From assembly GCA_021831685.1 (NCBI GenBank), contig JAKBMG010000175.1:62001-126000 (forward strand): 64,000 nt of DNA. Reading direction: 5' to 3'. The notes below the pieces were generated by a model. That model was given only the letters and a program-made list of their open reading frames with translations, made no database searches and was not told the origin of the DNA. This document shows, one piece after another, positions 1 to 64,000 of this stretch. Numbering within the stretch: position 1 is the first letter of the stretch; each line of letters opens with the position of its first letter. Source of the DNA: Bacteroidota bacterium. Its GTDB lineage: Bacteria > Bacteroidota > Ignavibacteria > Ignavibacteriales > Ignavibacteriaceae. The position numbers were made by a program, and so were the translations under genes.

Positions 1-2001
1 GATTGAATTTAGACTTTCGCCTCTTCTAACTTTGTGATAAATCCATTCTTTATCAGCTTTAACAACCGCTGATTTCAGAGAAGATTTTTCAAGTGATGTT
101 TGGTTATCTATACTTGCATAAAAATCTTTTTTATCTGAAGGTACATAGATTACTAAATTTTGCCCAACAACAATACTTTTTGTATAAGAGATGTTATTCC
201 AGTTTCTTATATCGCTCACTCTTGTATTGAAAAGATCGGCAATACCAAGAAGATTATCGTTTTTCTTTACCTTATAATTCACGGGAGATAATCCCTCTGT
301 CGTTACCGGTGCATTTTTAGCTACTTCAGTTTCGCTTGTGTTGTCAGTAGTATTTTCATCTTTTCCTGGTTGCGCAACCATAGTAGAGGCAACATTTTCA
401 GAAGACGAATCAATTTTTTCGCTCTTATTCAAAGCAATATATGGAGAGACATATTCATCGCTTGAATTATCTTGCGCAGCTTCCACTGAATTATCGCTGC
501 CGCTATTATTTGCAGCAACTTCAGTTGCACTATTAGAAGAATTGTCTTCTGCGTTTTGCGTGTTTGTATTATATGCAACGTCAGAATTTGAAAGACTTGT
601 AATAGGAATTCTTAGTTTTACACCGCGATATAACCTCGTTCTTACAGAAATATTATTAGCATCCGCAAGTTCAAATTTAGAAACTCCGTAACGAACTGCT
701 ATTCTTGCTAAAGTTTCACCTCTTCCAACAACATGTACAAGATAATTTCTCTTTGCGCTTTCAGGAATGCTAGTCATATTTGAAGCGAAAGATTCGGCAG
801 AAAGTTTTGGAATGTTTAACGGATAACCACCCGGAAAATTCGCCGGTGTTGCCATCTGAGTTAGTTCAGGATTCATTTCCTGCAGTGTTTCCAAATCCAC
901 ACCGGCAGATTTTGCAAGATAATTTAGATCAATAGCTCCCTTTACATTATAAGTAGTGCAATCAAAAGGTTTATCAAGCGAAATATTCGTGAATCCGTAT
1001 TTAGCAGGATTCATTGCAATTAGGCTTACAGCAATAAATTGGGGGACATAGCTTCTTGTTTCTTTCGGAAGATACTCTCTTGCCATCCAAAAATCATTTG
1101 CTCCAGCCCGGCTAACTGCTCTGGTTATTCTGCCTTCACCAGCATTATAAGCAGCTAAGACTAAATACCAGTCACCAAGATCATTATATAAATCTTTCAA
1201 ATGTTTCGCTGCAGCGATTGTTTCTTTTTGAGGGTCTCTTCTTTCGTCATAATAGAAGTCCGATTGAAGCCCGTATAAATGACCGGTAGATTTAATGAAC
1301 TGCCATAGTCCAACAGCATTTGCCCAGGAACGTGCCGTCGGGTTAAGACCGCTTTCAACCATACTTAAATAAATTAGTTCCTTTGGAAGACCTTCCTTTT
1401 GGAAAATTTCTTTCATCATCGGGAAATATCTGCCTGATCTTTCAAGCCATAGCTGCATGTGGTCTCTACCACGTCCGGTAAAATAGTCTATCCATTGTTC
1501 AACATAAGAATTCATAACTAATGGAAAATCTGATTTTACTTCAACTTTTTTTGTCTCTCCGGATTTTGCAACGGGGGTACCCTTTATTTCGGGTAAAGAT
1601 TTTCCCATCCATTCTTCCAAAGCAGCGAAGGATACATTGCTAGGAAGTTCCGGTAGGCTATCTACATATTTTTTATAGTCATCAATTATTGAGTTTTGAA
1701 GTTCAAGATAAGCTTCATTTTGTTCAATCCCAGGATAATAACTGAGGTTATTTATGATTCTTAGAGCCGACTCATAATTTGCAACAGTCTCTTTTGTACT
1801 GTTTTTTTCCTCTTTTGCCAAAGCAACCACGTAGTATTGGCGCGCTTGCTCTAACATTTCAGACACTATTCCAACTTTTTGAAGACTATTATTTTCAGTT
1901 TTTGACTTTTCATCTTTTGCTATTTCTTTATTCGCAGTGCATGAGAAAAAGAGCATTGAAAATAAAGAGATAGCAAGAAACGCTAGAAATTTTTGTTTCA
2001 T
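1..2001 (-). CDS. LysM-repeat membrane-bound lytic murein transglycosylase (MltD-like), 3' end outside window
   Basis: Peptidoglycan lytic transglycosylase, probably an envelope lipoprotein. Translation from the ATG at 2001 stays open for 667 codons to the window edge, so the C-terminus is missing. Residues 1-21 form a lipoprotein signal ending in ..LFFSC (Cys21). The SLT domain lies near residues 195-300: MVESGLNP gives the likely catalytic Glu216, followed by the family pattern A.GLWQF and later [10 protein letters not shown] LysM domain covers about residues 418-462 ([12 protein letters not shown]), a Ser/Asn-rich linker follows, a second LysM lies at about 573-618 ([11 protein letters not shown]), and a third starts near 652 ([10 protein letters not shown]) and is cut off. 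This order matches MltD. The substrate preference cannot be read. Confidence 0.92.
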
Positions 2002-2339
2002 GAATACTCCTATTTTTAAAATTTATATTTCAATATAACCCCTCTTTTTATATTTAGCAAGTAAAAAATTACATTAAGTTAGATAATTATTAGTTTTACA
2101 ATAAGTTGAAATCAATGAAAAATTTCACCAAAGCGTTGTGGCTAAGGCGTAGCCCAGAACTACAATGCTGCTTAAAACTACTTCGCCAATAATTGTTAAA
2201 TAATTTTTCTTAGCTCTACAACCCTTAACACGATAGCTAAAATAGCTTGCCCTGATTTTGGGGGCGTCAACCTAGTAACTATGTTTTTAATTGAAAACCC
2301 GTTCGATACTTTTGATTTTAGAACGATATAATAGCTTTT
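2002..2339. other. Gene-free stretch with one attC-like arm
   Basis: No convincing gene. On the minus strand, about 2170-2135, the string CTACGCCTTAGCCACAACG closely resembles the right arm of the attC-like site at 24311-24409 (CTGCGCCTTAGCCACCACG) and the arm at 7597-7560. A complete paired site cannot be drawn here. It is probably a decayed end of the integron cassette array that begins at 2972. Confidence 0.4.
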
Positions 2340-2650
2340 TATGTCATCCCTTACGGGATTTTATTTGTTTTTTTTATTCTTTTCTATAATTATATCATCT
2401 CTCACGGGATTTATTCCCCTTACTCCCGAAGGCAGGCAGGCAGGGATGATATTATTGTAGATAATAAAAGAAAAAGTAAAATAGAATGCCGAAGGCCTGC
2501 CTGCCGAGTCTGTTGCACAACTTCCACCTGTCATTTCGAAGGAGTCTTCGACTGAGAAATCCCATTTTAGACAGTTTTGAGACCTCTCTTTACGTTCGAG
2601 ACTAAATAAGAGAGTTCTGCAACGCTCTCTGCCGGCAGGCATGACATAAT
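2340..2650. repeat. Dispersed repeat cluster (GTCATTTCGA..GAGAAATCCCA family and CCTGCCTGCCGG palindromes)
   Basis: Two imperfect copies of CATCyCTyACGGGATTTATT are followed by short inverted CCTGCC/GGCAGG units, then at 2512-2565 the module GTTGCACAACTTCCA - GTCATTTCGA - GAGAAATCCCAT. The same module recurs at 21573, 49093 and 58118. Open frames across this region run through the repeat and look like chance. A REP-like dispersed element is the best reading; no mobilising gene is visible here. Confidence 0.7.
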
Positions 2651-2985
2651 AAAAATGCTAAATTAATCCATAAATCAAATAAATATCCTATATTTTATTG
2701 GAACATGATTCTCTTAAGTTGACACCTATGCGCCTTGCGGGGTATGCCTATAAAATATCTGGAATAGTACCGGTCCTTATCGATACAACTTCGATAACTT
2801 TCGGAGTAAGTCCCTAAAGAGGTTTGGTTTGCCATTTACCTTTTAGATATTACCGGCATTAATAATAGTTGTTAAAGTTTAGTGTTGTTCAGTAAATCAA
2901 AGAACTATTTTTTTCAAATTAATTTTGTCATAGAATAATATTATCCTCTTGACTTTTTACTTATTAAAGAAGTTATATGCAGTAA

Positions 2986-3504
2986 TTAAATAAAGTATTT
3001 GTTTTCATAAAAATTTTTCTTTTCAATAAACATATTTATTGAAATCCAACTTTTCCCACTGACTAATATTTCTTTTTGTGTGCTATTATTTATCTTAAAT
3101 CCTACTCTTTCATAACATTTAATTGCACTCTGATTCCAATCAAATACATTTAACTCAACTCTAGTTGCAGCGAATTTATTAAAAGAAATATTCAGTAATT
3201 CTTTTACTATTTGCTGACCTAATCCCTTATCTCTATAAATTTTATTACCAATAATTATTCTGCAGAGTTTAGGAATATTATTATTTGCAATAAATATTTC
3301 AGCGTGACCAATTGGAATGTTCTCTCTTCCATATATAACTTTAAAAGCATTACTATTTGGGTTAACCAAATATTTATAAAGTTGATCCTTAGTAAGAGGA
3401 AATGTAAAGATTGTTCCAGCAAACTGGATTAAATCTTCTTCATTATTAATCCAAGAAATAAGGTAATCGAAATCATTTTCAGTAAATTTTTCAAGCTTAA
3501 TCAT
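2986..3504 (-). CDS. GNAT-family N-acetyltransferase (RimJ/RimL-like)
   Basis: Predicted acetyl-CoA-dependent N-acetyltransferase of 172 residues, the usual single-domain GNAT size. The N-terminus (LEKFTENDFDYLISWI) resembles RimL-type proteins. The acetyl-CoA-binding motif A is seen as IIGNKIYRDKGLGQQIV around residues 85-102, followed by VFDWNQSAIKCYERVGFK, the typical motif B. Acceptor unknown. It appears to be an integron cassette: directly after its stop, in the minus direction, comes GCATATAAC (2980-2972), an attC-type core like those at 3530 and 9942, and the attC-like site 3530-3628 lies just upstream of its start. Confidence 0.8.
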   Translation of the reverse strand: MIKLEKFTENDFDYLISWINNEEDLIQFAGTIFTFPLTKDQLYKYLVNPNSNAFKVIYGRENIPIGHAEIFIANNNIPKLCRIIIGNKIYRDKGLGQQIVKELLNISFNKFAATRVELNVFDWNQSAIKCYERVGFKINNSTQKEILVSGKSWISINMFIEKKNFYENKYFI

Positions 3505-3529
3505 AAATATTTGTCTAAATAATTTTTTA

Positions 3530-3628
3530 GCATATAACTATTAAGTATTTTATCTGTAAATAAGCAAAAAAGAGAATGATAGAGTCGTAAAATCTAATTG
3601 CTCATTTGCAGATAAAATAGTGTTGTGC
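3530..3628 (-). mobile_element. attC-like integron recombination site
   Basis: Read on the minus strand, the segment starts GCACAAC and ends GTTATATGC. Its arms are complementary: CTATTTTATCTGC near the start pairs with ACAGATAAAATA near the end. The 131-bp site at 10722-10852 carries the same outer arms (GCACAACA.TATTTTATC and GATAAAATACTTAA), so both belong to one family. It separates the acetyltransferase cassette from the next unit. The site fits the R''-L''-L'-R' layout of attC; recombination activity is not shown. Confidence 0.65.
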
Positions 3629-3880
3629 GAAACCATACCGTGCACCTATGGGTTTTTAATGTGGTTTCTTTTTCCATATCTGCAAACATTGCACCACTCA
3701 TTTTCATTTCTTTTCATTACAGTGTTAATTATTATTTTGTAATCATCTATAAACTTTTTCTCTTTGCCGGAGCTAACTTGCTTACCGGTAGGCAGGTTGG
3801 TCATTAACTTGACGCACTCTTTCGCTGCGATTTATATCGCTTTCTTTTTTTGCACTCATTTTTTACTCAACCGGTCATTG

Positions 3881-4143
3881 TTAAGCTGCTCTGATATTTA
3901 TTTTAATAGAGTGCATTGTTCCGGCTTTACAGTTTGGACATTGATTATAACCAACGGAAATTTCTTTGTTTGGCAATTCTCTATCAGAACAAGGCTGCAC
4001 TATTTCTGCTTTCTTCGGTTTCTTATTCTTCGCAACTCCTAATATCTCACGGCACTTCGCTATGTCTTTCTGTTTGTTCCGGCTACTCAGTATTCCGTAA
4101 TATCTTGTTTTATAAAAATTCTCCGGTAGTATGTGAAGCATAA
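3881..4143 (-). pseudogene. IS91-type (Y2) transposase C-terminal remnant
   Basis: An 86-residue minus-strand frame reads MLHILPENFYKTRYYGILSS, then NKQKDIAKCREILG, and ends with a CPNCKAGTM zinc-knuckle-like motif. This is the layout of the C-terminal part of IS91-family transposases (LHVLPKGF..IRHYGFL.NRN, then CP.C..G.M). The catalytic HUH/Y2 domain is absent, and upstream sequence runs straight into repeat DNA, so this is a dead fragment. It lies between two attC-like sites and may have arrived by insertion into a cassette. The assignment is from memory of the family, not a search. Confidence 0.65.
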
Positions 4144-4276
4144 AACGCCTGCGGGCATTACAATGTTTGTTTTGCCTCCATCAAACGATCACTATTTTGG
4201 CGGCAAAACAATGGAGCGACCGTAATAATCATTTACAAAAAAGCGCGCGTCGTAATGTCTGCTTTTATATGCCGTT
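4138..4276 (-). mobile_element. Possible attC-like inverted repeat
   Basis: Nested imperfect inverted repeats: GCATTACAATG pairs loosely with CGTAATGTCTGC, and TTGTTTTGCC pairs with GGCAAAACAA inside it. In the minus direction the segment ends CGTTTTATGC, near the GTTRRRY core, and it lies downstream of the 4389-5183 gene. The outer left core is poor, so this is weaker than the sites at 3530, 9753 and 10722. Confidence 0.4.
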
Positions 4277-4280
4277 GCCA

Positions 4281-4338
4281 ATTCATTTCAGAACTTGATC
4301 GATCTTTTTCATCTCAGAAATTGCGAAAGCAAGAATAT
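4281..4338. repeat. Direct repeat copy 1 flanking the bestrophin-like gene
   Basis: ATTCATTTCAGAACTTGATC, then GATCTTTTTCATCTcAGAAATTG, is nearly repeated at 5262-5320 in the same orientation. In the minus direction both copies can be read as the end of a frame, ISEMKKIDQVLK-stop here and ISQMKKIDHVLK-stop in the other, so a coding 3' end may have been duplicated. The pair brackets the 4389-5183 gene. Confidence 0.75.
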
Positions 4339-4388
4339 GTCAAATCCTGAGAACATTTTTTGTTCCAGATAAGAGAACTATCGGTATT

Positions 4389-5183
4389 TTATTTCGTCGT
4401 ACCTGCGTTGTCCTGGAAATAATTTAAAAGACTGTGTATGTTCTCGTGAGCTGAACTTGTGGTAATGATGCCGCGTCGTGGACGATCAAGATCAAGAATA
4501 AAATAAATGGTCATGACCGTCATCAGGGAATACGTGCATAGAATCACATAGTCTATCTTCCTCGATTTGCTTGCGTAGCCAACAATAAAACTGCCGGTAA
4601 TACAAAGTAGGAATAAAAGCCAGAGAATGGATTCCGGAACATGCTTCTTTCTTAATTCTTCACGCCTGCTCATGGCATCAATCATGTTGTTGATAGCCGG
4701 TAGCATTTGCATCGACCGGGTTGCATTGCCGGGCAACCGGGAGATGTATGATGCGCGCTGCCATATTCTCATCGATATGTCGTTCGCTTCTTGCAAAGTG
4801 GCATGAATTTTATCTTCATCGGGACCTGCATCATAGTAAGCGATGCGTGCCATGATGTAATCTTTGAAGTCGTTCCTGAATGCGCGTTTGAGAGAGTCGG
4901 GATATAACGCGGCACGGAACAACGCAGTCCCAATGTCATTGGCTTCTTCAACAACTAAGTCCCTTCGTGCATCGTAATTTGATGCCGATTGATTAAACGT
5001 AAATGCAAGCAACAAGGAGAGTAAGCCAAGTACTGCTCCTTCAAGCGGACCTACTCCATCCGGTGCGTATAAAGGGTCCTTTTTCTTTTTATATTGCATT
5101 GCTCGCATACCAATCAAATAAAATAGAATAATCCCGATGAAAAGAATTCCAACAAGAAGCGGGGCAGGTATATTATAAAGCAT
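4389..5183 (-). CDS. Bestrophin-like (DUF4239-type) integral membrane protein
   Basis: 264 residues with four predicted membrane segments: two near the N-terminus (about 5-27 and 46-64) and two near the C-terminus (about 186-206 and 211-230), separated by a soluble, helix-rich stretch. The segment GVGPLEGAVLGLLSLLLAFT, then ARRDLVVEEANDIGTALFR, matches the bacterial DUF4239/bestrophin-like family. The molecular role in bacteria is not established; channel activity would be inference. It is visibly richer in G+C than the genes around it. It is flanked by the direct repeats at 4281 and 5262, one of which truncates the neighbouring HEPN gene. Recent acquisition is likely. Confidence 0.75.
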   Translation of the reverse strand: MLYNIPAPLLVGILFIGIILFYLIGMRAMQYKKKKDPLYAPDGVGPLEGAVLGLLSLLLAFTFNQSASNYDARRDLVVEEANDIGTALFRAALYPDSLKRAFRNDFKDYIMARIAYYDAGPDEDKIHATLQEANDISMRIWQRASYISRLPGNATRSMQMLPAINNMIDAMSRREELRKKHVPESILWLLFLLCITGSFIVGYASKSRKIDYVILCTYSLMTVMTIYFILDLDRPRRGIITTSSAHENIHSLLNYFQDNAGTTK

Positions 5184-5228
5184 AGACGTGGTCCTTCTAA
5201 TATTAATAAATATTATGTCTTGTAGATT

Positions 5229-5402
5229 TTATGAGTATGATATTGATGTTCGCTGTGTGTTATTCATTTCAGAACATGATCGATTTTTTTCATCTGAGAA
5301 ATTGTGAATACATGAATTATAAAGCTTACTTTCAAGAAGAACTTTTGCTGCTTCAAGATTCTCTTCAGAGTATGTGAGCCAATTTTTAGTTTCCTCTTGC
5401 AT
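5229..5402 (-). pseudogene. Truncated HEPN-domain toxin remnant
   Basis: A 57-codon frame begins MQEETKNWLTYSEENLEAAK and continues VLLESKLYNSCIHN, the start of a HEPN domain. It then runs into the direct-repeat copy at 5262-5320 and ends without the catalytic R.{4-6}H motif. The ATG overlaps the end of the nucleotidyltransferase gene by 17 bp, the usual arrangement of MNT-HEPN toxin-antitoxin pairs. Only about 35 residues are HEPN-like. The toxin is therefore broken while its antitoxin-type partner remains intact. Confidence 0.6.
5262..5320. repeat. Direct repeat copy 2 flanking the bestrophin-like gene
   Basis: Near-copy of 4281-4338 (TTCATTTCAGAACaTGATCG and onward). It overlaps the end of the HEPN remnant, whose frame is lost inside this repeat. 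Together the copies suggest insertion or cassette exchange with duplication of a short segment. Confidence 0.75.
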
Positions 5403-5685
5403 AAATCACTTCCCCGCATGCAATTTCATTTGTGAAGAAACTACTTTTGTTTTTTTCAATTATTGGAAATATATCAACAGCTATTTCTTTTGAAATATTC
5501 CTTATAAGCTTTCGATATTTTAATGCCAGTGTTAGATAATTATCTGAACTATTTTGTACCACAGCAATATCTATATCATTTGGCGAATCGCTTTGATTAA
5601 AAGAACCAAAAATTATAATCCTTTCGATTTCTTTTTGTTCTTTTAGCGAATCTACTATTCTATTTTTCAATTCAATTTTATTCAT
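5386..5685 (-). CDS. MNT-type nucleotidyltransferase (MntA-like antitoxin)
   Basis: 99 residues, a minimal nucleotidyltransferase fold. The motif GSFNQSDSPNDIDIAV (about residues 27-42) carries the G-S and the D.D metal ligands, and a later acidic residue sits in AVDIFPI. Such MNT proteins typically AMPylate and silence a HEPN ribonuclease encoded next to them. Here the HEPN gene begins 17 bp before this stop but is truncated, so the protein may be an orphan antitoxin or have taken on another role. The start ATG at 5685 is about 57 bp downstream of the 3' boundary of the group II intron-like remnant. Confidence 0.8.
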   Translation of the reverse strand: MNKIELKNRIVDSLKEQKEIERIIIFGSFNQSDSPNDIDIAVVQNSSDNYLTLALKYRKLIRNISKEIAVDIFPIIEKNKSSFFTNEIACGEVIYARGN

Positions 5686-5741
5686 GCTGCTTTTTCTTTT
5701 TACTTCTATAAATATAGAACAATGAATACTTATTTGCCACC

Positions 5742-5980
5742 GTCGTGGTAGGAACGCCAGTTACCCAGCGCCACACACAGGTCCCTGTGTGTAGTATTCG
5801 CACCGGTCTCCTCAGTGATACTCGCTTCCGCATTCCACAGCTCGAGTGAATTTAATCTCTCGTTCTGCTTTGTTTGTTTCTCTTTATACATGCTACACCT
5901 TATAACCACGATAGACCTTTAATAATCTCGCTTAGCGACTATTCAAGTGTTGGCTTCTGAACCGTTAATCCGCCGCGGAT
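5742..5980 (-). mobile_element. Group II intron-like remnant (3' part)
   Basis: Shares about 110 bp with the element at 7072-7559, including on the minus strand GGATTAACGGYTCAGAAGCC, GGTTATAAGGTGTAGCATGT and ATAAAGAGAA. TTAACGGCTCAGAAG is a recurring phrase of domain I in bacterial group II introns, and GTAGCATG could lead into the intron-encoded reverse transcriptase, which is absent. Both copies end CCTACCACRAC followed by GGY. This copy lacks the GTGCG 5' end. It abuts the attC core at 5981-5987. Confidence 0.5.
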
Positions 5981-6072
5981 ACTTAACAAAGCAACTTAAC
6001 ACGGGACAACAAAACCAATAATTACAAAAATGCCGAATGCGAATACGGCGTCCGCTTGATTGACGTTAGGCA
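5981..6072 (-). mobile_element. attC-like integron recombination site
   Basis: In the minus direction the site begins GCCTAAC (a perfect RYYYAAC, 6072-6066) immediately after the stop codon of the type IX-sorted protein, and ends GTTAAGT (a perfect GTTRRRY, 5987-5981). Internal pairing is imperfect. The arm GCCGAATGCGAATACGGCGT, then CCGCTTGA, closely resembles the arm of the site at 7560-7746. A short attC directly behind the ORF is the canonical gene-cassette layout. Confidence 0.65.
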
Positions 6073-7029
6073 TTACTTTAGAAGGATCATCTTTTTTGTC
6101 TGAATAACATTTCCATATCTTATTTGGTAAAAGTAAGTACCAGATGCTACTTGATTTCCAAAATTATTTTTACCATTCCATATATATTTAGAATCTCCCG
6201 GAGAGTCTTGATATTCACTAATATCTTTTATCAATTTACCTTGAATATCATATATGTTAATATTTACTTCACCGGAATGAGGAATATTATATTCTATGGT
6301 GGTAGAAGGATTAAAAGGATTAGGATAATTTTGCGCTAAATTAAACTTCATTGGAAGTTCACTCGGAGTAAGACTTACAGAAGTAATCAGAGTATCAAAA
6401 CTCAAATTATCAACATAAAGAATAGAATTACCTTGAGGGACAGTTTTTAAAGCCATTAACCATATCTGTGCACTATCTGAAGTTGTATAATTAGAAATGG
6501 GTAAATTAAAAGATGTCCAATTGGATACAGTCTCTGTAGAGTTTAAAAATGCACTAGCCACAGGGCTACCATTTTTGAATAAAACTAACCCTATTACTAG
6601 AGTATCATTATTCTGAGGTAAAAATTTGTAAAAGCCACGAAAACTTGTAGGATGTCCTGTTATAGGGAACGAAGGACCATTATATCCCAAGTAATGAGAA
6701 GTTAAAGGAGCTGTAGCTGTACTACCATAAGCAAGTCGCCAATAAGGATATGGTGATTCTGGATTTGAATTTACAAAAGAGATATTGTTTTCCAATCTTA
6801 TGGAATAAATGCCTACGTTTTGTGGGTAATGGTCTGACGATTTTGTTACTGCATTATATGTCACTCCTGATGGCTTTTCAACAAGATTATCAGTTACCCA
6901 TATACCGGATGGTATTTCAATTCCAGATGTGTCTGTTGTCCAATCTTCAAATCCATTATTTGGAATTTGCGCATTTGTCTTAATTGTCATTGCAATTGAA
7001 ACTGTCAGAATAATTGTAAACATTTTCAT
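6073..7029 (-). CDS. Secreted protein with type IX secretion C-terminal sorting domain
   Basis: 318 residues. Residues 1-20 form a signal peptide (ILTVSIAMTIKTNA). The mature part starts IPNNGFEDW and continues with P.GIWVTDN, resembling the carbohydrate-metabolism-like jelly-roll domain (PCMD) seen in Bacteroidota surface proteins. From about residue 232 the sequence NYPNPFNPSTTIEYNI, then NINIYDIQGKLI and GTYFYQIRYGN..QTKKMILLK, is a type A sorting domain for the Por/T9SS system. The product is therefore predicted to be exported and cell-surface attached or released. A ribosome site GTAGGAG precedes the ATG. The stop lies one base before an attC-like core, so this is a cassette gene. The ligand is unknown. 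Confidence 0.85.
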   Translation of the reverse strand: MKMFTIILTVSIAMTIKTNAQIPNNGFEDWTTDTSGIEIPSGIWVTDNLVEKPSGVTYNAVTKSSDHYPQNVGIYSIRLENNISFVNSNPESPYPYWRLAYGSTATAPLTSHYLGYNGPSFPITGHPTSFRGFYKFLPQNNDTLVIGLVLFKNGSPVASAFLNSTETVSNWTSFNLPISNYTTSDSAQIWLMALKTVPQGNSILYVDNLSFDTLITSVSLTPSELPMKFNLAQNYPNPFNPSTTIEYNIPHSGEVNINIYDIQGKLIKDISEYQDSPGDSKYIWNGKNNFGNQVASGTYFYQIRYGNVIQTKKMILLK

Positions 7030-7071
7030 TTTACTTTTCTCCTACTATATTTGTTTAAGGGCAATTGCGCC

Positions 7072-7559
7072 GTTGTGGTAGGCAAGCTCCCTGTATGCCT
7101 TCAGCTTGTCTTCTTTTAGTTGACTTAGCTTACCATTTCTTTCAATGGAACTTACAGGGTCTCTCAAGTTCTTGTATGCTTCTCTTTATACATGCTACAC
7201 CTTATAACCACGGTAGACCTTGAATAGTCTTGCATAACGATTATTTCCCGCTACGGGATTGGCTTCTGAGCCGTTAATCCGCCGCGGCGGATTGCCGTCT
7301 ACATACATCGCAATTTCCGAGGCTAAACCTGCCTTGCCGTCAGGCAGGTTGGTTCCAGGAAGTGCGGTCTTCCTTACAACTTGTCCCGACTGTTTTTTGT
7401 CGGGAGCCTATATAATTCCCTGTGCACGCTTCATGTATTTCGTTCGTTCTGTTTTAATGAACTCCTCGATACATGCAACACTCGGTATGAGTGCACTGCT
7501 AATACTTACCCAATAGAGACTTTCACTCTATAAGAAGCATCAAGCTTCGCTTGACGCAC
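7072..7559 (-). mobile_element. Internally deleted group II intron-like element inserted in an attC core
   Basis: Read on the minus strand it opens GTGCGTCAAGC, then a hairpin TAGAGTGAAAGTCTCTA, as bacterial group II introns do (GTGYG 5' end and a stem-GTGAAAGTC-stem element). Further in comes TTAACGGCTCAGAAGCC and GTAGCATG, and the element ends CCTACCACAAC. The flanks are CGTTA on the left and GGC on the right, so removing the element would restore GTTAGGC, a perfect attC R' core. At 488 bp, with no reverse transcriptase and no clear domain V, it is defective. Group IIC-attC introns are known to target attC sites; the class here is inferred. Confidence 0.55.
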
Positions 7560-7746
7560 TAACGATATCGCTAAGGCGCAGCCCCAAACTACACTGCCAA
7601 ACTTGTTAATAAATTTTAGAACTAGAAAAATCTTTCATAGCACGACTACCTTGAACAAGAAACTTGCATCGGAACGACTAACTCTAAAATTTGTAAAAGG
7701 CCGAATGCGAAAACGCTGTCGCCTTGAGCCACTTGTTACGTTGTGC
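7560..7746 (-). mobile_element. attC-like integron recombination site interrupted by the intron-like element
   Basis: The minus strand starts GCACAACGTAACAAGTGGCTC, then AAGGCG.CAGCG, and its far arm is the near-complement (CGCTAAGGCGCAGC on the plus strand, 7569-7582). A second inner stem pairs AATTTTAGA with TCTAAAATT. The right end breaks at CGTTA, where the intron-like element begins. It lies 7 bp past the stop codon of the 7753-8358 barrel gene. Confidence 0.65.
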
Positions 7747-7752
7747 TCTTTT

Positions 7753-8358
7753 TTATTTAATAATGAAATAGTTTATCCTAAAGCCTATCGAAAAAGTATT
7801 AGTATTCTGGTTGGGTTTATTATAAGTACTTAATGAATAGGATAAAAATGGTTCTAATGCAACACTGTTTGAAAGAAAATAATTTATTCCACCTACTGCA
7901 GTAAAAATATTTCCTTCTTGTTTAGAATTAATATTTTTTGAATAAAACTCACTTATTCCTAAGAAAGGTACAATAATATTGCCGCTAAAATAGTATCTGA
8001 TGCTCGGTCCAATTCCAAAATTTCTGGATATACTTTTAGGAAATACTAAACTAGGGTTAGTAGTATTTGAAAGAGAATATTCTGTCTCTGCATAATAGTA
8101 AGAAATACTACCACCGATTGATAAATTATTCATAATAAAATAGCTAAAAGATGGTGTCATTGAAATATAAGTCTCTTTGATATTGGCTGTACCCGAATTA
8201 TAATATGGTTCATTCGAAGAACTCGTACTTTTTGAATATGAATACGATATACTCCCCGATAGATTATATACACCTTTCTTTAAAGCATCTTGTGGAAACA
8301 AGGGTGAATTATAGAAAAGTGAAAAAATAACTAAGAAAAAAACTTTATAAATTTTCAC
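7753..8358 (-). CDS. Outer-membrane beta-barrel protein
   Basis: 201 residues with a signal peptide (FFLVIFSLFYNSPLFPQ). The rest is alternating amphipathic strands rich in Ser, Tyr, Gly and Phe: NLSGSISYSYSKS, YISMTPSFSYFIMN, LSIGGSISYYYAE, and the last strand TFSIGFRINYFIIK. This is the pattern of small eight-stranded barrels, and the layout matches the 23678-24280 protein in the other island. It is 22 bp downstream of the clostripain-type gene on the same strand, so the two probably form one transcript and one cassette. Function beyond an outer-membrane location is unknown. Confidence 0.75.
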   Translation of the reverse strand: MKIYKVFFLVIFSLFYNSPLFPQDALKKGVYNLSGSISYSYSKSTSSSNEPYYNSGTANIKETYISMTPSFSYFIMNNLSIGGSISYYYAETEYSLSNTTNPSLVFPKSISRNFGIGPSIRYYFSGNIIVPFLGISEFYSKNINSKQEGNIFTAVGGINYFLSNSVALEPFLSYSLSTYNKPNQNTNTFSIGFRINYFIIK

Positions 8359-8380
8359 TAAATCCTCCTAATTAATTATC

Positions 8381-9637
8381 TTAATGATTATAAGTTGTAT
8401 AGAAACCATTAAACTTGTAAATATTAGTAAGAATATCTTTTCTTGGACTTATACTACTTTTTCGAAGAACGCTTACGAGAAGTGCATCCCAGCTGCAATT
8501 ATTTTTAAAATCAAGCGGGTCATTATTAGATGAATAATAAATATCTGTAAACTCATTTACTGATGGAAAGTAAATATTAAGTCCATAGGAACCCGCATTG
8601 GATGTTCCATGACATTCATCAACAATACAATCATTAAAATAATTCATAGCATTTTCTATAGTTTTTATGACTGCGGTATCGGTTTCATTAGTGCGCATTA
8701 CCCTTAATAAATCATATACATCGCAGAAACCCCCGTAGTTTTTTATTCCATGTTTTTTAATACTCCGAAAACTATTAATATTTTGATTGTAATAATCTGT
8801 GACTTCGTTGAAAGCTGAAACAAAGTTCTCTATTTTAGATAGATTAACTGCGCTCATAGTAATCTGTTCTCCACCATAAGGATTATTGTTCCTAGTTTCA
8901 TAGAGTAGAGAAATTGTTTTTTTCGATAAATCTTCAGTGGAGATTAAAGGATTGCTTTTAATAAAGTCATCAAATTTATTAAGCATATTATCCCAATAAA
9001 CATAACCGCTAACATCTTCACTGGCTATATAATATTTAGCTGAGTTTCTTACTTGATATTCTGTTTCTAAAGATCCCATTAAGCATGGTGCAGTAAAAAG
9101 TACTAAATCCATTCCACCAGCATTTTTAAATGCATTATCTATTTCAAAAGGTTTAAGATCATCGCTTATACCTTTGTATACATTTCCACAAGTTCCATCC
9201 CAACCACCTCCATGGTCATAAAAAGCTACAATATATCTTTTAGCCGGAAAATATTTTTTTGCTGCTTTAATAAAATCAGTAAGTGTCCTTTCATCCCCAA
9301 CATTTATATCCCCAAGTTTTTGTAATAGATTTTGTTCATGATTTTCCCCTATTATATAAAAAGATGCTTCAGAATTACTTCCGTCTCTTAACACAAAATA
9401 ATTTATATCCTTATTTGAGGAAACTGACTTTGAAAAATCGTTTAGAGGATCATAGGCACCTTCGCCCCAATCAGCGTCATCGTAAAGAAGGAATGTCCAT
9501 TCTTTTTCAGGTGAAGGAATAATTGATAAAACTGTATCTATAGAATTTCCTTTAACCTGACTTGGCATTTCAATTTTCTTACATGAAAAAAATGCGAGAG
9601 ATAATATAATTACGAAAAAAAAAATAACTTTATTCAT
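8381..9637 (-). CDS. Clostripain-family (C11) cysteine peptidase, lipoprotein
   Basis: 418 residues. The N-terminus FFFVIILSLAFFSC gives a lipobox Cys19. The start of the domain, EWTFLLYDDADW, is typical of family C11. The catalytic His142 is in AFYDHGGGW and the nucleophile Cys185 in LFTAPCLMGSLE, matching the H...C dyad of clostripain-like enzymes. The family usually reads D-A-C-LMG; here it is A-P-C-LMG, a small deviation. A surface-anchored peptidase cleaving after basic residues would be the family expectation; substrate specificity cannot be read. Its barrel neighbour downstream could be a partner or export companion (inference). Confidence 0.85.
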   Translation of the reverse strand: MNKVIFFFVIILSLAFFSCKKIEMPSQVKGNSIDTVLSIIPSPEKEWTFLLYDDADWGEGAYDPLNDFSKSVSSNKDINYFVLRDGSNSEASFYIIGENHEQNLLQKLGDINVGDERTLTDFIKAAKKYFPAKRYIVAFYDHGGGWDGTCGNVYKGISDDLKPFEIDNAFKNAGGMDLVLFTAPCLMGSLETEYQVRNSAKYYIASEDVSGYVYWDNMLNKFDDFIKSNPLISTEDLSKKTISLLYETRNNNPYGGEQITMSAVNLSKIENFVSAFNEVTDYYNQNINSFRSIKKHGIKNYGGFCDVYDLLRVMRTNETDTAVIKTIENAMNYFNDCIVDECHGTSNAGSYGLNIYFPSVNEFTDIYYSSNNDPLDFKNNCSWDALLVSVLRKSSISPRKDILTNIYKFNGFYTTYNH

Positions 9638-9752
9638 AATTATTCCTCGATTATAATTTTTTAATTATTAGGAAATAAATTCTTCAGCAATTTGTCATAT
9701 AATTAAATTTTGTATTTCTATTGCATTCTTTTATAACCTAATTATTCCTACA

Positions 9753-9942
9753 ACATAACGTTGTTGCAACTAACTTGCCGCCCCGAACAAACGGCTAAGG
9801 TAAAACGATAACGCCAATAATTCAGAAAATATTTCATAACTAAATAAACTTAAACAACAATGTTAAACGAAAAACGCAAAGCTAAGATTAGTAACAAAGC
9901 CGCATCGCGATAGGCGGTCAAGTTGAGTTGCGGGTTATATGT
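9753..9942 (-). mobile_element. attC-like integron recombination site
   Basis: A long imperfect inverted repeat: the plus strand starts CATAACGTTGTTGCAACTAAC, then TTGCCGCC, and ends GGCGGTCAAGTTGAGTTGCG, then GGTTATATG. The arms match as complements with extra bases on one side, a hallmark of attC sites. In the minus direction the site starts ACATATAAC, five bases after the stop of the 9947-10699 gene. At 190 bp it is at the long end of the attC range. Confidence 0.7.
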
Positions 9943-9946
9943 GTTT

Positions 9947-10699
9947 TTAAATAGCATTTAATGATTCCTTAAATATCTTAATCCCATTAGATAAAATTCT
10001 TTTAAGAATATTAATTTCACTTTTATTCCATTCAGGATTAAAACTTTTACTTTTGGGCGTAACTGAAGGAAGATTACATCCCCAAAATAGTTTGTCGTAA
10101 ACATTATTTATTACTTCTTCATTAGAATCGAAAATTATTTTAACTGATTGGGAAACATCTTCAAATAAATTCCAAGCAGATTTGCATTCATTACAGTCTA
10201 TGCTTTTCTCATCTCCTACTTTAATCCATTCAACAACTGCATCAAGATTATGAAGCGTTGGTTCTTCAGGCTCAATATTGAGCGCATTTTCAAAAGCATA
10301 TTCATTTAATTCTTGTTTGCTTGAAAAGTTTAATATCTTTTCCTTTTTGTTTGTCAAAATTCTATCGTTAGAGTTTGAATACCAGATAAGGTAAGAGTCT
10401 TTATCATCTAATCTATACCAAAGTATATAATATTTCCCTTTCATTTTAATATTGTTAAAAAAATCATTTTTAGGTTGGTCTGATGATTCCTCTTCCATTT
10501 TTTTATTCGCTTTCATTTCTACAATTTCTTCTACCGCTTCTCTTTTATCTTTATTCAAGAATTCATATGTAGCAGCAAACATTGTAGTTGCTAAACTACC
10601 CCCATATTTTCTTAAATGAATTGCGACACGAACGAATACAATTATTACGGCTATTATTGCAACTATTACAACCACTAAACTTAATGTATCGTTTCCCAT
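9947..10699 (-). CDS. Hypothetical protein with N-terminal membrane anchor
   Basis: 250 residues, not recognised. Residues about 5-28 (LSLVVVIVAIIAVIIVFVRV) form one membrane segment. The remainder is hydrophilic and mostly helical, with an acidic/Lys-rich linker near residues 60-80 and a YYILWYRLDDKDSYLIWYS strand-rich stretch around 90-110. A short Cys pair (CNEC, about residue 168-171) is present but no second pair to make a zinc site is obvious. It is followed directly by an attC-like site and preceded by another, making it a single-gene cassette. A sensor or envelope-stress role would be speculation. Confidence 0.6.
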   Translation of the reverse strand: MGNDTLSLVVVIVAIIAVIIVFVRVAIHLRKYGGSLATTMFAATYEFLNKDKREAVEEIVEMKANKKMEEESSDQPKNDFFNNIKMKGKYYILWYRLDDKDSYLIWYSNSNDRILTNKKEKILNFSSKQELNEYAFENALNIEPEEPTLHNLDAVVEWIKVGDEKSIDCNECKSAWNLFEDVSQSVKIIFDSNEEVINNVYDKLFWGCNLPSVTPKSKSFNPEWNKSEINILKRILSNGIKIFKESLNAI

Positions 10700-10721
10700 C
10701 TTAAAACTTATTATTTGTTAA

Positions 10722-10852
10722 GCCTATAACGTTAAGTATTTTATCCGAAGTTGAGGCAAAAAATATATAGCTCTTCATTTACAGAACAATTTTTAGCTCT
10801 TAATTGAGCTACTTTAGTTATCGCCTCAATTTCGGATAAAATATTGTTGTGC
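10722..10852 (-). mobile_element. attC-like integron recombination site (best example)
   Basis: On the minus strand it runs GCACAAC, AATATTTTATCCGAAATTGAG, GC ... GC, CTCAACTTCGGATAAAATACT, TAACGTTATAGGC. The two arms are complementary over about 23 bp with one or two mismatches, and the outer cores are RYYYAAC-like and GTTRRRY-like. The central part also folds (GAGCTA with TAGCTC). It sits between the remnant integrase and the first cassette gene. Confidence 0.7.
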
Positions 10853-11063
10853 GAAGCCGCTTCCCGTATATTATGGATATTTAATTGACTCATCTTCTTT
10901 ATTTCTTCTTTATTTCTTCTTTATTTCTTTAATCATTTATTTTTATAATAACTAATTCTACCGGAATGTTTGTAATCTTTTTAATTTTTCTACTACTTAT
11001 TAGCTTAATGTTAACACTATTAAAACCTATCGGTTATAAACTAGTCATATCTATCCATACTTG

Positions 11064-11390
11064 TCAATATACTAACCCGCTTTCTTTATCCTTTATAAAT
11101 TTTTCTGCCGGAAATGCATATTGCCAATAAAAATCTTTATCGGCATTCGGATGCTTTATCGCTAATGCATACGGCAGCTTTGAAGTGTAACTCTCTTCCG
11201 TCTTCCGTGAATAATGCTTTACCCGCATTTCATTCTTAGCTTGATCAAGCAATTTTGGTTTATTTTGTTTTTGTGGTACTTCGGCTGATGCTTCTCTAAA
11301 TCTTAATTTTATCCCCCAAGCATCGTGTATTCTATTGAAATGCGACTCCGGCAACTTTCCCGCTATATTATTTTTTGTTACTGATTCCAA
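11064..11390 (-). pseudogene. Integron-type tyrosine recombinase (IntI-like), internally deleted remnant
   Basis: A 108-codon frame contains KPKLLDQAKNEMRVKHYSRK, then TEESYT, which is the start of the SAM-like N-terminal domain of IntI/Xer recombinases. It jumps at once to LPYALAIKHPNADKDFYWQY, then AFPA, the IntI-specific stretch (LPyALerKyPnA....WqyvFPa) that normally lies far downstream, near the additional IntI domain. The R..H..R..Y catalytic residues are missing. The first 40 residues are not recognised. The frame points the same way as the cassette genes below it, unlike the divergent arrangement of class 1 integrons. Confidence 0.7.
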
Positions 11391-11723
11391 TGGAAATCCA
11401 TCACTGTTATGTAAAAAGTTTACCCATCTCGTTTTCTTTTTGCTACAATAACTTCGGATTTTTTAAGGAATTGTTTCCCTCTATTAAATCCCTTAATAAC
11501 TTAATTATTTCCCTTTCTTATGTCAAGTAATGATAAAAAAAATAATCATAAAATTTTACACGAATAATTATTACTAATGTTACTCAACCTTCGGAAAAAT
11601 GGAGTGATGAAATGGGCTAATTTTTTCCAATATTCCAATGCTCCAACATTCCATTACTCAAAATGGAAATCCTTCGTTAGATGTGTTATTAGTATTTCTA
11701 TAAGCCAAAAAGTGAAAAATGTC
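11391..11723. other. Gene-free stretch
   Basis: No gene seen. It holds A+T-rich sequence and a short degenerate microrepeat (TTCCAATATTCCAATGCTCC and onward, near 11625-11665) of a kind also present near 46290-46330. It marks the end of the integron-like island before the housekeeping block. Confidence 0.5.
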
Positions 11724-13268
11724 CTAAAGCGGGATGTTCCCATGCTTCTTCCGGGGAATTGTATCGACTTTCGTTTTCAATAATCTAAAAGCTTGAATAA
11801 GCTTTATCTTAGTTTCCTTTGGCTCTATAACATCGTCGATAAAACCCCGCTCGGCGGCAATATATGGATTGGCAAACTTGGCAATATATTCGGAAAGTTT
11901 CTTCTCCAATTCTTCTTCTGGATTTTCCGAACTAGCAATTTCTTTTTTGAAGATAATTTCTACCGCGCCTTTAGGTCCCATTACGGCTATTTCTGCTGAA
12001 ATCCACGCAAAATTAAAATCTCCCCGGATATGCTTCGAATTCATTACATCATAAGCGCCGCCGTATGCTTTACGAGTAATAACCGTTACTTTTGGAACCG
12101 TTGCTTCGGCAAAGGCATAAAGTAATTTTGCTCCGTGACGGATTATGCCGTTCCACTCTTGTTCTGTACCTGGTAAAAAGCCGGGAACGTCTTCCAAAAC
12201 TAAAATTGGTATATTAAATGCATCGCAAAACCTTACAAAGCGAGCACCTTTTACCGAGGCATTTATATCAAGCACTCCTGCAAGAACCTCAGGCTGATTT
12301 GCAATTATTCCAATCGATATTCCCCCCATTCTGGCAAAGCCTGTGATTATATTTTCGGCATAGTTTGCATGGACTTCAAAAAAATCATCATTGTCAACAA
12401 GTAAATTGATAATTTGTTTCATGTCGTAAGGTTTATTCGGGCTATCAGGGATGATTTCGTCAAACTTTAATTCCGGTTTGAGATTTTCAAAATCAAATCC
12501 CTTATCCTCCGGCTTGTCCTTAAAGTTTAAGGGTAAGTACCCCAGCAATCGTCTGACATTTAATAAAGTTTCAACTTCATTGTCATAAATAAAATGAGCT
12601 ACGCCGCTTTTAGATGCATGCGTTTCTGCCCCTCCTAAATCTTCAAAGCTTACTACTTCGTGCGTAACGGTCTTCACTACATTGGGCCCCGTTACGAACA
12701 TATAACTTGAATTTTTTACCATGAAAATAAAATCGGTAATTGCAGGCGAATATACTGCTCCCCCGGCGCATGGACCCATCACTACAGAAATTTGCGGTAC
12801 TACACCGGATGCTAAAGTATTACGAAGAAAAATATCCGCATAACCTCCTAAACTAACCACACCTTCTTGAATTCGAGCTCCGCCGGAATCATTTAATCCG
12901 ATAACCGGTATTCCAAGCTTCATCGCCATATCCATTATTTTAACAATTTTTTCAGCATGAGTTTCAGATAGCGAGCCGCCGAAAACCGTAAAGTCCTGGC
13001 TAAACAAAGCGATGGGCCTTCCGTCAATTTTTGCAAAGCCTGTAACAACGCCATCACCAGGATAATGCTGTTTATTTAAGCCAAAATCAGTAGCCCGGTG
13101 CTTAACAAACATATCGATTTCTTCAAAACTTTTTTCGTCAACAAGGAGTTCAATCCTTTCGCGTGCGGTAAGTTTTCCCTTTGCGTGAAGGTTGTCGATT
13201 TTCTCCTGCCCCCCACCAAGCTTCGCCTTTTCTTTTTTCTTTAATAATTCTTCAACTTTATTTTTCAT
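11724..13268 (-). CDS. pccB: Acyl-CoA carboxylase beta (carboxyltransferase) subunit, propionyl-CoA carboxylase type
   Basis: 514 residues, full length for the PccB/AccD5/MmdA family. It transfers the carboxyl group from carboxybiotin to an acyl-CoA, probably propionyl-CoA. Seen: [13 protein letters not shown] near residue 33, the acyl-CoA/oxyanion-hole glycines in [14 protein letters not shown] (about 125-138), [13 protein letters not shown], and in the C-terminal half [31 protein letters not shown] and [14 protein letters not shown]. The ending [13 protein letters not shown] is the typical family tail. No biotin carboxylase or biotin carrier gene is in the window, so the complex must use subunits encoded elsewhere. 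It could instead be the alpha subunit of a Na+-dependent methylmalonyl-CoA decarboxylase. Confidence 0.9.
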
Positions 13269-13386
13269 TGAATAGCTTCGATTGAATTATTTATTAAGTT
13301 ACTTTACGCATCCATTATCATAGAAGGAGTAAGAAGTTAGTAGCCAGGAGTCCTCCTGTCTTCTGACTTTTGTCTTTTGTCTTCTT

Positions 13387-14181
13387 CTAAAATATATTCA
13401 TCCTTTCATCGGCATGTTCAAAAGACTTTTCAATCTCCGATTTAAGAGAAACATTTTTATCTTCGCCTTGATGGTTTTTATTAAATTCAATAACATTAAT
13501 TTGACGAAATATTTTACCGGGATTTTTTTTCAACAACAAAATATTGCCTGAAAGGTCTACGGCTTCAGAAATATTTGATGTTGCAAGAATAAAGATTACG
13601 TTTAATTGTTGTTTAATAGATTTAATTAAATCATGCAGCTCTTTCTTAGTTTCACTGTGAAGATTTTTGAAACAATCGTCTAACAAAACTACTTCCGGCT
13701 GAATTGCAAGTGCGCGGGCAAGCGATATTCTGAATCTAAACCCGGAACTTTTTTCATGAGGATAATGATTTCCATAACCGCTTAAACCAACTAATGAAAT
13801 TACTTCATCTTTCCTTTTCTTAACCTCTTCTTGGTTGATGTTTTTTAATTTAAGAGCAAATTCAATATTTTGGTTCACACTCATCCAGGGGAATGAAGAT
13901 GCGTTTTCGGGAATATAAGTAATTCTTCCATCCGGCCGTAAATATTCTTTCTCTTTAAGAATAACTTCTCCACCGGACGGTTTTTCGAGGGCAGATATGA
14001 TCTTTAGAAGGGTTGTCTTACCTGCTCCGGCTGGAGATAATACTGAAGTTAATCTGTTGTCATTTCCGGCGGAGTCAATTGTAAAATTGATTCCGTCTAA
14101 AACATGAATCCTTGAACCGGCAGGACCGTGAAAAAGTTTTGAAAGATTCTTTATTTCTAAAAGTGCATTCATACCGCTCAA
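13387..14181 (-). CDS. ABC transporter ATP-binding protein (SsuB/TauB-like) with degenerate motifs
   Basis: 264 residues, ATPase of a nitrate/sulfonate/taurine-type importer by length and by pairing with the SsuC-like permease upstream (4-bp overlap). Walker A is present (SPAGAGKTT, about residues 49-57). The signature motif, normally LSGGxRQR, reads SSGFRFRISLARAL, and the Walker B/D-loop region reads VVLLDDCFKNL instead of LLDEPFSAL, so the catalytic Glu is replaced by Asp. These changes suggest a slow or altered ATPase. No periplasmic binding protein gene is nearby, so the substrate is unknown. Confidence 0.8.
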   Translation of the reverse strand: MSGMNALLEIKNLSKLFHGPAGSRIHVLDGINFTIDSAGNDNRLTSVLSPAGAGKTTLLKIISALEKPSGGEVILKEKEYLRPDGRITYIPENASSFPWMSVNQNIEFALKLKNINQEEVKKRKDEVISLVGLSGYGNHYPHEKSSGFRFRISLARALAIQPEVVLLDDCFKNLHSETKKELHDLIKSIKQQLNVIFILATSNISEAVDLSGNILLLKKNPGKIFRQINVIEFNKNHQGEDKNVSLKSEIEKSFEHADERMNIF

Positions 14182-14939
14182 AAATTACTCCAGTGAATAA
14201 ATTTATTCTTAAAATATTTGAGTAAATAAAAACCGGCAAAGATTGTAATTCCCGTTATAACAGAGATCGAGAATAATGCAGATAAATCTTTATAGCGTAG
14301 AGCATCCCGGTAAATTGAGCCCAATCCATATCCGCCTTTCATAAATTCAAAAACAATTAAGAGTAGCCAGGCTAAATAGTGAAGCTCAAAAATGTAATTT
14401 AATAGCGAAGGCTGCACAGCTTTCCAAATGACTTTCTTGGATAATTCATTTTTGCCGGCACCAAGAGAAGTTGCCGCATCGATATATTCCGGTTTGACCT
14501 TATATGATTCTTCCTTTACCTTCACCGCCATTGGGATTATAAAAATTAGCAGTGCAAAGATAAATCCGGTTAAGTTTGAATTCGGAAACCATAAAATTAA
14601 AAACATTCCCAGGATTACAACAGGTAGGAATTTGAAGAGTTTATAGAAAGCATCCAAAGTGCTGAAAAACCAGTCATTCCCTGTGATATATTTACACAAA
14701 AGCCAATCTACGAAGTAAGAAATTATCAGTGCAAAATAAATTTCGGATACTGTAACCCCGAAATTCCTCCAGAGATGATAATCTTTTATAAGTGAACCAA
14801 AAGAAAGGAAAACTATCGAGGGCTTTGGCAAAAAACCGTTACCGGGAATAACAAACTCAAATAATATTAACCAAATGAAAAATAATCCGGTTAACAAAAT
14901 CCGCGAATTTTTATGATAAGCCTTTTTGCTCATTAACAA
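14178..14939 (-). CDS. ABC transporter permease (SsuC/TauC-like)
   Basis: 253 residues with about six membrane helices. The cytoplasmic coupling loop is visible as YIDAATSLGAGKNELSKKVIW (about residues 155-175), the EAA motif of importer permeases. The N-terminal GNGFLPKPSIVFLSFGSLIKD corresponds to the conserved (L)P.P..v...l.el segment of SsuC/TauC-like proteins. It overlaps the ATPase gene by 4 bp and is co-transcribed with it. The substrate-binding protein is missing from the neighbourhood. The lipophilic sequence supports the inner membrane. Confidence 0.8.
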   Translation of the reverse strand: MLMSKKAYHKNSRILLTGLFFIWLILFEFVIPGNGFLPKPSIVFLSFGSLIKDYHLWRNFGVTVSEIYFALIISYFVDWLLCKYITGNDWFFSTLDAFYKLFKFLPVVILGMFLILWFPNSNLTGFIFALLIFIIPMAVKVKEESYKVKPEYIDAATSLGAGKNELSKKVIWKAVQPSLLNYIFELHYLAWLLLIVFEFMKGGYGLGSIYRDALRYKDLSALFSISVITGITIFAGFYLLKYFKNKFIHWSNF

Positions 14940-15004
14940 TACCGCATAATGAAGAAGTATTTTTTTTGAAAATTTTTCTAAGTGAATATATCTAAACAGC
15001 GCCT

Positions 15005-15649
15005 TTATATCAACAAGAATGGGTTCTGCATTTTCTCGATACCTATTTGGCTGCTATCTCCGTGACCAGGATAAATCAGTGTATCGTCAGGAAGAGTTAA
15101 TAATTGGGAGCTGATTGAATTAATTAATGTATCATAATCGGCGCCCCATAAATCAGTCCTGCCAATGCTATCTTTAAAAAGGACATCACCTGTTAAACAA
15201 AATTTTTCCTTTGCAAAATATAGACAAATTTCTCCGGGGGTATGCCCCGGTGTAAATAAAAATTGCACTTCAGAACTGCCAATAAATAATTTCTCAGCCA
15301 TCGGAATAAACCCGTCCGGTTTTGGAGGGGCTTCTATTTTCAAACCAAATGCTGCAGCTTGAACTTCTGCTCTTTCAAGCATCGGTAAATCTTTTTCCGG
15401 AATTAAATACTGAGGGTTAAATTTTTCTTTAACAAATTTGCTTCCAATTATATGGTCTATATGGCAATGTGTGTTAATAAGATATTTAACGGTCAATTCA
15501 TTTTTATTCAAATAGTTTTCAATTTCTTCTTCTTCCCTTTTATCGGAACACCCGGCGTCAATTACGGCACATTCTTTTGTTTTTTCATCCCAAATTATAA
15601 AAGTATTTTCCGAGAAAATGTTGAAAACAAATTTTTTTACAACGAGCAT
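15005..15649 (-). CDS. MBL-fold metallo-hydrolase (glyoxalase II-like)
   Basis: 214 residues, the short glyoxalase II-like form. The metal-binding motif THCHIDH is at residues 60-66 (His61, His63, Asp65, His66). Further ligands are in FTPGHTPGEI, LTGDVLFKDSIGRTD and YPGHGDSS. This set is typical of hydroxyacylglutathione hydrolase-like thioesterases, but the C-terminal substrate domain of true GloB is short or absent, so the natural thioester is unknown. It is immediately downstream of aroC (8 bp) and probably shares its transcript. Confidence 0.85.
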   Translation of the reverse strand: MLVVKKFVFNIFSENTFIIWDEKTKECAVIDAGCSDKREEEEIENYLNKNELTVKYLINTHCHIDHIIGSKFVKEKFNPQYLIPEKDLPMLERAEVQAAAFGLKIEAPPKPDGFIPMAEKLFIGSSEVQFLFTPGHTPGEICLYFAKEKFCLTGDVLFKDSIGRTDLWGADYDTLINSISSQLLTLPDDTLIYPGHGDSSQIGIEKMQNPFLLI

Positions 15650-15657
15650 AATATTCT

Positions 15658-16869
15658 TTATCCTTTAAAATTTCTCCGGACACGGTTAAATAATTTTTTA
15701 GTGTAGGAATTAAAATTATCTTTTGTTTCTTCCAGCGAATCACCTCCGAATTTTTCTAAAAAGAATTTAGCCAGACTCCAGGCTACCATTGATTCGGCTA
15801 TTACAGCGCAAGCCGGAACAGCTACAAAATCGCTTCTCTCACGTCTTGCATCAACAGTTTTCATGTTTTTCAAATCAATACTTTCAATCGGACTCATTAA
15901 AGTAGCAATCGGTTTCATTGCCGCGCGTAAAATTATAGGAAGCCCCGTTGATGTTCCGCCTTCAATTCCACCAGCCCGGTTTGTCTTTCTTGTAATCAAC
16001 TCACCTCTTTTAATAATTTCGTCATGTGACTCTGAACCAAATTTTTCTGCTGCTTCAAAACCGGTGCCGATAGACACTGCCTTTACAGCATTAATAGACA
16101 TTACAGAATGCGCTAATTCCGCATCTAGCTTGGTATCGTAATGGACAAAGCTGCCAAGTCCCAACGGTACTCCTGTAGCAACCACACAAAAGGTTCCACC
16201 TAAAGTATCGCCTCTTTTTTTTGCTAATTTAATTCTGTTGATGATTAGTTTTTCATGGTCTTCATCAAGAACTCTCACATCACTTTTATCTGCTTTTTCA
16301 GATAAGCTCCATCCACTAAAATTTTTCGATAAGTTATTATCAAAAAGGTTTGAAGCAAAATTTTGTTTTGGATAAATGCCGCCGATACTTTCGACAAAAC
16401 TTCCGATAGAGATGCCGAACTCTTCTAAAAATCTTCTTGCTATTGAAGCTGCTGCAACTCTTGCGGCAGTTTCCCGTGCGCTTGATCTTTCAATTGAGTT
16501 TCGAATATCATCAAAATTATATTTTGAAACTCCGACTAAATCAGCATGACCGGGGCGCGGGATAGTAATTTTTTCAACTTCAGATTTTCTTTTATCCGGC
16601 GTCATCTTTTCGGTCCAATTTTCCCAATCACGGTTTTTAATCAATAATGAAACCGGTGAACCCAATGTTTTTTGGAATCTAATACCGGATAATATTTCCG
16701 CCGTATCCGTTTCAATTTTCATTCGCAAGCCCCTGCCATAACCGGCTTGCCTTCTCTTTAAATGGAAATTAATATAATCATTTGCAATTTTGATGTTGGA
16801 AGGGAATCCTTCAATGATTGTTGTTAAAGCTTTTCCGTGTGATTCACCCGCGGTAAGAAATCTTATCAT
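15658..16869 (-). CDS. aroC: Chorismate synthase
   Basis: 403 residues; converts 5-enolpyruvylshikimate 3-phosphate to chorismate with reduced FMN, the last step of the shikimate pathway. The start MIRFLTAGESHGKAL carries the invariant GESHG. RRQAGYGRGLRMKIETD (about residues 39-55) and RPGHADLVG..KY are the second and third family signatures. SSARETAARVAAASIARRFL and the C-terminal VDARRERSDFVAVPACAVIAE complete the match. The length and the order of motifs are normal. The degP terminator at 16905-16932 separates it from upstream genes, so it should have its own promoter in about 80 bp. Confidence 0.96.
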   Translation of the reverse strand: MIRFLTAGESHGKALTTIIEGFPSNIKIANDYINFHLKRRQAGYGRGLRMKIETDTAEILSGIRFQKTLGSPVSLLIKNRDWENWTEKMTPDKRKSEVEKITIPRPGHADLVGVSKYNFDDIRNSIERSSARETAARVAAASIARRFLEEFGISIGSFVESIGGIYPKQNFASNLFDNNLSKNFSGWSLSEKADKSDVRVLDEDHEKLIINRIKLAKKRGDTLGGTFCVVATGVPLGLGSFVHYDTKLDAELAHSVMSINAVKAVSIGTGFEAAEKFGSESHDEIIKRGELITRKTNRAGGIEGGTSTGLPIILRAAMKPIATLMSPIESIDLKNMKTVDARRERSDFVAVPACAVIAESMVAWSLAKFFLEKFGGDSLEETKDNFNSYTKKLFNRVRRNFKG

Positions 16870-16904
16870 GAATTTACCTAAAATTATTTTAATGCAAATA
16901 TAAA

Positions 16905-16932
16905 AAAAACGCCCGAATAACCGGGCGTTTTT
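16905..16932 (-). terminator. Rho-independent terminator of the degP transcript
   Basis: AAACGCCCG (16907-16915), loop AATAAC, CGGGCGTTT (16922-16930) form a 9-bp G+C-rich stem. In the minus direction it is followed by a run of eight T. It lies 20 bp beyond the degP stop and upstream of aroC. Confidence 0.9.
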
Positions 16933-16951
16933 GGGAATTATTTATTCAGGA

Positions 16952-18436
16952 TTATTTGGGGATGTCTAATCCGAAAAAACGACTATTGCCTTTGGAATCC
17001 ACAACCTTTAGCAATACAGCAGAACCTTTTTTACTATCTAATATTTTTTTGAATTGCTTGGCGTCATTGACTTTTTCTCTATTCGCTTCCACAATTACAA
17101 CTCCCTGGAAAAGTCCTTGATCTTGCGCAGCGCCGTATTGATCTACATTAGTAATCATTACTCCATTGCCGATTTTATAATCGGTTTTTTCCTGCGAAGT
17201 TAAATCTCTAACGGTTAGTCCAACGTTATCAAGTTTTGTTACCGATTTCTTTTCATTATCATTGCTCGAAGTATTATTATCCGATGCCGGTTTGTTGCTG
17301 CTTTCCTCATCTTTTTCTTTTAAGACAACGTCTCTTTCAATGTCTTTTCCGTCACGGAAAAGAGAAAGATGGACAGTCGTTCCGGCAGTTTTTGAAGCAA
17401 TAATACTTTGAAGATCATTAGCTTTGTCAACATCTTTCCCATCGATCTTTAAGATTACGTCGCCTGGTTTAATGTCTACCTTAGAAGCGGCTCCGCCGGG
17501 AACAATTCCTTGTATAATGACGCCTTGTGGCTTATTCATTCCTAAAGACTTAGCCATTGCATCGTCAACATCGCCAATTTCTACTCCGATATAACCTCTA
17601 TCTACCTTTCCATGTGCTATTAAATCTTTTGCGACAGATTTAACAATATTGATCGGAATAGCAAAACCATAACCGATAAAGCTATCGGTCCCGCTTGTTG
17701 CTATAGCAGAATTCACACCAATAACAGCGCCTGAAAGATCTACCAGGGCACCGCCGCTGTTTCCTGGATTAATTACAGCATCTGTTTGGATGTAATCTTC
17801 TACACCATATTTATTATTTATTAAACCTAATCGTCCTCTGCCAAGCGCACTGACAATACCGGCAGTGACTGTTGAGGTTAACATTAAAGGGTTTCCGATA
17901 GCCATTACCCATTGTCCGACTTTGAGATTGTCCGAATCACCGAGGTAAGCTGCCGGCAAATTATGAGCATCTATCTTTATAACAGCTAAATCTGTCAAAG
18001 GATCTGTGCCAACAACTTTTGCTGTATAATTTCTCTTATCAGATAGAGTTACTTTAACCGAAGTCGCATTCTTAACAACGTGATTGTTTGTTACAATGTA
18101 TCCGTCCGGGGATATTATAATTCCACTTCCCGAACCCTCTTCTTCTTTAGGCATATTCTGGAAAGGAAAGAAAAAGAAATTTCCATGTGGATTTTGTTCC
18201 GCCTTAGCAACAACGGTTATTTGGACAATTTCAGGTGTTACATTTTTTGCTACTTCAATAAATGCTTTACTGAATGAAGAAGCATCGGCGTCAAGATTTA
18301 CTGGTGCATTAGGCGCTCCAAGACTTATATCGGCATAACTTGGTCGGACTAAACTAAATCCGGACACTAAGATTGCACCGAATACAATCCCCACAGCTAT
18401 TAAAGCAATTGCACTCCAAAAGCTTTTAGATTTCAT
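16952..18436 (-). CDS. degP: Periplasmic Do/HtrA serine endopeptidase
   Basis: 494 residues; envelope protease/chaperone. An N-terminal hydrophobic helix (about residues 6-30) exports or anchors it. The trypsin-like domain has the catalytic triad His119 (VTNNHVV), Asp149 (DPLTDLAVIK) and Ser227 (NPGNSGGALVD). PDZ1 covers about residues 270-360 (GYIGVEIGDVDDAM, VIIQGIVPGGAA, GDVILKIDG), an Asn/Ser/Lys-rich linker follows, and PDZ2 about 395-494 (VGLTVRDLTSQE, GVMITNVDQYG). The architecture is that of DegP/DegQ. A strong terminator follows. Which Deg paralogue this represents cannot be decided. Confidence 0.94.
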   Translation of the reverse strand: MKSKSFWSAIALIAVGIVFGAILVSGFSLVRPSYADISLGAPNAPVNLDADASSFSKAFIEVAKNVTPEIVQITVVAKAEQNPHGNFFFFPFQNMPKEEEGSGSGIIISPDGYIVTNNHVVKNATSVKVTLSDKRNYTAKVVGTDPLTDLAVIKIDAHNLPAAYLGDSDNLKVGQWVMAIGNPLMLTSTVTAGIVSALGRGRLGLINNKYGVEDYIQTDAVINPGNSGGALVDLSGAVIGVNSAIATSGTDSFIGYGFAIPINIVKSVAKDLIAHGKVDRGYIGVEIGDVDDAMAKSLGMNKPQGVIIQGIVPGGAASKVDIKPGDVILKIDGKDVDKANDLQSIIASKTAGTTVHLSLFRDGKDIERDVVLKEKDEESSNKPASDNNTSSNDNEKKSVTKLDNVGLTVRDLTSQEKTDYKIGNGVMITNVDQYGAAQDQGLFQGVVIVEANREKVNDAKQFKKILDSKKGSAVLLKVVDSKGNSRFFGLDIPK

Positions 18437-18510
18437 TTTATTTTCTCCGTTTAAATTTTTTAATTATTAACTCTGCATTATTGCATTGGTAAAAATCTTC
18501 AATTAACCTC

Positions 18511-19248
18511 TTAATTATAAATTTGTAATGATTGAATTCCTTTGAAATCAGGAACATGATACCTTAAATAATTTTCCAGGAATGAAATTGCTTTATCCGC
18601 AAGGTTTTCTTTCACTTCAATTTTTTTTCTGCTTTTTAGACAATACAGGTAGTTAAAAAGTTCCGGTGTAAATATATAAGATTCCGCTTTTTCTTTCCTG
18701 CAGACGTGACACAAAATACCCGTCCCAAAATTAAATGAAACCCCTGCATCGGGTTCAATTGATCTACCGCATATTGAACATCTTTCCAGGGATATTTCAT
18801 ATCCCAGCTCTTCAATGAAAAAAAGAAAAAACCTCCCGAACAAAATATTCGGTTTTTCATCCGATGAATTTAATAGCTCCAGGATTCTAACAATTCCATG
18901 AAAGAGCCTTGAGTTGGTTTCATGTTCAGCGGTTAGTTTTTTTACGAGCTCAATAATCGCCTGAGAATATTTGAGTTTGTCAAAGTCACTCTTCAGCTCC
19001 GTAAAATTTGAAAGCAAATCTGCACTTGAAATAATTTGAAGTTCACGTGTATCTTTTTTATAGAGTACTACTTGAAGATGATTTACCGGATCGGTTATTA
19101 ACCCCAATTTAGATTTAGGGCTTCTTGCTCCTTTGACGATTGCAGAAATTTTTCCCAACTCTTTTGTATAAAGAGAAATGATATAACTTGTATCGCCGTA
19201 GTTTAGTTTGCTTAAAACCACGGCTTCGGTTTTTATTATTTCGCTCAT
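18511..19248 (-). CDS. recO: DNA repair/recombination mediator RecO
   Basis: 245 residues. The N-terminal OB fold starts IIKTEAVVLSKLNYGDTSYI and has the conserved KGARSPKSKLG stretch. The central part carries a zinc site, CSICGRS (about residues 156-162) and ILCHVCR (about 176-182). RecO loads RecA on SSB-coated DNA together with RecR. Length is normal. Its ATG overlaps the mtnA stop by one base (TAATG), indicating translational coupling; the functional link with MtnA is probably only operonic. Confidence 0.92.
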   Translation of the reverse strand: MSEIIKTEAVVLSKLNYGDTSYIISLYTKELGKISAIVKGARSPKSKLGLITDPVNHLQVVLYKKDTRELQIISSADLLSNFTELKSDFDKLKYSQAIIELVKKLTAEHETNSRLFHGIVRILELLNSSDEKPNILFGRFFLFFIEELGYEISLERCSICGRSIEPDAGVSFNFGTGILCHVCRKEKAESYIFTPELFNYLYCLKSRKKIEVKENLADKAISFLENYLRYHVPDFKGIQSLQIYN

Positions 19249-20291
19249 TAAAGAAAGTTGTATGGAAAAAGATGTACCGTTTCTTCTGTTATAATCCCTG
19301 AAATTAAATGAGAAGGAGTTACATCAAAAGCTGGTGAAAAGGTCTCATAACTTGTGCGAGTTACAGGTAATCCATTAAAATTAATGATCTCAGTTTTATT
19401 TCTGAATTCAATTTGAATATCAGCTCCGGTAGGAATAGTTCGGTCAATTGTAGTGGTTGGTGCAGCGATGTAAAAAGGGATATTATGATAATTGCAGAGA
19501 ACAGCAAGATTATAAGTTCCGATTTTATTAGCCGAATCACCATTAAGAGCAATTCTATCGGCTCCTGTTATAACCAGGTCAACTTTACCCTGCTGCATAA
19601 GAACGGCAGCCATTGAATCAGTTTGGATGGCAAATGGAATCCCGTTTTTCTCAAGCTCAAACGCTGTTAATCTTGAACCTTGTAATAGCGGGCGGGTTTC
19701 GTCCGCATAAACAAAATTTACCAATCCTATTTCAAATGCCTTTTTGATAACATTGAAAGCAGTGCCATCCCCACCGGTAGCAAACTTCCCCGTGTTACAA
19801 TGCGTAAGTACGTTAGATTTTTTCAAGAATAATTTAGAACCGTTCTCACCTATCCTATCACAAAAATTGATATCATTCTGATGAATTTCTTTTGCTTTAG
19901 ATAAGACTACTTGATATAAATTTTGCGATCCTATATGGCTCTGAAAGACTTTTTTCATTTCTTGCAAGGCATAAAATAAATTTACTGCCGTAGGTCTTGT
20001 TTTTTCCAACCGTTTATAAGCTAAAGAAAATCTTTCAGCAGGATTTACGGTAGATAAATTTTTGAGCGAAAGCGCTAACCCATATGCTGCCGAAATACCG
20101 ATTGCCGGAGCCCCTCTTACTTCAAGCCTTTCTATTGCTTCAGCAATCCTTTCATAATCGTCAGTTTCAACATAGACTTCATTTAAAGGAAGCTTTGTCT
20201 GATCGATAAAAATAAATTTATCATTTTCAAATTTGATAGAGAAATATGAATCTGGTTCAATTAAAGACATACTACCTTCTATTATTTTCAT
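19248..20291 (-). CDS. mtnA: S-methyl-5-thioribose-1-phosphate isomerase
   Basis: 347 residues; methionine salvage enzyme converting 5-methylthioribose-1-phosphate to 5-methylthioribulose-1-phosphate. It belongs to the eIF2B-alpha-like fold. Seen: VRGAPAIGISAAYGLALS near residues 58-75, the catalytic Cys165 in THCNTGKFATGGDGTA, and Asp245 in VITGADRIALNGDSANKIGT. These correspond to the Cys/Asp pair known in the family. No other methionine-salvage gene is adjacent. The enzyme is often replaced by or confused with ribose-1,5-bisphosphate isomerase, but the motifs here fit MtnA. Confidence 0.93.
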   Translation of the reverse strand: MKIIEGSMSLIEPDSYFSIKFENDKFIFIDQTKLPLNEVYVETDDYERIAEAIERLEVRGAPAIGISAAYGLALSLKNLSTVNPAERFSLAYKRLEKTRPTAVNLFYALQEMKKVFQSHIGSQNLYQVVLSKAKEIHQNDINFCDRIGENGSKLFLKKSNVLTHCNTGKFATGGDGTAFNVIKKAFEIGLVNFVYADETRPLLQGSRLTAFELEKNGIPFAIQTDSMAAVLMQQGKVDLVITGADRIALNGDSANKIGTYNLAVLCNYHNIPFYIAAPTTTIDRTIPTGADIQIEFRNKTEIINFNGLPVTRTSYETFSPAFDVTPSHLISGIITEETVHLFPYNFL

Positions 20292-20371
20292 TTCTGTCCA
20301 AAATAATTTTAGAGCTTATAATGACCTGCGAAATTATGCACTATGTGCATATTCTAGTCCCCTCTGAAGTT

Positions 20372-20403
20372 AACCTCCGAGGTTTTCCTAAACCTCGGAG
20401 GTT
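20372..20403. repeat. Palindrome AACCTCCGAGGTTT..AAACCTCGGAGGTT
   Basis: A 14-bp inverted repeat around the loop TCCT, with T-rich sequence after it. The same unit, with CTTCGAGG in place of CTCCGAGG, occurs at 46208-46240. It may act as a terminator, but the shared sequence indicates a dispersed element. The short palindrome CGTCCCGTAGGGAC follows at about 20449. Confidence 0.75.
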
Positions 20404-20494
20404 TTGTTCGACTCTATTATAAGATAAAATTACTCCATAAGCCTTAAACGTCCCGTAGGGACAACATCTAAAATCTTATTTTGGATAGATATAA

Positions 20495-21298
20495 TTATTT
20501 TTTATTCTCCTGACCAGCAGCTTTTAATTTCTGGATCATCAAGGTCGCATAAGAATTTTTAGGATTTAGCTTAGCTGACTTTTCAAAATTTTGCAGAGCT
20601 AAGTCTTTATCGCCGTCAAGGAAATAAGATTCAGCTAAACTATTGTAAGCATTAGACGAGTTGGGGTAGGATTCGGCGTTAAGCTTGAAAATTTCAATTG
20701 CTTGTTTACCCATCTTAGCTGAAAGTAATCTCAATCCTAAATTGTTTAGTTCACCTTCGTTAAAGTTAAATTGGTCTTTTTTTGTTTGATATAAATGATG
20801 GTATTGTTTAACAGCGGCATCCATACCTTGGTCAAAAATAGTTTCCAGCAGAGTGTCGGCAATAGAAGGCTTCGGAGTATTAACACTTAAAAGTTCGACA
20901 TCAAATATAAGGGTAGCGTTTGGAGGAATAACACCGCCTGCTCCTCTTTCACCATAAGCAAGCTGAGGAGGAATTATAAATCTAAATTTATCGCCGGTGT
21001 GCATTAAGGCGATACCTTCATCCCATCCCCGAATTACTTTTCCTTCACCAAGTATAAAGTCGAACGGAACGCCTCTTTTTATAGAGGAATCAAAAATGTT
21101 TCCGTCTGTAAGATAGCCTGTGTAATTAACCTCAACCTGTTTACCCGCTTCAGCTTTTTCACCGGTTCCTTTGTTAATAACAATATATTTTAATCCGCTT
21201 GCAGTTGTAATAGTATCCTTTACGGCAAGACTATCCTGCGCAAAAGAAGTAAACGATAAAAATAATACAACCCAAAACGAGCACAATAATGTTTTCAA
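20495..21298 (-). CDS. FKBP-type peptidyl-prolyl isomerase with C-terminal TPRs
   Basis: 267 residues. A signal peptide (residues 1-20, ending TSFAQ) exports it. The FKBP domain spans about residues 30-135: GKQVEVNYTGYLTDGNIFDS, then GKVIRGWDEGIALM, GDKFRFIIPPQLAYG and IPPNATLIFDVELL, with the aromatic pocket residues preserved. Residues about 165-260 hold two to three tetratricopeptide-like repeats (SNAYNSLAESYFLDGDKDLA, then LQNFEKSAKLNPKNSYA). The protein probably acts as a periplasmic or outer-membrane-associated folding factor. The TPR part suggests it docks to another protein. It is a single-gene unit with repeat DNA on both sides. Confidence 0.9.
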   Translation of the reverse strand: MKTLLCSFWVVLFLSFTSFAQDSLAVKDTITTASGLKYIVINKGTGEKAEAGKQVEVNYTGYLTDGNIFDSSIKRGVPFDFILGEGKVIRGWDEGIALMHTGDKFRFIIPPQLAYGERGAGGVIPPNATLIFDVELLSVNTPKPSIADTLLETIFDQGMDAAVKQYHHLYQTKKDQFNFNEGELNNLGLRLLSAKMGKQAIEIFKLNAESYPNSSNAYNSLAESYFLDGDKDLALQNFEKSAKLNPKNSYATLMIQKLKAAGQENKK

Positions 21299-21888
21299 AC
21301 TTAACCTCTAATTTTATTTTATTTTGAAATTTGACATTCAAAGATAATGAAAAATGGAAAAGTAGAAAGCATAAATCTTTAAGTCACTCCAACTTTTAAC
21401 ATAACTGTTCAAAATTAAAATTTGAAGCTTTAGTTATCAATTTTAATTTAAGAATAATTCTAATGATTTCTATCCAAAACTAAGTGAAATAATTAAATTT
21501 TCGGTAATATCCCACAATTACACAATTCCATCTGACCCTGCTCCCTTGTTCGAAGAAATCCCAAAAATAAAGTTGTCATTTCGACAACCGAAGGGAGGAG
21601 AAATCCCATGTATAGCTTAATTACACTTATTGATCATTAAATATCTCACCTACCAGCAAGACCAATTAAAATAGAAAACCTATTTCCATTTTCTTTTTAT
21701 AGTATCTCCTCCCCCGAACGACCTCAAATAAAAGTAGTCTGCTCCGTTTGCGGGATTAAAAATTTTTACGTAATGGAGCGTAAACAGAAAAAGCTATTTG
21801 AGTCCGGTTCCTACTGGACGAGTTCTTTTTCTGTAGCGAAATATGGGCTCTTACACGAAATTCACTGCTGACTGAAAAGGTAATATTC
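21299..21888. other. Gene-free stretch with one dispersed repeat
   Basis: 590 bp between the FKBP gene and the phage-like pair. At 21573-21616 it holds one copy of GTCATTTCGAC.. GGAGAAATCCCATGTATAGC. Just upstream of 21889 the frame stays open without a start codon (..EIWALTRNSLLTEKVIFLE), suggesting that the Gam-like gene once began further left. Confidence 0.6.
21573..21616. repeat. Dispersed GTCATTTCGA..GAGAAATCCCAT repeat
   Basis: GTTGTCATTTCGACAACC, then GAAGGGAGGAGAAATCCCAT, then GTATAGC. The last 20 bases match the copy at 49093-49165. Neither a coding frame nor flanking target duplication is evident. Confidence 0.75.
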
Positions 21889-22230
21889 TTGGAGTTAAAA
21901 CTTAAAGCATTCATTATTGAGACAAAGGAGAAAACAATCGATCTGCCGAACGGGATTCTTAAAATGCACAAGAAACCCGAAAAAATAGAAATAACAGATA
22001 TCGAGCTGTTCCTTAAGAATGCAAAACCAAATATGCTCACGATAATACCTGAGTCGGTAAAGCCGGATATAAACAAAATGAAAGCCTTCGTTAAAACAAG
22101 GCCTGTACCTCTGGGAGTTACGGTAACAGAAGGCAAGGAAGAATTTAAATATATTTTGAAAGGACAAAACGATGCCAGAGAGGAAGAAGCTGGAGCTGAA
22201 CAGACCAATCAGCTTAGAGCTGTTGTTTGA
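21889..22230 (+). pseudogene. Gam/Gp157-like phage protein, 5' truncated
   Basis: 113 codons from a TTG; no ATG is available and the frame extends upstream without a start, so the N-terminus appears lost. The core TIDLPNGILKMHKKPEKIEI, then TDIELFL and KPDINKMKAFVK resembles the conserved C-terminal half of phage Gam-like host-nuclease inhibitors and Gp157 proteins (lp.G....rk.p.kveItDe...). In phages such proteins protect DNA ends. It overlaps the next gene by 59 bp. The assignment is by pattern only. Confidence 0.45.
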
Positions 22231-22504
22231 TGAACCGATGGTGGGGCAAAGCAGATATGGAGAATATTATTTGTATGCAGTAAAGAACGGAAGTAACACG
22301 GAATACTCATTCTTTGCTCCTGATGATGTTCATCAGAGAATAAAGGGGATGCGTAAAGGTGATAGATTTGAGATTACAAAAACAGCGGAGCAAAAAGGAT
22401 CAATGATTCTGACAAAGCATGAAATAAAAGCTATTACACAACCTGCACAACAAACAAAACAGATCAGCCCAAAAGAACCACAAAAAATTGCGCGCCTTTG
22501 TTAA
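22172..22504 (+). CDS. Small phage-type protein, possibly OB-fold single-stranded DNA binding
   Basis: 110 residues; the ATG is preceded by a good ribosome site (AAAGGA, 7 bases spacing). The sequence RPISLELLFDEPMVGQSRYG, then EYYLYAVKNGS.EYSFFAPDDVHQRI, KGMRKGDRFEITK and SMILTKHEIK, reads as five short beta strands in the order of an OB fold, followed by a Gln/Lys-rich tail. With the Gam-like partner upstream, a phage recombination or DNA-protection module is a reasonable inference. No catalytic residues are visible. The pair sits beside an integron integrase scrap. Confidence 0.5.
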   Translation: MPERKKLELNRPISLELLFDEPMVGQSRYGEYYLYAVKNGSNTEYSFFAPDDVHQRIKGMRKGDRFEITKTAEQKGSMILTKHEIKAITQPAQQTKQISPKEPQKIARLC

Positions 22505-22634
22505 TTGAGAATTTTCTTGTTCCATGTAAATAAATTAATTAAGTTGGTTTAAGAATTTATTGGGATAATGTATTTGACTTAATGATGGATACAAAATATA
22601 AATTTCAGATGGATACGCATGGGGAGATGCAAAG

Positions 22635-22811
22635 ATGCACACACAAATAAAAATACCCACAAAGAGCGGTATACCTCAGCAGCAGGGAAACACAAAAACA
22701 TTTCAAAAAGATAAATCGAAACAAGAATTATTAGAACATAGTTCGGTAAAGACTACGATGATTTACACTTATAATTTGAACAGGGGTCTTGGAGTAAAGA
22801 GTAGATTATAA
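22635..22811 (+). pseudogene. Integron-type integrase (IntI-like) C-terminal remnant
   Basis: The 58-codon frame ends ELLEHSSVKTTMIYTYNLNR, then GLGVKSRL. This is the C-terminus of IntI-type tyrosine recombinases (LLGHsdVkTTMIYTHVLnrGg.GV.SPL) and contains the nucleophile Tyr position, although the preceding His reads LLEH rather than LLGH and the box II Arg is gone. The first 25 residues are unrelated. The remnant is 26 bp upstream of a gene followed by attC-like repeats and points the same way as those genes. Confidence 0.7.
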
Positions 22812-22837
22812 TGCATTAATATTTCAGAGGTTGTGAA

Positions 22838-23356
22838 ATGAAATATTCTAAAAGAATTTCGCAAATATTCTTCTATTTAATACTGATTGTTTTATTTAAT
22901 TCTGACTTTATTCTTTTTGCACAATCCAAATCAATGAGAGAACAAAGATCTGGAGGTATTTTCCTCCAAATATTTGGGCCTACTGTGTTAGGACTTAATT
23001 TCGACTACCATTTGTCTAATCAATTTGATGCGGATTTTGGTTTTGGAATTGCTGGAGATTTACAATTAGGGGTTAGATATCAACCGTTAGGTAATCAGAT
23101 TGGTCGCACCATCTTCCCATATATCGGATTTTTTGGCGAAGTGATTAATGAGCTTCCTTTTATGAATTATCCGAGCGAAGAAAAAAGAGCTAGCACAACT
23201 GGTTTTTATATCCCTATTGGATTAGAATGGTATGCTTATGATGGATTAACATTATCATTGGAAATTGGATATAACAATACAAAAAAAGATTTTGAACAAG
23301 CTAATACAAAAATAATTTATGGTGCTTTTAGAATTGGTTATTACATATCGCTTTAG
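22838..23356 (+). CDS. Putative outer-membrane beta-barrel protein
   Basis: 172 residues with a signal peptide (residues 1-30, ending ILFAQ). The mature part shows repeated amphipathic strands: GIFLQIFGPTVLGLNFDYHL, FDADFGFGIAGDLQLGVRY, IFPYIGFFGEVI, GFYIPIGLEWYAYD, LTLSLEIGYNNTK and the final YGAFRIGYYISL ending in an aromatic-rich strand. That fits a small outer-membrane barrel. No family name can be given. It is the first gene after the integrase remnant, and TTATAAC occurs 27 bp after its stop, similar to attC left cores. Confidence 0.65.
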   Translation: MKYSKRISQIFFYLILIVLFNSDFILFAQSKSMREQRSGGIFLQIFGPTVLGLNFDYHLSNQFDADFGFGIAGDLQLGVRYQPLGNQIGRTIFPYIGFFGEVINELPFMNYPSEEKRASTTGFYIPIGLEWYAYDGLTLSLEIGYNNTKKDFEQANTKIIYGAFRIGYYISL

Positions 23357-23677
23357 TTAGCCAAACATTTATTATTGTGCATTATAACGTTATAAGGATT
23401 CATGCCGAAGCTTGACGAGGCATAATCCAGTGTTGGACTAAGCCGGAAAGCAACTAAGCTCGACTACATGTAATTTCAATAGAATATTTTATAAAAGAAT
23501 TGATCGGGGAAGGATAAAGACAATGAGATAAAGAAGGATTTTAGGTAATCCTTTTTCAAAATTCATCTCAAGAAAGGTTATAATTTCATAAGTAGTACAA
23601 TGTTTTTATACATCATGACATTTAATCTTAACACAAAATATCTTACTATTATTTAATAAGAAAAGGAGCATCAAGTC
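23357..23677 (+). other. Inter-cassette region with a weak attC-like left core
   Basis: Contains GCATTATAACGTTATAAGGA at 23379, resembling the left core seen at 10722, then a hairpin ATGCCGAAGCTTGACGAGGC, but no matching right arm before the next gene at 23678. No gene seen. Confidence 0.35.
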
Positions 23678-24280
23678 ATGTCATTCAAAAAATTGTTTAC
23701 ATACAAAACAGGTACATTCTTAGTTTTAACAGCAGTATTATTTTTTAATCAAACAATGGCTCAAGAAAGAACGTTTGCAACTAAAGGTATAACAGAAATT
23801 TCGGGAAGTTTTGCGTATTCATCATTTACACCTGTCTCAAATGGTAATACAAGTGCTTCTACATCGATATTTACATTGACACCACAAATCGGATATTTTA
23901 TTCAAGACGGATTTGAAATAGGTCTAAGCTCGGGATTATCATTTCTACCCGGTGTCACATTTGTCTTTCCTTCGGGCGGTAATAATACTACAATTCTCGG
24001 GTTGTTTTTTACTCCGTCATATAACTTTCGAATAGAGAGTAAGTCAGTTTTTCCATTCATAGAGGGTCAATTGGGATATACTGCCGTATCATCCGGATCA
24101 TCAACCAGTTCCGGTTTTAGTTATGGCGGTAAGGGTGGAATAAAAATGATTATTGCAGATCATGTTTTATTAAATTTTTCAGCACAGTATTCAGCTATTA
24201 CACTTAACCCCGAAGGTGCGACCGAAAGATGGGGATTTAATTATCTAACACTGAGTATTGGGGTTGGAGCTTATTTATAG
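23678..24280 (+). CDS. Outer-membrane beta-barrel protein
   Basis: 200 residues. The signal peptide ends QTMAQ near residue 29. The remainder has barrel strands with Gly/Ser/Thr-rich turns: ITEISGSFAYSSFTP, STSIFTLTPQIGYFIQDGFE, IGLSSGLSFLPGV, GLFFTPSYNFRI, VFPFIEGQLGYTAVS, GFSYGGKGGIKMII, VLLNFSAQYSAI, and the closing LTLSIGVGAYL. It resembles the 7753-8358 barrel in layout (TPxxxYFI..x.IG), so the two islands carry related cargo. A ribosome site (AAAAGGAG) precedes the ATG. Location in the outer membrane is inferred; no ligand is known. Confidence 0.75.
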   Translation: MSFKKLFTYKTGTFLVLTAVLFFNQTMAQERTFATKGITEISGSFAYSSFTPVSNGNTSASTSIFTLTPQIGYFIQDGFEIGLSSGLSFLPGVTFVFPSGGNNTTILGLFFTPSYNFRIESKSVFPFIEGQLGYTAVSSGSSTSSGFSYGGKGGIKMIIADHVLLNFSAQYSAITLNPEGATERWGFNYLTLSIGVGAYL

Positions 24281-24310
24281 TTCTTTAAGATAGTTTTTTC
24301 TAAGAATTGT

Positions 24311-24409
24311 TTTTAACTGACAAATGCAGGCGGACAGTTAAATAAAAAGTTGTTGTTACAATTCGGAATTGCTGTTTTGAACTGCGCCTTAGCCACCACG
24401 CCGTTAGGT
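24311..24409 (+). mobile_element. attC-like integron recombination site
   Basis: Starts TTTTAAC and ends GTTAGGT, a perfect GTTRRRY. The arms pair as AGGCGGACAGTT on the left with AACTGCGCCT on the right, two extra bases being unpaired, as in attC. The right arm CTGCGCCTTAGCCACCACGC is shared in inverted orientation with 7560-7746 and 2135-2170. It lies 30 bp after the barrel gene and 42 bp before the methyltransferase. Confidence 0.65.
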
Positions 24410-24451
24410 TGCGTTTTGAAATATTTAGAAACTTTGTAAATAGGTTACAAG

Positions 24452-25249
24452 ATGAGTGAAATTAATAAAACAATTATGATCCCATTTGTTTGCCCGGAGT
24501 GTAAGAATTCACTCCACTCAGTCAATCTCTCACTACACTGTGATAAGTGTGATAGAAATTATCCTATAATTGACGAAATCCCTGACTTTATTTCTGGAGA
24601 TTTTCAAACAAAATCGACTCCAATATTTAAAATGGCTAGGAAAGCAGATTTATTATCATCTTTCTACGAATCAAAATATTGGTATCAACTTTCTTTAAAA
24701 TTGGCTGGTGCCAGTACGAATACGATTGAAAATCTTACCAAATTTCATTCCGAAACATTGAAGAATATAAATGGTTCTATACTTGATGTCGCATGTGGAA
24801 CAGCTACTTATAGCCGTCGTATCGTATCATCATCTAAAAATGTTTATGGTATTGATATTTCAATGGGGATGCTTAAGAAAGGAATGAGTTATATAAAGCG
24901 TGCTCACATATCAGACGTTTACCTTAGCAGAGCATCTGTAGATAAATTACCATTTGTTAATGCTGTATTTGATGGGGCTATTTGTTCTGGATCGCTTCAT
25001 CTATTCCCAGATACAGTTCTATCTCTGAAGGAAATAGCCCGAACTATGAAAGTCGGTGCTCCTTTATCTGTCCAGACATTCATCGCAGGCACCACAATAG
25101 TCAATAGAATGTTGAAAAAACAATCATGGGTGCATAACTTTACAATTGATGAACTGCAACAATACCTTAGTGAAGCTGGATTTGAGGGATTTAGGTGGAA
25201 ACTTGACGGCCCAATTGTCATTTTTTTCAGCGCATATAAATCAAGTTAA
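24452..25249 (+). CDS. Class I SAM-dependent methyltransferase with N-terminal zinc ribbon
   Basis: 265 residues. Residues 10-45 form a Trm112/zinc-ribbon-like motif: CPECKNS (13-19) and LHCDKCDRNYPII. The Rossmann methyltransferase domain spans about 105-235: motif I ILDVACGTATYSRRI, the acidic post-I strand VYGIDIS, motif IV region FDGAICSGSLHLFPD, then a loop LKEIARTMKVGA. This combination (Trm112-like ribbon plus methyltransferase 11) is common in small-molecule or quinone-type methyltransferases; the substrate is unknown. The gene is bracketed by attC-like cores (24409 and 25291) and behaves as a cassette gene. Confidence 0.85.
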   Translation: MSEINKTIMIPFVCPECKNSLHSVNLSLHCDKCDRNYPIIDEIPDFISGDFQTKSTPIFKMARKADLLSSFYESKYWYQLSLKLAGASTNTIENLTKFHSETLKNINGSILDVACGTATYSRRIVSSSKNVYGIDISMGMLKKGMSYIKRAHISDVYLSRASVDKLPFVNAVFDGAICSGSLHLFPDTVLSLKEIARTMKVGAPLSVQTFIAGTTIVNRMLKKQSWVHNFTIDELQQYLSEAGFEGFRWKLDGPIVIFFSAYKSS

Positions 25250-25290
25250 ATTCATTAGATAATTTTATAATATGGCGTTGATAAGATGCA

Positions 25291-25345
25291 ACCTAACCAG
25301 CTTTTCACCCGACCGCCTTTTCAATGCGGCATCATTAATATTTTC
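25291..25345 (+). mobile_element. Left half of an attC-like site
   Basis: ACCTAAC (25291-25297), a perfect RYYYAAC, is preceded by GCA and mirrors GTTAGGTTGC at 24403. It lies 42 bp after the methyltransferase stop. CGACCGCC..GCGG follows. No matching right arm is present before the IS3 fragment at 25413, so the site seems truncated. Confidence 0.5.
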
Positions 25346-25412
25346 GGGTTTAGTGGTATGTAATGCACCCGTAAAAGCAAGAGAAGATTTAAGTAAAAAG
25401 GGTAGAGAAAAA

Positions 25413-25697
25413 TTAAGCAACATGTTTATAATTATTTAGTTTTTCAAAATCAACCGGACTTAAATACCCTAAAGCAGAATGAGGATATTCGTGATTATAA
25501 AAAGTAATAAAATGATCGACTTCATTTTTTGCTTCTTCAAATGATTCAAACTCATTCGGATAAACTACTTCTTCCTTGAAAGTTCTCATAAAGCGTTCAG
25601 TATCAGCGTTTCCCTTAGGATTCGAATAACTTGTTGTAATATGCTTGATGCCGAGTAAGGAAGCGGCATTTTCATATTTTTCAGATGTCGGCTTATA
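25413..25697 (-). pseudogene. IS3-family transposase (rve integrase core) C-terminal fragment
   Basis: The minus-strand frame reads NPKGNADTERFMRTFKEEVV, then YPNEFESFEEA, then FYNHEYPHSALGYLSPVDFE and ends at 25413. This is the end of the DDE domain of IS3-type transposases, including the final catalytic Glu region (N.KGNA.tErF.r.lK.E). The upstream part is missing beyond about 25697, where another protein fragment on the other strand begins. The element is non-functional. Confidence 0.85.
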
Positions 25698-25865
25698 AAA
25701 TCAAAAATATTTCACCGTTCTTTCTCTACAAAAGGAGGTGGAAGAGGGATCGGCACATATAGTATAAAATTTCTAACGGAAAAATATCTGAATAGAGAAG
25801 TCTTTTTTACTTCAAACGAAGAAGAAGGCACTACGTTTTATGTAAATATTCCTGTAAAAATTTAG
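25698..25865 (+). pseudogene. Sensor histidine kinase C-terminal fragment
   Basis: The plus-strand frame, without a start codon, reads KIFHRSFSTKGGGRGIGTYS, then IKFLTEKYLNREVFFTSNEE, EGTTFYVNIPVKI-stop. These are the F and G2 boxes and the terminal strand of a HATPase_c domain. Everything upstream of the F box is absent. The junction with the IS3 fragment suggests that insertion followed by deletion removed the rest of a kinase gene. Confidence 0.8.
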
Positions 25866-25924
25866 TAGTAAAAAAGTTTACCATTTAATTAATCCTTGTC
25901 ATTAGATTAATTGAGAATTTAGGA

Positions 25925-27040
25925 TTAAATATAATTTTTATCCCAATCTTTCCAGACGGGCTCATATCCCAGCTCTCTTATCATACTGGCGACTTCAGGT
26001 GCCGTTCTTTCATCGCTGATTTCAAATTGTTCCAATGAATCTTCTTCTAAAGCATAACCACCGGGGTTGGTTTTAGAGCCTGCACTCATTGCAGTAATTC
26101 CAAGTTTTACAATATTATTTCTAAAGTTTTGACTCTCTCGTGTTGAAAGAGAAAGTTCTATTTCTTCGTTAAATATTCTATACGCACAAATTAATTGTAC
26201 TAATTCTTTCTCATTCATTTCAACTTTAGATTTTGAGAACCCTTCTGCTGGACGAAGGCGGGGAAAAGAAATAGAATATTTTGTTTGCCAGTATGCCTTT
26301 TCTAAATAAGTCAAGTGAAGCGCTGTGAAAAAACTATCCGTGCGCCAATCGTCTAATCCTATCAATATTCCAAGACCAATTTTATGAACGCCTGAACTTC
26401 CTAATCTATCAGGTGTTTCGAGACGATAGAAAAAGTTAGACTTTTTCCCTTTAAGATGGTAATTCTTATACTCATTTTGGTTATAGGTTTCTTGATAAAC
26501 TAAAACTGTATTTAATCCCAGCAAAATTAATTCTCTATATTCCTCTTCTTTTAGAGGTTGAACTTCCATCGATATATGTGAAAAATTGGAACGGAATACC
26601 GGCATTACTTCCTTAAAATAATCAATGCCAACATTTTTTTGTGATTCACCGGTTACTAACAAAATATGATCATATCCAAATGATTTTATCACTTCGATTT
26701 CTTTCAATATTTGTGCTTCGGTTAAGGTCACTCGTCCTATTTTATTATTCATACTGAACCCGCAATAAGTACAAATATTTTGGCATTCATTTGAAAGATA
26801 TACCGGGATATACATTTGTATAGTTTTGCCAAATCTCTTCTTAGTAATTTGATTACTTAATATTGCCATCTGTTCAAGATATGGAAGAGCAGCAGGAGAA
26901 ATTAGAGCTTTGAAATCTTCTAAGTTTTTTTTATCGCTATTAAGCGCACTTACTACATCTCTTTCCGTTTTTGCGTAAATAGAATTTTTAACTTCTTCCC
27001 AATTATATTGATAAAAAATATCTTTGAAACTACCCATCAT
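25925..27040 (-). CDS. thiH: 2-iminoacetate synthase (tyrosine lyase) ThiH
   Basis: 371 residues; radical-SAM enzyme that cleaves tyrosine to dehydroglycine and p-cresol for thiazole formation. The [4Fe-4S] motif is CQNICTYCGF with Cys86, Cys90 and Cys93. Other landmarks are GESQKNVGIDYF (about 135-146), SMEVQPLKEEEYRELILLGL and SFPRLRPAEGF. ThiH serves oxygen-independent thiazole synthesis, instead of ThiO. Last gene of the operon, 15 bp after thiG. Full length. Confidence 0.95.
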   Translation of the reverse strand: MMGSFKDIFYQYNWEEVKNSIYAKTERDVVSALNSDKKNLEDFKALISPAALPYLEQMAILSNQITKKRFGKTIQMYIPVYLSNECQNICTYCGFSMNNKIGRVTLTEAQILKEIEVIKSFGYDHILLVTGESQKNVGIDYFKEVMPVFRSNFSHISMEVQPLKEEEYRELILLGLNTVLVYQETYNQNEYKNYHLKGKKSNFFYRLETPDRLGSSGVHKIGLGILIGLDDWRTDSFFTALHLTYLEKAYWQTKYSISFPRLRPAEGFSKSKVEMNEKELVQLICAYRIFNEEIELSLSTRESQNFRNNIVKLGITAMSAGSKTNPGGYALEEDSLEQFEISDERTAPEVASMIRELGYEPVWKDWDKNYI

Positions 27041-27055
27041 TTTTACTTTGTTTAG

Positions 27056-27826
27056 TTATTCATCTAAAAATGCTGTTAACGGACTACTAGCGACGGCATA
27101 ACCAACTTTTGAAGCTAACTTAGCTTCAAAAGCCATTCTACCGGCTTCCACCGCCATTTTAAATGCGGCAGCCATTTGTACCGGATTTTCTGAAACTGCA
27201 ATTGCAGTATTTACCAGCACAGCGTCAGCGCCCAATTCCATTGCTTCTGCCGCATGCGAAGGCGCACCTATTCCGGCATCTACAATTACAGGTATATTAC
27301 TCTGTTCAATAATTATTTCTAAAAAAGTTTTTGTCTGTAATCCTCTGTTACTTCCTATTGGCGAACCTAAGGGCATTACGGCAGCGGCGCCTGCTTCTTC
27401 TAATCTTTTACATAAAACAGGATCTGCATGTATATACGGCAGAATTATAAATCCTAATCTTGCTAATTCTTCTGTAGCTTTTAAGGTCTCCACAGGATCT
27501 GGAAGGAGATATTTTGAATCCGGATGAATCTCTAATTTTAGCCAGTTTGTTCCTAACGCTTCTCTAGCAAGTTGTGCCGCTATAACAGCTTCCTTGGCAG
27601 TTCTTACTCCTGATGTGTTAGGCAGTAAATTAAATTGAGAATGATATAAATGAGTTAAGATATCATCCTCTTTGTCATTTACATCAATTCTTTTTAAAGC
27701 TACAGTAACTAACCCCGAGCCGGAAGCTAATAGAGCCTCCTCCATTATTTTGCCGGAACTAAATTTACCTGTTCCAACGAACAGGCGTGAATTAAATTTT
27801 TTATTTGCAATTGTAAGTGGTTCCAT
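27056..27826 (-). CDS. thiG: Thiazole synthase ThiG
   Basis: 256 residues, TIM-barrel enzyme that assembles thiazole phosphate from deoxyxylulose 5-phosphate, dehydroglycine and ThiS thiocarboxylate. The Schiff-base Lys is Lys97 in [10 protein letters not shown], as in characterised ThiG. The phosphate-binding region reads [20 protein letters not shown], then [22 protein letters not shown] is also conserved. The start overlaps the end of thiE by 26 bp. Confidence 0.96.
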
Positions 27827-28454
27827 CGTTCTTATTTATTGTTTCTAAAAATTGTTTTGTTATTATGCTTTTGTCTTTCACTGAATTAATAGCAGATGAA
27901 ACGGCAATACCATAAATACCTGTTTGAAGCAAGCTGCCTATATCATCCAATCGTATCCCTCCGATAGCAATAATAGGAATCGTTATATCTTCATCTCTGC
28001 ATTTAGTTAGAATGTTTTGATATCCATTTAATCCCAATATTGGACTTAGTTTTTCTTTTGTAGTTGTATATCTAAACGGTCCCACACCTATATAATCGAT
28101 CCCCGACTGGCTTAGCTTCTTAACATCTTCAAAAGTGTTAGCTGTTCCACCAATAATAAAGTTATTACCCAATATTTTTCTGGCTTCAACCGGAGACATA
28201 TCGTTTTTTCCAAGATGAACTCCATCAGCACTTACAGTTTTAGCTATATCTACATTATCATTAATTATTAATTTTGCGCTATAATTTTTACACACTTCTT
28301 TTGTCTTAAAAGCAATTTCCAGCCACTCATTATAAGAACTATTTTTTACTCTGAGTTGTATCCAATCAGTTCCTCCTTTACAAGCCTTTTCTGCTATTTC
28401 ATAATGAGTGCTGTCAGGAATGCCTTGGGTTATATAATGAAATTTTGAAATCAT
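27801..28454 (-). CDS. thiE: Thiamine-phosphate synthase ThiE
   Basis: 217 residues; joins hydroxymethylpyrimidine diphosphate and thiazole phosphate. Canonical features are DWIQLRVKN (strand 2; the usual QLR.K), [20 protein letters not shown], then [14 protein letters not shown] near the pyrimidine site, and [11 protein letters not shown] with the phosphate-binding Gly pair. [11 protein letters not shown] matches the GPvf.T.TK loop. This is the better conserved of the two ThiE-family proteins in the operon and is assigned the synthase role. Confidence 0.92.
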
Positions 28455-28458
28455 AATT

Positions 28459-29265
28459 CTATATTTTATGGAAACCTAAAAGACCATCACTGCTTAATAA
28501 AAAATTTGTAATATAACCCTTCGATCTTAAACAAGCCTTATGAAGTTTATACCCTCTCGCCAAATTTGCAGTTATTGCCGCGGACAAAACGCACCCCGAG
28601 CCATGTTTAGGATATTTTATAATTTCTTTAGGTCTAAATGAAAATGGATTAATCTTTTTATTGTTTTTTGTTTCAAGATGATTTTTACTTGAAGAATTAA
28701 TAGAATCAGAAAGAAATAAATAATCTCTTCCCGGTGTTTTAATATTATGTCCGCCTTTTAAGAATACATTACAATATTTACTTAATCTTTTAGCTCCATC
28801 AAGAGGCTCCATACCGGGATATAGCTTTTGAATTTCATCCCAATTCGGAATGATTAAAAATAAATTTTCAGCCAGGCTCCCCAGCTTCTTTATTTCAATA
28901 TCATGGTGAAAAGTGAATCCGGCAGTTGCTTCCAGTATCGGGTCCCAAATTATTTTACAGCTTTTGAATATTTCTTTTAAATAAAGAACAAGCTTCTCAA
29001 AAATATCAAAGTTTTCTATTAGTCCTATCTTGATCCAATCAATTCTATATTTTTTGTGTAACACGTCTATTTGTTTAATAATATTTTCAAAAGATATCCA
29101 ATCGACTCCTTCAAAATTTTCATCATTCTGAAAAGTTAATGCAGAACAAACTCCAAGCCCATAAACTTTATAAGCTTCAAAAGTTTTTATGTCTGCTATT
29201 ATACCGGCTCCACCGCTTGGATCAAAGCCGGCAATACTTAAAACATAAGGACGCTTTTCAGGCAT
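28459..29265 (-). CDS. thiD: Hydroxymethylpyrimidine (phosphate) kinase ThiD
   Basis: 268 residues; ribokinase-fold kinase making HMP diphosphate. The start region VLSIAGFDPSGGAGIIADIK, then TFEAYKVYG, is diagnostic (the ordinary family reads tiaGsDpsgGAGiqADlk). WDPILEATAGF corresponds to the DPVm.a.sG loop, and the C-terminal PKHGSGCVLSAAITANLARG holds the GsGC anion hole and catalytic region. The central part around residues 195-215 carries an unusual Asn/Lys-rich insertion. It overlaps the 3' end of the neighbouring gene by 28 bp. Confidence 0.92.
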   Translation of the reverse strand: MPEKRPYVLSIAGFDPSGGAGIIADIKTFEAYKVYGLGVCSALTFQNDENFEGVDWISFENIIKQIDVLHKKYRIDWIKIGLIENFDIFEKLVLYLKEIFKSCKIIWDPILEATAGFTFHHDIEIKKLGSLAENLFLIIPNWDEIQKLYPGMEPLDGAKRLSKYCNVFLKGGHNIKTPGRDYLFLSDSINSSSKNHLETKNNKKINPFSFRPKEIIKYPKHGSGCVLSAAITANLARGYKLHKACLRSKGYITNFLLSSDGLLGFHKI

Positions 29266-29873
29266 AGCTCTTTCATTTTATTGAATTTCTTAATCGTCAC
29301 ATCAATACTTCCGGTTTTCGCAAAGGTCTTCCAAACAGCTCCTAACACAGCTACCCCATCAAAGCCTAATTCATAGGTTTGAAGAATTGTGTTTTCATCA
29401 ATACCTCCCAAAGCAATTACGTCAACACGGTTATGATTGTTTTTAAGAAAATTTGATACGGTTGTTAAATCGAAACTACTTTTATAATTCTGTTTTGAAA
29501 TGCTGTCGAAAACCGTACTTAAAAAAACGTAGCTAAATGGGTATTTATTCTTTTCAATTTCATCAATCGAATGAAAAGAAGCAGACTGATGCTTAATGTC
29601 GTTAAGATCCCTGATAGGTAGATTATTTTTGGAGTAATGCATTCCCTTCAAATTATACTTCTGAACTAAATCATAGTTTGAATGAAGAATTATTTTGTTA
29701 TGATATTTTTCAGGCAACTGTTCCAAATAGTCTATCAAAGATTTTTCCAAAATAGCAGAATCTATTCCGGGCTTGCGTAAGTGAAAATATTCTAATCCAT
29801 TATCAAATAAATATCTAAGTAATTCAATTTCTCCTTCAATATTATAAGGAGGAGATATAATTATAAATTTCAT
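29238..29873 (-). CDS. Second ThiE/TenI-family protein
   Basis: About 211 residues from the ATG at 29873, one base beyond the thiC stop; an earlier ATG inside thiC (29903) is possible but less likely. TIM barrel of the thiamine phosphate synthase/TenI superfamily: YFHLRKPGIDSAIL for the QLR.K strand, IILHSNYDLVQKYNLKGMHY for the substrate strand, and DVIALGGIDENTI for the phosphate site. Compared with ThiE it lacks the NDn..A motif, so it may act as a TenI-type thiazole tautomerase rather than a synthase. Tandem ThiE-like genes in such operons are common in Bacteroidota. Confidence 0.75.
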   Translation of the reverse strand: MKFIIISPPYNIEGEIELLRYLFDNGLEYFHLRKPGIDSAILEKSLIDYLEQLPEKYHNKIILHSNYDLVQKYNLKGMHYSKNNLPIRDLNDIKHQSASFHSIDEIEKNKYPFSYVFLSTVFDSISKQNYKSSFDLTTVSNFLKNNHNRVDVIALGGIDENTILQTYELGFDGVAVLGAVWKTFAKTGSIDVTIKKFNKMKELCLKSVLMF

Positions 29874-29874
29874 T

Positions 29875-31734
<1,860 letters not shown>

Positions 31735-31766
31735 TTAATTTTTTATTGAATTGCCGACGGCTTTTA

Positions 31767-31967
31767 TTATCCTCCCTGGGTTGCCTTTATTATTATAATT
31801 TCATCATTGTCATTTATCAGATAATTATTCCATTCGATTTTGGGTATAACGACATTATTAATAGCCACAGCTATTCCAGTGGATGCATAAATATTTAGCT
31901 GCAGCAGAATCGTTTCCAAACTTTTTTCTTCCGCGAATGGATATTCTTCATCATTTATATAGATCAT
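31767..31967 (-). CDS. thiS: Sulfur carrier protein ThiS
   Basis: 66 residues, a ubiquitin-like carrier ending ATQGG. The terminal Gly-Gly is the site of adenylation and thiocarboxylation. VAINNVVIPKIEWNNYLIND, then NDEIIIIKATQGG is the standard family tail. It is the first gene after the riboswitch. The ThiF-type activating enzyme is encoded divergently at 32378. Confidence 0.93.
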   Translation of the reverse strand: MIYINDEEYPFAEEKSLETILLQLNIYASTGIAVAINNVVIPKIEWNNYLINDNDEIIIIKATQGG

Positions 31968-32052
31968 AATAACTTAATACATGTTAGATTTTAATATTTT
32001 TTTATTTGTAAAAAATTATAGAGGGAAAAAAGTGAAGCAAAAGTTTGTGTGA

Positions 32053-32145
32053 CTTATTTCCTACGATAGTATTATCTACATCAGGTTCAGAGAGTGTAAT
32101 CTCAGCCTCCCAATTATATTTAGGAAGCACCTCTATAAGTTTCTA
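32053..32145 (-). promoter_or_regulatory. TPP (THI-box) riboswitch
   Basis: In the minus direction the conserved elements appear in order: P1 strand ACTTAT, AGAGGTGC, GGGAGGCTGAGATTACAC (the CUGAGA pyrimidine-sensor core), CTCTGAACCTGATGTAGATA, then ATACTATCGTAGGAAATAAGT closing P1. ACCTGAT..GATAAT..CGTAGG is diagnostic for the thiamine pyrophosphate aptamer. It lies 86 bp upstream of thiS, so it should turn off the whole thi operon when TPP is present. The expression platform is not resolved. Confidence 0.97.
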
Positions 32146-32256
32146 AACAAATATAAAGGAAAATTTTTAAACTTCAAGACCTGGCCTTAAACTTCTTCAA
32201 AAATGATAGCCCTTATGAAACTTTAGTATGATGGCGTTGACATGCAGATTTTTATT

Positions 32257-32328
32257 TTTTACTTAAAAGAACTTGAGTTTAGATACAACTTTAGAAAGCA
32301 AAATATCTTTAACTTGCAATCAATAAAT
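32257..32328 (+). pseudogene. Tiny transposase scrap (IS1595-type C-terminus)
   Basis: The plus-strand reading FYLKELEFRYNFRKQNIFNL, then QSIN resembles the end of ISXO2/IS1595 transposases (..YLkEfEFRyN.R). The almost identical string LYLKELEFRYNNSRDNLFEI occurs at the end of the larger remnant at 45181-45855, so both derive from one family. No open frame precedes it. Confidence 0.6.
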
Positions 32329-32377
32329 ATTTTTAATCAATTATAAGAACTGAGATAAGAAAAAGGCAGACAAAAGT

Positions 32378-33523
32378 ATGGTGATTAATTTATCAAATGA
32401 AGAAATATTGCGCTATAGCCGCCATCTTATTCTTCCTGAAGTTGGAATCGAAGGACAGAAAAAACTTAAAGCGGCAAGCATATTAATTATTGGCGTGGGT
32501 GGTCTCGGCTCACCGGTTGGATTATACCTTAGTGCAGCGGGTGTTGGAAGATTAGGCATTGTTGATTTCGATATCGTCGATGAAACAAATCTTCAGAGAC
32601 AAATCATTCACTCAACAAAAGATGTCGGAAGATCGAAGCTTGTATCTGCAAAGGAAAGAATTGAAGAAATAAATCCAAATGTAAAAGTCGAGACTTATGA
32701 AACCCGCTTAACATCTGGTAATGTATTTGATATAATCTCAAAATACGATTTGATTGTTGATGGTACAGATAACTTTCCAACCAGATATCTCATAAACGAT
32801 GCATGTGTTCTTTTAGATAAACCTTATGTATACGGAAGTATCTTTCGCTTTGAAGGACAAGTTACCGTTTTCGATCCGAAAAAAGGTCCGTGTTATCGCT
32901 GCTTATATCCTGCACCGCCGCCGCCGGGTTTAGTCCCAAGTTGTGCGGAAGGCGGCGTGCTGGGAATTCTTCCGGGAATTATCGGATCACTTCAAGCCCT
33001 GGAAGCAATAAAATTGATTATCGGTAAGGGCGACCCGTTGATTGGAAGACTTCTGCTTTTTGATGCACTAAAATTGAAATTCAGAGAATTAAATTTTCAT
33101 AAAAATCCCGATTGCCCTATTTGTGGAGACAATCCGACCATTCATGAATTGATTGATTATGAATTGTTCTGTAGTATCTCTCCTGAAACTGAAGAATTAA
33201 AAATAAGTGCTGATGAAATAACTGTTGAAGAATTAAAAGCAAAAATAGATTGCAGCGAGGATATTTTTATCCTTGATGTCCGGGAACCGCATGAATATGA
33301 AATATGTAATCTCGGTGGTTGTTTAATTCCGTTAAATGATCTCCCGAACCGAATGCACGAGCTTGATTCATCTAATGAAATTATTGCGCATTGCAAAACC
33401 GGACAAAGAAGTGCAAAAGCAGTTGAGTTTTTGAAACAAGCAGGATTCAAGAAAGTAAAAAATCTTTCGGGTGGTATAATTGCATGGACAAATAGAATCA
33501 ATAAAAAAATGCCTAAGTATTAA
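32378..33523 (+). CDS. ThiF/MoeB-family adenylyltransferase with C-terminal rhodanese domain
   Basis: 381 residues. It activates a Gly-Gly sulfur carrier by adenylation. The E1-like domain (1-245) has the nucleotide loop GVGGLGSPVGLYLSAAGVG (about residues 37-55), DETNLQRQIIH, the zinc cysteines CYRC..C and CPIC, and SCAEGGVLG with the catalytic-type Cys. The rhodanese domain (about 280-378) has ILDVREPHEYEIC and the active-site loop CKTGQRSA, so the protein can pass persulfide sulfur to the carrier. The gene is divergent from thiS, so it probably serves ThiS; it may also serve MoaD, as no moaD is near. Confidence 0.9.
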   Translation: MVINLSNEEILRYSRHLILPEVGIEGQKKLKAASILIIGVGGLGSPVGLYLSAAGVGRLGIVDFDIVDETNLQRQIIHSTKDVGRSKLVSAKERIEEINPNVKVETYETRLTSGNVFDIISKYDLIVDGTDNFPTRYLINDACVLLDKPYVYGSIFRFEGQVTVFDPKKGPCYRCLYPAPPPPGLVPSCAEGGVLGILPGIIGSLQALEAIKLIIGKGDPLIGRLLLFDALKLKFRELNFHKNPDCPICGDNPTIHELIDYELFCSISPETEELKISADEITVEELKAKIDCSEDIFILDVREPHEYEICNLGGCLIPLNDLPNRMHELDSSNEIIAHCKTGQRSAKAVEFLKQAGFKKVKNLSGGIIAWTNRINKKMPKY

Positions 33524-33594
33524 GATGGAATTTTTAGTGTCAATATCAAAATTATGTATATAGCAATGAGTCCGCTCTGTTTGACGGATTCAAT

Positions 33595-34647
33595 TCAGCA
33601 TATTCTTGGAAGCTGCTCGCCGGAGATCATATCTACAATTCTTGAGCTTCCGATCATTGTTTTCATTGTAACCAGGCTTTTATTCTCGGCGGTTACACTA
33701 CCAATGATGGAAGATTCTTTACCAAGTGGATGATTCTTCATCGCATCTAATACTTTACCGGCGTCGTCTTTCGGAACAAACACCAAAATTTTTCCTTCGT
33801 TAGCAATATACAAAGGATCCAAACCCAATATTTCACAAGCGCCTTTTACTTCTTCTGAAATAAGGATTTTATCTTCTTCTATAGCAATACCTACATTTCC
33901 TTTGTTCGCAATTTCGTTCAATGCGCTAGCTAATCCTCCGCGGGTCGGGTCCCGCATTACATTTATTTTCTTTGATGTTTTAAGAATTCTATCAATCAAG
34001 TCATTCAATGCTGCTGTATCACTTTTAATTGTTGTTTCGAATTCCAGTCCTTCCCTTGCGGATAAAATGGCAATTCCATGTTCAGCTATCTTTCCGTTTA
34101 ATATTATAACGTCACCTGGTTTAACATTTATTGGTGATATGTCAATTCCGGTTTCAATAATTCCAATGCCCGAAGTGTTTATGAATATTTTATCGCCCTT
34201 ACCTTTATTGACAACTTTAGTATCGCCGGTTACAATTTTTACTCCGGCTTTTTCCGCCGCTTGTTTCATCGAAAGTACGATCCTCCATAATTCTTCTATC
34301 TCAAAGCCTTCTTCAATTATAAATCCCACTGAAATGTAAAGCGGTTTAGCCCCGGAAACTGCAAGATCATTTACGGTTCCGTTTATTGCAAGGTCGCCAA
34401 TATTTCCGCCGGGAAAGAAAATAGGTTGGACGACATAGCTGTCGGTTGTAAATGCTAATCTCACTCCATTAATATTAAACATTGCGCTGTCATGCTGAAC
34501 ATTCAAAAGTTCGTTATCGAACTGAGAAAAAAATATTTTTTGAATTAACTGATTTGATAATATACCGCCGCCGCCGTGCGCCAATAATATTTTATCATAA
34601 TCGTTTTTGGGGATTGGGCAGGCAAGGTTAAAATCTGTTTTATCCAT
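33595..34647 (-). CDS. hypE: Hydrogenase expression/maturation protein HypE
   Basis: 350 residues. HypE dehydrates its own C-terminal thiocarboxamide to thiocyanate, giving the cyanide ligands of the NiFe site. Seen: LLAHGGGGILSNQLI at the N-terminus, VRLAFTTDSYVVQPIFFPGG, NGTVNDLAVSGAKPLYIS, MRDPTRGGLASALNEIA, and the family-defining C-terminus PRIC, whose last Cys is the acceptor. Last gene of the hypABFCDE operon. Length is typical. Confidence 0.96.
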   Translation of the reverse strand: MDKTDFNLACPIPKNDYDKILLAHGGGGILSNQLIQKIFFSQFDNELLNVQHDSAMFNINGVRLAFTTDSYVVQPIFFPGGNIGDLAINGTVNDLAVSGAKPLYISVGFIIEEGFEIEELWRIVLSMKQAAEKAGVKIVTGDTKVVNKGKGDKIFINTSGIGIIETGIDISPINVKPGDVIILNGKIAEHGIAILSAREGLEFETTIKSDTAALNDLIDRILKTSKKINVMRDPTRGGLASALNEIANKGNVGIAIEEDKILISEEVKGACEILGLDPLYIANEGKILVFVPKDDAGKVLDAMKNHPLGKESSIIGSVTAENKSLVTMKTMIGSSRIVDMISGEQLPRIC

Positions 34648-34680
34648 AATTATTCTTTTATTTTTCCAAAATAAAAATGC

Positions 34681-35763
34681 TTACTTTTTGTAACGAAAAT
34701 ACGCTGCACAAGTTCCTTCCGAAGAAACCATCGGTGCGCCTAAAGGATGCTCCGGCGTGCAAAGCGTTCCAAATGCAGAACAATCTACAGGTTTTTTGTA
34801 TCCCTGCAAAATTTTTCCCGCAATGCAAAGATTGGATTCTTGTTTCTCAATTTCATGTACATCGAATATCTTTTCTGCATCAAAATCAGCAAAGGATTCT
34901 TTTAGCTTCCAACCACTCATTGGTATCGTTCCAATGCCTCTCCATTTTCTATCAACAGTTTGAAAGACTTCCGATAGAATTTTCTTGGCAGCTTTATTAC
35001 CTTCCTTTATAACAGCGCGGCTATATTGATTTTCAACTTCAAATTTTCCTTCTTCTAATTGCTTTACCGCTGCATATATTCCCTGGAGTATATCAACAGG
35101 TTCAAATCCGGTAACGACAATCGGGATTTTATATTTATTAGCTAAAGGAATATATTCTTCATAACCCATAACTGTGCAAACGTGTCCCGCAGCCAAGAAT
35201 CCTTGAATCGAAGTATCTGGTGAAGAAAGTAAAGCCTCAATTGCCGGGGGAACTAAAACTTGTGAGCACAGAAGAGAATAGTTTTTAAGCCCGCGTCTTT
35301 TTGCTTCTAATACCGACATTGCATTAGCGGGCGCGGTAGTTTCAAAGCCAACACCAAAGAATACAATTTTTTTATCCGGATTATTTTCAGCCAGCTTGAC
35401 GGCATCGAGCGTAGAGTAAACCATTCTCACATCTCCACCGTTTGCTTTTACGTTCAACAAATCTAATCTTGAACCAGGGACACGAAGCATGTCGCCAAAT
35501 GAAGTAAAAATAACATCTCTCTTTGATGCAATATCAATCGCTTTATCAATCATTTCCAATGGTGTTACGCAAACGGGACAGCCGGGACCATGAAGTAAAT
35601 TTATCTCCTTGGGAATTAATTCTTCAATATTGTACTTCATTATTGTATGTGTTTGCCCTCCGCAGACTTCCATCAAACTCCAGGGCTGTGTTAATATTGA
35701 TTTTATCTTTGCTACTAAATTTTTTACTATAAGAGAATCTCTATATTCATCTACATATTTCAT
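34681..35763 (-). CDS. hypD: Hydrogenase maturation factor HypD
   Basis: 360 residues. HypD with HypC builds the Fe(CN)2CO precursor. The conserved cysteines are in [26 protein letters not shown] (the CxxC redox site), and the C-terminal cluster motifs [20 protein letters not shown], then [30 protein letters not shown] is also present. The gene begins 14 bp after hypC in transcription order. All family motifs are intact. Confidence 0.96.
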
Positions 35764-35777
35764 TTTAATATCTAATT

Positions 35778-36032
35778 TTAATTGTTTGCCTCAAAGTCTT
35801 CCGGGTCTTCATCCATATCTCTCAACATTTTTAAGGTTTCTTCCGCCCCCTCTTCATCAATTTTATTCAATGCGAATCCTACATGGGCTAAAATGTATTC
35901 TCCTACTTTAGGCTCTGATATCCAGTCGATGCAAATATTCTTTACAACACCGCCAAAATTTACTTTAGCCATTTTTAGATTCGGATTGCTTTCATCGATA
36001 GATTCAATTTTACCGGGAACTGCTAAACACAT
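35778..36032 (-). CDS. hypC: Hydrogenase assembly chaperone HypC
   Basis: 84 residues. The start [13 protein letters not shown] is diagnostic; Cys2 carries the iron ligand precursor with HypD. The C-terminal [11 protein letters not shown] motif reads [19 protein letters not shown]. An overlap of 23 bp with the end of hypF indicates translational coupling. Serves the large-subunit precursor of the group 3b enzyme encoded at 43014. Confidence 0.96.
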
Positions 36033-38328
36033 TTTTTAAATCTCCGTTTATTAAATTTCGATTTTCTTTCTTTGAGCTTAGATAAGCAATTTGTCCCAAC
36101 GATATCCCTCCGTCATTAGGCGGTACGCGCTGATGTCTGTAAACTTTAAATTTATTTTGCTCAAGAAGTTTAACAGTTCTCTCTACCAAAAAAGCATTTT
36201 GAAAAACGCCGCCGCTCAAAATTACTTTCTCTTCCTTAATGTTCTCAGCAACATCCAGAACTATTTGTGCAAGCGTGTTGTGAAACTTTGCTGAAATAAC
36301 AGATGAATCAATACCTGTTAATTTGTCTTTCAAAATTTGCTTTATGGTTTCTTCCCAATCAACAATGAATTTGTCTTTATAATTAATGAAGAATGAATAT
36401 GATCCTTTTATATTGGGGTCAGCAACAAACTCCAACATCATTGCTGATTGTCCTTCATAGTTTGATACCTGCGCAATATCGATTAGGGATGAAATTGCAT
36501 CAAAGATTCTTCCGACACTCGACGTTAAGGGACAATTAATTTTTTTGTTTAACATTTTTTGGATTAACAAGATTTCCTTTTTCTCAAAATACTTATATGT
36601 GCTGCTAATTGTTTTATCGAAAAGATCATCTCCAAATATTTCATAAAGCAATCCGGCGCTTGATCGTTTAGGCTCCTTAACGGCTCTTTCGCCGCCGGGT
36701 AATCTGAATTGTCTGAACTGCCCGATATGCTTATAAGAATCTCCCTTCGAAATAAAAAACTCTCCACCCCAAATCGTCCCATCTAATCCATAGCCTGTTC
36801 CATCCCAGGCAACTCCAAGAGCATTTCCTTCAACCTGGTTCTCGGCTCTGCATGAAGCGACATGCGCATAATGATGCTGAACAGAATAAAAATTTTTATT
36901 TAATGACTTAGCATATTTTGTTGACAGATATTCGGGATGACTATCACACACTACTTGATCTGCATCTACTTCATATAGTTTTTGAAAATCTTCTATTACA
37001 GTATTAAAACAATTAAATGCCTCAATGGTTGATAAGTCCCCGATATGCTGGCTTATAAACACATTATCTTTTACTTTAAGTGCAACCGTATTCTTCAAAT
37101 GCCCACCAACAGCAAGAATAGATTTTTCGTAGTTACTATTTTTCAATTTTATTGGAAGCGGAGCATAACCTCGGGCTCGCCTTATTACCATTTCTCTATC
37201 CATTACAACTCGAACAATAGAATCATCTACATGACGAACTATCGGTCTATTATGCACCAAAAAATATTCTGCAATTTCTTTTAACCGCTTCAGTGCTTTA
37301 TATTCATCTATACAGATAGGTTCTTCAGAAAGATTCCCGCTTGTAGCTACTATAGGAAAATTTAATCCCTTCATTAAAATATGATGAAGCGGTGTATAAG
37401 GAAGCATGACTCCTAAATAGGGATTTGCTGGCGCTACGAGTTCACTTACTATTTTTGTGTGCAGCTTTTTCTTTAGCAAGACGATAGGTGATTCCGGAGA
37501 AAGCAGAAGTCTTTCCTCAAAAGGAGAAACCTCGCATACCTGCTTCACAAATTCCAGGTCTGGAAACATAAGTGCAAATGGTTTTTCTTCCCTGCACTTT
37601 TTAAATCGTAAATTGCTTACCGCTTTGTCATTTCTTGAATCAACAATCAATTGAAAACCGCCAAGACCTTTAAATGCTATTATTGATCCTTGTTTAATTT
37701 TATTTGCAGCTTCAACTAAAGCCGAATGATGAGCAGATAAGATATTCCCTTTATCATCCCAAAGTTCCAAATGCGGTCCACACTTTGGACAAGCAATCGG
37801 CTGCGCATGAAATCTTCTATTCAAAGGATTCTCGTATTCCTTCCGGCAGTCTTCACACATTTCAAATACTTTCATAGACGTATTGGGACGGTCATAAGGC
37901 AGCGATTCGATTATGGAAAATCTCGGGCCACAGTTTGTGCAATTAATAAAAGGATATAAGAATCTCCTGTCGTTTGGATCGAACATTTCTTTTAAACATT
38001 CCTTGCATACAGCAATGTCTGGCAGAATTAATGCCGTGGTTTCATTATTCTTCTCACTCTCTTTGATTTCAAATTCACGATAACCAACCGGATCGAGGAA
38101 TGAGAATTCAAAACTTGTAATTACCGAAAGAGATGGTCTCTCTTTTTCTATTCTTAAAATAAATTCATCTAAAATATTTTTATTGCCTTCCGCTTCTATG
38201 AAAACACCTTGTGAAGAATTTAGAACATACCCATTTAAGTTCATTTCTTTTGCAAGCCGGAAAATAAAAGGACGAAAACCAACGCCTTGAACAGCGCCCA
38301 TGATTACTATGTGAACTCTTGATTCCAT
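36010..38328 (-). CDS. hypF: Carbamoyltransferase HypF
   Basis: 772 residues from the ATG at 38328, which overlaps the hypB stop by one base (TAATG); an upstream ATG at 38355 lies within hypB and is less likely. Domain order: acylphosphatase (GAVQGVGFRPFIFRLA), two zinc-finger pairs (CKECLKEMFD, INCTNCGP; CEDCRKEYEN, IACPKCGP), a YrdC-like adenylating domain (IAFKGLGGFQLIVD), and a Kae1-like carbamoyltransferase domain (VQHHYAHVASCRAE, LSGGVFQN). It makes the cyanide precursor from carbamoyl phosphate. Confidence 0.95.
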   Translation of the reverse strand: MESRVHIVIMGAVQGVGFRPFIFRLAKEMNLNGYVLNSSQGVFIEAEGNKNILDEFILRIEKERPSLSVITSFEFSFLDPVGYREFEIKESEKNNETTALILPDIAVCKECLKEMFDPNDRRFLYPFINCTNCGPRFSIIESLPYDRPNTSMKVFEMCEDCRKEYENPLNRRFHAQPIACPKCGPHLELWDDKGNILSAHHSALVEAANKIKQGSIIAFKGLGGFQLIVDSRNDKAVSNLRFKKCREEKPFALMFPDLEFVKQVCEVSPFEERLLLSPESPIVLLKKKLHTKIVSELVAPANPYLGVMLPYTPLHHILMKGLNFPIVATSGNLSEEPICIDEYKALKRLKEIAEYFLVHNRPIVRHVDDSIVRVVMDREMVIRRARGYAPLPIKLKNSNYEKSILAVGGHLKNTVALKVKDNVFISQHIGDLSTIEAFNCFNTVIEDFQKLYEVDADQVVCDSHPEYLSTKYAKSLNKNFYSVQHHYAHVASCRAENQVEGNALGVAWDGTGYGLDGTIWGGEFFISKGDSYKHIGQFRQFRLPGGERAVKEPKRSSAGLLYEIFGDDLFDKTISSTYKYFEKKEILLIQKMLNKKINCPLTSSVGRIFDAISSLIDIAQVSNYEGQSAMMLEFVADPNIKGSYSFFINYKDKFIVDWEETIKQILKDKLTGIDSSVISAKFHNTLAQIVLDVAENIKEEKVILSGGVFQNAFLVERTVKLLEQNKFKVYRHQRVPPNDGGISLGQIAYLSSKKENRNLINGDLKNVFSSSR

Positions 38329-38978
38329 TATTTTTTCAGATGCGATTGAAGCCATTCAATCCATTCGTTTAACCCTGTATCTTTTGTGCAAGATATTTCA
38401 AATATCTTAAGATTGGGATTTATACTTAAAGCATTTTTCCTTAACGTTTCTAACGAACATTTAACGTAAGGAAGTAAATCTATTTTATTTATTACAAGAG
38501 CCGAAGCATTCCTGAACATCGCCGGATATTTTAATGGCTTATCATCACCTTCCGTGGTGCTTACAATTACTACTTTTAAATCTTCTCCTAAATCATAACC
38601 TGCCGGACAAACCAGATTACCGACATTTTCTATAACAAGTAAATCAATTTCTTTCTCTTCCAATTGCTTGTATGCATCTTTTACAAGATTAGCCTCAAGA
38701 TGGCATGAGCCGTTAGTAATAATTTGAACTACAGGTATATTAAAAACTCCTATCCGCTCGGCGTCAAGACTAGTTTGAACATCGCCTTCTATCACGGCAA
38801 TGTTGAATTTATCTTTCGCGAGATTTATTGTTTGCTCAACAAGGCTGGTTTTTCCAGAACCTGGTGAGCTTACTAGATTTATCGAAAATATATTTTTCTC
38901 TTGAAATGAATGACGAATCTCATTTGCTATTGCATCATTCTTCTCAAGTATCTTTCTTTCAACAGTTATAACGGACAT
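38328..38978 (-). CDS. hypB: Hydrogenase nickel incorporation GTPase HypB
   Basis: 216 residues. G1 P-loop SSPGSGKTSL near residues 37-46, VIEGDVQTSLDAERI, GSCHLEA (the conserved Cys/His nickel-zinc site at the dimer interface), VENVGNLVCPAGYDLGE and VINKIDL. The N-terminus lacks the His-rich stretch used for nickel storage in some HypB, so it is the non-storage type. Translationally coupled to hypF, and 2 bp downstream of hypA. Confidence 0.96.
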   Translation of the reverse strand: MSVITVERKILEKNDAIANEIRHSFQEKNIFSINLVSSPGSGKTSLVEQTINLAKDKFNIAVIEGDVQTSLDAERIGVFNIPVVQIITNGSCHLEANLVKDAYKQLEEKEIDLLVIENVGNLVCPAGYDLGEDLKVVIVSTTEGDDKPLKYPAMFRNASALVINKIDLLPYVKCSLETLRKNALSINPNLKIFEISCTKDTGLNEWIEWLQSHLKK

Positions 38979-38980
38979 AT

Positions 38981-39337
38981 TTACTCCAAATTATTTTCGA
39001 ATAATTCAATTTCCGAAATTAACAGCTCAGTTCCCGATTCAATCTTTATTTCACTGCTGTTACAGTTTGGGCATAAAAAAGAAATATGATCAGTCTCCGA
39101 ATTCTTACCGCATTTCATGCAATTAATTCTGATTGGAATTTCTTCAATTATTAGTTTAGATCCGTTTAGTGGTGTGTTATCAATTAATGATTCATAGCAA
39201 AAAAGAAGTGAATCAGGCAATATGTTACTTAACCTGCCAATTTTTATCGTTATTGATTTTACATGTACATTATTTTCTTTTGGTAAATATTGTCTTGATA
39301 TATTAACTATTTCTTCAGCAACTGAAAGCTCATGCAT
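38981..39337 (-). CDS. hypA: Hydrogenase nickel incorporation protein HypA
   Basis: 118 residues. The start MHELSVAEEIV supplies the nickel-binding N-terminus Met-His-Glu, and the zinc site is CMKCGK (about residues 73-78) plus FLCPNCNS. First gene of the hyp operon. It diverges from the hydrogenase structural operon across a 362-bp spacer, so the two operons could share regulation. Confidence 0.95.
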   Translation of the reverse strand: MHELSVAEEIVNISRQYLPKENNVHVKSITIKIGRLSNILPDSLLFCYESLIDNTPLNGSKLIIEEIPIRINCMKCGKNSETDHISFLCPNCNSSEIKIESGTELLISEIELFENNLE

Positions 39338-39559
39338 GATTCAATTTCCGGAAATAAATTATAAAAATAACCGTATATAACCTTTACCGGTAGACAAGGT
39401 ACTAAAACTAATTAGCATTGTTTCTTAAATCCTTAAACCGGAATTGGAAACTTTTTCAATCTTGATTTCATTTACGAAAAATTTCTAATATCAAAATAAA
39501 CATAAGAATTATTATTTAATGTCATTTGTTATTAGTCACGTTCTGAATTTATCGTTTAA

Positions 39560-39573
39560 TTGATTGAGATCAT
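39560..39573. promoter_or_regulatory. FNR/CRP-like palindrome between hypA and the hydrogenase operon
   Basis: TTGATTGAGATCAT matches TTGAT-N4-ATCAA at nine of ten positions. It lies in the 362-bp divergent region (39338-39699), 127 bp before the hydrogenase start and 223 bp from hypA. An anaerobic or cyclic-nucleotide-responsive regulator of the Crp/Fnr family could use it; no such regulator is in this window. The rest of the spacer is A+T-rich and shows no clear structure. Confidence 0.4.
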
Positions 39574-39699
39574 ATATATATTGTATTATTTACAATTAAT
39601 CACTATTTTATAAACACTATTTAGTTAAAGTGGAAGAGTTCATTTTGTAATTATTTTTCATTTGAATTTAAACCTTTATTAAATCAGCTTGCGGAATTC

Positions 39700-40887
39700 A
39701 TGACAAAACTTACAATAAACTTAGGCGATAAAGCCACTATTAAATCTAGTGACATTATTCTCCTGTTTAATGCCCTCAGAAGTGCTGGCTATAGTGTAAT
39801 TGGTCCTACTATCCGTGAAGGTACTATAGTTTACGAGGAATTGACTTCAATTGATGATTTGCCGGTTGGCTGGACAGATGAGCAGGAAGGTGGTTCTTAT
39901 CGTCTTAAAAAACGTTCAGACAATGCTTTCTTTGGATATAATGTTGGCCCGCATTCTTGGAAGAAATTTTTATTTCCTCCGTCGCTGCGTTTATGGAATG
40001 CTAGAAAAAATGGAAACAATTTTCAAATCTTACCTGAGAATAATGATACCCCGAAATTTGCTTTTATAGGTGTGCGAGCTTGCGAACTTCATGCTATGGC
40101 GGTTCAAGATAAAGTTTTCATGAATGGCACTTATATTGATCCTGTTTACAAATCTCGCCGTGAACATGCTTTCATTGTTGCTGTAAATTGTGGGCAAGCA
40201 GGAAACACTTGTTTTTGTACTTCAATGAAAACTGGTCCTAAGGTAACTTCCGGTTACGATTTATCTTTAACCGAAATTATACAAGATGAGATTCATTACT
40301 TTCTGGTAGAAGTCGGATCTGAGATAGGCGCCGAAATTTTAAATCAAATACCTCATGAATCTGCAGAAAATAAAGATATTGAGTCCGCCGACCGGATTGT
40401 TGAAGAAACTGCAAAAAATATGGGGCGTACGTTAGACACAAACAACTTAAAAGAATTACTTTATAATAATTATGATAACCCAAGGTGGGATGATGTAGCC
40501 AATCGCTGTTTAAGCTGCTCAAATTGCACTATGGTGTGTCCTACTTGTTTTTGTACTACTGTTGAAGATGTAACGGATTTGAAAGGCGAAAATTCTGAAC
40601 GCTGGCGGAAATGGGATTCATGCTTCACAGTTGACTTTTCTTACATTCATGGCGGAAGCATTAGATCAACCGTTCGTTCACGGTATCGCCAATGGCTTAC
40701 TCATAAACTTGCAACCTGGATCGATCAATTTGGTTCTTCCGGATGCGTTGGATGCGGAAGATGTATTACCTGGTGCCCTGTGGCGATTGATTTAACTGAA
40801 GAAGTCAGTATAATAAGGCTGTCTAATAATAATTCTGAAAGCTTGTCTTCTGATAAGTCAGACTTTCGGGAAAAACATAATCATTAA
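39700..40887 (+). CDS. hydB: Group 3b [NiFe] hydrogenase (sulfhydrogenase) beta subunit, iron-sulfur protein
   Basis: 395 residues; cytoplasmic electron-transfer subunit between the hydrogenase module and the NAD(P) subunit. It belongs to the HydB/AsrA-like 4Fe-4S dicluster family. Seen: FIGVRACELHAMAVQD (about 123-138), NCGQAGNTCFCTSM with extra cysteines, then two cluster motifs CLSCSNCTMVCPTCFC and CVGCGRCITWCPVAID near the C-terminus. The ending fits family length. It is the first gene of the operon. Confidence 0.9.
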   Translation: MTKLTINLGDKATIKSSDIILLFNALRSAGYSVIGPTIREGTIVYEELTSIDDLPVGWTDEQEGGSYRLKKRSDNAFFGYNVGPHSWKKFLFPPSLRLWNARKNGNNFQILPENNDTPKFAFIGVRACELHAMAVQDKVFMNGTYIDPVYKSRREHAFIVAVNCGQAGNTCFCTSMKTGPKVTSGYDLSLTEIIQDEIHYFLVEVGSEIGAEILNQIPHESAENKDIESADRIVEETAKNMGRTLDTNNLKELLYNNYDNPRWDDVANRCLSCSNCTMVCPTCFCTTVEDVTDLKGENSERWRKWDSCFTVDFSYIHGGSIRSTVRSRYRQWLTHKLATWIDQFGSSGCVGCGRCITWCPVAIDLTEEVSIIRLSNNNSESLSSDKSDFREKHNH

Positions 40888-40910
40888 ATAATTTCTAAGG
40901 AGATTATAGA

Positions 40911-41372
40911 ATGGAAAACCTCGAAAAAATTTTGGCAGAACATCCATTTCTGCAAGGTCTTGAATCTCACTATCTGGATTTAATAGTTGGCTGTGCATCA
41001 AACGTTAAATTTGATGCCGGGCAATTCATATTCCATGAAGGCGAAGAAGCTAATCAATTTTACGTCATTAGGAATGGAAAAGTAGCTTTGGAAATTTTCA
41101 GCCCGGAACGGGGAGCGATTGAAATTGACACGCTCGAGGAAGGCGATGTGCTTGGTTGGTCATGGCTTATTCCGCCTTATCACTGGCGATTCGACGCCAG
41201 GGCTGTTGAACTCACCAGAGCAATTGCGCTTGACGGTAAATGCCTTCGGAACAAATGTGAAGAGGACCATGATCTCGGTTATCAACTTCTGAAAAGATTT
41301 GCTCATATAATTGAACAGCGTCTCCAATCAACAAGATTACAACTTTTGGATGTATATGGCACACACTCTTGA
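40911..41372 (+). CDS. Stand-alone cyclic nucleotide-binding (Crp-type) protein in the hydrogenase operon
   Basis: 153 residues: one cNMP-binding fold, no DNA-binding helix-turn-helix and no other domain. The fold landmarks are VKFDAGQFIFHEGEEANQFY, then VIRNGKVALEI, and a phosphate-cassette equivalent EEGDVLGWSWLIPPYHWRFD, then ARAVE. Compared with Crp (GE.alL...pRaa.v) the Glu is replaced by Asp and the loop is longer, so true cAMP binding is uncertain. It lies between the beta and gamma genes and overlaps the latter, so it is likely a complex subunit or regulator of the hydrogenase (inference). RBS: AAGGAG, 12 bp upstream. Confidence 0.85.
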   Translation: MENLEKILAEHPFLQGLESHYLDLIVGCASNVKFDAGQFIFHEGEEANQFYVIRNGKVALEIFSPERGAIEIDTLEEGDVLGWSWLIPPYHWRFDARAVELTRAIALDGKCLRNKCEEDHDLGYQLLKRFAHIIEQRLQSTRLQLLDVYGTHS

Positions 41373-42243
41373 CAACGAATTTATTAATCCAAATTCTCAA
41401 ATAAAATCTCCTCCGGATAAAGATCCTATGCTGCCATGCTTGTTCTCAGTAGAGCAGGTAAAAAAGGAAACACACGATACATTTACTTTTTATCTATCTC
41501 CATGCGAAAACAAAATAAGTTTTCCCTTTCAACCTGGTCAGTTTAATATGCTCTATATTTTTGGCAATGGGGAAGTGCCAATCTCAATCAGTGGCAATCC
41601 ATCCGATGAAGATAGGCTGGTTCACACTGTCCGGCTGGTTGGCCCCGTTACTAGGGCAATGAAGAATTTAAAACGCGGTGATGTTTTAGGTGTAAGGGGA
41701 CCCTTCGGCAATTCCTGGCCGGTTTATGAAGCAATTGGTAATGATGTTATTGTTGTTGCCGGCGGTATTGGACTTGCGCCGCTTAGACCTGTTTTATATA
41801 AATTACTTTCACAAAGAGATAAATACGGTAAGATCGTTTTACTTTACGGAACTAGAACGCCGGAAGACATATTGTTTAAAAGGGAATTAGAACAATTACG
41901 CTCACGTTTCGATCTTGAAGTCCATGTTACCGTCGATCGTGCTCAACAATCATGGAAAGGAAATGTAGGTGTAGTAACTAGGCTAATTCATAAAGCTACT
42001 TTTGATCCGCTGAATTCGATTGCTGTTGTCTGCGGTCCTGAAGTTATGATGAGATTCACCGCTCTTGAACTTGAAAAACACGGAGTTCCGTCCGATCGTA
42101 TTTACATTTCTATGGAGCGTAATATGAAATGTGCAATTGGATTTTGCGGACACTGCCAGTTAGGTCAAACTTTCATTTGCAAAGATGGTCCTGTATTTAG
42201 ATACGATTTCATGCATACTTATCTTACAAAAAGAGAAATTTGA
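41356..42243 (+). CDS. hydG: Group 3b hydrogenase gamma subunit, FAD/NAD(P)-binding reductase
   Basis: About 295 residues from the ATG at 41356, which overlaps the previous gene by 17 bp; ATG 41350 or 41311 are alternatives. Ferredoxin-NADP reductase fold: FAD part with [23 protein letters not shown](P) part with [19 protein letters not shown], and a [2Fe-2S] motif near the end in [20 protein letters not shown]. This subunit moves electrons between the iron-sulfur chain and NAD(P)H. The overlap and order (beta-gamma-delta-alpha) match sulfhydrogenase operons. Confidence 0.9.
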
Positions 42244-42244
42244 T

Positions 42245-43024
42245 ATGTCGCAAAAAAGAAAACCAAAGTTAGCCGTTTGGAAATTCGCTTCATGCGATGG
42301 CTGTCAGTTAAGTCTTCTTGATTGTGAAGACGAACTATTAGCCATAGCTGGTGAAATTGAAATTGCAAATTTCCCGGAAGCCTCACGTGCCGTTATAAAA
42401 GGACCTTATGACGTTTCTCTTGTGGAAGGATCTATAACTACTCCCCATGATGCAGAACGGATCCATCAGGTGCGACGCTCTTCAAAGTTTTTAATTACAA
42501 TTGGCGCATGTGCTACCGCCGGCGGTATTCAAGCCCTTAGAAATTTCAAAGATGTAAAAGAATTTATTTCCGTGGTTTATGCAGTTCCAGAATATATTGA
42601 GACGTTAAATAAATCCACACCTATTTCTGATCATGTTTCTGTTGACTTTGAATTAAGAGGTTGTCCCATCAACAAACTTCAGCTTGTTGAAGTTTTAAGC
42701 GCTTTTTTGAATGCAAGAAAACCAAATATTCCTCCTTACAGTGTTTGCATTGAATGTAAAAGACGTGCAACTGTTTGTGTTATGGTTGCTCACGGTACGC
42801 CTTGTTTAGGACCCGTAACACAAGCTGGTTGCGGTGCTATTTGTCCCTCATATAACCGCGGCTGCTATGGCTGCTTTGGGCCAAAGGAAACTCCAAATAC
42901 AAGTTCTCTCGGCGACCACTGGAATAAACTTAGTGTCGATAATGATGGCATCATAAGAGCTTTCAGAGGATTTAACGCTTATGCAGATGCTTTTCGGAAG
43001 GAGAGTGAAATACGTGAAAAGTAA
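42245..43024 (+). CDS. hydD: Group 3b [NiFe] hydrogenase small (delta) subunit
   Basis: 259 residues from the ATG at 42245, one base beyond the gamma stop; the upstream in-frame ATG lies inside gamma. It has no twin-arginine signal, so it is cytoplasmic. The proximal cluster ligands are CDGCQLSL, then [12 protein letters not shown] and [12 protein letters not shown], with a second region [11 protein letters not shown] and [20 protein letters not shown], then CYGCFG for the medial and distal clusters. It pairs with the large subunit at 43014. Confidence 0.93.
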
Positions 43025-44303
43025 AACTATAAAAGTCAATTATCTTTCCAGGGTTGAAGGTGAAGGTTCACTTTATATAAAAATAAAAGAGAATAGTGTA
43101 ACGGATGTTAAATTTAAAATTTTCGAGCCGCCTAGATTTTTTGAAGCTTTTCTTCGCGGAAGATCTTTCGATGAGGCGCCCGATATTACTTCTAGAATTT
43201 GTGGTATTTGTCCAGTCGCTTACCAGATGAGTTCCGTCCATGCTATGGAAAATGCTTTTGGTATTAAAATTAATGAACAAATTCGTGCTTTAAGAAGACT
43301 CCTTTATTGCGGAGAGTGGATTGAAAGTCATGCACTACATGTCTACATGTTACATGCCCCCGATTTTCTGGGCTATGATGATGCTATACAGCTTGCTAAG
43401 GATTATCCCGATATTGTACAACAAGGTTTGCAGTTAAAAAAAATTGGGAATGAGATTGTTACACTTTTAGGAGGAAGAGAGATTCATCCGATTAATGTCC
43501 GTGTCGGTGGCTTTTATAAGGTACCGGCAAAAAGGCAGCTTTTGGAATTAGCAGAGAAACTTAAGAAGACACGCGATACTGCTTTTCAAACTGTAAAATG
43601 GGTCTCTACTTTTACATTTCCGGACTTTGAGGAAGATTATGAATTTGTATCCATCTCTCATCCTGATGAGTATCCTTTTAACGAAGGAGACTTAATCTCT
43701 AATAAAGGACTAAATATTTCTATCGATAAATATGAAAATCTTTTCGTTGAAGAACATGTATCCCACTCAAATGCCCTTCATTCTTACTTAAAAGGTCATG
43801 ATCCTTATTTGGTGGGTCCCCTTGCTCGTTATAATCTAAATTATGATAAACTTTCTCCTCTTGCTCATGAAGCAGCTAAAATAGCTGGACTAACTAAAGG
43901 ATGTTTTAATCCATTTAAGAGCATTATTGTCCGCAGCATCGAATTAGTTTACGCTTGTGATGAATCTATTCGTATCATAGAAAATTATGAGATGCCCGAT
44001 AAGCCTGCTGTAGATGTTCATCCCCGTGCTGGTATTGGGTATGGATGCACTGAAGCGCCTCGCGGAATTCTCTATCATCGGTATAATATCGATGATAATG
44101 GTATGATACTTAATGCAAAGATAGTTCCGCCAACTTCACAAAATCAGAAAAGAATTGAAAAAGATCTTTGGAATTTTGTGCCGGGGCATCTTAATCTTGA
44201 GAATGATAAACTAACCTGGCACTGCGAACAATTAGTTCGCAACTATGATCCATGCATTTCATGTGCAACTCATTTTTTAAAATTTGAAATAGATCGGTCT
44301 TGA
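43014..44303 (+). CDS. hydA: Group 3b [NiFe] hydrogenase large (alpha) subunit
   Basis: About 429 residues from the GTG at 43014, chosen because AAGGAG lies 10 bases upstream; earlier starts at 43005 (GTG) and 42981 (ATG, in delta) exist. The two nickel-iron ligand motifs are present: [14 protein letters not shown] near the N-terminus and [18 protein letters not shown] at the C-terminus. [10 protein letters not shown] is the L0-like motif. The C-terminal extension beyond the last ligand His should be removed by the maturation protease encoded next. It overlaps delta by 11 bp. Confidence 0.95.
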
Positions 44304-44331
44304 TTTATTTTTTCAATTACTCTCTCTTATA

Positions 44332-44829
44332 ATGCTCGACTCTGCTTTACATAATGGTAAAATAATAGTTTTCGGTGTCGGAAATTTTTACCGGTCAGAT
44401 GATGCTGTTGGACTGATTGTTTTAGAGAAATTAAGATCCCAAAACCTGCGCGGTGTCCTACTCATAGAAATAGTTGGCGATGGGTTATCTCTTATTCAAG
44501 AATGGACAGAGAGAGATAAAGTTATAATTATTGATGCGGTATCTTCTGGTTCATCACCGGGTACAATTTTTAGGTTTGATTTATTAAAACAGCAGATACC
44601 AAATAAAAAATTTCATTTTTCTTCCCACACCTTTGACATAATATCTGCAATTGAATTAGCTGTCCAGCTTAAAAAACTACCTTCAGAATTGAGACTTTTT
44701 GCAATTGAAGGAAAATCCTTTGGCTTTGGTAGTGTCATATCTCCTGAAGTATTCGAGGCTTCTAAAATAGTTGCGCATGACGTGATGGATTTATGTAAAG
44801 CCCATCAGATAACAATAAAAAGTGAATAA
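44332..44829 (+). CDS. Hydrogenase maturation protease
   Basis: 165 residues, HyaD/HycI-type peptidase that clips the large-subunit tail after nickel insertion. GVGNFYRSDDAVGLIVLEKL (about residues 15-34) contains the Asp-Asp equivalent of the metal-binding site; EIVGDGLSLIQEW, IIIDAVSSGSSPGTIFRFD and SSHTFDIISAIELAVQL follow as in the family. Start at 44332 after a 28-bp gap from alpha. The partner is the 43014-44303 subunit. Confidence 0.92.
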   Translation: MLDSALHNGKIIVFGVGNFYRSDDAVGLIVLEKLRSQNLRGVLLIEIVGDGLSLIQEWTERDKVIIIDAVSSGSSPGTIFRFDLLKQQIPNKKFHFSSHTFDIISAIELAVQLKKLPSELRLFAIEGKSFGFGSVISPEVFEASKIVAHDVMDLCKAHQITIKSE

Positions 44830-44992
44830 TAAAGGACGAAATTTAAGAATGAGATTAAAAGCCAATAAATTAAATATGAAATTTCTACCGGGAATTGTGC
44901 CTATTCAAAACTCCATCCGCGTTACAAATAGCTAAAAATCGCTGAAATCAAAAGAATTCTTTCCTTATCTTTACCCTGCAAATTTCAATAAA

Positions 44993-45301
44993 TTGAATAG
45001 ACAGATGTTAAAATCCTTACTATTATTCTTACGGAAATTATTTTTAACTAAATCACAATTGATATTAGAAAATGTTTTTTTACACAAGCAACTAGAAATT
45101 TATCAACGGAACGATCCTAAGTTAAAAATTAGTGGATCTGATAGAATGTTTTTTAGTCTTATGAAAAATATTCTAACAAATTGGAAGGAAAGACTTTTCA
45201 TAGTAAAACCGAATACTATTATGACTGTAATTATGAGTGGACGAAACGAAGAGACAGTATACTCTCACTTACAAGGATTAAGTATTCAGAGTTTCTGCTA
45301 A
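44993..45301 (+). pseudogene. Transposase N-terminal remnant (rve-type)
   Basis: 102 codons: LLLFLRKLFLTKSQLILENV, then FLHKQLEIYQR, then SDRMFFSLMKNILTNWKERL, FIVKPNTI. This is the N-terminal part of a common rve-integrase transposase (LlflRalfrSr..LalENLaLrqQLavl.R...iVKPeTv.rWH). It loses similarity right after KPNTI, where the frame continues into unrelated residues. It is joined to the ISXO2/IS1595-like fragment that begins at 45181 in another frame. Confidence 0.65.
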
Positions 45302-45855
45302 CAGTAAAATTATTTGAGCTAGAACTAAACGCAACACTTACTTCTAAAAAATTAAAAATAAATTATAAAACAGTAATGCTGTTTTTTAATGTGTTTAGAA
45401 GTTGTCTCAATGATTTATCTTTATCAAAGCTAGATCAGCATTCAAAAATTATGAAAGGGATAGTAGGGCAAATCGGCATTCGGCTAATCAAAGAGAAAAT
45501 ATTTATAAGCTTTAATCAGAACAATGATGAGCAGAAAGATTCTTTAATTTTGATTACTCGAAGTAGAATACAGAATAGTTCTGCTTATTATAATTTTGAA
45601 ACTTATCGTCCAAACAAAAGATTATCGAAATATTTAACTAATAAAAAATTTTCTCAACTTGGAATATTTTGGTGATTCGCAAAACCAAGGCTAATGAATT
45701 TTAAGGGAACTAATGAAATAACCTTAATCCTTTATTTGAAGGAATTAGAATTTAGATATAATAATTCTCGAGATAATTTGTTCGAAATATTGCTATCGAA
45801 AATTCAGCTAAATTTCAAGGCTGGTGAGATAATGCCTATAAACGACAAAAAATAA
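45181..45855 (+). pseudogene. ISXO2/IS1595-type transposase remnant with broken frames
   Basis: The frame from 45181 reads YYYDCNYEWTKRRDSI, then IKYSEFLLTVKLFELELNAT, LTSKKLKINYKTVMLFFNVF, similar to the zinc-ribbon-helix part of ISXO2 transposases, and continues to GIFW at 45675. After stop codons, ILYLKELEFRYNNSRDNLFE, then ILLSKIQLN (to about 45855) gives the usual C-terminal end. The DDE domain is largely eroded. A related C-terminal scrap is at 32257. Confidence 0.55.
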
Positions 45856-45996
45856 TTTTCTAATAAATTTCTATAATCAAAATCTTACTAGGAACTATTT
45901 TTTCTATTGTTTTTATTGTATCTATTGTATGAAAATTCAACAAAAAAGCCTTAAACCAGCTAAAATGAACTGCGTTTAAGGCCTAATTTGTACTAG

Positions 45997-46083
45997 CGGA
46001 GAGACAGGGATTCGAACCCCGGAAGGACTTACATCCTTAACGGTTTTCAAGACCGCCGCATTCAACCACTCTGCCATCTCTCC
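45997..46083 (-). tRNA. tRNA-Ser (anticodon UGA)
   Basis: 87-nt class II tRNA on the minus strand. Acceptor GGAGAGA pairs with TCTCTCC, discriminator G, CCA not encoded. The anticodon arm reads CGGTCTTGAAAACCG with anticodon TGA; the long variable arm and the T arm GGGGTTCGAATCCC are intact. Confidence 0.97.
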
Positions 46084-46207
46084 AGTTAGAAAATTTTTGA
46101 TCGTCAAATTTTCCAAAAACAAATATATGAATACTTTTTTTTATGACAAAGGAAAAAAGCTTACTTAACCAATATCGTCCAAAAAAAATTATATGCCGTC
46201 CAAAATA

Positions 46208-46240
46208 AACCTTCGAGGTTTTCCCAAACCTCGAAGGTTT
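46208..46240. repeat. Palindrome AAACCTTCGAGGTTT..AAACCTCGAAGGTTT
   Basis: A 15-bp inverted repeat with a 3-base loop, related to 20372-20403. It is followed at about 46287 by short C+T-rich microrepeats (CCATCCCTCCACTATTCC). The tRNA lies upstream, and hisN-like downstream. No gene. Confidence 0.7.
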
Positions 46241-46381
46241 TGCTCAAAATACGACTAAAATATTAATATAAGGCACCTCTAACGATAGTGAACTCCATCC
46301 CTCCACTATTCCATCCCTCCACTGCTCCACAATTCCTTTTTTTTTTGTAATTTTATGTACAGTTTAATACAAGAGAATTTT

Positions 46382-47146
46382 ATGAGCGATCTTTCCGATT
46401 TCAAATTGTTTGCAAAGCATCTCGCTGAATTAAGCGGCACTGTGATAGCTAGTTATTTTAGAAGCAATATTCAAATCGATTCCAAAAGCGATAACTCCCC
46501 CGTTACTATTGCCGATAAAAGCGCCGAAGAATTAATGCGCCTTGAAATTATGAATGAATTTCCCCAGCATGGCATTATTGGAGAAGAATTCGGCACTTAT
46601 AATGATTCCGCAGAATACAAATGGATCCTTGATCCTATTGACGGCACAAAAAGTTTTATCTGCGGCGCCGTTACTTTTGGAACATTGATCGCTCTAGTAA
46701 AAAATGATAAGCCAATTCTTGGTGTTATAAACCAACCGGTGCTAAATGAATTTTTAATCGGTGATAATTATTCATCTGAATTAAATGGACAAAAAGTTCA
46801 TGTAAGAAATTGCGATTCACTATCCGAGGCAGTTCTTCTTACGACTGACCATCTGGATATAAAAAAATATCAAGACATAAATAAGTTTGATAAGCTTACC
46901 GGAAAAGTTAAACTTTATAGAAATTGGGGCGACTGCTTCGGCTATTACCTCGTAGCCACAGGCTTTGCCGATATTATGGTCGATCCCATAATGAATTTGT
47001 GGGACAAGATGGCTTTGATCCCGATTATTAACGGTGCCGGCGGTACAATTACAAATTACTATGGCGGTGATCCGCTTATTGGAACAAGTATTATCGCTAC
47101 GGGCGGCAGCATCCATAAAGAAGTTATAAACACTCTAAATTTATGA
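46382..47146 (+). CDS. Inositol monophosphatase-family enzyme, histidinol-phosphatase-like
   Basis: 254 residues from the ATG at 46382 (AAGAGAA 8 bases upstream); a start at 46355 would add nine residues. The family's metal site is seen in FGTYNDSAEYKWILDPIDGT, then KSFICGAVTFGTLIAL (DP.DGT) and the upstream IIGEEFG Glu. The DPIDGTKSFI.G..TFGTLIAL pattern fits the histidinol-phosphatase (HisN-type) branch better than myo-inositol phosphatases. It could supply the histidine pathway if no HisB phosphatase exists. It stands alone, with no his genes near. Confidence 0.8.
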   Translation: MSDLSDFKLFAKHLAELSGTVIASYFRSNIQIDSKSDNSPVTIADKSAEELMRLEIMNEFPQHGIIGEEFGTYNDSAEYKWILDPIDGTKSFICGAVTFGTLIALVKNDKPILGVINQPVLNEFLIGDNYSSELNGQKVHVRNCDSLSEAVLLTTDHLDIKKYQDINKFDKLTGKVKLYRNWGDCFGYYLVATGFADIMVDPIMNLWDKMALIPIINGAGGTITNYYGGDPLIGTSIIATGGSIHKEVINTLNL

Positions 47147-47608
47147 ACGGATCCCATGTTCACAAAATAAATTAGAACAAGAAATAATATTAACACTTAA
47201 GTTTTTGTTTTTTTTTGCCCCAAATGGAATTACCGAAACCTCCGTCAAAGAATATTTCTCAACGATTTTTCCATCTAACATGTTCCATACTCCATATCCC
47301 TTCTTCCATTGCGGCTTGTCGCGGGTCAGGCATTTCTATTTTTTCTTGATTCACTTATTTTAATTTTATATGTTTAATATAGTCAATCATTAGTTTGACT
47401 TTCTAAATCTTATAATTTTATAGCAGATACCTTCTAATTCTACATAGCCATTCTAAAAAAGGGAAAGCAAATCATGCCCCATTCCTCAAAACTTTCTGAA
47501 TACACTCTGAATACACTCTGAATGCACTGTGAATGCACTCATCTAGTACTGATCTCCCTTTTAACTTCTATCCGTTCCATACCTATCTTATCATTCTGAA
47601 GCAAAACC
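47147..47608. other. Gene-free stretch with tandem 11-bp repeat
   Basis: No gene seen. It contains two A+T-rich tracts and, at 47497-47540, four tandem copies of TGAATRCACTS. A hairpin terminator is not obvious for either flanking gene. Confidence 0.6.
47497..47540. repeat. Four tandem copies of an 11-bp unit (TGAATACACTC)
   Basis: TGAATACACTC twice, then TGAATGCACTG and TGAATGCACTC. Exact spacing of 11 bp (one helical turn). Confidence 0.85.
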
Positions 47609-48166
47609 TTATCTGTCAAAATACACTGCAAGGTAGACTTTTATTTTCTCTTTAACCGTGTTGAATAAAAATGAAGGTTGCTTTATGCCGAAGTCGGACA
47701 GCTCTATAAAGAAAGTCGATTTTAATTTTAACAGCTTTCCGTAATTAAAAAGATTCCCAACAACTGTAAAAGGCTTTGATACGCCGTGCAGCGTAAAAGC
47801 TCCTGAGGCTTTTATACGATATTCTGATGAAGAAACCGAATCAATGGAAATTATCTTACCTGAAAATTTAGCCGTAGGATATTTCATTGTTTCAAGATAT
47901 GAGTCCCGCATGTGACTATTACGCAAGCCAATACCGGTATCAAGGGAATCAAGCGAAACAATCAAGTCAACTGAGCTTTGCTTTAATGAATTTTGTAAAC
48001 CTGATACTATCTTTCCGTCAATAGCATCCGTCGTTCCTTCAAAGCTATTAAAAGTAGCAGCAGCATAAAATCTTACAATGTTAGTATTTGAATGATCAAC
48101 CGTTAGAACTTGGGCATTGCAAAACGACGTAATGAGGAAGGGAAGAACCACCAATATTTTTTTCAT
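47609..48166 (-). CDS. YceI-family periplasmic lipid-binding-like protein
   Basis: 185 residues from the ATG at 48166 (GGA 8 bases upstream), four residues shorter than the longest frame. Signal peptide MKKILVVLPFLITSFCNAQ. The YceI barrel shows VDHSNTNIVRFYAAATFNSF, then EGTTDAIDGKI, DSLDTGIGLRNSHMRDSYLE, TMKYPTAKFSGKI and GAFTLHGVSKPFTV. Related proteins bind polyisoprenoid or amphiphilic molecules in the periplasm; the ligand here is unknown. It is 53 bp downstream of the 48231-48995 gene in transcription order. Confidence 0.9.
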   Translation of the reverse strand: MKKILVVLPFLITSFCNAQVLTVDHSNTNIVRFYAAATFNSFEGTTDAIDGKIVSGLQNSLKQSSVDLIVSLDSLDTGIGLRNSHMRDSYLETMKYPTAKFSGKIISIDSVSSSEYRIKASGAFTLHGVSKPFTVVGNLFNYGKLLKLKSTFFIELSDFGIKQPSFLFNTVKEKIKVYLAVYFDR

Positions 48167-48230
48167 GTTAAAATCCATTTAAAATTGTATAAACATAGAT
48201 GGTTGATTATGAATTATAGAATCACTCAGT

Positions 48231-48995
48231 TCAATATTTAGCTAAGAGAAAAACTGCCAAAGTAAGAAACGCTCCGGCAAAAGCCCAAAGTTTTTGCTTT
48301 TTAGTATTGAAGATCAATATCATTGTCATTATGGAAACAATAAAAAGAAGAACCGAACGCTGATCAAATATATCTGTCAGCGGCACACCGCCCTTTCCGA
48401 TTACCCCAATCTCAACGCCTTTTTTTACTGTGTTAAAAACTAAAGTATAGCTGAAAAACGAAATTGCTGTGAATATAGAAAGTTTTTTTATCTTTGGCTT
48501 TTCACTGAAGGATTCCAACGCAGTCCGAACGCTTAAGATTAAACCTGCAAAGAGAGTAATAAAATAGAATTGGACTATTTCATCCGGCACCGGATTTAAG
48601 AAGGTTAAGAGAACATTTGTCTTTACTGGCAAAAGGTATGTTTTATTCTGATCGAAAATCTTTACTCGATATTCAATCAGAGTCATCGGTTTCTGCTGAG
48701 GAATAACAGCGTATAATGCTTTGCCGGTATCTGTCATTTCTATAGTTTGCCATCCGGAACTGCCGTTCTTATCACGCCAAAACAGATTTCCCTTTAACCC
48801 GCTAAAATCACTAACAACCCAAACTTTGTAACCCGTTTTAGTCCTTGCCTTTTTATCAAAGCTGAAGGAAAAACTACCTTCTTTTGCATCAATAGTTCCG
48901 CTTACCGGATAATCAATTGAAGAAATACGCTGGGCATAACTTACTAGGAAAGTAATTACAATAGCAGATAACCATAAAATAAGAGATTGTTTCAT
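48231..48995 (-). CDS. Hypothetical membrane protein with N-terminal extracytoplasmic domain
   Basis: 254 residues, family not recognised. Residues 1-22 are a signal or anchor segment (LWLSAIVITFLVSYA). Residues about 25-130 form a beta-rich exported part (GSFSFSFDKKARTKTGYKVW and onward). The C-terminal half has about three to four membrane helices: VQFYFITLFAGLILSV, FTAISFFSYTLVFNTV, SVLLFIVSIMTMILIF and WAFAGAFLTLAVFLLA. Probably co-transcribed with the YceI gene. A cytochrome or carrier role cannot be claimed, as no cofactor motifs are visible. Confidence 0.7.
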   Translation of the reverse strand: MKQSLILWLSAIVITFLVSYAQRISSIDYPVSGTIDAKEGSFSFSFDKKARTKTGYKVWVVSDFSGLKGNLFWRDKNGSSGWQTIEMTDTGKALYAVIPQQKPMTLIEYRVKIFDQNKTYLLPVKTNVLLTFLNPVPDEIVQFYFITLFAGLILSVRTALESFSEKPKIKKLSIFTAISFFSYTLVFNTVKKGVEIGVIGKGGVPLTDIFDQRSVLLFIVSIMTMILIFNTKKQKLWAFAGAFLTLAVFLLAKY

Positions 48996-49061
48996 AAAAA
49001 ATATTTTCTTTATAATATTAGCACTTATCCGCCTTCGGCGGAAAAAATCCCACTAATATTG

Positions 49062-49165
49062 GTGTCATTTCGACGACCCTGCCTGGCGAGGCTGTTGCAC
49101 AATTCCAAAATGTCATTTCGACCGGAGGGCCTGCCCCGTTTGCGGGGAGAAATCCCATGTATAGC
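49062..49165. repeat. Dispersed GTCATTTCGA..GAGAAATCCCAT repeat (two partial copies)
   Basis: GTCATTTCGACGACCC at 49064, then the full module at 49093: GTTGCACAATTCCAAAATGT, CATTTCGACCGGAGG, an inserted CTGCCCCGTTTGCGGGG hairpin, and GAGAAATCCCATGTATAGC. The 48996-49391 interval has no gene otherwise. Confidence 0.75.
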
Positions 49166-49391
49166 GCTGTCATTCATATTGTTATCCCCATCTCCCGTTA
49201 CGCCTTTCCCAGCTATGAATATTAGATTTCCATTTATTTATAACTAATTTAATAAAATAAATGTTTTTCCCATTTGATATTCGACAAAAAGAATCATTAT
49301 CAGCGGCTTGCCGCGTTGTGTGATATTAAACTTAACAAATCTTGAACAAAAGAATTAGATTTGAAATAAAAATTTAGGTAGTATAAACTCG

Positions 49392-50117
49392 ATGAATAGT
49401 TCTATTAAAATTTTTGATTCTCCTCCACAGCTAGCATTAAAACTTGCAGAGGAATTCAAGAATGAAGTTGAAAGAAAATCCGGCAATATTTATATTTCAA
49501 TTTCCGGCGGAAGCACACCTAAAATATTTTTCCGGGAATTAACCCTGCCTCCGTTTGGCAATAACATAGATTGGAGCAAAGTTCATTTGTTTTGGTCCGA
49601 CGAAAGATGCGTCCCACCTTCCGATTCCGGGAGTAATTACGGTATGACAAAGAAAAATTTATTAGACTTTATACAAATCCCCGCAGAAAATATTCATAGA
49701 ATTATAGGAGAATCTCATCCGGAAAAAGAAGCAGTGCGTTATTCAAAAGAGATTGATAAAGTATTACCGCGGGACAAAAGTAATTTTCCTCAATTTGATT
49801 GGGTATTTCTTGGAATGGGAGAAGATGGGCACACTGCTTCGCTCTTTCCGAATGCGGATCTTTTATATAGCTGTTCTAATATTGCAGGCGTTGCAATACA
49901 CCCGGTTAGCGGTCAAAAAAGAATCTCTTTGACGGAAAGAATTATCAATAATTCTAAACGAATAAGTTTTGTAGTTACAGGAACAAACAAAGCATCAACT
50001 CTTAAAGAGATTTTAGATGGTCTGCCGGAGAGTAAAAATTATCCCGCCTCTAGTATAAAGCCCTTGAACGGAAATCTCGACTGGTGGATTGATAAAGAAG
50101 CTGCATTTTATTTATAA
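49392..50117 (+). CDS. pgl: 6-phosphogluconolactonase
   Basis: 241 residues, DevB/Pgl family. It hydrolyses 6-phosphogluconolactone in the oxidative pentose phosphate pathway. Motifs: IYISISGGSTPKIFFREL (phosphate loop), WSKVHLFWSDERCVPP, FDWVFLGMGEDGHTASLFP (the conserved lactonase centre), and RISLTERIINNSKRISFVVT. Length is normal. It sits 52 bp upstream of the GH13 gene, with no zwf or gnd nearby. The same family includes glucosamine-6-phosphate isomerases, but G.DGHTASLFP favours Pgl. Confidence 0.93.
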   Translation: MNSSIKIFDSPPQLALKLAEEFKNEVERKSGNIYISISGGSTPKIFFRELTLPPFGNNIDWSKVHLFWSDERCVPPSDSGSNYGMTKKNLLDFIQIPAENIHRIIGESHPEKEAVRYSKEIDKVLPRDKSNFPQFDWVFLGMGEDGHTASLFPNADLLYSCSNIAGVAIHPVSGQKRISLTERIINNSKRISFVVTGTNKASTLKEILDGLPESKNYPASSIKPLNGNLDWWIDKEAAFYL

Positions 50118-50169
50118 CATTATTTTTCTAATTTTCATAGAAGCTGATAAATCATTTTAACAATCTTTG

Positions 50170-51681
50170 ATGAAAAATAACCTTGTGGCTAATCCGAAAC
50201 TTTACGAAATAAATACTAGAGTATGGATAAAACAATTCGGCGAGCAGACCATACTCTCAGGCATTCCGGAAAATTATTTCGAAAACCTGGCGAACAAGGG
50301 GATAAATATAATTTGGTTAATGGGCATCTGGAAAACCCCTGTAAGCCTGATAGAAAAAACTTGCTTTACTCCCGATTTAGTTTCTGCTTATACCAAAGCA
50401 TTGGGTAATTGGAAAAAAACAGATGTCATTGGATCACCATTCGCAATTGACGATTATGTTGTAAACCCTCTCTTAGGTAAAGCCGATGATCTTTTGAAGT
50501 TAAAAGATAAGTTGAATTCATTTGGATTGAAATTGTTCTTGGACTTTATTCCTAATCATTTTAGTGCCGCCACAAGATTCCTCAAAAGCAATCCTGAGAT
50601 TTTTCTTAGCGGAGATGAAGAATTGTATTCTAAAGATCAGTTTACCTTCTTTAAATCTCCTAATGGAGAAGATAAAATATTTGCCCATGGGCGCGATCCC
50701 TTTTTTCCTGCTTGGGAAGATACCGTTCAGGTTAATTATTTTAATAATGATGCAAGAAATTTTATGACGGAAAATCTTCTTAGAATTTCCGAATTGTGTG
50801 ACGGTGTCCGGTGCGATATGGCAATGCTTGAGTTAAGCACTGTCTTTGAAAATACCTGGCTTGGAGTCTTGAATACACAAAATTACCTAAAACCCAAAAA
50901 CGAGTTTTGGGGTGAAGCCATTCAAACTGTAAAAAAAAGAAATCCTAACTTTGTTTTTCTTGCCGAAGCGTATTGGGATCTTGAATGGCAACTGCAACAA
51001 TGCGGGTTTGATTATACCTACGATAAAAGACTAACCGACCGCTTGGCATCTAACGAAGTTCTCGATGTTAAAGCCCATTTGAATGCTGATAAAACTTTCC
51101 AACTAAAATCAGTAAGATTTTTAGAGAATCATGATGAAGAAAGAGCTGTTGAAAGGTTTGGTTTGAAGGAATCATTAGCCGCTGCAGTTTTAACTGGCAC
51201 AATTCAAGGAATGCGGTTTTATTACGACGGGCAATTTGACGGAAAGAAGGTAAAGCTTCCTGTCCAACTTGGCAGAGAACCGTCTGAGAAACCTAATCTT
51301 TCCGTTAGAAAGTATTATGATAAGATACTGTTAATTACAAAAGAAAAAATATTTCAGGAAGGTAATTGGCAAATATTAAACGTGTTGCCAGTTTCACGGG
51401 ATAATAATTCATTTGAAAATATATTTGCCTGGCAATGGGCAGATCAAAATGAAACCAGAATTGTTGCAATAAATTATTCCGTTACTACATCTCAATGCCG
51501 GCTCAAGTTTGAAGTAAAGTCAAATCAAACAGAAATATTATTAATCGATTTACTTAATGAAACTCAATATGTTAGGGTTGCTGACGAAATAAAAACCATT
51601 GGGCTTTTCATTGAACTTAAAAGTTATCAGAGCCATATTTTTAAGATCGGAAAAGTTAGTGAAACCCCCTCTTCCTTTTAA
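50170..51681 (+). CDS. Alpha-amylase-family (GH13) enzyme
   Basis: 503 residues from the ATG at 50170 (a TTG one codon upstream is unlikely). No signal peptide, so cytoplasmic. GH13 regions: I LFLDFIPNHFS, II DGVRCDMAM with the nucleophile Asp216, III FLAEAYW with the acid/base Glu266, IV LENHDEERA with Asp322. The N-terminus KLYEINTRVWIKQFG and the C-terminal beta domain are recognisable. The subtype (hydrolase, trehalose or maltose transferase) cannot be assigned. It probably shares an operon with pgl, suggesting a link between stored glucan and pentose phosphate flux (inference). Confidence 0.85.
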   Translation: MKNNLVANPKLYEINTRVWIKQFGEQTILSGIPENYFENLANKGINIIWLMGIWKTPVSLIEKTCFTPDLVSAYTKALGNWKKTDVIGSPFAIDDYVVNPLLGKADDLLKLKDKLNSFGLKLFLDFIPNHFSAATRFLKSNPEIFLSGDEELYSKDQFTFFKSPNGEDKIFAHGRDPFFPAWEDTVQVNYFNNDARNFMTENLLRISELCDGVRCDMAMLELSTVFENTWLGVLNTQNYLKPKNEFWGEAIQTVKKRNPNFVFLAEAYWDLEWQLQQCGFDYTYDKRLTDRLASNEVLDVKAHLNADKTFQLKSVRFLENHDEERAVERFGLKESLAAAVLTGTIQGMRFYYDGQFDGKKVKLPVQLGREPSEKPNLSVRKYYDKILLITKEKIFQEGNWQILNVLPVSRDNNSFENIFAWQWADQNETRIVAINYSVTTSQCRLKFEVKSNQTEILLIDLLNETQYVRVADEIKTIGLFIELKSYQSHIFKIGKVSETPSSF

Positions 51682-51961
51682 CTTCCATCTCCTTACTGTA
51701 TTGAAAAATTTAATTTACCATAACGCAAGTTGACCGCCGGTAAAGAAAAACGAATGTAATAACTTTTAGGACACCACCTTTTATCGATAATAAAAAACCA
51801 CTTGTCGAAAAGATTAACTTTTATACTTGAATTCTACTACCAAGCACTTCCAAATTAAAAAAAAAGTTATATATTTAATGTATTAGTAAAGCATATTACG
51901 TATTTTTTAATAAAGTAATAAATCCTTTTTAGATTTAATCTTTAGTAGGAGTATCAAGATA

Positions 51962-52066
51962 ATGGATCTATCATCATTAGTATTATCCGCAACAACAATT
52001 GTATTCGGATCATTCTTCGTTTTTATAGGTGGTTCCTATATCGTATACAAAATAAAGAAAAAGTAG
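51962..52066 (+). CDS. 34-residue single-helix membrane protein
   Basis: Small ORF of 34 codons: MDLSSLVLSATTIVFGSFFV, then FIGGSYIVYKIKKK. One hydrophobic helix, with a short acidic N-terminus and a lysine-rich C-terminus, so the C-terminus faces the cytoplasm. AGGAG lies 10 bases upstream and a good terminator follows at 52086, which supports it as a real transcript. The family is not recognised. Small proteins of this type often are accessory subunits of respiratory or transport complexes, but no evidence shows which. Confidence 0.7.
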   Translation: MDLSSLVLSATTIVFGSFFVFIGGSYIVYKIKKK

Positions 52067-52085
52067 ATCCCTTTTCCTTTAGATT

Positions 52086-52127
52086 AAAAGATTCAGTAAA
52101 GCTAGTAAGGTTTTATTGAATCTTTTT
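52086..52127 (+). terminator. Rho-independent terminator
   Basis: AAAAGATTCA (52086-52095) pairs with TGAATCTTTT (52117-52126), followed by T-rich sequence. A second pairing GTAAA/TTTAT extends the stem. It ends the small membrane-protein transcript. Confidence 0.8.
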
Positions 52128-52475
52128 CTATTTTAAACGTTTATATAATGAAGAAGGGGATATTTTTATCATCTTAATGGAAATTATATTTGCATATCTT
52201 ACATAATAGTAATTGTTTATAATTAAATCTATGCAATTTGCACCCAAATTCTAATTTCTAGAATGGTGGGAAAATTATACGCCAAGTCGAATCGTCTGGC
52301 ACAAAGAATAACTTCATTAAAATCGACCGATAAAAAATAAAACTAAATAAGATACTCCTTATACATTAACCGGGAATCATTTAAAAATAAAGGATAATCA
52401 AACGATAATAAATTTTTAATTCTTATGAAACCAAATTATTTTTGTAACATCATATAAATAAGAGAAAAAGAAATT
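52128..52475. other. Gene-free, A+T-rich spacer
   Basis: Nothing that can be supported as a gene. It contains a 25-codon frame (52263-52340) without a recognisable ribosome site. AAGAGAAAAAGAAATT before the next ATG is a weak ribosome site. Confidence 0.5.
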
Positions 52476-52745
52476 ATGGCACAGAAAAAAGTTAAACAGA
52501 AGGATAGGCAAATTGGAAAGAAACAGCCGGAGAAAAAACATTTAATAAATCCAAAGTATAAAAATACTTTTTGGACTATTGTCGTGTTGTTAATTTTATT
52601 AATATTCTTTATTGTAAACAATACCCGGACGGTAGCAAAACAAGGACCATATCCTCCCGGCTATGATTCGCAGAAAATGGAAAAACCAACTACGGTAGTA
52701 GATAAGAGATTGCAAATGGATACTCATATAAAAAAAACAAACTAA
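52476..52745 (+). CDS. Small single-pass membrane protein upstream of tlpA-like gene
   Basis: 89 residues, family not recognised. A very basic N-terminus (KKVKQKDRQIGKKQPEKKH) is followed by one membrane helix, about residues 31-47 (FWTIVVLLILLIFFIVN), then an exported Pro/Gly-rich tail of 40 residues. It is 16 bp upstream of the TlpA-type lipoprotein, suggesting they are expressed together; it might anchor or assist the thioredoxin-like protein (inference). No cysteines. Confidence 0.65.
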   Translation: MAQKKVKQKDRQIGKKQPEKKHLINPKYKNTFWTIVVLLILLIFFIVNNTRTVAKQGPYPPGYDSQKMEKPTTVVDKRLQMDTHIKKTN

Positions 52746-52761
52746 AGAAGAGGAAATAAGA

Positions 52762-53322
52762 ATGATTAGAAAATTGTTTTTAGCTATTATTTTTTTGACT
52801 TCGTTCTCCATTTTTGGATGCAACAGAAATGCCAGCTCCGAAGATGTTAAAAATAATCCGCCCGTTACGGAAAATGAACAATATGTGCCTTCATCGTCAA
52901 CCACATCAAAAGCTCCAAACTTTACTCTGGTAGATACACAAGGTAAGAAGATTACTTTATCAGATTACGCAGGAAAAGTTGTTATTGTAGATTTTTGGGC
53001 AACATGGTGCCCACCATGCAGAAGAGGAATTCCTGATTTAATCGATATCCAAAAACAATTCAAAAACAAAGTTGCTGTAATTGGAATTTCTGTGGATACA
53101 GATACTAAATCCAAGGTTGTTCCCTTTATGAAAAGTATGGGAATAAATTATCCTGTTGTATTTGCAAACTCGGAAGTTGTGCAAGCATACGGTGGTATTG
53201 AAGCAATTCCGACTTCTTTTATAATTGATAAAAAAGGAAATATTTCAAATCAGCATGTTGGCTTAACTGATAAAGGCGTTATTATTGACGAGATAAAAAA
53301 ACTTCTCGGCAATAAATCTTAA
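52762..53322 (+). CDS. TlpA/ResA-type thioredoxin-like lipoprotein
   Basis: 186 residues. Lipobox ends SIFGC, with Cys20. The thioredoxin-like domain (about residues 50-184) contains VVIVDFWATWCPPCRRGIPD with the active-site Cys83-x-x-Cys86, and EAIPTSFIIDKKGNIS holds the cis-Pro. It likely reduces or exchanges disulfides outside the inner membrane, for instance in cytochrome c biogenesis or stress repair. A terminator follows at 53334. Confidence 0.9.
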   Translation: MIRKLFLAIIFLTSFSIFGCNRNASSEDVKNNPPVTENEQYVPSSSTTSKAPNFTLVDTQGKKITLSDYAGKVVIVDFWATWCPPCRRGIPDLIDIQKQFKNKVAVIGISVDTDTKSKVVPFMKSMGINYPVVFANSEVVQAYGGIEAIPTSFIIDKKGNISNQHVGLTDKGVIIDEIKKLLGNKS

Positions 53323-53333
53323 GAATAATAACC

Positions 53334-53372
53334 AATCCCCGTATGTTGAAAGAACTACGGGGATTTCTATTT
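53334..53372 (+). terminator. Terminator between convergent genes
   Basis: AATCCCCGTA (53334-53343) and TACGGGGATT (53356-53365) form a 10-bp stem, followed by TCTATTTCC on the plus strand. It serves the tlpA-like transcript and lies just beyond the stop of the opposing DUF2905 gene. Confidence 0.85.
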
Positions 53373-53591
53373 CCTTAGAAAATATAAAATTAGGCTAATT
53401 ATTAGACTAAGAATGAGTGATGTAACTATCGGAAAGTAGAAAATAAAGTTTTTACCTTTTAAGAAAATATCTCCGGGCAGCCTTCCAAGAAGGGGGATCT
53501 TGTTGCCAAAAAACAAAAATAATCCTATAACAAAAATTATCAGACTAATAGAAATTAAAATCTTTCCAATTTCGTGTAATCCCTGGCTCAT
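53367..53591 (-). CDS. DUF2905-family small membrane protein
   Basis: 74 residues, two membrane helices (about 8-28 and 50-70) joined by a loop with FFGNKIPLLGRLPGDIFLKG, then KNFIFYFP, which is the family signature (..iPllGrLPGDi...g.f.fyFPi.ts). Function unknown. It is often found near Holliday-junction or cell-division genes in other bacteria; here it is alone and convergent with the thioredoxin-like gene. Confidence 0.88.
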   Translation of the reverse strand: MSQGLHEIGKILISISLIIFVIGLFLFFGNKIPLLGRLPGDIFLKGKNFIFYFPIVTSLILSLIISLILYFLRK

Positions 53592-53727
53592 ATTTATTTG
53601 TATCTTTATTTAGAAAATTGTAAAATTATCACAAAAATAATTATTTATATTTAATTGATGATCTTATCACATTTACATCCAAGTTTCTATAATTGAAACA
53701 GCCCAAAAATAGATATTTTCTTTAAAT

Positions 53728-54891
53728 ATGAAAATTCCATGCTTGATTTTCAGCTTAAGTAACCCGCTAAATTTATTTATGCTGATGATTGTTATACTAG
53801 GAGTTATTTATATTTTGTTCATAAATATTATTACTCGTCACCGCCAAAAACATCTTTTTGAGAAAAAAAAATTAGAGCTTCATAATGACAAGCTGATGGC
53901 TTTATTTGTAGAGCTTGATCCTAATCCTTTATTTCGATTTAATCTTGATGGCAATATTACATTCTCAAATAATGCGGGTCGCCTTCTTAATCCTAATTGT
54001 GAAATAACAGGTTTGCCTGTTAAGTCATTATTTACTGATTTGCCCGATCTTGATTTTAAGGAATTCATCTTAACTGGAAAAACTTATCAATGTTCGGCTC
54101 GAATAAATGATAACTTTTTTAATCTTATTCTAATAGGGATTCCGGAAATAGAACTAGGGAAAATATTTTGCAATAATACTACTGAACAAAAAAAGATAGA
54201 GGACGAGTTAATTCAATCAAGGGAAAATTTACGCAATCTTTCAAACCATATTCAAAAATTGCAGGAAGAAGAAAAGCAGAAAATCTCAAGGGAGCTTCAT
54301 GATGGTTTGGGGCAAATACTAACTTCAATAAAACTTAATATAGAAACCATCATTAATGCATCGACTGATTATGAAGGAAAACGAGAGAGATTCAGGGATA
54401 TTTCTAAATTGATAGATACTGCTATTTCCGAAGTCAAAGATATGTCATATCAGCTAAAGCCACGAATATTAGATGACTTTGGTTTAATTCCGTCGTTAAA
54501 TACCCTTTGTAACGAAGTTGCTAAGAAGAGCGGTATATCTGGAAATTTTAAGTCTTTTAAACTAAACGATAGATTGAGTCCGGAAATTGAAACTGTCCTT
54601 TTCAGGATTGCACAAGAAGGTCTAAATAATATTGTTAAGCACTCTCATGCAAAAGAATTTAGCATTCAATTAGTAAAACACCCTGAATTTATTCGGTTGA
54701 TGATTGAAGATGATGGACTTGGATTTGATATAAATAAAATATACTCGGATTTTTCAAAACAGAAGTGCATGGGCCTTATAAATATTAATGAAAGAGCTCT
54801 TTCAATTAATGGAAAAGTAATTATTGATTCACAAAATGGTGCAGGCACAGAAATTATTGTAGAAATTCCGTTGGAGTACAAACATGCGTAA
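53728..54891 (+). CDS. Sensor histidine kinase, NarX/HisKA_3 type
   Basis: 387 residues. One membrane helix (about residues 12-34), then a PAS-like segment (about 55-150: LFVELDPNPLFRFNLDGNIT, then FSNNAGRLL), the dimerisation and phosphoacceptor motif KISRELHDGLGQILTS with His191, and HATPase_c with RIAQEGLNNIVKHSHA (N box), IEDDGLGFD (G1) and GLININERALSINGKVI (G2). The cytosolic PAS lies directly after the helix, so the input may be intracellular. It overlaps the response regulator gene by 8 bp. Confidence 0.92.
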   Translation: MKIPCLIFSLSNPLNLFMLMIVILGVIYILFINIITRHRQKHLFEKKKLELHNDKLMALFVELDPNPLFRFNLDGNITFSNNAGRLLNPNCEITGLPVKSLFTDLPDLDFKEFILTGKTYQCSARINDNFFNLILIGIPEIELGKIFCNNTTEQKKIEDELIQSRENLRNLSNHIQKLQEEEKQKISRELHDGLGQILTSIKLNIETIINASTDYEGKRERFRDISKLIDTAISEVKDMSYQLKPRILDDFGLIPSLNTLCNEVAKKSGISGNFKSFKLNDRLSPEIETVLFRIAQEGLNNIVKHSHAKEFSIQLVKHPEFIRLMIEDDGLGFDINKIYSDFSKQKCMGLININERALSINGKVIIDSQNGAGTEIIVEIPLEYKHA

Positions 54892-55549
54892 AATTAAATT
54901 ACTAATTGTGGATGATCACCTTCTTATTCGTATAGGCGTGATTAATCTATTAAAGAGTAACCCTTCCATTGATATCGTTGGCGAAGCTGAAAATGGTTAT
55001 GAAGCAATTACTATGTTTGAAAAACTTAAACCAAACGTTGTATTAATGGATATTTCAATGCCCGATATTTCGGGAATTGAAGCGACAAAAAAAATTAAGG
55101 CAAAACATCCCCTAGCAAATATTCTTATTCTTACCATATTTGAAAATGAAGATTATGTATTTAATGCAATAAGAAATGGTGCATCCGGAGTTCTTCATAA
55201 AAATATTGGTCAAAAAGAGCTTATTGAAGCGATTATTACTGTTGCCGATGGTAAAAAATATTTTGGACAAGGTTTAACACAATTATTGATTGAAAATTTG
55301 ATGAATAAGTACGAAGAGGGTATTAACCCTACCCCTAAAGAAAAAACGTTTTTGACGAAAAGGGAAATTCAAATATTATGCAGCATAGCTGAAGGTTTAT
55401 CTGCTGAAAGCACGGGGGAAAGACTTAACATTAGTGCTAGAACTGTGGAAACGCACAAAACAAATATGATGCAAAAGCTTAACATAAATTCAACGGCTGC
55501 TCTTGCACTCTATGCTTTTGAGAGCGGGTATTATCCTAACAAAAAATAA
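54884..55549 (+). CDS. NarL/FixJ-type response regulator
   Basis: 221 residues. Receiver with LIVDDHLLIRIG (acidic Asp10-Asp11), phosphoacceptor Asp56 (VVLMDISMPDISG) and the switch Lys near 106 (GVLHKNIG). The LuxR-type helix-turn-helix covers about residues 150-215 (FLTKREIQILCSIAEGLSAE, then STGERLNISARTVETHKTNM). Cognate to the kinase encoded upstream. The target genes are unknown; the palindrome-rich array at 55634-55701 behind it might be an operator. Confidence 0.93.
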   Translation: MRKIKLLIVDDHLLIRIGVINLLKSNPSIDIVGEAENGYEAITMFEKLKPNVVLMDISMPDISGIEATKKIKAKHPLANILILTIFENEDYVFNAIRNGASGVLHKNIGQKELIEAIITVADGKKYFGQGLTQLLIENLMNKYEEGINPTPKEKTFLTKREIQILCSIAEGLSAESTGERLNISARTVETHKTNMMQKLNINSTAALALYAFESGYYPNKK

Positions 55550-55633
55550 TAGCAAATTTCCAGTAGACCTATTTTATTCTTCCCAAATTCTTCCGCAAGA
55601 TTCCTCTCCTCTAATTCCCTTGTGACTTTCATC

Positions 55634-55701
55634 TACGTAAAATTACGTAGGTAAAACTACGTAAAATTACGTACGTAAAATTACGTAGATAAAACTACGT
55701 A
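55634..55701. repeat. Array of TACGTA palindromes in 24-bp units
   Basis: Seven TACGTA hexamers (first bases at 55634, 55644, 55658, 55668, 55672, 55682, 55696; two of them overlap) arranged in units of TACGTAAAATTACGTA.GTAAAAY repeated about every 24 bp. Each hexamer is self-complementary. It lies between the NarL-type regulator and a stand-alone receiver gene. Confidence 0.85.
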
Positions 55702-55784
55702 ATTTTACTGATGTTCTTAATTGGACAATTATCTATTTTTGATGCTGATTTTAAACGGCTGGGCAGGGACCTCTGGGGGATTTG

Positions 55785-55826
55785 GGAATCGCTGTTTTGC
55801 AGTGTCAAACAGCGGTTCTCTTTTCG
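55785..55826 (+). terminator. Hairpin before the receiver gene, terminator-like
   Basis: GAATCGCTGTTT (55786-55797) pairs with AAACAGCGGTTC (55807-55818) and is followed by TCTTTTCG. It lies 28 bp before the next ATG, so it could end the NarX/NarL transcript or act as an attenuator for 55847. Confidence 0.6.
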
Positions 55827-55846
55827 TATAAATAAATTAAAGTATT

Positions 55847-56227
55847 ATGGTAAAAGAAAAATTACTAATTGTTGAAGATGATATTGATACTCAAAAATTT
55901 CTTAAATTGCTTCTCCAAAAATACTATGAGCTTGATATCTGTTGGTCTGATAATTCTTTTTATGAATTATTAACGAAAAATTCTTACGATCTAATTATTA
56001 TGGATATTTCCATAAAAGGACGTAAAGATGGGATTCAATTAACAAATGAAATAAAAAATTCGCAGCTTTATAATCATATCCCCGTAATCTGTCTTTCCGC
56101 ACACGTTCTTTATCAAGATATTCAAAATGCTTATGACGCCGGCGTAGATATTTTTCTCGGCAAACCGGTTAGCAATGAAATACTATTGCGCACAATTAAG
56201 GATATTCTGAATAAACATAGAGCTTGA
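55847..56227 (+). CDS. Stand-alone response regulator receiver protein
   Basis: 126 residues, a single receiver domain with no output. LLIVEDDIDTQKFLKL supplies Asp11/Asp12, DLIIMDISIKGRKDG the phosphoacceptor Asp53, VICLSAH the Ser/Thr switch, and FLGKPVS the Lys106. The pattern IKGRKDGIQLTNEIK is shared with the second such protein at 56402. Without an output domain it probably acts as a phosphate shuttle or partner for other histidine kinases. Confidence 0.9.
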   Translation: MVKEKLLIVEDDIDTQKFLKLLLQKYYELDICWSDNSFYELLTKNSYDLIIMDISIKGRKDGIQLTNEIKNSQLYNHIPVICLSAHVLYQDIQNAYDAGVDIFLGKPVSNEILLRTIKDILNKHRA

Positions 56228-56401
56228 TTTTCTCACTCTTCATTTTAAAAATCACACTTTGAATATTATATTCAACTTGATATTTTAATCATAGTTTATT
56301 TTATCCTTAAAGCTAAGAGCTCAGAATCAATTGTTCTTAGGTCGGCGTGTAAATTTTGATCGCTAACATGACTCAACTTTTAAGCAATAGGAGGATTTAA
56401 C

Positions 56402-56791
56402 ATGGGAAATAATTATGATGTTAAAAAACCGAAAATTCTCATTACCGAAGATGACTTTGAAAATCAAAGATTTTTCGAAATGTTTTTGGAAAAGAATTTT
56501 GATGTGGAAATGTGCGACTCCGATCAAACTTTTTATGAGCATCTAAAGAAAACTAAATTTGACGTGATCTTAATGGATATTTCTCTTCGCGGTAAAAAGA
56601 ATGGGCTGGAGCTTACAAAAGAATTAAAACAAACCCCTGGGTATGAAAATATTCCTATTGTATGCTTAACAGCTCATGCATTTAAAAAAGATAGAGATAG
56701 TGCCCTTGAAGCTGGCGTGAATGTTTTTCTAACCAAGCCGGTTGAAAATCATATTCTAATGGAAACTCTTTTAGGTGTTTTGAATAAGTAA
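56402..56791 (+). CDS. Stand-alone response regulator receiver protein (paralogue)
   Basis: 129 residues, single receiver. ILITEDDFENQRFFEMFLE has the acidic pair Asp17/Asp18, DVILMDISLRGKKNG carries Asp59, VCLTAHAFKKDRDSA the switch Thr, and FLTKPVE the Lys. It differs from the 55847 protein in its loop but keeps the same SYDLIIMDIS/DVILMDIS core, so the two arose by duplication. A good AGGAGG ribosome site lies 7 bases upstream. No output domain. Confidence 0.9.
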   Translation: MGNNYDVKKPKILITEDDFENQRFFEMFLEKNFDVEMCDSDQTFYEHLKKTKFDVILMDISLRGKKNGLELTKELKQTPGYENIPIVCLTAHAFKKDRDSALEAGVNVFLTKPVENHILMETLLGVLNK

Positions 56792-56836
56792 ATTAGGAAG
56801 TAAAAAGGGAATTGGTCTATTTACTTTCATAAAAAT

Positions 56837-57877
56837 CTATAAACCCTTCCTCAGAAATTTTGGTTCTTCCAAAGTAAGCGTTAAAGATATTCTGTGTGTA
56901 TTTCCCAAATCATTTTCTGCTGAGCTGAATCTTGCAAATGAATAATCAATATTAAGTTTTGGTAATTTGACCCCCGCTCCGATTGTAAATTGCTTTACAT
57001 CGTTGTATCCGGCTCTTACGGAAATAATATTCTTATAACTATATTCTAATCCCGCATGCATATCAAAACTGACGGGACCCACATAAAATTCAGAAGCAAA
57101 TTGTCTGTTTTCAAATCTTATATCACAATCTACAGCCGGAGTAAAAGTTCCCGCTAAAAATTGAACTTGGTATGCTGCACCAACTTTTGCCGTAGGAGAA
57201 ATGAGTTCGTTCCTGCCGGTGCTCCAAGCTACTAAGGTCGTCGTAATGTCTTGTAAGTTTAGGCCAAGTGCAAAGTTTTCAAACGGAGTATACCAAGCCC
57301 CTATATCGAAACCAATTCCGGTTGCGCTGTATTCTGCAATATTTCTATGGATAATTTTTACATTCGCGCCATAATAAAATTTCTCTGAATATCTTTTTGC
57401 AAAGGTCAAATAAAACGCCCAATCCTGATCACTAAATTGTTTTATCTGATTGACATCTAGTCTTGCGTTTGGATTATTAATATCTGTTATATATTGCCCT
57501 GTGGTCGGATCATATAGCGCATTCCTTGTATCCGGAATGCCGTCGACGCCTAGACGAATAATGCTGAGCCCAAAGCTCATATCTTTTCCATAAGGAATTG
57601 CAACTGCAGCATAATCGTAATTTTCAAGGCTCCCAAATCTTTCATCATGCATCAACTCAATTTGAGGATAATTTATTCTCGCTAATGCTGCGGGATTATA
57701 ATAACCTGCTGTTACATCGTTTGCGACAGCTACATAAGCCCCACCCATTCCAAGCGGTCTTCCTCCTACACCTATTGCCATGAATTCTCCTGCATATTTT
57801 CCCCAAACAGTTTGAGCATTTATGTAAGGAATAAAAATAATTGTACTTAGAATGACGAATAAAATTTTCTTAAGCAT
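56837..57877 (-). CDS. PorV/PorQ-family outer-membrane protein
   Basis: 346 residues. Signal peptide ends INAQ (residue 22). The N-terminal GVGGRPLGMGGAYVAVANDV, then TAGYYNPAALA is the characteristic opening of the PorV/PorQ and related long barrel family, followed by strands ending SLTLTLEEPKFLRK. PorV escorts type IX secretion clients at the outer membrane. Since a type IX-sorted protein is present at 6073, the system is likely encoded elsewhere. It is alone on the strand here. Confidence 0.85.
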   Translation of the reverse strand: MLKKILFVILSTIIFIPYINAQTVWGKYAGEFMAIGVGGRPLGMGGAYVAVANDVTAGYYNPAALARINYPQIELMHDERFGSLENYDYAAVAIPYGKDMSFGLSIIRLGVDGIPDTRNALYDPTTGQYITDINNPNARLDVNQIKQFSDQDWAFYLTFAKRYSEKFYYGANVKIIHRNIAEYSATGIGFDIGAWYTPFENFALGLNLQDITTTLVAWSTGRNELISPTAKVGAAYQVQFLAGTFTPAVDCDIRFENRQFASEFYVGPVSFDMHAGLEYSYKNIISVRAGYNDVKQFTIGAGVKLPKLNIDYSFARFSSAENDLGNTHRISLTLTLEEPKFLRKGL

Positions 57878-58343
57878 TAATGAAGGTTCCCATCATTGTA
57901 TAATTAAAAATCTTTTGAAAAGATTGACAAATTGATATTGAAAATCAAGACTATTTTATGAAGTTAAATAGGCTGCCCCGAAAATATATTAAAATAATAC
58001 TTTTGCTGCTATTTTCTTAATTACTCATCTTGCGCAGGATCTCCTATTGGAATAATGGAAATAATAGTCAATTCCATCACTCCATTTTTCCAACCGAACT
58101 GCCTGCCTGGAGTTTCTGTTGCACAACTTCCAGATGTCATATCGAAGGAGCTTGCCTACCGGCAGGCAGGTAATCGAGCGCCTGCCCCGTTTGCGGGGAG
58201 ATATCCCACGTTCAACTTGTGTACTTAAGCTATACATGGGATTTCTCCCTCCGGTCGAAATGACATTTTGGAGTTGTGCAACACTCTCTGGAGGCAAGCC
58301 TGCCGGCAGACAGGCATTCCAAAGGTTGCGTAAAATGAGTTAA
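57878..58343. other. Gene-free stretch containing a large dispersed-repeat inverted pair
   Basis: No gene is supportable. The repeat occupies 58118-58283; flanking it are copies of CTGCCTGCCTGG and CCTGCCGGCAGACAGGC. Short frames across the repeat are artefacts of its sequence. Confidence 0.6.
58118..58283. repeat. Inverted pair of the GTCATTTCGA..GAGAAATCCCA repeat
   Basis: Left copy 58118-58210: GTTGCACAACTTCCAGATGT, CATATCGAAGGAGCTTGCC, insert, GGGGAGATATCCCACG. Right copy 58231-58283 in reverse: TATACATGGGATTTCTCCCTC, CGGTCGAAATGACATTTTGG, AGTTGTGCAAC. The ends mirror each other (GTTGCACAAC/GTTGTGCAAC), giving a long hairpin-capable structure. Confidence 0.8.
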
Positions 58344-59093
58344 TTATTTAGCCTTTGCCTGATTTGCTACCGCAGCAGCTTTCCTGGCTATTTCTTCTGC
58401 ATTACCAAGATAGTAATGATTTAAGGGAATAAGCTTTTCATCTAGTTCATAAACAAGCGGTGTGCCTGTCGGAATATTTAACTCTACAATCTCGTCATCA
58501 GGAATTTTATCAAGATGTTTTACTAGCGCTCTTAAGCTGTTGCCATGTGCTACTATGATTATTCTCTTTCCGTTTTCAATTAAAGGTACAATTCTTTCTT
58601 CCCAGAAAGGAACTACTCTTTTCACAGTATCTTTAAGGCATTCTGTAACAGGAAGTTCAGATTCGGATAAACCTTTATATCGTGGATCATTCCCCGGAAA
58701 TCTCGGGTCTGTTTTTTCTAATGCCGGTGGTTGAATATCATAGCTTCTACGCCAAATTTTTACTTGTTCTTCTCCGTACTTTGCTGCAGTTTCCGCCTTA
58801 TTTAATCCTTGAAGAGATCCGTAATGTCTCTCATTTAATTCCCAGGCTCTTTCAACGGGTATCCACATCAAATTTAATTCATCAAGCGTTAACCATAATG
58901 TTCGAATAGCCCTTTTCAATACTGATGTAAATGCCATATCGAAAACAAAACCTTCGCTCTTTAAAATTTCACCAGCGCTCTTTGCCTCTTCAATTCCTTT
59001 CCCGGATAAATCAACATCCGTCCATCCTGTAAACCTGTTTTCTTTATTCCATTCGCTTTCACCATGTCTAACCAAAACAATTTTATGTTTCAT
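58344..59093 (-). CDS. gpmA: 2,3-bisphosphoglycerate-dependent phosphoglycerate mutase
   Basis: 249 residues; interconverts 3- and 2-phosphoglycerate in glycolysis and gluconeogenesis. [20 protein letters not shown] contains the phosphohistidine His10, the next region is [10 protein letters not shown], then [36 protein letters not shown] and [18 protein letters not shown] with the second catalytic His. Length is the normal 249 residues. Single-gene unit. Confidence 0.96.
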
Positions 59094-59305
59094 TCAATAA
59101 CTCCCAAGTTTTAATTTTTATAATTAGTGTCCAATAATTTCTATTACAAAAATAGACAATGATGTCAGCTTTATCAAAACAGTTTCCCATTGATTGAAAA
59201 GATTTTTTTGATGATGAAATAGTCAAATCATTTGAAATCTTATTAAATGAAGATTTATATTTAATACATGCTTTTTAATCTTTGATATATAATAAAGAGG
59301 AAATT

Positions 59306-59668
59306 ATGAAAAAGTTATTGGGTTTACTTCTCCTTTTCTCTGTGCTTACACCTTTTATTCTTGCGCAAACCAGTATGGAAAAGGATGTTGATATAGCTTA
59401 TCAATATTCAAAGAAGGGGATTTATTGGGCACTTTCAAATATTCCCGATTCCAAATCGAAAATATCTAACGATCTTGTTGCAGAGAATAAGCTTTATGCA
59501 AAAGTAAAATTGAATAAGCTTGTTGATGGAATAAAAATCGAATCAACAGGTTATTTTAATTCAAATGAAGTTTCAATTAAAGTTTATAAGTCAAACGATA
59601 GCTTGGTTGAGGAAGGTTATCTTGAGAAGAATAAAAAGGCAGTCATTCCTACTCATAAAAAGAAATGA
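59306..59668 (+). CDS. Small exported hypothetical protein
   Basis: 120 residues from the ATG at 59306, chosen over an upstream ATA/ATG because GAGGAAATT lies just before it. Signal peptide KKLLGLLLLFSVLTPFILAQ. The mature 100 residues are unrecognised; they include KGIYWALSNIPDSKSKISND and KLNKLVDGIKIESTGYFNS, a beta-rich Lys-heavy sequence. A periplasmic role is likely but unspecified. No neighbours in the same transcript. Confidence 0.6.
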   Translation: MKKLLGLLLLFSVLTPFILAQTSMEKDVDIAYQYSKKGIYWALSNIPDSKSKISNDLVAENKLYAKVKLNKLVDGIKIESTGYFNSNEVSIKVYKSNDSLVEEGYLEKNKKAVIPTHKKK

Positions 59669-59679
59669 CCACCGGTAAA

Positions 59680-60159
59680 TTATGATATTGAAATATTTGA
59701 TTCGGCAACTTCGGCAAAGTTTGATACAATAATAGAAACCTTTTGTTCGGTGCCGATTAAATCTTTTAGGGTTAGTTTACTTAGAACACCGTCTAATAAG
59801 GATTGAATTGTTCGCCACAAAGATCGTATCGAACAGTCAATAGTATGAGTGCATATTATTTCATTGCCCGAATGAATATCGCAAAAACCGGATTCAAATA
59901 ATTTGCCTCCTAATACAGAAAGAACTTCGCCGATGATTATTTCATTGGCGGGACGTGCAAGTTTGTAACCGCCTGTTTGTCCACGTGTGCTTTCAATAAA
60001 TCCGCCAAGCCGTAAAGCTCTTAAAAGCTTTCCGGCGTTAGCGATTGAAAGTCCTTCCATTTGACTAATTTCAGGAATTGTCAATCCATTTTGCGAAGTT
60101 GACATTCCGAGTCTTAACAAACATCTTAATCCAAACTCTTCTTGCGAACTAAATTTCAT
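59680..60159 (-). CDS. Rrf2-family transcriptional regulator
   Basis: 159 residues. A winged helix at the N-terminus (LTIPEISQMEGLSIANAGKL, then LRALRLGGFIESTRGQTGGY) is followed by three Cys in the iron-sulfur region, Cys93, Cys103 and Cys109 (GFCDIH, IICTHTIDC). IscR-like members bind a cluster with such cysteines and repress Fe-S genes. It closes the suf operon, so it may be the operon's own sensor; binding sites lie upstream of this window. IscR spacing is C-x5-C-x5-C, whereas here it is x9 then x5. Confidence 0.85.
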   Translation of the reverse strand: MKFSSQEEFGLRCLLRLGMSTSQNGLTIPEISQMEGLSIANAGKLLRALRLGGFIESTRGQTGGYKLARPANEIIIGEVLSVLGGKLFESGFCDIHSGNEIICTHTIDCSIRSLWRTIQSLLDGVLSKLTLKDLIGTEQKVSIIVSNFAEVAESNISIS

Positions 60160-60193
60160 TTTTTTATACTCATCAAATCAAAAATAATTAAAA

Positions 60194-60727
60194 TTACTCT
60201 TTGAATAGCGGAATCTTTGATCCGCATTGTTTTGCATATATTACTTTTGCAAAATTCTCTGCGCTTATCGAAGGACCTTCTGCTGAACAGAATTCATTAA
60301 AAACATCTTTCAATTCATTTGCAATATATTCTGCGCTATTTCCTTCAATTGCATTCCTTGGCATAAAATAAATTAAAGTCCCATTCTTAAATAATGCAAC
60401 GCTCGGTGAAGAAGGAGGATAATTTCCGATTAACTGTCGGATTCTATCAACTGCTGTCCTCTCCTGACCTGCGAACCCCGTGAAAAGTTTATTCGGTATT
60501 TTATCGTTCTGAAGTGCAAGCGAGACACCGGGACGCGCGCTACCTGCCGCACATCCGCATACAGAATTAATCATTACTAAAACTGTCTCATCACTTTTTG
60601 CGTTAATTGCTTTGTCAACTTCTTCCGGTGTAAGAAGTTCTTCAAATCCTACGGCAACCAATTCATCTCTCATTGGTTGAACAGCGTCCTGGTCATACAT
60701 TGGTGGGCGCGATACTATATTGAACAT
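60194..60727 (-). CDS. BrxA/BrxB-type bacilliredoxin
   Basis: 177 residues, the YphP family. The active-site triplet is Cys57-Gly-Cys59 in INSVCGCAAGSARPG, after a strand VLVMINS. These enzymes remove bacillithiol from mixed disulfides; the presence of bacillithiol in this organism is not shown here. The domain is slightly longer than usual (about 145) at the C-terminus, with a Cys late in the tail. Inside the suf operon, 34 bp after its Fe-S neighbour, it suggests a tie between redox repair and cluster assembly. Confidence 0.85.
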   Translation of the reverse strand: MFNIVSRPPMYDQDAVQPMRDELVAVGFEELLTPEEVDKAINAKSDETVLVMINSVCGCAAGSARPGVSLALQNDKIPNKLFTGFAGQERTAVDRIRQLIGNYPPSSPSVALFKNGTLIYFMPRNAIEGNSAEYIANELKDVFNEFCSAEGPSISAENFAKVIYAKQCGSKIPLFKE

Positions 60728-60812
60728 ATTTTAGCTCCTATCATTTATTATTAATTATCAATTGCTTGCACATAAACTTGACCTTCACCTATCCTTAATC
60801 TTGATCGTTTCC

Positions 60813-61133
60813 TCAGTACATTCCTAATTCTACCTTTGCATACTCAGACATCATGTCTCTGTCCCATGGCGGATTCCAAACTAATTCAATATCCACCGAT
60901 TTTACCTCAGGCATTGTGCGTACTTTTTCAGCTACTTCCGGAGGCAATGAACCTGCAACCGGACAAGCAGGGGAAGTTAATGTCATGCTTATTTTGACGT
61001 TAGCTTCGTTGTCGATTCGTATTTCGTATATCAAGCCAAGCTCAAAAATATCGACAGGGATTTCAGGGTCGTAGCATGTTTTTAATACTTGAATTATTTT
61101 TTCTTCTAATTCTTGTTTATTTATTTCGCTCAT
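60813..61133 (-). CDS. DUF59/MIP18-family iron-sulfur assembly factor (SufT-like)
   Basis: 106 residues. The family motif TCYDPEIPVDIFELGLIYEI is at the N-terminus, TLTSPACPVAGSLPPEV follows, and VWNPPWDRDMMSEYAKVELG at the C-terminus carries the conserved Trp-rich end. Proteins of this family help mature Fe-S enzymes. It lies between sufU and the bacilliredoxin in the same operon. Cys62 within SPACP is the conserved cysteine. Confidence 0.9.
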   Translation of the reverse strand: MSEINKQELEEKIIQVLKTCYDPEIPVDIFELGLIYEIRIDNEANVKISMTLTSPACPVAGSLPPEVAEKVRTMPEVKSVDIELVWNPPWDRDMMSEYAKVELGMY

Positions 61134-61135
61134 AA

Positions 61136-61591
61136 TTATTCCGTTGACACAGATTTTTCTTCTTGCTTAAAAGCTGCTATCATTGTATGCCATGCAAGGC
61201 TTGCGCATTTTACACGCGATGGAAATTCTTTCACTCCGGCGAATACGGCTAACTTACCGAGTTCTTCTATATTCTCTTCATCGGTAATTTTACCTGTAAT
61301 TACCGCTTGGAATTTTTCAAAAAGTCTTTCTGCTTCTTCTACAGGAAGTCCCTTTACTATTGAACTCATTAATGATGCTGACGCTTTCGATATAGCGCAG
61401 CCGGAACCTTGAAAGGAAATATCTTTTATTCTTCCGCCTTCTAACTCAACATAGATATTTAGCCTATCACCGCATAAAGGATTATAACCTTCTGCAAAAT
61501 GATTTGCATTTTCAATCTTCTTAAAGTTGCGCGGATTTTTGTTGTGATCTAAAATTACCTGCTGGTAAAGTTCTTTAAGCTCAGCATCCAT
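61136..61591 (-). CDS. sufU: Iron-sulfur cluster assembly sulfur-relay protein SufU
   Basis: 151 residues. Zinc-binding ligands are Cys40 with Asp42 (NPLCGDRL), Cys65 (GSGCAISKASASLM) and Cys129 (RVKCASLAWHTM). SufU accepts the persulfide from SufS by ligand exchange at zinc. Its ATG overlaps the sufS stop by one base (TAATG). Confidence 0.95.
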   Translation of the reverse strand: MDAELKELYQQVILDHNKNPRNFKKIENANHFAEGYNPLCGDRLNIYVELEGGRIKDISFQGSGCAISKASASLMSSIVKGLPVEEAERLFEKFQAVITGKITDEENIEELGKLAVFAGVKEFPSRVKCASLAWHTMIAAFKQEEKSVSTE

Positions 61592-62850
61592 TAATTAAAA
61601 ACCTCGATTAATTTTTTGATTCCTTTAACAAGAACATCAACTTCTTCTTTCGTGTTATACATTGCGAAGGAAGCGCGGGACGTTGCCGGGATATTGAATC
61701 TATCCATAACCGGCTGTGTGCAGTGATGTCCTGTTCGTATTGCAATACCTTCAAAGTCTAAAAATGTTCCGGCATCATGCGGATGAATGTTATCAAATAT
61801 AAATGAAATTACACTGCTCTTATGTTTTGCCTGTCCGATTATTTTTAACTCCGGTATTTGCAATAAACTCTCTGTTGCATAATCTAAAATTTCATTTTCG
61901 TGCACTGAAATTTGCTCCAATCCAATTTGCGAAACATAATCTATCGCTGTGCCTAACCCGATTGTATCAGCAATATTTGATGTGCCTGCTTCAAACTTGT
62001 AGGGAAGTTCGTTATAAGTTGTTTTTTCAAATGTAACCTTAGAAATCATATCGCCGCCGCCCAAGAAGGGAGGAAGTGATTCTAAAAGCTTTTCCTTTCC
62101 GTACAAAACACCAATTCCGGTTGGACCATATATTTTATGTCCGGAGAAGGCAAGGAAATCACAATCAAGTATTTGTACGTCAATTTTTATGTGCTGAATT
62201 GCCTGAGCAGCATCAAGCAGCACCGGAATATTGTGCCGATGAGCTTCCTCAATTATTCTTTCTACAGGGTTTATTGTTCCCAGAGAGTTAGAAACATAAA
62301 CGATTGATATCAACTTCGTTTTTTCGTTTATAAGTTTGATAAATTCATCGAAAATTATCTCACCGTTATCATCAATCGGGATAATCCTTAATTTGATTTT
62401 CTTTTGGTCTTGAATAAGCTGCCACGGAACGATATTAGAATGATGTTCCATTGCAGAGATAATTATTTCATCTCCGTCCTTCAAAATTGCTTTGTTGAAG
62501 ACATTTGCTACGAGGTTAATCGACTCAGTCGTCCCGCGTGTAAAGATTATTTCTTTCTCACTTGAAGCGTTAATGAAATCTTTTACTTTAGTACGCGCAT
62601 CTTCAAATTCTTTTGTTGCAAGCTCACTTAAATAATGAACGCCTCGATGAATATTAGCATTCTGGCTTGTGTAGTATTTTACAATAGTGTCAATTACGGC
62701 TTGCGGCTTTTGTGTTGTTGCGGCGTTGTCGAGATAGCATAAAGGCTTACCGTGAATAATTTCCTTAAGTATAGGAAAGTCTGCACGGATTTTATTTACA
62801 TCAAAGCCGGTTGATTTTCTCTTATTATTGTTTATAATTTCAGTTGCCAT
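61591..62850 (-). CDS. sufS: Cysteine desulfurase SufS
   Basis: 419 residues, PLP-dependent. The Schiff-base Lys239 is in AFSGHKIYGPTGIGVLYG, and the persulfide Cys377 in IAIRTGHHCTQPVM. LCYLDNAATTQKPQAVID near residue 40 and ISAMEHHSNIVPW are also typical. It supplies sulfur to SufU and the SufBCD scaffold. The N-terminus has an extra stretch NNNKRKSTGFDVNKIRADFP, within family variation. Confidence 0.96.
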   Translation of the reverse strand: MATEIINNNKRKSTGFDVNKIRADFPILKEIIHGKPLCYLDNAATTQKPQAVIDTIVKYYTSQNANIHRGVHYLSELATKEFEDARTKVKDFINASSEKEIIFTRGTTESINLVANVFNKAILKDGDEIIISAMEHHSNIVPWQLIQDQKKIKLRIIPIDDNGEIIFDEFIKLINEKTKLISIVYVSNSLGTINPVERIIEEAHRHNIPVLLDAAQAIQHIKIDVQILDCDFLAFSGHKIYGPTGIGVLYGKEKLLESLPPFLGGGDMISKVTFEKTTYNELPYKFEAGTSNIADTIGLGTAIDYVSQIGLEQISVHENEILDYATESLLQIPELKIIGQAKHKSSVISFIFDNIHPHDAGTFLDFEGIAIRTGHHCTQPVMDRFNIPATSRASFAMYNTKEEVDVLVKGIKKLIEVFN

Positions 62851-62859
62851 TTCAACATC

Positions 62860-64000
62860 TTAGCTTTCTTTGTTAAATCTATTATCAAGAATATCTTCAA
62901 GATATTTTTTTATTGAATCTACTTTAATTGATTTTACTACATCGCTGGCAAACGCATGAATCAAAATTGTGCGAGCTGTTTCTTCGCCGATGCCTCTAGA
63001 TTTTAAATAAAACATCGATTCATCATCTAGTTGACCTATAGTCGCGCCGTGCGAGCATTTAACATCATCCGCAAATATTTCAAGCTGGGGTTTTGTATTT
63101 ACCAATGCTTCATTCGATAAAATTATATTATTGTTTTCCTGGAATGCATTTGTCTTTTGGGCGTTAGGTCTCACCATGACTTTTCCGTTAAATACTCCTC
63201 GGGATTTTCCGTCAAGAATTCCTTTAAAGTGCTCATGACTGTTGCAGTACGGTTTTGCATGATCAATCATTGTGTGTGTATCGTGCAATTGCGTGCCGTC
63301 TGTTAAATAAAGACCGTTCAATGTGCATTCGCCGCCTTCTCCGTTGAACCGCGATGAAATATCTTCTCTTGAAATTTCAGCTCCGAATGAAATTGAGGCT
63401 GATTCATAATTGCTGTTTCTTTCCTGGTCGATTTCTGTTCTCGAAATATGAAATGAGCTTCTGCTTTCTTCCTGTATCTTTATATGATTAATCGTTGCAT
63501 TATCACCGACTACAATTTCCGTAACTGCGTTTGTGAAATAAACATTATCCTCAAGAGAAACATAGTGCTCGATAATAGTCGCTTTAGAATTTGTACCTGC
63601 AATAAATAAATTCCTAGGTTGAATTAAAGGCTGATTATTGCTTGAGGTCGAGATAAACAAAACTAAAATCGGATCTTCGATATATCTATTGTCAGGTATG
63701 TAAATAAATGCTCCGTCTTTTGTGTACGCCGTGTTTAGCGCAGAGAATACATTGTCTTGGAAACCTGCATATTTGTTATAATGTTTCTGGAATAATTCGT
63801 GATTTGCATTAAATGCTACGGAAAGATTTTCTATTTTAATTATTTTATCTAAGCCGTTAGACAGCGATAATCTGTCAGAGTAAATGCCGTCGACAAAAAC
63901 TATTTGATTCTTAAATGAATTCTTGAATTGGAAATGTGCTATTTCCTTAGCGGTAATTTCATGCTTTTCAACTACAGGGTTAAAATTATATCTTAATAAA
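62860..64000 (-). CDS. sufD: Fe-S cluster assembly scaffold protein SufD, 5' end outside window
   Basis: Open to the window edge (about 380 residues seen), so the N-terminus is missing; the TTG at 63660 is only an internal codon. The C-terminal part reads FSALNTAYTKDGAFIYIPDN, then RNLFIAGTNSKATIIEHYVS, GEGGECTLNGLYLTDGTQLH, DTHTMIDHAKPYCNSHEHFK and KCSHGATIGQLDDESMFYLK, then SRGI, the SufB/SufD parallel beta-helix signature ending with HGAtiGqLd. SufD is distinguished from SufB by position before sufS. sufB and sufC should lie to the right. Confidence 0.9.
   Translation of the reverse strand, partial: LLRYNFNPVVEKHEITAKEIAHFQFKNSFKNQIVFVDGIYSDRLSLSNGLDKIIKIENLSVAFNANHELFQKHYNKYAGFQDNVFSALNTAYTKDGAFIYIPDNRYIEDPILVLFISTSSNNQPLIQPRNLFIAGTNSKATIIEHYVSLEDNVYFTNAVTEIVVGDNATINHIKIQEESRSSFHISRTEIDQERNSNYESASISFGAEISREDISSRFNGEGGECTLNGLYLTDGTQLHDTHTMIDHAKPYCNSHEHFKGILDGKSRGVFNGKVMVRPNAQKTNAFQENNNIILSNEALVNTKPQLEIFADDVKCSHGATIGQLDDESMFYLKSRGIGEETARTILIHAFASDVVKSIKVDSIKKYLEDILDNRFNKES

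Follow-up and report, generated by a model that had tools for sequence, protein, structure and literature searches.

Decayed group II introns at attC sites of an Ignavibacteriaceae genome point to a widespread, apparently undescribed attC-targeting lineage outside class C

Group II introns of the IIC-attC type (S.ma.I2 and relatives), with class C RNA and reverse transcriptase (RT), insert into the bottom strand of attC, in the R'' box at TTGT/T, and lie antisense to the cassettes (PMC7923331). A 2015 review gave class C as the lineage that targets attC, and as the one bacterial intron lineage that does not use homing sites (PMC4424553). Integron-associated introns of class E or IIB have been reported as single cases, without a common target site, an EBS1 rule or a lineage (PMC7923331, PMC9229058). 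Among the non-IIC introns of integrons or CALINs, UHB.I2 lies in sense orientation directly after an attC and has 5'-UUGCG ends, a CL1 RT and no conserved exons, and the H.ha.F1 and H.ha.F2 copies are 5'-truncated (PMC7923331); S. putrefaciens 200 and S. saliphila JCM 32304 are reported to have CL1 and class E introns in their integrons (PMC9229058). An intron of an Enterobacter cloacae integron, so far as it is described where cited in PMC7923331, sits in the attC top strand in cassette orientation, belongs to class IIC and is a single case.

In this study, we provide evidence that two elements in the genome of a Bacteroidota bacterium (Ignavibacteriaceae) are decayed, ORF-less members of a widespread, mobile non-IIC lineage specialised on attC, putatively by pairing of EBS1 with CGUUA and by reverse splicing into the top strand, a reading to which we give a probability of about 0.8. 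These introns resemble the IIC-attC introns in their putative mobility, endonuclease-less RT, attC target, short IBS1 and lack of IBS2, but differ in their RNA (RF02005), their non-class-C RT, their insertion in the top strand at CGTTA/NRY of R' and their sense orientation. Strand and orientation are shared with the Enterobacter intron, from which they differ in class; the position after attC is shared with UHB.I2, from which they differ in 5' end, RT and exons, and the truncation of the H.ha copies likewise sets these apart. S. saliphila JCM 32304 is itself one host of the lineage. In the literature searched, the nearest precedents are isolated cases of class E, CL1 or IIC, and both the non-IIC attC-targeting lineage and its target rule are apparently new.

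Intron copies in the cassette array

The window (the whole stretch of 64,000 nucleotides that was analysed) holds two intron copies (Table 1). Read on the minus strand, copy 1 occupies exactly 7559-7072 as CGATATCGTTA / GTGCGTCAAGC...TTGCCTACCACAAC / GGCGC, and joining its flanks restores GTTAGGC, the R' box of an attC being split as GTTA/intron/GGC. The GTGCG start and the rejoined R' core noticed in a sequence-only reading of this DNA are thus borne out, and the Rfam search which that reading had suggested for its group II intron-like element returned group-II-D1D4-6 (RF02005) at 57.2 bits and E 2e-13. The ends of the element, GTGCG...AC, agree with the group II 5' end GUGYG and 3' end AY. 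The interrupted attC scores 9.8, spans 179 nt from TAAC to GTTA, has the L''/L' arms and lies in the same orientation as the intact attC at 9940-9753; attCs of a similar kind, 179-184 nt long, lie on contig C160 and beside an integron integrase gene on contig C111 of this genome, and in a congener (G012). Cassette ORFs and copy 1 are on one strand. Copy 1 bears both marks of the lineage proposed here, insertion after the GTTA of R' and an EBS1 of UAACG: its exon ends in CGTTA, its loop reads UAACG and the attC before it is a scored one.

Table 1. Coordinates of the intron copies and of the surrounding array in the window.
Feature	Position	Strand	Description
Copy 1, group II intron	7072..7559	-	full 5' end GTGCG, domains I-III, no ORF, 3' end CCTACCACAAC
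Copy 1, deletion	within 7072..7559	-	domains IV-V and most of VI gone
Copy 1, domain I to IV core	7198..7523	-	RF02005 match, 57.2 bits
Copy 1, EBS1 UAACG in domain I hairpin loop	7272..7276	-	complement of 5' exon end CGUUA
attC interrupted by copy 1	7560..7741	-	R'' ACGTAAC 7741-7735; first four bases of R', GTTA, 7563-7560
Rest of R' (GGC), 3' exon of copy 1 and start of next cassette	7069..7071	-	sequence read
Upstream attC, same array, intact	9753..9940	-	R'' ATATAAC, R' GTTATGT, score 10.8
Cassette ORF downstream of copy 1	6073..7029	-	type IX secretion sorting domain
Upstream cassette ORFs	7753..9637	-	8381-9637 clostripain-family peptidase; 7753-8358 no family
Copy 2, group II intron	5742..~5975	-	deleted at the 5' side; retains some of domain I, a degenerate domain V and domain VI; 3' end CCTACCACGAC, then GGT
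Copy 2, degenerate domain V GAGACCGGTGCGAATACTACACACAGGGACCTG	5778..5810	-	aligned by eye to intact GAGCCCGGTGCGGTAATACTGCACGCCGGGATCTG
Second attC, left half	5976..6071	-	R'' GCCTAAC 6071-6065; cut mid-site by the deletion that removed the 5' part of copy 2

Copy 1 is a dead remnant of a group II intron and not a functional intron; domain V is absent and domain VI mostly absent, both being present in the relatives, and RF00029 gave no match at E<=5 across 5600-7800. Copy 1 has no ORF. The description of the window copies as RT-less and inactive stands, and both would be immobile. Copy 2 matches RF02005 below threshold (18.6 bits). The attC preceding it halts in its middle and runs straight into domain I, its 5' junction is therefore a deletion, and a 5'-truncated retrotransposition product at R' was rejected for the same reason. 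The sequence-only reading was right about the 3' end of this copy and the GGT that follows, but the 5' end of the copy is a deletion breakpoint, and the GTTA preceding it stands mid-site in a truncated attC; likewise, the lack of a clear domain V holds for copy 1 and not for copy 2, in which a degenerate domain V (5810-5778) and domain VI remain.

Another 5'-intact copy in the same genome, on contig C86, matches RF02005 at 121.6 bits, and there are further copies in this genome and three in the congener, every 5'-intact one following a GTTA or GCTA that ends an attC-like palindrome. Given these copies, the location of copy 1 follows a pattern beyond chance. The domain IV/V deletion of copy 1 is apparently common to the copies on C86 (3263-3703) and C160, suggesting spread or conversion of dead copies through recombination. 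Contigs C86 and C160 start inside intron copies and two contigs of the congener break inside copies, thus copy number is underestimated. Short palindromic repeats, AATCCGCCGCGGCGGATT and CCTGCC...GGCAGG, were seen in or at the ends of intron copies (window 7262-7350; L002 1494-1503). Elsewhere in the window, at 32041-32144 on the minus strand, lies a TPP riboswitch (RF00059, 70 bits).

RNA family and reverse transcriptase

A complete-looking IIC-type intron with RT is present in the same genome (G000 contig C16; L021 6530-4690, minus strand). Its RNA matches RF02001 and RF01998, whereas that of the attC introns matches RF02005, RT-bearing relatives doing so at 69-118 bits. The RT of the IIC-type intron scored 391 bits against the GsI-IIC RT structure, and the attC-intron RT of Shewanella saliphila (L116) scored 148 bits to GsI-IIC, 139 to 6me0 and 138 to LtrA, and is therefore not class C. 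Twelve RTs of intact copies, among them that of S. saliphila JCM 32304 (L116), form one clade with support 100/100, separate from the RTs of same-genus RF02005 introns elsewhere and from the IIC RT. The clade RTs have an RVT_1 domain, match GIIM weakly and show no endonuclease domain. The lineage is non-IIC and IIB-like, its RT probably being of class E according to one strain-level report (PMC9229058) assigned to L116 by name order.

Three RF02005 introns of the same genus located outside attC (C171 of this genome, C113 of G012 and C123 of G008) belong to the same domain I family and have related RTs, but they are not at attC and their RTs fall outside the attC clade. The EBS1 loop of the C171 intron, AGGAAU, matches its own exon AUCCCU at 5/6 bases by inspection; with a different EBS1 loop and an RT outside the clade, this intron was rejected as parent of the window copies.

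The sequence-only reading had implied the group IIC-attC class for these elements. A relic of that class, inserted in the attC bottom strand by way of the hairpin and TTGT/T, would agree with the attC location, the stem-loop beside the site, the short IBS1 and the absence of an IBS2 motif, but the RNA is RF02005 and not RF02001 or RF01998, the RT is not class C, the insertion lies in the top strand, in sense and two bases further on (GTTA/NRY), and EBS1 UAACG suits CGUUA and not UUGU. The class is thus discarded on RNA type, RT, strand, position and orientation, and such a relic is scarcely credible here.

Target site and hosts of the lineage

An exact scan of a genome collection with GTTAGTGCGYCAAGCRAAGC, its matches preselected on GTTA, recovered the junction GTTA/GTGCGYCAAGCRAAGC in at least 117 stretches from more than 10 phyla, about 2 being expected from base counts by our own estimate. 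Hosts among the matches listed are chiefly Pseudomonadota (71 loci) and Bacillota (20), beside Myxococcota, Thermodesulfobacteriota, Bacteroidota, Nitrospinota, Nitrospirota, Chloroflexota, Acidobacteriota and others, and many of the matches listed have plain top-strand-oriented attCs upstream. Viral contigs scanned with GTGCGTCAAGCRAAGCTTG gave no match, and plasmids searched with the L116 RT gave nothing at >=60% identity. Apparently this is a widespread and undescribed lineage of attC-targeting introns, the window copy being an ordinary relic that points to it.

Insertions were collected by a flank-free search of 48 genomes, picked for at least one GTTA copy, together with the scan loci; 120 of these 132 follow GTTA, the others mostly GTTG, GCTA, ATTA, CTTA or GTTT. 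A sample unselected on the flank (395 genomes of one order, yielding five further genomes with 10 events at 9 distinct sites) had 8 of 9 sites after CGTTA, about six of the nine being attC by score or inspection. An attC score of at least 7 was reached by 47% of 130 sites; the share was 2.5% for shuffles and 7.6% for CGTTA sites within these attC-rich loci. The score is home-made and overlooks long attCs, that preceding the C86 copy among them, thus 47% is a lower bound. Two features outside the search pattern extend the rule: C occupies position -5 at 89% of 117 non-redundant sites, and in the 3' exons of 25 copies R stands at +2 in 22 and Y at +3 in 22 (NRY), so that GTTA and 3' exon together restore GTTANRY, near the R' consensus GTTRRRY. 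No IBS2 motif was found in the 117 non-redundant sites (at most 0.23 bit per position upstream of -7). The introns of the relatives end in CCTACC..GAY.

The complement of the 5' exon end CGUUA lies within the intron. UAACG occurs within nt 150-360 in 53 of 88 copies, compared with 12.5% in shuffles, and in the same RF02005 hairpin loop. Ferrimonas copies with the exon GCTGTTA or GCTGCTA have UAACAG in the EBS1 loop, a compensatory change. In the attCs of the present genus the bottom-strand R'' ends are mostly TTGTTA, TGGTTA or GGGTTA and R' is mostly CGTTA, thus UAACG would select R'. Insertions occupy the top strand of attC and run in the same direction as the cassettes.

The sequence-only reading named full-length relatives in non-attC contexts as what would refute it, and this applies in part: some relatives, among them most copies in Rheinheimera baltica, stand after CGTTA away from any recognisable attC. 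About half of all sites are not scored as attC, and many, such as those in R. baltica, are clearly in genes, thus CGTTA can suffice. A universal short hairpin directly upstream of the insertion was unsupported at sites with low attC score. These observations would fit an intron that simply targets CGTTA and does not recognise attC as such, the enrichment arising through an R' that supplies CGTTA, through tolerant arrays and through single-stranded, folded attC. A genome, however, contains CGTTA in the thousands and attC in the tens, yet nearly half of the sites or more are attC, as are some two thirds in the flank-free sample, and an attC score is reached by few of the CGTTA sites within the same attC-rich loci. 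We regard simple CGTTA targeting as rather unlikely, though still to be reckoned with.

A single entry into attC, followed by spread through cassette shuffling or homologous recombination, was also considered. The apparently shared deletion that removes domain V from copies at different sites of this genome, where dead copies were probably spread or converted, agrees with it, as does the place of the intron at the 5' end of a cassette, where the integrase could carry it. Both flanks differ among copies, however, diverged introns in many phyla use the same target, EBS1 complements the exon with a compensatory change in Ferrimonas, and copies outside integrons still follow CGTTA; this course is highly improbable as a general explanation.

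Several observations concern particular hosts. R. baltica (G108, L195-L204) has at least 11 lineage copies, most of them after xCGTTA within genes and not attC, and its contigs stop inside intron copies, indicating a high-copy repeat there. In L081 (1451, plus strand) and L128, the lineage intron seemingly has a further group II intron nested in it, whose RT belongs to another class. Clostridia loci (L075 at 4445 and 5310, plus strand; L091 at 7416, 5583 and 3168, minus strand; L113, L164, L051, L066, L068, L093 and L162) have attC-like sites with the same introns; L075 and L091 each have two or more such sites, and several of the sites share the central motif AATATGAATGTAGTA. L075 also encodes two tyrosine recombinases that the integron integrase model scores at 214 and 189 bits, short of its 265-bit cut-off. 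Integron-like systems in Bacillota are possible on the basis of these loci. Related introns of the form GTGCGCCAAGC..AAGCT[GA] in Gammaproteobacteria MAGs (L217-L219, L221, L249) have another fixed 5' exon, CACCCA or AACCCA.

Proposed mechanism and its meaning for integrons

We propose that attC-specific insertion proceeds as follows. The EBS1 loop UAACG would pair with CGUUA, that is, the base before R' plus GTTA, at the 3' end of attC, and the intron RNA would reverse-splice into the top strand of a single-stranded or folded attC, after GTTA. The endonuclease-less RT would then copy the intron, putatively with priming at the replication fork, as in other endonuclease-less introns (PMC7923331). 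The intron would come to lie in sense orientation at the 5' edge of the following cassette, and splicing could remove it from the transcript of that cassette. The insertion keeps GTTA, now before GTG, thus the intruded attC may still recombine, in which case the intron would move along as the 5' portion of the following cassette.

Tentatively, we consider it possible that the introns form a second integron-parasitic lineage in many phyla, independent of IIC-attC, in which CGTTA is read by EBS1 alone, the folded attC takes the place of IBS2, the intron serves as a spliceable 5' leader and the retained GTTA lets the integrase still move cassette and intron together.

The same niche, the integron attC, would in this lineage have been reached by a different ribozyme class, on the other strand, in the other orientation and with a target rule contained in five bases. 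The lineage makes the shift from homing-site to structure-linked targeting directly testable, and the intron may serve as a marker for unrecognised integrons, including the attC-like arrays in Clostridia. Cassette transcripts of many environmental bacteria may carry a sense-oriented intron.
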